From Bacteroidota bacterium (lineage in GTDB: Bacteria > Bacteroidota > Kryptoniia > Kryptoniales > JAKASW01): a stretch of DNA of 8,900 nt. The notes under the pieces were generated by a model. It was not told the origin of the DNA. It ran no database searches and was given only the letters and a program-made list of their open reading frames with translations. The stretch covers positions 1 to 8,900 of the forward strand of contig JAJYOS010000210.1 in assembly GCA_021796055.1 (NCBI GenBank), given 5' to 3'. The position numbers and the translations under genes are program-made. Shown in pieces: positions 1 to 8,900 of the stretch. The first letter of the stretch is position 1; each line of letters starts with the position of its first letter.

Positions 1-420
1 GCACCTCCCGGTGCCTATGGCACTGGTGATTAACTGTTTTATCCCGACAAAGGGACTCAGAATTCCCCCCTTCTTTGCGACGCCCTCAATCACCATCGGG
101 ACGCCCTCGCCCTTCACGTCCGCTGCCAGCTTGATGGATATCCAGCCCACGATTAACCCGCCCAGTGCCGGGACAATCGGTATGATGACATACCTCTGCC
201 AGCCCTGTAGGTTGATGAGGTTGGAGACACCAAAGAGACCGGCCGGAGCGTGGAACAGAAGTTCCTCTACGACCACGATCATTTTGTAAAACAGGATTGC
301 GCCGAAGGCGGCAAAGATGCCGGTAATTACCGCAAGGACCAGGTGCAGCGGTTCCTGGGAGAACTCAAACTTGGAAAACCATTCCAGCAGCTTCTCTTTT
401 ATTTTGAAGAAATACTCCAT
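1..420 (-). CDS. CLC-family chloride channel/transporter, N-terminal part (runs off the left edge)
   Basis: This is the first 140 residues of a CLC-type integral membrane protein that would carry chloride or a related anion, either as a channel or as an H+ antiporter. The start is ATG at 420, five bases after the stop of the upstream glycosyltransferase, so it is the last visible gene of that operon. An amphipathic N-terminus (residues 1-20) leads to a hydrophobic helix at about 26-50 and a second at about 77-95. The CLC selectivity segment follows as KGEGVP (about 102-107), then a KKGG turn and the IKQLITSAIGTG stretch that precedes the GREGP motif, which lies outside the window. The classical segment is GSGIP; here the Ser position is Glu. 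Many bacterial CLCs have GHGVP at this point, so loss of Ser is not unique. The last two codons at the edge read Arg-Cys where the family has Gly-Ser/Ala, so a frameshift at the edge is possible. The family call is firm; the transported ion and mechanism are not known. Confidence 0.85.
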   Translation of the reverse strand, partial: MEYFFKIKEKLLEWFSKFEFSQEPLHLVLAVITGIFAAFGAILFYKMIVVVEELLFHAPAGLFGVSNLINLQGWQRYVIIPIVPALGGLIVGWISIKLAADVKGEGVPMVIEGVAKKGGILSPFVGIKQLITSAIGTGRC

Positions 421-425
421 CTTAG

Positions 426-740
426 TTAAGATTTCCTCAGTAGTTTCGAAGCAGATGAGAATGCTTTCGTCACTTCAATTGTGTTTATGTCTCCCCCCCG
501 TCCGAGTATGAACCTGTGCTTGCTTCCGAGCGGTGCCCATTGAAGAGGGTCGGTCGGGCCGAAAAGCGAGAGTGTCGGAGTTCCGACTGCCGCCGATAGA
601 TGCATGATGCCCGTATCGTTGGTGACCACCATATCCATTTCTTTCAATAGCCCCGCGATGAAGGATACCGTCTTATTCCTGACACGGATGAACGGGACCT
701 TGATGATGTTTATCAGGTGCTCGATTACATCATGGTCCAT
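426..740 (-). CDS. C-terminal fragment of the interrupted GT9 glycosyltransferase
   Basis: This is the downstream piece, 104 residues if it restarts at ATG 740, six bases after the internal TAG. It carries the conserved donor-binding DTGxxH motif and the LFGPTDP loop but no N-terminal domain. AGGG, overlapping the TAG, lies 4 nt before this ATG, so stop-and-restart translation is physically possible. Whether the two pieces would reassemble cannot be seen from sequence. It ends with TAA at 428-426. Confidence 0.6.
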   Translation of the reverse strand: MDHDVIEHLINIIKVPFIRVRNKTVSFIAGLLKEMDMVVTNDTGIMHLSAAVGTPTLSLFGPTDPLQWAPLGSKHRFILGRGGDINTIEVTKAFSSASKLLRKS

Positions 741-746
741 CGGACC

Positions 747-1565
747 CTACGTCCGGAATATCTCTGCGTCATGTTCGTTATGCAGCAGGTCCGACAGCCT
801 GGCGAAATTCACCACGTTCCAGCGATTTGGCAATTTCCCGGCGCCTGCGTGCAGTGCAACCCTTCTTCCAGATTTTCCCGATGCCCTCACAATGAACGCA
901 GCGACTTCGTCCAGCGTTTTCTTGTCGACTTCATATTCAAGTTGCCCGCTGCTGTCGCTACGCGTGATTCCCAGCGGCTCGGCGACTTTCATGTTCCTGA
1001 AAGACTGGTGGGCGATACTCTTTTCCCATCGCAAGTCGACCGCGATATCGTAAACGGAACTGGTCTTGTTCGGTTTACTTTCCAGTGAACGCGGTCCGAT
1101 CTTTGTCCTGGCTTTCACGAGGAACGCGAGCAGGTCATTAGTCAGCGAGATCGAAACGTTCGAAGGCACGAGGAGCAAATCATAATCCTTCCGCAGGTTC
1201 CTCACGAATGTGAAGAAGAGGGCCGGCTTCCTGTAGAATGTCAGCTTGTCATAATTGATGAGGCTCGTGACGTGCTTGCAGCCCGTGATGGCATCTATGT
1301 TTTGCGGAGAAACGACAACCGCGAGTTCGTCGGGAGAAAATTTGGATCGCAGAGCCCGCAGCAATGGAACCGTGCAGAGAACGTCCCCGAACTGGTTGTG
1401 CTGTCTTATGACGATTATCTTTTTTATGGGCCCTGCTGCTTCGAGACCGTGCCAGTGTCTGTGTCGTGGGGAGGATATCTTTGCGAGGAGGAATCCAGCT
1501 GTTTTCTTGGCCAGCCGTTCCAGGAATCTCCCGCGGCCGTTGCTCCCGGGCGTGCCTTTCAACAA
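747..1565 (-). CDS. N-terminal fragment of the interrupted GT9 glycosyltransferase
   Basis: This is the open part of the gene before the internal TAG: 272 residues containing the whole N-terminal GT-B domain and the beginning of the C-terminal domain (ALHAGAGKLPNRW at about 239-251). It ends just before the sugar-nucleotide-binding region, so this piece alone should not be a complete transferase. The N-terminus is basic (GRFLERLAKK and nearby residues), as is common where these enzymes contact the membrane. Confidence 0.7.
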   Translation of the reverse strand: MLKGTPGSNGRGRFLERLAKKTAGFLLAKISSPRHRHWHGLEAAGPIKKIIVIRQHNQFGDVLCTVPLLRALRSKFSPDELAVVVSPQNIDAITGCKHVTSLINYDKLTFYRKPALFFTFVRNLRKDYDLLLVPSNVSISLTNDLLAFLVKARTKIGPRSLESKPNKTSSVYDIAVDLRWEKSIAHQSFRNMKVAEPLGITRSDSSGQLEYEVDKKTLDEVAAFIVRASGKSGRRVALHAGAGKLPNRWNVVNFARLSDLLHNEHDAEIFRT

Positions 1566-1568
1566 CTG

Positions 1569-1573
1569 CTCCT
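1569..1573 (-). promoter_or_regulatory. Shine-Dalgarno overlapping the upstream stop codon, for the GT9 gene
   Basis: AGGAG on the minus strand shares bases with the TAG stop of the 65-aa membrane protein gene. It lies 3 nt before the first TTG (1565) and 6 nt before the second (1562). The spacing favours the second TTG and implies translational coupling of the two genes. Confidence 0.55.
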
Positions 1574-1769
1574 ACTTCTTCTTGAGCTCTTCGTAGTGGG
1601 CGTCTTCGATCTTGTCACGGTCTATCTTCACTTCGTTTTGCTTCCTCTTCTGGGCCTCTCTATGGGATTCATAGTCTCTGATTCCCCTATGCACAGCATT
1701 CCGGATAAGGCCTTTGATGACCAGGTAAACGACGTATAAAAATATCAGCCAGCTTAAGAATTCAAACAT
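1572..1769 (-). CDS. Small single-pass membrane protein, 65 aa (DUF4834-like, tentative)
   Basis: The protein has 65 residues: one hydrophobic segment at about 4-24 (LSWLIFLYVVYLVIKGLI), then a strongly charged Arg/Lys/Glu-rich tail that looks helical and cytosolic and ends in EDAHYEELKKK. The layout of a short N-terminal anchor followed by a charged tail with an acidic aromatic end resembles the small DUF4834-type proteins of Bacteroidota. I make that assignment only tentatively, and no function is known. The ATG at 1769 overlaps the TAA of the upstream kinase gene (TAATG), so its translation is almost certainly coupled to that gene. Its own TAG contributes to the Shine-Dalgarno of the glycosyltransferase gene after it. 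The tight coupling on both sides supports it being a real gene despite its size. Confidence 0.75.
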   Translation of the reverse strand: MFEFLSWLIFLYVVYLVIKGLIRNAVHRGIRDYESHREAQKRKQNEVKIDRDKIEDAHYEELKKK

Positions 1770-2425
1770 TACTTTAATATCGGGTTATAGTACTCTGCGA
1801 CCTTCCGTGGCTTCAGAATTTCCGAGGCCAGTCTGTTGAAATCGTTTTCGTCGTTCACGAAATCGATTTGATCTGCATTCACTATCAAGAGAGGGGTCGA
1901 TTTGTAGCGGAAAAAAAAGTAATTGTAGGCCTCATTCAGGCCCTGTATGTATTCTTTTGAAATGCTTCTTTCGAATTTCCTGCCGCGTTTTCTTATGTTT
2001 GCCATGAGGTGATCCACGTTACACTGCAAATATACAACAAGGTCGGGCTTCGGAACCGATTTCTCCAGAAGACTTACAAGGCTTTCGTAAAGCCGAAGCT
2101 CGTCGTCCTGCAAATTCAAATAGGCAAATATCTTATCTTTCTCAAACATGTAATCGCTGATTATCATCTGTTCAAAAATATCCATCTGCGTCAATTGCTG
2201 CTGCTGTTTGAACCTGCTCAGAAGGAAGAAGATTTGCGTTTGAAAGGCATAATGCTGAATATCGTCGTAAAATTTGTCCAGAAAGGGGTTTTCCTCGAAC
2301 TCTTCGAGTACCGGTCGTGCGTTCAGGAACTTCGAAAGCTTTAGCGTCAGGCTGGTCTTCCCCGCGCCTATTACGCCCTCGATTGCTATGTGCTTAAAAT
2401 CTGTGGTGAAGTTTTCCAATTCCAT
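1769..2425 (-). CDS. Deoxynucleoside kinase (deoxyadenosine/deoxyguanosine kinase family)
   Basis: This 218-aa cytoplasmic kinase of the dNK family phosphorylates deoxynucleosides with ATP in purine deoxynucleotide salvage. The P-loop is EGVIGAGKTS at residues 16-25. It is followed by LEEFEENPFLDKFY, which contains the substrate-site Glu, a glutamine-rich helix, the ISDYMFEKD segment, KPDLVVYLQC, and the Arg-rich LID RKRGRKFE near 147-154. Length and motif order match bacterial dAK/dGK rather than eukaryotic thymidine kinase 2. The frame is open back to 2485, inside folK, but ATG 2425 is preferred. It lies 2 nt after the folK stop, has AGGG 6 nt upstream, and places the P-loop at the usual distance from the N-terminus. 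The exact base preference cannot be read from sequence alone. Confidence 0.9.
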   Translation of the reverse strand: MELENFTTDFKHIAIEGVIGAGKTSLTLKLSKFLNARPVLEEFEENPFLDKFYDDIQHYAFQTQIFFLLSRFKQQQQLTQMDIFEQMIISDYMFEKDKIFAYLNLQDDELRLYESLVSLLEKSVPKPDLVVYLQCNVDHLMANIRKRGRKFERSISKEYIQGLNEAYNYFFFRYKSTPLLIVNADQIDFVNDENDFNRLASEILKPRKVAEYYNPILK

Positions 2426-2427
2426 GT

Positions 2428-2958
2428 TTATCCCTGTAGGACCGAGGAACTTTCGAATCGCCTGACTTCCGAGCCATCCTCGCAATCATCGAGAAGTTGT
2501 TTCAGTGTTCTGTTGAAAAGCGGGTGAACAAAATCAGGGGCAATCTCGCATAGCGGCTGCAGGACGAATCTCCTGAGGTGAGCCCTGGGATGAGGAACGG
2601 TGAGGTCATCCGTTTCGATCTTCAGAGGGCCGTAGAAAATGATGTCTATGTCTATCTCCCGTTCTCTCCAGCGATCTCTCGGAACACGCCCCAAATCTCT
2701 CTCGATTACTTTAAGCCTGCGCAGCAGATCGCTGACGCTGATGGGAGTCGAGACGATGGCGGCGACGTTCAGGAACTTCGGCTGGTCGGCATAACCAACG
2801 GGTTCGCTTTCGTAGACCGACGACAGTTCGACTTGCCGGGATCTGGATAGAGCTGAAAGCGAACGGACAGATTTTCTGAGATATCCGATTCTGTCGCCGA
2901 TGTTCGATCCTAATGAGAGGTAAGCTTCCGTCTCATCTGACGCCGAACTACTTGACAC
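2428..2958 (-). CDS. folK: HPPK, 2-amino-4-hydroxy-6-hydroxymethyldihydropteridine pyrophosphokinase
   Basis: HPPK transfers pyrophosphate from ATP to 6-hydroxymethyl-dihydropterin, the step after FolB in dihydrofolate synthesis. Numbered from GTG 2958 (176 aa), the motifs are SLGSNIGDR (15-23), the SSVYESEPVG loop (46-55), and WREREIDIDIIFYG (97-110), whose Asp103 and Asp105 match the two Mg-binding aspartates. PHPRAHLRRFVLQPL follows. The start is uncertain: the frame is open to TTG 2985, but GTG 2958 is the last possible start before the conserved core and has GAGAGG just upstream. Either start overlaps the end of folB, so the two genes are coupled. There are no missing residues among those I can check. 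The family is normally about 160 aa; the extra length is a Ser-rich N-terminal stretch. Confidence 0.93.
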   Translation of the reverse strand: MSSSSASDETEAYLSLGSNIGDRIGYLRKSVRSLSALSRSRQVELSSVYESEPVGYADQPKFLNVAAIVSTPISVSDLLRRLKVIERDLGRVPRDRWREREIDIDIIFYGPLKIETDDLTVPHPRAHLRRFVLQPLCEIAPDFVHPLFNRTLKQLLDDCEDGSEVRRFESSSVLQG

Positions 2959-3319
2959 GTACCCTCTCGGTTTCAAATTCAACAAAGTCTACGACCCCCC
3001 CTACCTGCGGAGTGTGTTTTCGGACTTTGACAACCACCCGGTTCAAAAGGGAAAAGTTGTTGAGTATGCTGTCGGCTATCTGCGTTCCCAGCGATTCTAT
3101 CAGATAGAACCGCTTCTCGATGACGAGTTCCTTGATCGATTTGTAGACCTTCTGATAATCGACGGTTTCCTTCAGTCGGTCGCTTAGTGCCGCCTGGGTG
3201 AAGTCGCCGAACATTTCAACGTCGACCTCGAACTTCCCGCCTGAAACCTGCTCATTCGTCAGGACACCATGGTACGCATAGAACGTGGCATTATTGAGTC
3301 GTATACACTGATCTTTCAT
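2948..3319 (-). CDS. folB: Dihydroneopterin aldolase
   Basis: FolB cleaves 7,8-dihydroneopterin to 6-hydroxymethyl-dihydropterin and glycolaldehyde, supplying the substrate of the folK product encoded next. The protein is 123 aa, a full-length single tunnelling-fold domain. It shows FYAYHGVLTNEQ (13-24) with the conserved substrate-binding Glu23, ETVDYQKVYK (51-60), LIESLGTQIADSIL (73-86) with Glu75, and VRKHTPQVGG (99-108) with catalytic Lys101. The ATG at 3319 has no convincing Shine-Dalgarno. A promoter places transcription start only about 6 nt before it, so translation may initiate on a nearly leaderless mRNA. It is the first gene of the operon that runs to the left window edge. Confidence 0.93.
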   Translation of the reverse strand: MKDQCIRLNNATFYAYHGVLTNEQVSGGKFEVDVEMFGDFTQAALSDRLKETVDYQKVYKSIKELVIEKRFYLIESLGTQIADSILNNFSLLNRVVVKVRKHTPQVGGVVDFVEFETERVRVK

Positions 3320-3331
3320 CGGCTTGGTTTA

Positions 3332-3360
3332 AATATAGGACGGCTGTCAAAAATTTTCAA
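3332..3360 (-). promoter_or_regulatory. Sigma-70-like promoter for the folB operon
   Basis: On the minus strand, TTGAAA (3360-3355) is followed by a spacer of exactly 17 nt and TATATT (3337-3332); each hexamer matches 5 of 6 consensus bases. The -10 region also reads TATATTTA with TTG 20 nt upstream, close to the TTG/TAnnTTTG pattern described for Bacteroidota housekeeping promoters. Expected transcription start is near 3325, leaving a 5' leader of about 6-7 nt before the folB ATG. Confidence 0.7.
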
Positions 3361-3367
3361 GGATTTG

Positions 3368-3398
3368 AGCCGTTTCAATTGCCCGTGCGGGACCGGCT
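3368..3398 (-). terminator. Imperfect nested hairpin after the 66-aa gene, possible weak terminator
   Basis: Arms AGCCG and CGGCT (3398-3394 and 3372-3368 on the minus strand) enclose an inner CCCG/CGGG pair. It lies just after the TAG at 3411 and before the folB promoter, where an operon boundary would be expected. The nearest T run is about 15 nt away and overlaps the promoter, so it is not a classical intrinsic terminator. Confidence 0.25.
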
Positions 3399-3410
3399 GA
3401 AATCTACAGA

Positions 3411-3611
3411 CTACCGGTCAACTCTTTTCGTTCCGGTCCGGCTGTTTCGATCGGGCGAGATCTTCATCGTGTACGATTTCAACTCAAAGAAAAAAGCTAC
3501 GATGACGAGTATCGCGATAATCGGAAGAGTGAAATCCAATCTGTCCGTGAAAGACAATATCTTGACGGAGGATGAGTCCTGAATGGCGGTTTGCAGTAAG
3601 GAGAGCGTCAT
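3411..3611 (-). CDS. Small single-helix membrane protein coupled to cytochrome b, candidate bc-complex subunit
   Basis: This 66-residue protein is read from ATG 3611, which shares one base with the TGA of the cytochrome b gene (TGATG), so translation should be coupled. The sequence is a polar N-terminus of about 27 residues, one clear transmembrane helix at about 28-44 (FTLPIIAILVIVAFFFEL) ending in Glu-Leu-Lys, and a basic, Arg-rich tail (DRNSRTGTKRVDR) likely to be cytoplasmic. I do not recognise a family. The same frame stays open upstream through the cytochrome b gene, but that part is an out-of-frame shadow and the real gene is the 3' end. By position and form it could be a small subunit like those of b6f complexes, or supply a final helix that the fused cytochrome b lacks. 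It contains no Cys or His, so it cannot bind haem itself. Confidence 0.65.
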   Translation of the reverse strand: MTLSLLQTAIQDSSSVKILSFTDRLDFTLPIIAILVIVAFFFELKSYTMKISPDRNSRTGTKRVDR

Positions 3612-4657
3612 CAGTGAATTTTCATGGAGATATCTCCGAAGACGGTCATTGCAATCAGGTAAACCAGCACCGCTATCCCGAAGAGAGTAAATAGGGTGCT
3701 CTTTTCGCCCTTCGCCGATTTGCGGTCGAGGATGGGTATCGCCAGCCACACCAGTGCGCCCAGCGTGATGCTTCCCATGGCAACGGCCCTTGAATATATT
3801 CTGAGACTCTGATACATGAATAGAAAATACCACATCGGTTTGGTCCCTGCCGGCGCAGGCTGAAGAGGGTTGACTTTTGAACCCAAATTTGCAGGAAATA
3901 CCGTAGCAAACGTTAGCAGGACTGCCAATCCGACCGTCCAAACGGCTGCGTCCTTCAGCAAGTGATCCGGAAAAAACCTCGTGTGCCTGTCGTAGCTCGA
4001 CTGTGAAATGGGCACGCTCGAACCAAAGACCTGGCCAAGAAACACATGCAAGACGATAAGAGTCAGAGTCAGAAGAGGCAGGACGACCGTGTGCAGCGTA
4101 AACATTCTGTGCAGAGTAGCTGCGCCGACATCGGAGCCGCCCATCAGGACTCTTGATAGGTAGCCGCCGATAATCGGCAGCACACGCGGAGTATTCACCC
4201 CTATCTTCGTCGCAAAGTAGGACAAAGTAGTCCACGGAAGCAGGTATCCGGTGAATGCAAATGCCAGTATCAGGGCCAACGTCAGGGCACCTATTATCCA
4301 CATCGCTTCGCGCGGTTTCCGGTATGCTTTCGTGAAGTAGGTGGAGAACATGTGCACCAGGACTACCGCGATCAGAAAATTGGCATTCCAGAAGTGAATC
4401 GATCTTATTAACCAGCCGTAGTTCACCTTTTCCATTATGAATCTGACCGATTCGTTGGCTGACGAGGGAGTGGGAGAATAGTAGAAGGCCAGCAGTATTC
4501 CCGTCACTATCTGCACCACGACTAGGAAAAGCGCGAGGCCGCCGAAGTAATACCATACAGTGTATTTGTGTTGAGGGACGGTCTTCTGTCGAATCCAATT
4601 ACGAAGGGGCCCGATGTCTGCGCGTTCCTCTATGAACCGAATTAGTCTACGTTTCAT
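3611..4657 (-). CDS. petB: Cytochrome b (b6-type with fused subunit IV) of a bc-type quinol-oxidising complex
   Basis: This is the di-haem membrane subunit that oxidises (mena)quinol together with the Rieske protein. Numbered from ATG 4657 (348 aa), helix B has His88 and His102 and helix D has His189 and His204. The 15-residue step in helix D is the b6 type (mitochondrial cytochrome b has 14). GYLLPW follows in helix C at 138-143. After helix D, three hydrophobic segments (about 239-255, 291-311 and 325-342) form the subunit-IV part, so about seven helices in all. Oddities: the Qo motif is PMWY (274-277) instead of PEWY, and Tyr37 stands where b6 has the Cys that binds haem c(i/n). Starts at TTG 4666 (overlapping the Rieske TGA) and GTG 4660 are possible, but ATG 4657 with GAGGG upstream is preferred. 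The downstream 66-aa gene overlaps its stop. The family call is very firm; activity is uncertain because of the motif. Confidence 0.92.
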   Translation of the reverse strand: MKRRLIRFIEERADIGPLRNWIRQKTVPQHKYTVWYYFGGLALFLVVVQIVTGILLAFYYSPTPSSANESVRFIMEKVNYGWLIRSIHFWNANFLIAVVLVHMFSTYFTKAYRKPREAMWIIGALTLALILAFAFTGYLLPWTTLSYFATKIGVNTPRVLPIIGGYLSRVLMGGSDVGAATLHRMFTLHTVVLPLLTLTLIVLHVFLGQVFGSSVPISQSSYDRHTRFFPDHLLKDAAVWTVGLAVLLTFATVFPANLGSKVNPLQPAPAGTKPMWYFLFMYQSLRIYSRAVAMGSITLGALVWLAIPILDRKSAKGEKSTLFTLFGIAVLVYLIAMTVFGDISMKIH

Positions 4658-4662
4658 CACCC

Positions 4663-5103
4663 TCAAACAGTTTTCGCCGGTGCTGAGACATAGATCTTGT
4701 CGCCCTCGACAGACACGTCATATTCCTCGAGCGGGCGCTCTGCCGGTCCCCTCAGAACCCTGCCGCTGATGCTAAATTCGCTCCCATGACAGTTGCAGTG
4801 GAAGTAATCTCCAACCGGCCTGAATGAAACTGTGCAGCCCAGGTCGGTGCACTTTGCCGACAAAGACCTGTAATTGCCGTTTGGCAGTCTCACAAGTACC
4901 GCGGCCCGGTCAAGAAGCCTGAAGAACTTTGCGGAGTTGAGGTTCATCTCTTCTGCAGTAGCGACAAAGATTCTGCTCTGCTCGTCCGGGGTGACGGACG
5001 GTGGGTCGAAAAATCTTAGAATGGGATAAATTACATAAACCGTAATTGCTGTAATTCCGCCCGCAAGAATCCGGTTCAGGAATTGTCTTCTAGTCGATGC
5101 CAT
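4663..5103 (-). CDS. petC: Rieske iron-sulfur protein with altered cluster-binding box I (CTDLGC)
   Basis: This is the high-potential [2Fe-2S] subunit of the bc-type complex, 146 aa, from ATG 5103. The N-terminus has TRRQFL (4-9), a Tat-type twin-arginine motif, and one hydrophobic anchor at about 12-29; such Rieske proteins are exported folded and keep this helix as anchor. The cluster-binding region is otherwise standard: box II is HCNCHGSEF (102-110) with Cys103, Cys105 and His106, then GRVLRGPAERPL with the Pro-loop. Box I is Cys85-Thr-Asp87-Leu-Gly-Cys90, where the family has Cys-Thr-His-Leu-Gly-Cys. The His that ligands the outer iron and faces the quinol is therefore Asp (codon GAC, one base from CAC). 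Both disulfide Cys are kept. It is followed directly by cytochrome b and preceded by a 66-nt gap with no promoter I can defend. Identity is certain; whether a normal cluster forms is open. Confidence 0.92.
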   Translation of the reverse strand: MASTRRQFLNRILAGGITAITVYVIYPILRFFDPPSVTPDEQSRIFVATAEEMNLNSAKFFRLLDRAAVLVRLPNGNYRSLSAKCTDLGCTVSFRPVGDYFHCNCHGSEFSISGRVLRGPAERPLEEYDVSVEGDKIYVSAPAKTV

Positions 5104-5153
5104 ACTAAGCCATTAACATGAAAGTGGCTGGTTGTTGTTCCGTTTATTTGAGG

Positions 5154-5166
5154 ATCCGGGCCGGAT
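5154..5166. repeat. Short perfect inverted repeat between the lipid kinase and Rieske genes
   Basis: ATCCGGGCCGGAT: arms ATCCG and CGGAT around GGC, starting 3 nt after the lipid kinase stop. It could fold as a small hairpin and mark a transcript boundary, but there is no T tract, so a terminator role is only a guess. The rest of the 66-nt gap shows nothing recognisable. Confidence 0.3.
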
Positions 5167-5169
5167 TAT

Positions 5170-6069
5170 CTATGACATAATTTTCAGTGCTTGGGGACGC
5201 ACTTCTATGCTGATTCTGGTGGCCTTATCCGCGGGAATTTCACCGTCTCTGTGAATGGCCACCGGATGTTCGCTTTCGATCCGGATTGTCCCGGCCCTGT
5301 TCATAGATACCTCCTTGTGTCTCGCGTGCGTTCCCCGTAGTACACTCGGTATCACCTGTAGGACTCGCGAAAAAGATACGTCGGAGACTATGCATGTATC
5401 AAGCAGACCGTCATCGAGCTTCGCGTCCGGTGTAAGGAGGAATCCTCCCCCGGCGGATATTCCGTTGCCTATAGCAACCAGGAAAGTTCTGCCCTTGATA
5501 ATCTGGCCGTCCAATTCGATCTGCATCTCCGAAGCATTGTACTTCGAAAGTGTCCTGATGACCGCGTAAAGATACCTGGAAAGTCCCTTGAGTTTCGTGA
5601 GATTCAGGCTTTCCCTTGCCACCTCCGCATCGAATCCGACTCCCACGCCGTTCACGAAAAGCATATCCTTCCCTTCTACCTGTAGCGACCCGACATCGAT
5701 CAGCTTTGCTCTCCCGGCTACGGCCCTGTGAAGGTAGTCGTGCAGATGTTTGAGCCTCCCCATCGAACGAACGAAGTCGTTGCCGGTCCCTGACGGCACA
5801 ACACCCATTGCCTTTTGTGACTTGATAGCTCCTGCGGCAACTTCGTTAATCGTACCGTCTCCCCCGACAGCGACGACAACATCAAACTCACCTGAACTGT
5901 TGCTTGCCAGTTCTGTTGCATGCTCAGGTGCCTGAGTAAGCTGGAGGTCAAACTCAATCCCAAGTCTCTTCGCAATCTTGATCAGATGCGGCAAAAGCCT
6001 GCGCGTCCTGCCGTTGCCGGAGACCGGATTGACGATGAACTTCACGACTCGCTCTCCGACAGGTCTCAT
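5170..6069 (-). CDS. Diacylglycerol kinase / YegS-DgkB family lipid kinase
   Basis: This 299-aa cytoplasmic, membrane-associated ATP-dependent kinase is of the family that phosphorylates diacylglycerol or related lipids, feeding phospholipid turnover. Motifs in order: KFIVNPVSGNGR (10-21); VAVGGDGTINEV (66-77), with the GGDGT nucleotide-binding signature; GVVPSGTGNDF (89-99); then the beta-sandwich domain with FVNGVGVGFDAEVA, GGGFLLTPDAKLDDGLLD and the C-terminal HRDGEIP. Every family signature I can check is intact and the length is typical. The ATG at 6069 lies 4 nt after the stop of the cation exchanger gene, so the two are probably co-transcribed. The substrate lipid (diacylglycerol, or another lipid alcohol as for YegS) cannot be decided from sequence, so no symbol is given. 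Confidence 0.92.
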   Translation of the reverse strand: MRPVGERVVKFIVNPVSGNGRTRRLLPHLIKIAKRLGIEFDLQLTQAPEHATELASNSSGEFDVVVAVGGDGTINEVAAGAIKSQKAMGVVPSGTGNDFVRSMGRLKHLHDYLHRAVAGRAKLIDVGSLQVEGKDMLFVNGVGVGFDAEVARESLNLTKLKGLSRYLYAVIRTLSKYNASEMQIELDGQIIKGRTFLVAIGNGISAGGGFLLTPDAKLDDGLLDTCIVSDVSFSRVLQVIPSVLRGTHARHKEVSMNRAGTIRIESEHPVAIHRDGEIPADKATRISIEVRPQALKIMS

Positions 6070-6073
6070 CGCA

Positions 6074-7336
6074 TTACTCAGCCTGACCGATCCTCGATTT
6101 AGCCAGGCGAACGGTTTCTCTCAACCCGGAAGCTATGCGGAATTCCTTTCGGTGTCTGACGATTTCAAGTATCGTGAGTATGCCGAAAAGAGCGGAGGTG
6201 ATAAGTCTCGAGTTATTACCCACAACCGGGAGTTGAGGCATGAAGGTGAAGTTTATCGGGTAAAGAAACTGCGCAAGCCACAGCACAAATAAAATAATAG
6301 CGTTTTCACGCGTGAACTTCAACTTCGCCAGGGTGGAGCATCCGTAAAACGTCATCATCATTGACAGGAGTATTTCCTCGCGGTGATGGATATCCAACGG
6401 AATCGTCGATATTCTTCCCATCGAAATGGAATACACGATCGGGATCATGGAGACGAGGAGCGTCCACTGGTTGACCTTGCTGCTTATCATATTCAGCAGG
6501 GCCATGGGGCCGAGGCGGATGGTCCGGGCCCAGTAGAACGCCGTGACCTTTTCCGGGAATTCGGACAAAAACGGGGCAACCCACTGTACAAACACAAATA
6601 CGCTTATTCCCGCGGCAGTAGCTACTTCCTTCATGCTGTCCAAAAACGGATCTGCAACTGCCCACATTGTAAGTCCGCCGACTCCGAACAACGCGGTCAG
6701 GATGAGCGCACGGTTTCTCCCGTCACTCACATTTACGAGAGAACGCGGCATCGACAACAGGTCGTCCTTCTTTTCTTCTGCTTCCTCGGGGAGAATTCTG
6801 AGAATGTACATGTAGCCGATGAAAATCATTCCAAGGGATATTCCGTCGTAAACCTGGAGGTCGCGCTTTATGAGCACTACAATGAAGTAGAGAGAGGCAA
6901 TGAATAAGGCCGCCACTTCGACAATGTTTTCTGGTCGAAGATGAATGGCGTCGAGCTTCCGCTTCTTCCTTATTCGTGAGTAAATATCCGCAGTGATGAA
7001 GATCAAGGGCCAGCCGACACCCATCAGAAGCCGGTTGGAACCCGTGAAATTTGCCATCATGAGGTCGATATCTTTTCGCCAGGCGATAACGGCCTCGACC
7101 ATAAATTCAGGAATAACCTGGAGCAGTGCGACGATTGCGACAGCGAGTCCCTGGCTTATGCTGAACTCAGCAGCCTCGGCGGCCCAGCTCATGATCAGGG
7201 CAGATACGATTACAGTGGAGAAGCAAAGAAACGCCACAAGTCCCGGCGAGCTAAAGGTGAACGCGTGGAGCCACACCGAGACAATAAGGCCGTATGCAGT
7301 CATCAGAAGAAAATACAGCCCATATCGCGACTTCAT
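6074..7336 (-). CDS. Sodium/calcium exchanger (CaCA) family membrane protein
   Basis: This 420-aa polytopic inner-membrane protein has about ten hydrophobic segments and the two inverted alpha-repeats typical of cation/Ca2+ exchangers. Alpha-1 runs from about 50 to 105: WAAEAAEFSISQGL (51-64), the VIPEF Pro-Glu pair (76-77), and NFTGSN (96-101). Alpha-2 lies at about 248-305 and contains SEFPEKV (258-264), the second Pro-Glu pair. Between them is a charged cytoplasmic loop (PEEAEEKKDD, 183-192). In alpha-2 the usual GNxxGSN segment reads NMISSKVN, so the second ion-binding motif is divergent and the transported ion is uncertain (Ca2+, another divalent, or none). The C-terminus is basic. ATG 7336 has AAGGGA about 9 nt upstream. 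The gene follows a 107-nt gap that probably holds its promoter, and is followed at 4 nt by the lipid kinase. Confidence 0.8.
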   Translation of the reverse strand: MKSRYGLYFLLMTAYGLIVSVWLHAFTFSSPGLVAFLCFSTVIVSALIMSWAAEAAEFSISQGLAVAIVALLQVIPEFMVEAVIAWRKDIDLMMANFTGSNRLLMGVGWPLIFITADIYSRIRKKRKLDAIHLRPENIVEVAALFIASLYFIVVLIKRDLQVYDGISLGMIFIGYMYILRILPEEAEEKKDDLLSMPRSLVNVSDGRNRALILTALFGVGGLTMWAVADPFLDSMKEVATAAGISVFVFVQWVAPFLSEFPEKVTAFYWARTIRLGPMALLNMISSKVNQWTLLVSMIPIVYSISMGRISTIPLDIHHREEILLSMMMTFYGCSTLAKLKFTRENAIILFVLWLAQFLYPINFTFMPQLPVVGNNSRLITSALFGILTILEIVRHRKEFRIASGLRETVRLAKSRIGQAE

Positions 7337-7375
7337 CCGCAGATTTCCCTTTTTATGCTGATCCCGCTTCCCCCG

Positions 7376-7416
7376 CTTATATAAAAGCCCTCTCGCAACT
7401 CACGTTTTCGAAGACG
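7376..7416 (-). promoter_or_regulatory. Probable promoter/operator region of the cation exchanger gene
   Basis: In the 107-nt gap before the exchanger gene, the minus strand has a TATATAAG stretch (7383-7376) that could serve as a -10 element, giving a leader of about 33 nt. No good -35 hexamer is visible 16-18 nt upstream. Instead there is a 14-bp near-palindrome at 7403-7416 (CGTTTTCGAAGACG, one mismatched pair around TTCGAA), roughly at -34 to -47, where an activator or repressor could bind. This is inferred from position only. Confidence 0.3.
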
Positions 7417-7443
7417 AATAAGAGTTTCCAATGATTGTCGTCA

Positions 7444-8457
7444 TCAGGATATGCTGTTGAGAACAAAACGCGGGATTTTCATTTCCGCCATGTCGTGATA
7501 ACCCGGCGCCGTTTCAAGAAAATTCTCGATCTGATTTACCACGAGACCTACAGTTGCAGTATCCCCCATGATGCCGTTATTGATCACCACGTTCACGGGA
7601 GGTTCTCCGTCCACAAATATGGCGTCATATTCAATTGACGCATCTATTCGCATAGTCAGCCGGAGAGACAGTACGGCCTGCGCCCCCTTCTCCACGACGA
7701 CTTCCTGGCGCACTCCGAGCACATGATTCATTGCGACGAACATCTCGTCCCCATGATAATCGTGGTCCGCGACGACAGGCTGAATCGACGAACGAATGTT
7801 GTCGTATTTTATGCCAAGGTAATGTGAAACAAATTCCGCGGAATCCGCGAGACCTATGTGGCCGAATCGTCCGTTTTCGACCTGCTCGACGAACTCTTGC
7901 GCCGTCAGCCCGACACCCAGCTTCCTCTGCAGTGCAAGCCGTCGTCGGCTTAGATTGACCATCCGCTCGGCTCTGATTGCAGAGATTGTTGAGCACGGTG
8001 CTGTCAACATCAGTATCAGGCTGTCCATGACGAAACCGGGATTAACGCCCGTTGCAAGCAGCCTCAGATGCTTTCTTCTGGCGAGATTGTCAAGACTCCT
8101 GAACAACTTCGGGTTGCGATGCCGTAGAAAAAACATTTCTTCGGCCGTGGTAATAACATTATACCCTTTCTCAAGGAGTACTTTGATTTGTTCAGCAGCT
8201 TCCGGAAGAAATGAGACTGTCGTGTGTATTACGACGTCCGCCCGCTTGCGCTTCAGGGCGTCCATCGAGTCAACGACTGATAGATTGTAAATGCCCTTCG
8301 GTTCAAGGAACTCTCCGATGTCCTTCTGTACTTTGTCGGGGGCGCTGTCCACACAGCCGACTACCTCGAACCTCTCGTCGTGTTTGAGGAGAGTCCTCGC
8401 CATGTTTATGCCGATCTGTCCGAGACCGAATTGAATAACCTTAATCTTTCTTTTCAT
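7444..8457 (-). CDS. DapB-like NAD(P)-dependent dehydrogenase, similar to 2,4-diaminopentanoate dehydrogenase
   Basis: This is a soluble oxidoreductase of the dihydrodipicolinate-reductase-like superfamily, 337 aa from ATG 8457. The Rossmann fold starts at once: KVIQFGLGQIGINMA with GLGQIG at 11-16, then the acidic end of the second strand (VVGCVDSAPDK), the VVIHTTVSFLP strand, NVITTAEE, and LLATGVNPGFVMDSL, a Gly-Val-Asn-Pro-Gly-Phe segment typical of the 2,4-diaminopentanoate dehydrogenase-type branch rather than of true DapB. True DapB is about 270 aa, so this is longer and probably not a lysine-pathway enzyme. Upstream in-frame starts exist (ATG 8484, TTG 8490) but lack an SD and add residues before the fold; ATG 8457 has AGAGG just before it. 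It overlaps the end of nanE by 17 nt, so the genes are coupled. The substrate is unknown. Confidence 0.75.
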   Translation of the reverse strand: MKRKIKVIQFGLGQIGINMARTLLKHDERFEVVGCVDSAPDKVQKDIGEFLEPKGIYNLSVVDSMDALKRKRADVVIHTTVSFLPEAAEQIKVLLEKGYNVITTAEEMFFLRHRNPKLFRSLDNLARRKHLRLLATGVNPGFVMDSLILMLTAPCSTISAIRAERMVNLSRRRLALQRKLGVGLTAQEFVEQVENGRFGHIGLADSAEFVSHYLGIKYDNIRSSIQPVVADHDYHGDEMFVAMNHVLGVRQEVVVEKGAQAVLSLRLTMRIDASIEYDAIFVDGEPPVNVVINNGIMGDTATVGLVVNQIENFLETAPGYHDMAEMKIPRFVLNSIS

Positions 8458-8900
8458 TGCCTCTGATGCCGTGTTGAATCTCATGGACAAACATTTGCGT
8501 AATTACTGTCGGTCTGGTGATCGCCGCGCCTACGACGACCGCGTAGGCACCGAGGTCGAACACATGTGCCGCCTCGCCTGGAAGGAGAATTCTTCCTTCT
8601 GCAATGACAGGGACGACCAATGAGCCTGAAAGCCGTTCGATGAGATCGAAGTCTACGCCTGCGCCTCGTTTCTGCGCTGTAGCAGGAGTGTAGCCCGACA
8701 ATGTTGTGGACACCAGATCGGCGCCCAGTTCCGCTGCCTGAACCCCTTCTTCGAAGGTCGAAACATCTGCCAGTAAAAGGGTTCCCGGATGGTCGACTCT
8801 TACGCGGCGCAGGAATTCGAATCCGGTCAGCCCATTAGGCCGGATCCGTTCCGTCGCATCGAGTGCAACCATATCGGCTCCAGCCCTAATTATCTCGAAG
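8441..8900 (-). CDS. nanE: N-acetylmannosamine-6-phosphate 2-epimerase, C-terminal part (runs off the right edge)
   Basis: NanE converts ManNAc-6-phosphate to GlcNAc-6-phosphate in sialic acid/ManNAc catabolism and is a TIM-barrel enzyme. The visible 152 residues begin inside the protein at FEIIRAGADMVALDAT and continue without a stop to the window edge. The Met at 8872 lies inside the conserved GADMVALDAT strand, so it is not the start. Further signatures are RIRPNG, LLADVSTFEEG, GADLVSTTLSGYTPAT, VPVIAEGRI with the catalytic-region Glu, and AYAVVVGAAITRP followed by the usual IT..F. The catalytic Lys expected in the N-terminal third is outside the window. The end of the gene overlaps the start of the dehydrogenase gene. 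No nanA, nanK or nagB is visible, so the pathway context is incomplete here. Confidence 0.92.
   Translation of the reverse strand, partial: FEIIRAGADMVALDATERIRPNGLTGFEFLRRVRVDHPGTLLLADVSTFEEGVQAAELGADLVSTTLSGYTPATAQKRGAGVDFDLIERLSGSLVVPVIAEGRILLPGEAAHVFDLGAYAVVVGAAITRPTVITQMFVHEIQHGIRGNEKKD

Follow-up and report, generated by a model that had tools for sequence, protein, structure and literature searches.

An aspartate at a cluster-ligand position of a Rieske protein, paired with loss of the Qo-motif glutamate from its cytochrome b, in a small clade of uncultured Bacteroidetes

Introduction

The two histidines of the Rieske [2Fe-2S] cluster are regarded as fixed, and engineered replacements usually destroy the protein. 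In the portions of the literature cited here, all Rieske proteins considered in one study carry two histidine and two cysteine ligands (PMC12606649), and the histidines ligate through N-delta (PMC2946596). In the bc1 complex of R. capsulatus, box I of the Rieske subunit comprises C133, H135 and C138, box II includes C155 and H156, and mutation of a ligand histidine disrupts the subunit (PMC10583091). In the ARF protein of S. solfataricus, exchanging the box I histidine for cysteine fails to assemble a cluster, and the corresponding box II exchange yields an assembled cluster of low potential (PMC2946596). Carboxylate ligation is known from NfnI, whose [2Fe-2S] cluster, bound by one aspartate and three cysteines, has an unusually high potential of +80 mV (PMC12606649).

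The partner cytochrome b contributes a highly conserved acidic residue at the second position of its Qo motif. In R. capsulatus, this glutamate (E295) and Rieske H156 are presumed to accept the protons, and each forms a hydrogen bond to stigmatellin; with valine in place of the glutamate the enzyme stays active, but additional removal of H276 abolishes function, and organisms without a protonable residue at this position have been reported (PMC10583091). The identity of the second Qo-motif residue is reported to correlate with the potentials of the cofactors and the type of quinone (PMC9162462), and low-potential quinones accompany lower-potential Rieske proteins (PMC12954380).

Here, we describe a locus within the window, the whole 8,900-nucleotide stretch of DNA that was analysed, in which both positions have changed. 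An earlier note, made from the sequence alone, had pointed to an aspartate in box I of the encoded Rieske protein. In the open-access literature, taken mostly as titles and the beginnings of abstracts, we found no precedent for a natural aspartate-ligated Rieske protein.

Results

The Rieske gene (4663-5103, minus strand) encodes a 146-residue protein composed of an N-terminal membrane anchor and a Rieske domain, and it scores 48.2 bits against the Pfam Rieske profile (PF00355, cut-off 20.3). Box I reads CTDLGC (C85-T-D87-L-G-C90; 4834-4851, minus strand), with the Asp87 codon GAC (4843-4845, minus strand) at the place of the ligand histidine. Translation of 4663-5103 thus agrees with the earlier note on the motif, the residue and the codon, although the position it gave for box I, 4838-4857, was a few bases off. 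Box II is the standard CNCHGS (C103-N-C105-H106-G-S; 4780-4797, minus strand), retaining the ligand Cys103 (4795-4797, minus strand) and the quinol-facing His106 (4786-4788, minus strand). As the note had also observed, box II, the disulfide cysteines and the remainder of the fold are all kept in the sequence. It had further taken the box I histidine to be exposed to quinol; in excerpts describing bc1, it is the box II histidine, kept here, that hydrogen-bonds the quinol analogue (PMC10583091).

The protein therefore belongs to the Rieske domain family by sequence profile and fold, but lacks the full Cys/His plus Cys/His ligand set, since three of the four ligands are present and Asp87 replaces the box I histidine. 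The three other ligands and the disulfide pair Cys90/Cys105, predicted from sequence, were found in all five clusters of Asp-type proteins. An AlphaFold2 model built from a 19-sequence alignment (mean pLDDT 78.6, pTM 0.60) had the Rieske domain of C. tepidum 8hn2 as its best solved match; the model supports the fold only and not the metal site.

We determined how widely the aspartate is shared. The window differs from genome G000 at 29 of 8,900 positions, 20 of which lie in the outermost 300 bases at either end; the Rieske gene has no difference and the cytochrome b gene has one (4054), and the two sequences agree in having GAC. Among 100 genomes searched for orthologues, each of the 12 other same-genus genomes contained one, at 56-84% identity. 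One of these (G006, 84%) also carries CTDLGC with GAC and the remaining 11 carry CTH[LM]GC, so that the aspartate occurs in two of the 13 same-genus genomes. A protein database search returned 65 matches, with aspartate in five clusters (P0001-P0005) and histidine in 60, and a second search with P0004 as query returned 46, of which nine were new and all nine had histidine. Overall, 5 of 74 distinct database proteins have aspartate and 69 have histidine. The five Asp proteins are 70-88% identical to one another and outrank every His protein in both searches. Because the aspartate recurs in a second same-genus genome and in three further database clusters, sequencing error is ruled out and, by these sequence comparisons, the residue is real. 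The bacteria that carry it form a small set of uncultured Bacteroidetes, and a single origin, judged from two genomes and five protein clusters, fits the data best.

We next turn to the partner subunit, a 351-residue cytochrome b encoded at 3611-4666 on the minus strand. All four haem histidines are present, and a 12-sequence alignment inspected by eye contained two haem histidine pairs with a spacing of 14 in the second. This spacing is that of b6-type cytochrome b. The Qo motif reads PMWY (3827-3838, minus strand), the Glu278 of relatives being replaced by Met278 (ATG; 3833-3835, minus strand), and Thr275, Tyr285 and Ser287 are also changed beside it. The Qo region of the G000 and G006 proteins is GTKPMWYFLFMYQS, with GTKPMWYFLF as compared with GIKPEWYFLF in His-type proteins. 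PEWY was found in the nine His-type orthologues that reach the motif (in G004 and G010 the gene runs off the contig) and in one G000 paralogue, whereas all four Asp-type cases with an assignable partner have PMWY. The note's expectation of a PMWY-type partner was borne out, and the search it proposed for CTDLGC beside such a cytochrome b recovered the pair again in G006. What the note overlooked is that PMWY is not the usual state in this family: close relatives have PEWY.

Among the best 120 of 3219 cytochrome b database matches, 110 have PEWY, 2 PEWF, 4 PMWY, 2 PAWY and 1 PVWY, and one (P0113) is without the motif. The four PMWY proteins in this set are those of the window species, of G006, and two paired with the Asp-type Rieske proteins P0004 and P0005; the latter pairings were deduced from equal-sized contigs (54275 and 10283), while those of the window, G000 and G006 were read directly. 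Glutamate occupies the second Qo-motif position in 43 of 43 close relatives, and a protonable residue is absent there from the Asp clade, which has methionine. Such a residue is a usual rather than a strict feature of Rieske/cytochrome b complexes, because non-protonable variants are reported elsewhere, in the available part of PMC10583091. On these alignments PMWY is derived, having arisen in the lineage that acquired the aspartate; cluster ligand and Qo glutamate changed in one lineage and stayed changed.

To place these substitutions among all conserved positions, we considered columns at least 90% conserved in 44 His-type orthologues. Of 58 such Rieske columns, the Asp clade departs at two, Pro67 and His87, the former being replaced by alanine, which three other sequences share. 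Across 164 cytochrome b columns it departs at six (T186H/Q, I275T, E278M, F285Y, T287S and Y345D), four of which fall within residues 275-287, a clustering matched in 0.44% of random placements when any 13-residue window was allowed. Control groups of nearest sequences showed no departures for Rieske. For cytochrome b, other groups of four in the close set reached at most three departures against six for the Asp clade; across the whole listed set, control groups reached six and the Asp clade three. The number of changed columns is not exceptional; their location is. Thr275 and Tyr285 are not unique to the clade, since the distant PEWF protein P0168 shares both.

Separately, residue 186 of cytochrome b (window 4109-4111), six residues before a haem ligand, is an invariant threonine in the 43 close relatives and is histidine in three and glutamine in one member of the Asp clade, where it might offer a replacement proton path. 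Three cytochrome b relatives at 49-50% identity (P0134, P0146 and P0158) have PAWY or PVWY; the Asp clade is thus not alone in having a non-protonable Qo motif, and in these relatives the glutamate may have been lost beside a normal His-type Rieske protein. Scans of genomic DNA, which detect exact KPxWYF alone, found KPMWYF in 3 of 391 genomes (G000, G006 and G132), the G132 match lying outside any cytochrome b. For KPAWYF and KPVWYF, 381 genomes gave 18 matches: five were in an open frame within 3-kb loci, none of them cytochrome b-like, the remaining 13 had no frame by the motif test, and none of the 18 was accompanied by a Rieske-like motif. These exact-motif scans thus yielded no independent PMWY case on which to test coupling of the aspartate and methionine.

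We then asked whether the genes remain under selection. Between G000 and G006, dN/dS (NG86) was 0.050 for Rieske and 0.069 for cytochrome b, compared with 0.025-0.088 for seven flanking genes (an eighth, small and near-identical, was omitted); the ratios are rough because dS, at 1.8 for Rieske and 1.4 for cytochrome b, is near saturation. The cytochrome b value is slightly above those of two control pairs (0.038 and 0.051). The G000 and G006 clade had 100% bootstrap support in the flanking-gene, Rieske and cytochrome b trees, with deeper branches weakly supported. Under a fixed topology, the share of the tree taken by its stem is 11.7% for Rieske and 10.5% for cytochrome b, against 3.8-9.2% for the seven flanking genes, suggesting that any burst of change was no more than modest and gave way to constraint. 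A dN/dS near 0.05 and the retained ligands make gene decay unlikely. The dead subunit that the note had offered as an option is disfavoured by the same ratio and by the kept ligands and disulfide cysteines, and its concern that this genome might be a lone, decaying exception is answered by the other carriers and, again, by the ratio.

The neighbourhood is largely conserved. A third operon gene (3411-3611, minus strand) encodes a 66-residue membrane protein with one hydrophobic stretch, homologues of which occur in 7 of the 12 other same-genus genomes at 38-59% identity. The window order runs NAD-binding dehydrogenase, Na/Ca exchanger family protein, lipid kinase, Rieske, cytochrome b, small membrane protein, folB, folK and deoxynucleoside kinase. 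The lipid-kinase side is conserved in 11 of the 12 other same-genus stretches (not G005) and the folB side in 10, the G004 and G010 contigs ending first. Among the frames listed, no CXXCH protein was seen beside the operon except spurious ones overlapping cytochrome b, and a cytochrome c1 or f subunit could be encoded elsewhere. Rfam gave no match in the window.

Two further features of the window lie outside the operon. A 65-residue gene (1572-1769) encodes a protein identical in G000 and G006, with a pS of 0.05 where its neighbours have 0.57-0.68, possibly through recent exchange or as an assembly artefact. A heptosyltransferase-like gene (426-1565) is one 379-residue frame in G000 and two frames in the window, split near 747 at a group of four substitutions spanning no more than 25 bases.

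Both Asp genomes encode additional Rieske complexes. G000 has five Rieske-domain matches, and in each genome a CPHLGC Rieske protein adjoins a fusion of cytochrome b with cytochrome c domains (loci L052 in G000 and L060 in G006). A third G000 complex (L051, G000:C18:2000-21900) combines a CTHLQC box I and PEWY with an adjacent frame containing 11 CXXCH motifs. A COX1 homologue is present in all 13 same-genus genomes. We considered redundancy as a cause of the aspartate change and rejected it: at least one further Rieske-domain match occurs in 10 of the 11 His-type same-genus genomes, so the Asp clade does not stand out in this respect, and redundancy does not by itself explain the change.

Discussion

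The catalytic site that contains the aspartate has also lost an important acidic residue from the partner cytochrome b, and for this reason the enzyme seems rebuilt rather than broken. The explanation we favour, to which we give even chances, is that the Rieske/cytochrome b complex, of b6 type, is functional and holds a Cys2-His-Asp [2Fe-2S] cluster whose potential is lowered, its Qo site having been remodelled in the ancestor of the clade. In this lineage the box I histidine became aspartate and the Qo glutamate methionine, with the remaining ligand, disulfide and haem residues unaltered; purifying selection would later have held both changes. Asp87 would bind the outer iron through a carboxylate oxygen, which lies at the same place along the side chain as the N-delta by which histidine ligates. 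One more negative charge and one imidazole fewer would bring the potential below that of the His-type sisters, and the same ligand change would simplify its pH dependence. His106 would still accept an electron and a proton from menaquinol, and the second proton would exit by a route without the Qo-motif glutamate.

We infer the Cys2-His-Asp cluster, its potential and its catalysis from sequence and by analogy. Weighing the literature on R. capsulatus, ARF, RsrR, NfnI and quinone potentials, we take Asp87 to be most probably an iron ligand, which would give a lower potential than in the His sisters, with His106 remaining the residue that meets quinol. A working complex with an aspartate ligand would be in keeping with the tolerance of Qo glutamate replacement on its own and with the carboxylate and histidine ligation of RsrR. 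Ligand changes are nonetheless poorly tolerated, as indicated by the clusterless ARF box I mutant and the disruptive R. capsulatus histidine mutation, and a lowered potential is not certain because the Asp-ligated cluster of NfnI sits at +80 mV, as far as the cited excerpts go. The stronger statement, that evolution produced a low-potential complex of a Cys2-His-Asp Rieske protein and a Glu-less Qo site, one that still turns over quinol with re-tuned electron and proton acceptors, we hold tentatively, at slightly below even chances; the new proton exit would then possibly run through Asp87 or cytochrome b His/Gln186.

Aspartate and methionine together could equally mean that Qo catalysis has been lost. 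The complex might retain its cluster and haems, having given up bifurcated quinol oxidation to serve as a membrane electron conduit or to run in reverse, from a periplasmic donor to quinone, leaving the Qo residues free to change together. We consider this unlikely, but it is the alternative that best survives. It would account for the joint change of the ligand set, the Qo glutamate and residues 275, 285 and 287 of the same loop, and it fits the retention by both Asp genomes of the His-ligated CPHLGC Rieske protein with its cytochrome b-c fusion, and by G000 of another beside a multihaem cytochrome. However, the Qo-motif proline, tryptophan and tyrosine, the box II histidine, the GPA loop and the haem ligands are all kept, the extra Rieske proteins are equally a property of nearly all His-type sisters, and a single glutamate replacement is tolerated in bc1, according to excerpts of PMC10583091.

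It is improbable that the Rieske protein holds no cluster and is kept as a structural or assembly part. NirD-like proteins of the Rieske fold do lack the cluster ligands and metal, and nitrite reductase small subunits were among the fold matches of the present protein, which has itself lost one of four ligands, at a position where ARF tolerated no cysteine (PMC2946596, in part). The other ligands should drift in the absence of a cluster, whereas these three and both disulfide cysteines persist in all five Asp clusters across divergence of up to 30%.

We regard as quite improbable a ligand swap, in which His102 or solvent replaces the lost imidazole and Asp87 merely forms a hydrogen bond. His102 (4798-4800, minus strand), directly before the first box II cysteine, is the sole histidine of the window protein besides His106, and it is present in five of five Asp-type but only 3 of 51 His-type orthologues. 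It is, though, untied to the aspartate change, being also found in the His-type P0009 and P0012, and on their evidence it may predate that change; its side chain, beside a ligand cysteine on a strand, probably points away.

An error of sequencing or assembly, which the note had left open, or a decaying gene has a negligible chance and is rejected: CAC and GAC differ by one base, but GAC is shared by the window, G000 and G006, aspartate by three more clusters, the linked ATG is at least two bases from either glutamate codon, and dN/dS is about 0.05.

A lineage that keeps both changes under selection is a natural test of the roles of the two residues: of what share of the potential and proton coupling of the Rieske centre is owed to the second imidazole, and of whether quinol bifurcation requires the Qo glutamate. 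If the remodelled-enzyme explanation is true, a single lineage has evolved re-tuned electron and proton acceptors for quinone-based electron bifurcation.

The nearest solved structures by profile are the green-sulfur-bacterial and b6f Rieske proteins (8hn2 of C. tepidum; PetC in 2e74 and 7zxy). By fold, too, 8hn2 ranks first, and b6f-type structures align across the N-terminal anchor as well. The box I histidine is present in all five best aligned of the 86 matched structures, where the window protein has aspartate. NirD-like clusterless proteins have lost their ligands; Asp-type proteins, in the five clusters, keep three of four and both disulfide cysteines.

For the proposed ligand set, there is a likeness in RsrR of Streptomyces venezuelae, which binds a [2Fe-2S] cluster (average g 1.93) through two cysteines, one histidine and one glutamate; it is a transcription regulator, and its glutamate and histidine sit on different irons, each with a cysteine (PMC12499515, in the part available). 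In the Asp-type Rieske protein, by contrast, carboxylate and histidine would share one iron. Other bc complexes are described as differing naturally at the second position of the Qo motif (Kao & Hunte 2014, as cited in excerpts of PMC9162462 and PMC10583091), from which the Asp-type complex differs in that PMWY accompanies an altered cluster ligand.

Also close are the His-type operons of the same genus (for example those of G003 and G011, and P0010 and P0070 from the database), ready controls with standard residues. There, Rieske adjoins cytochrome b among mostly the same neighbours, with the same box II and haem histidines, at 56-64% (Rieske) and 61-72% (cytochrome b, one value from a cut gene) identity to G000. 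They pair CTH[LM]GC with GIKPEWYFLF, and the Asp-type operons pair CTDLGC with GTKPMWYFLF. As judged from these sequences, the Asp-type protein departs, in a real and conserved way, from ligands that are almost universal, and its departure is linked to the altered Qo site of its lineage, in a complex otherwise of the Rieske/cytochrome b kind.
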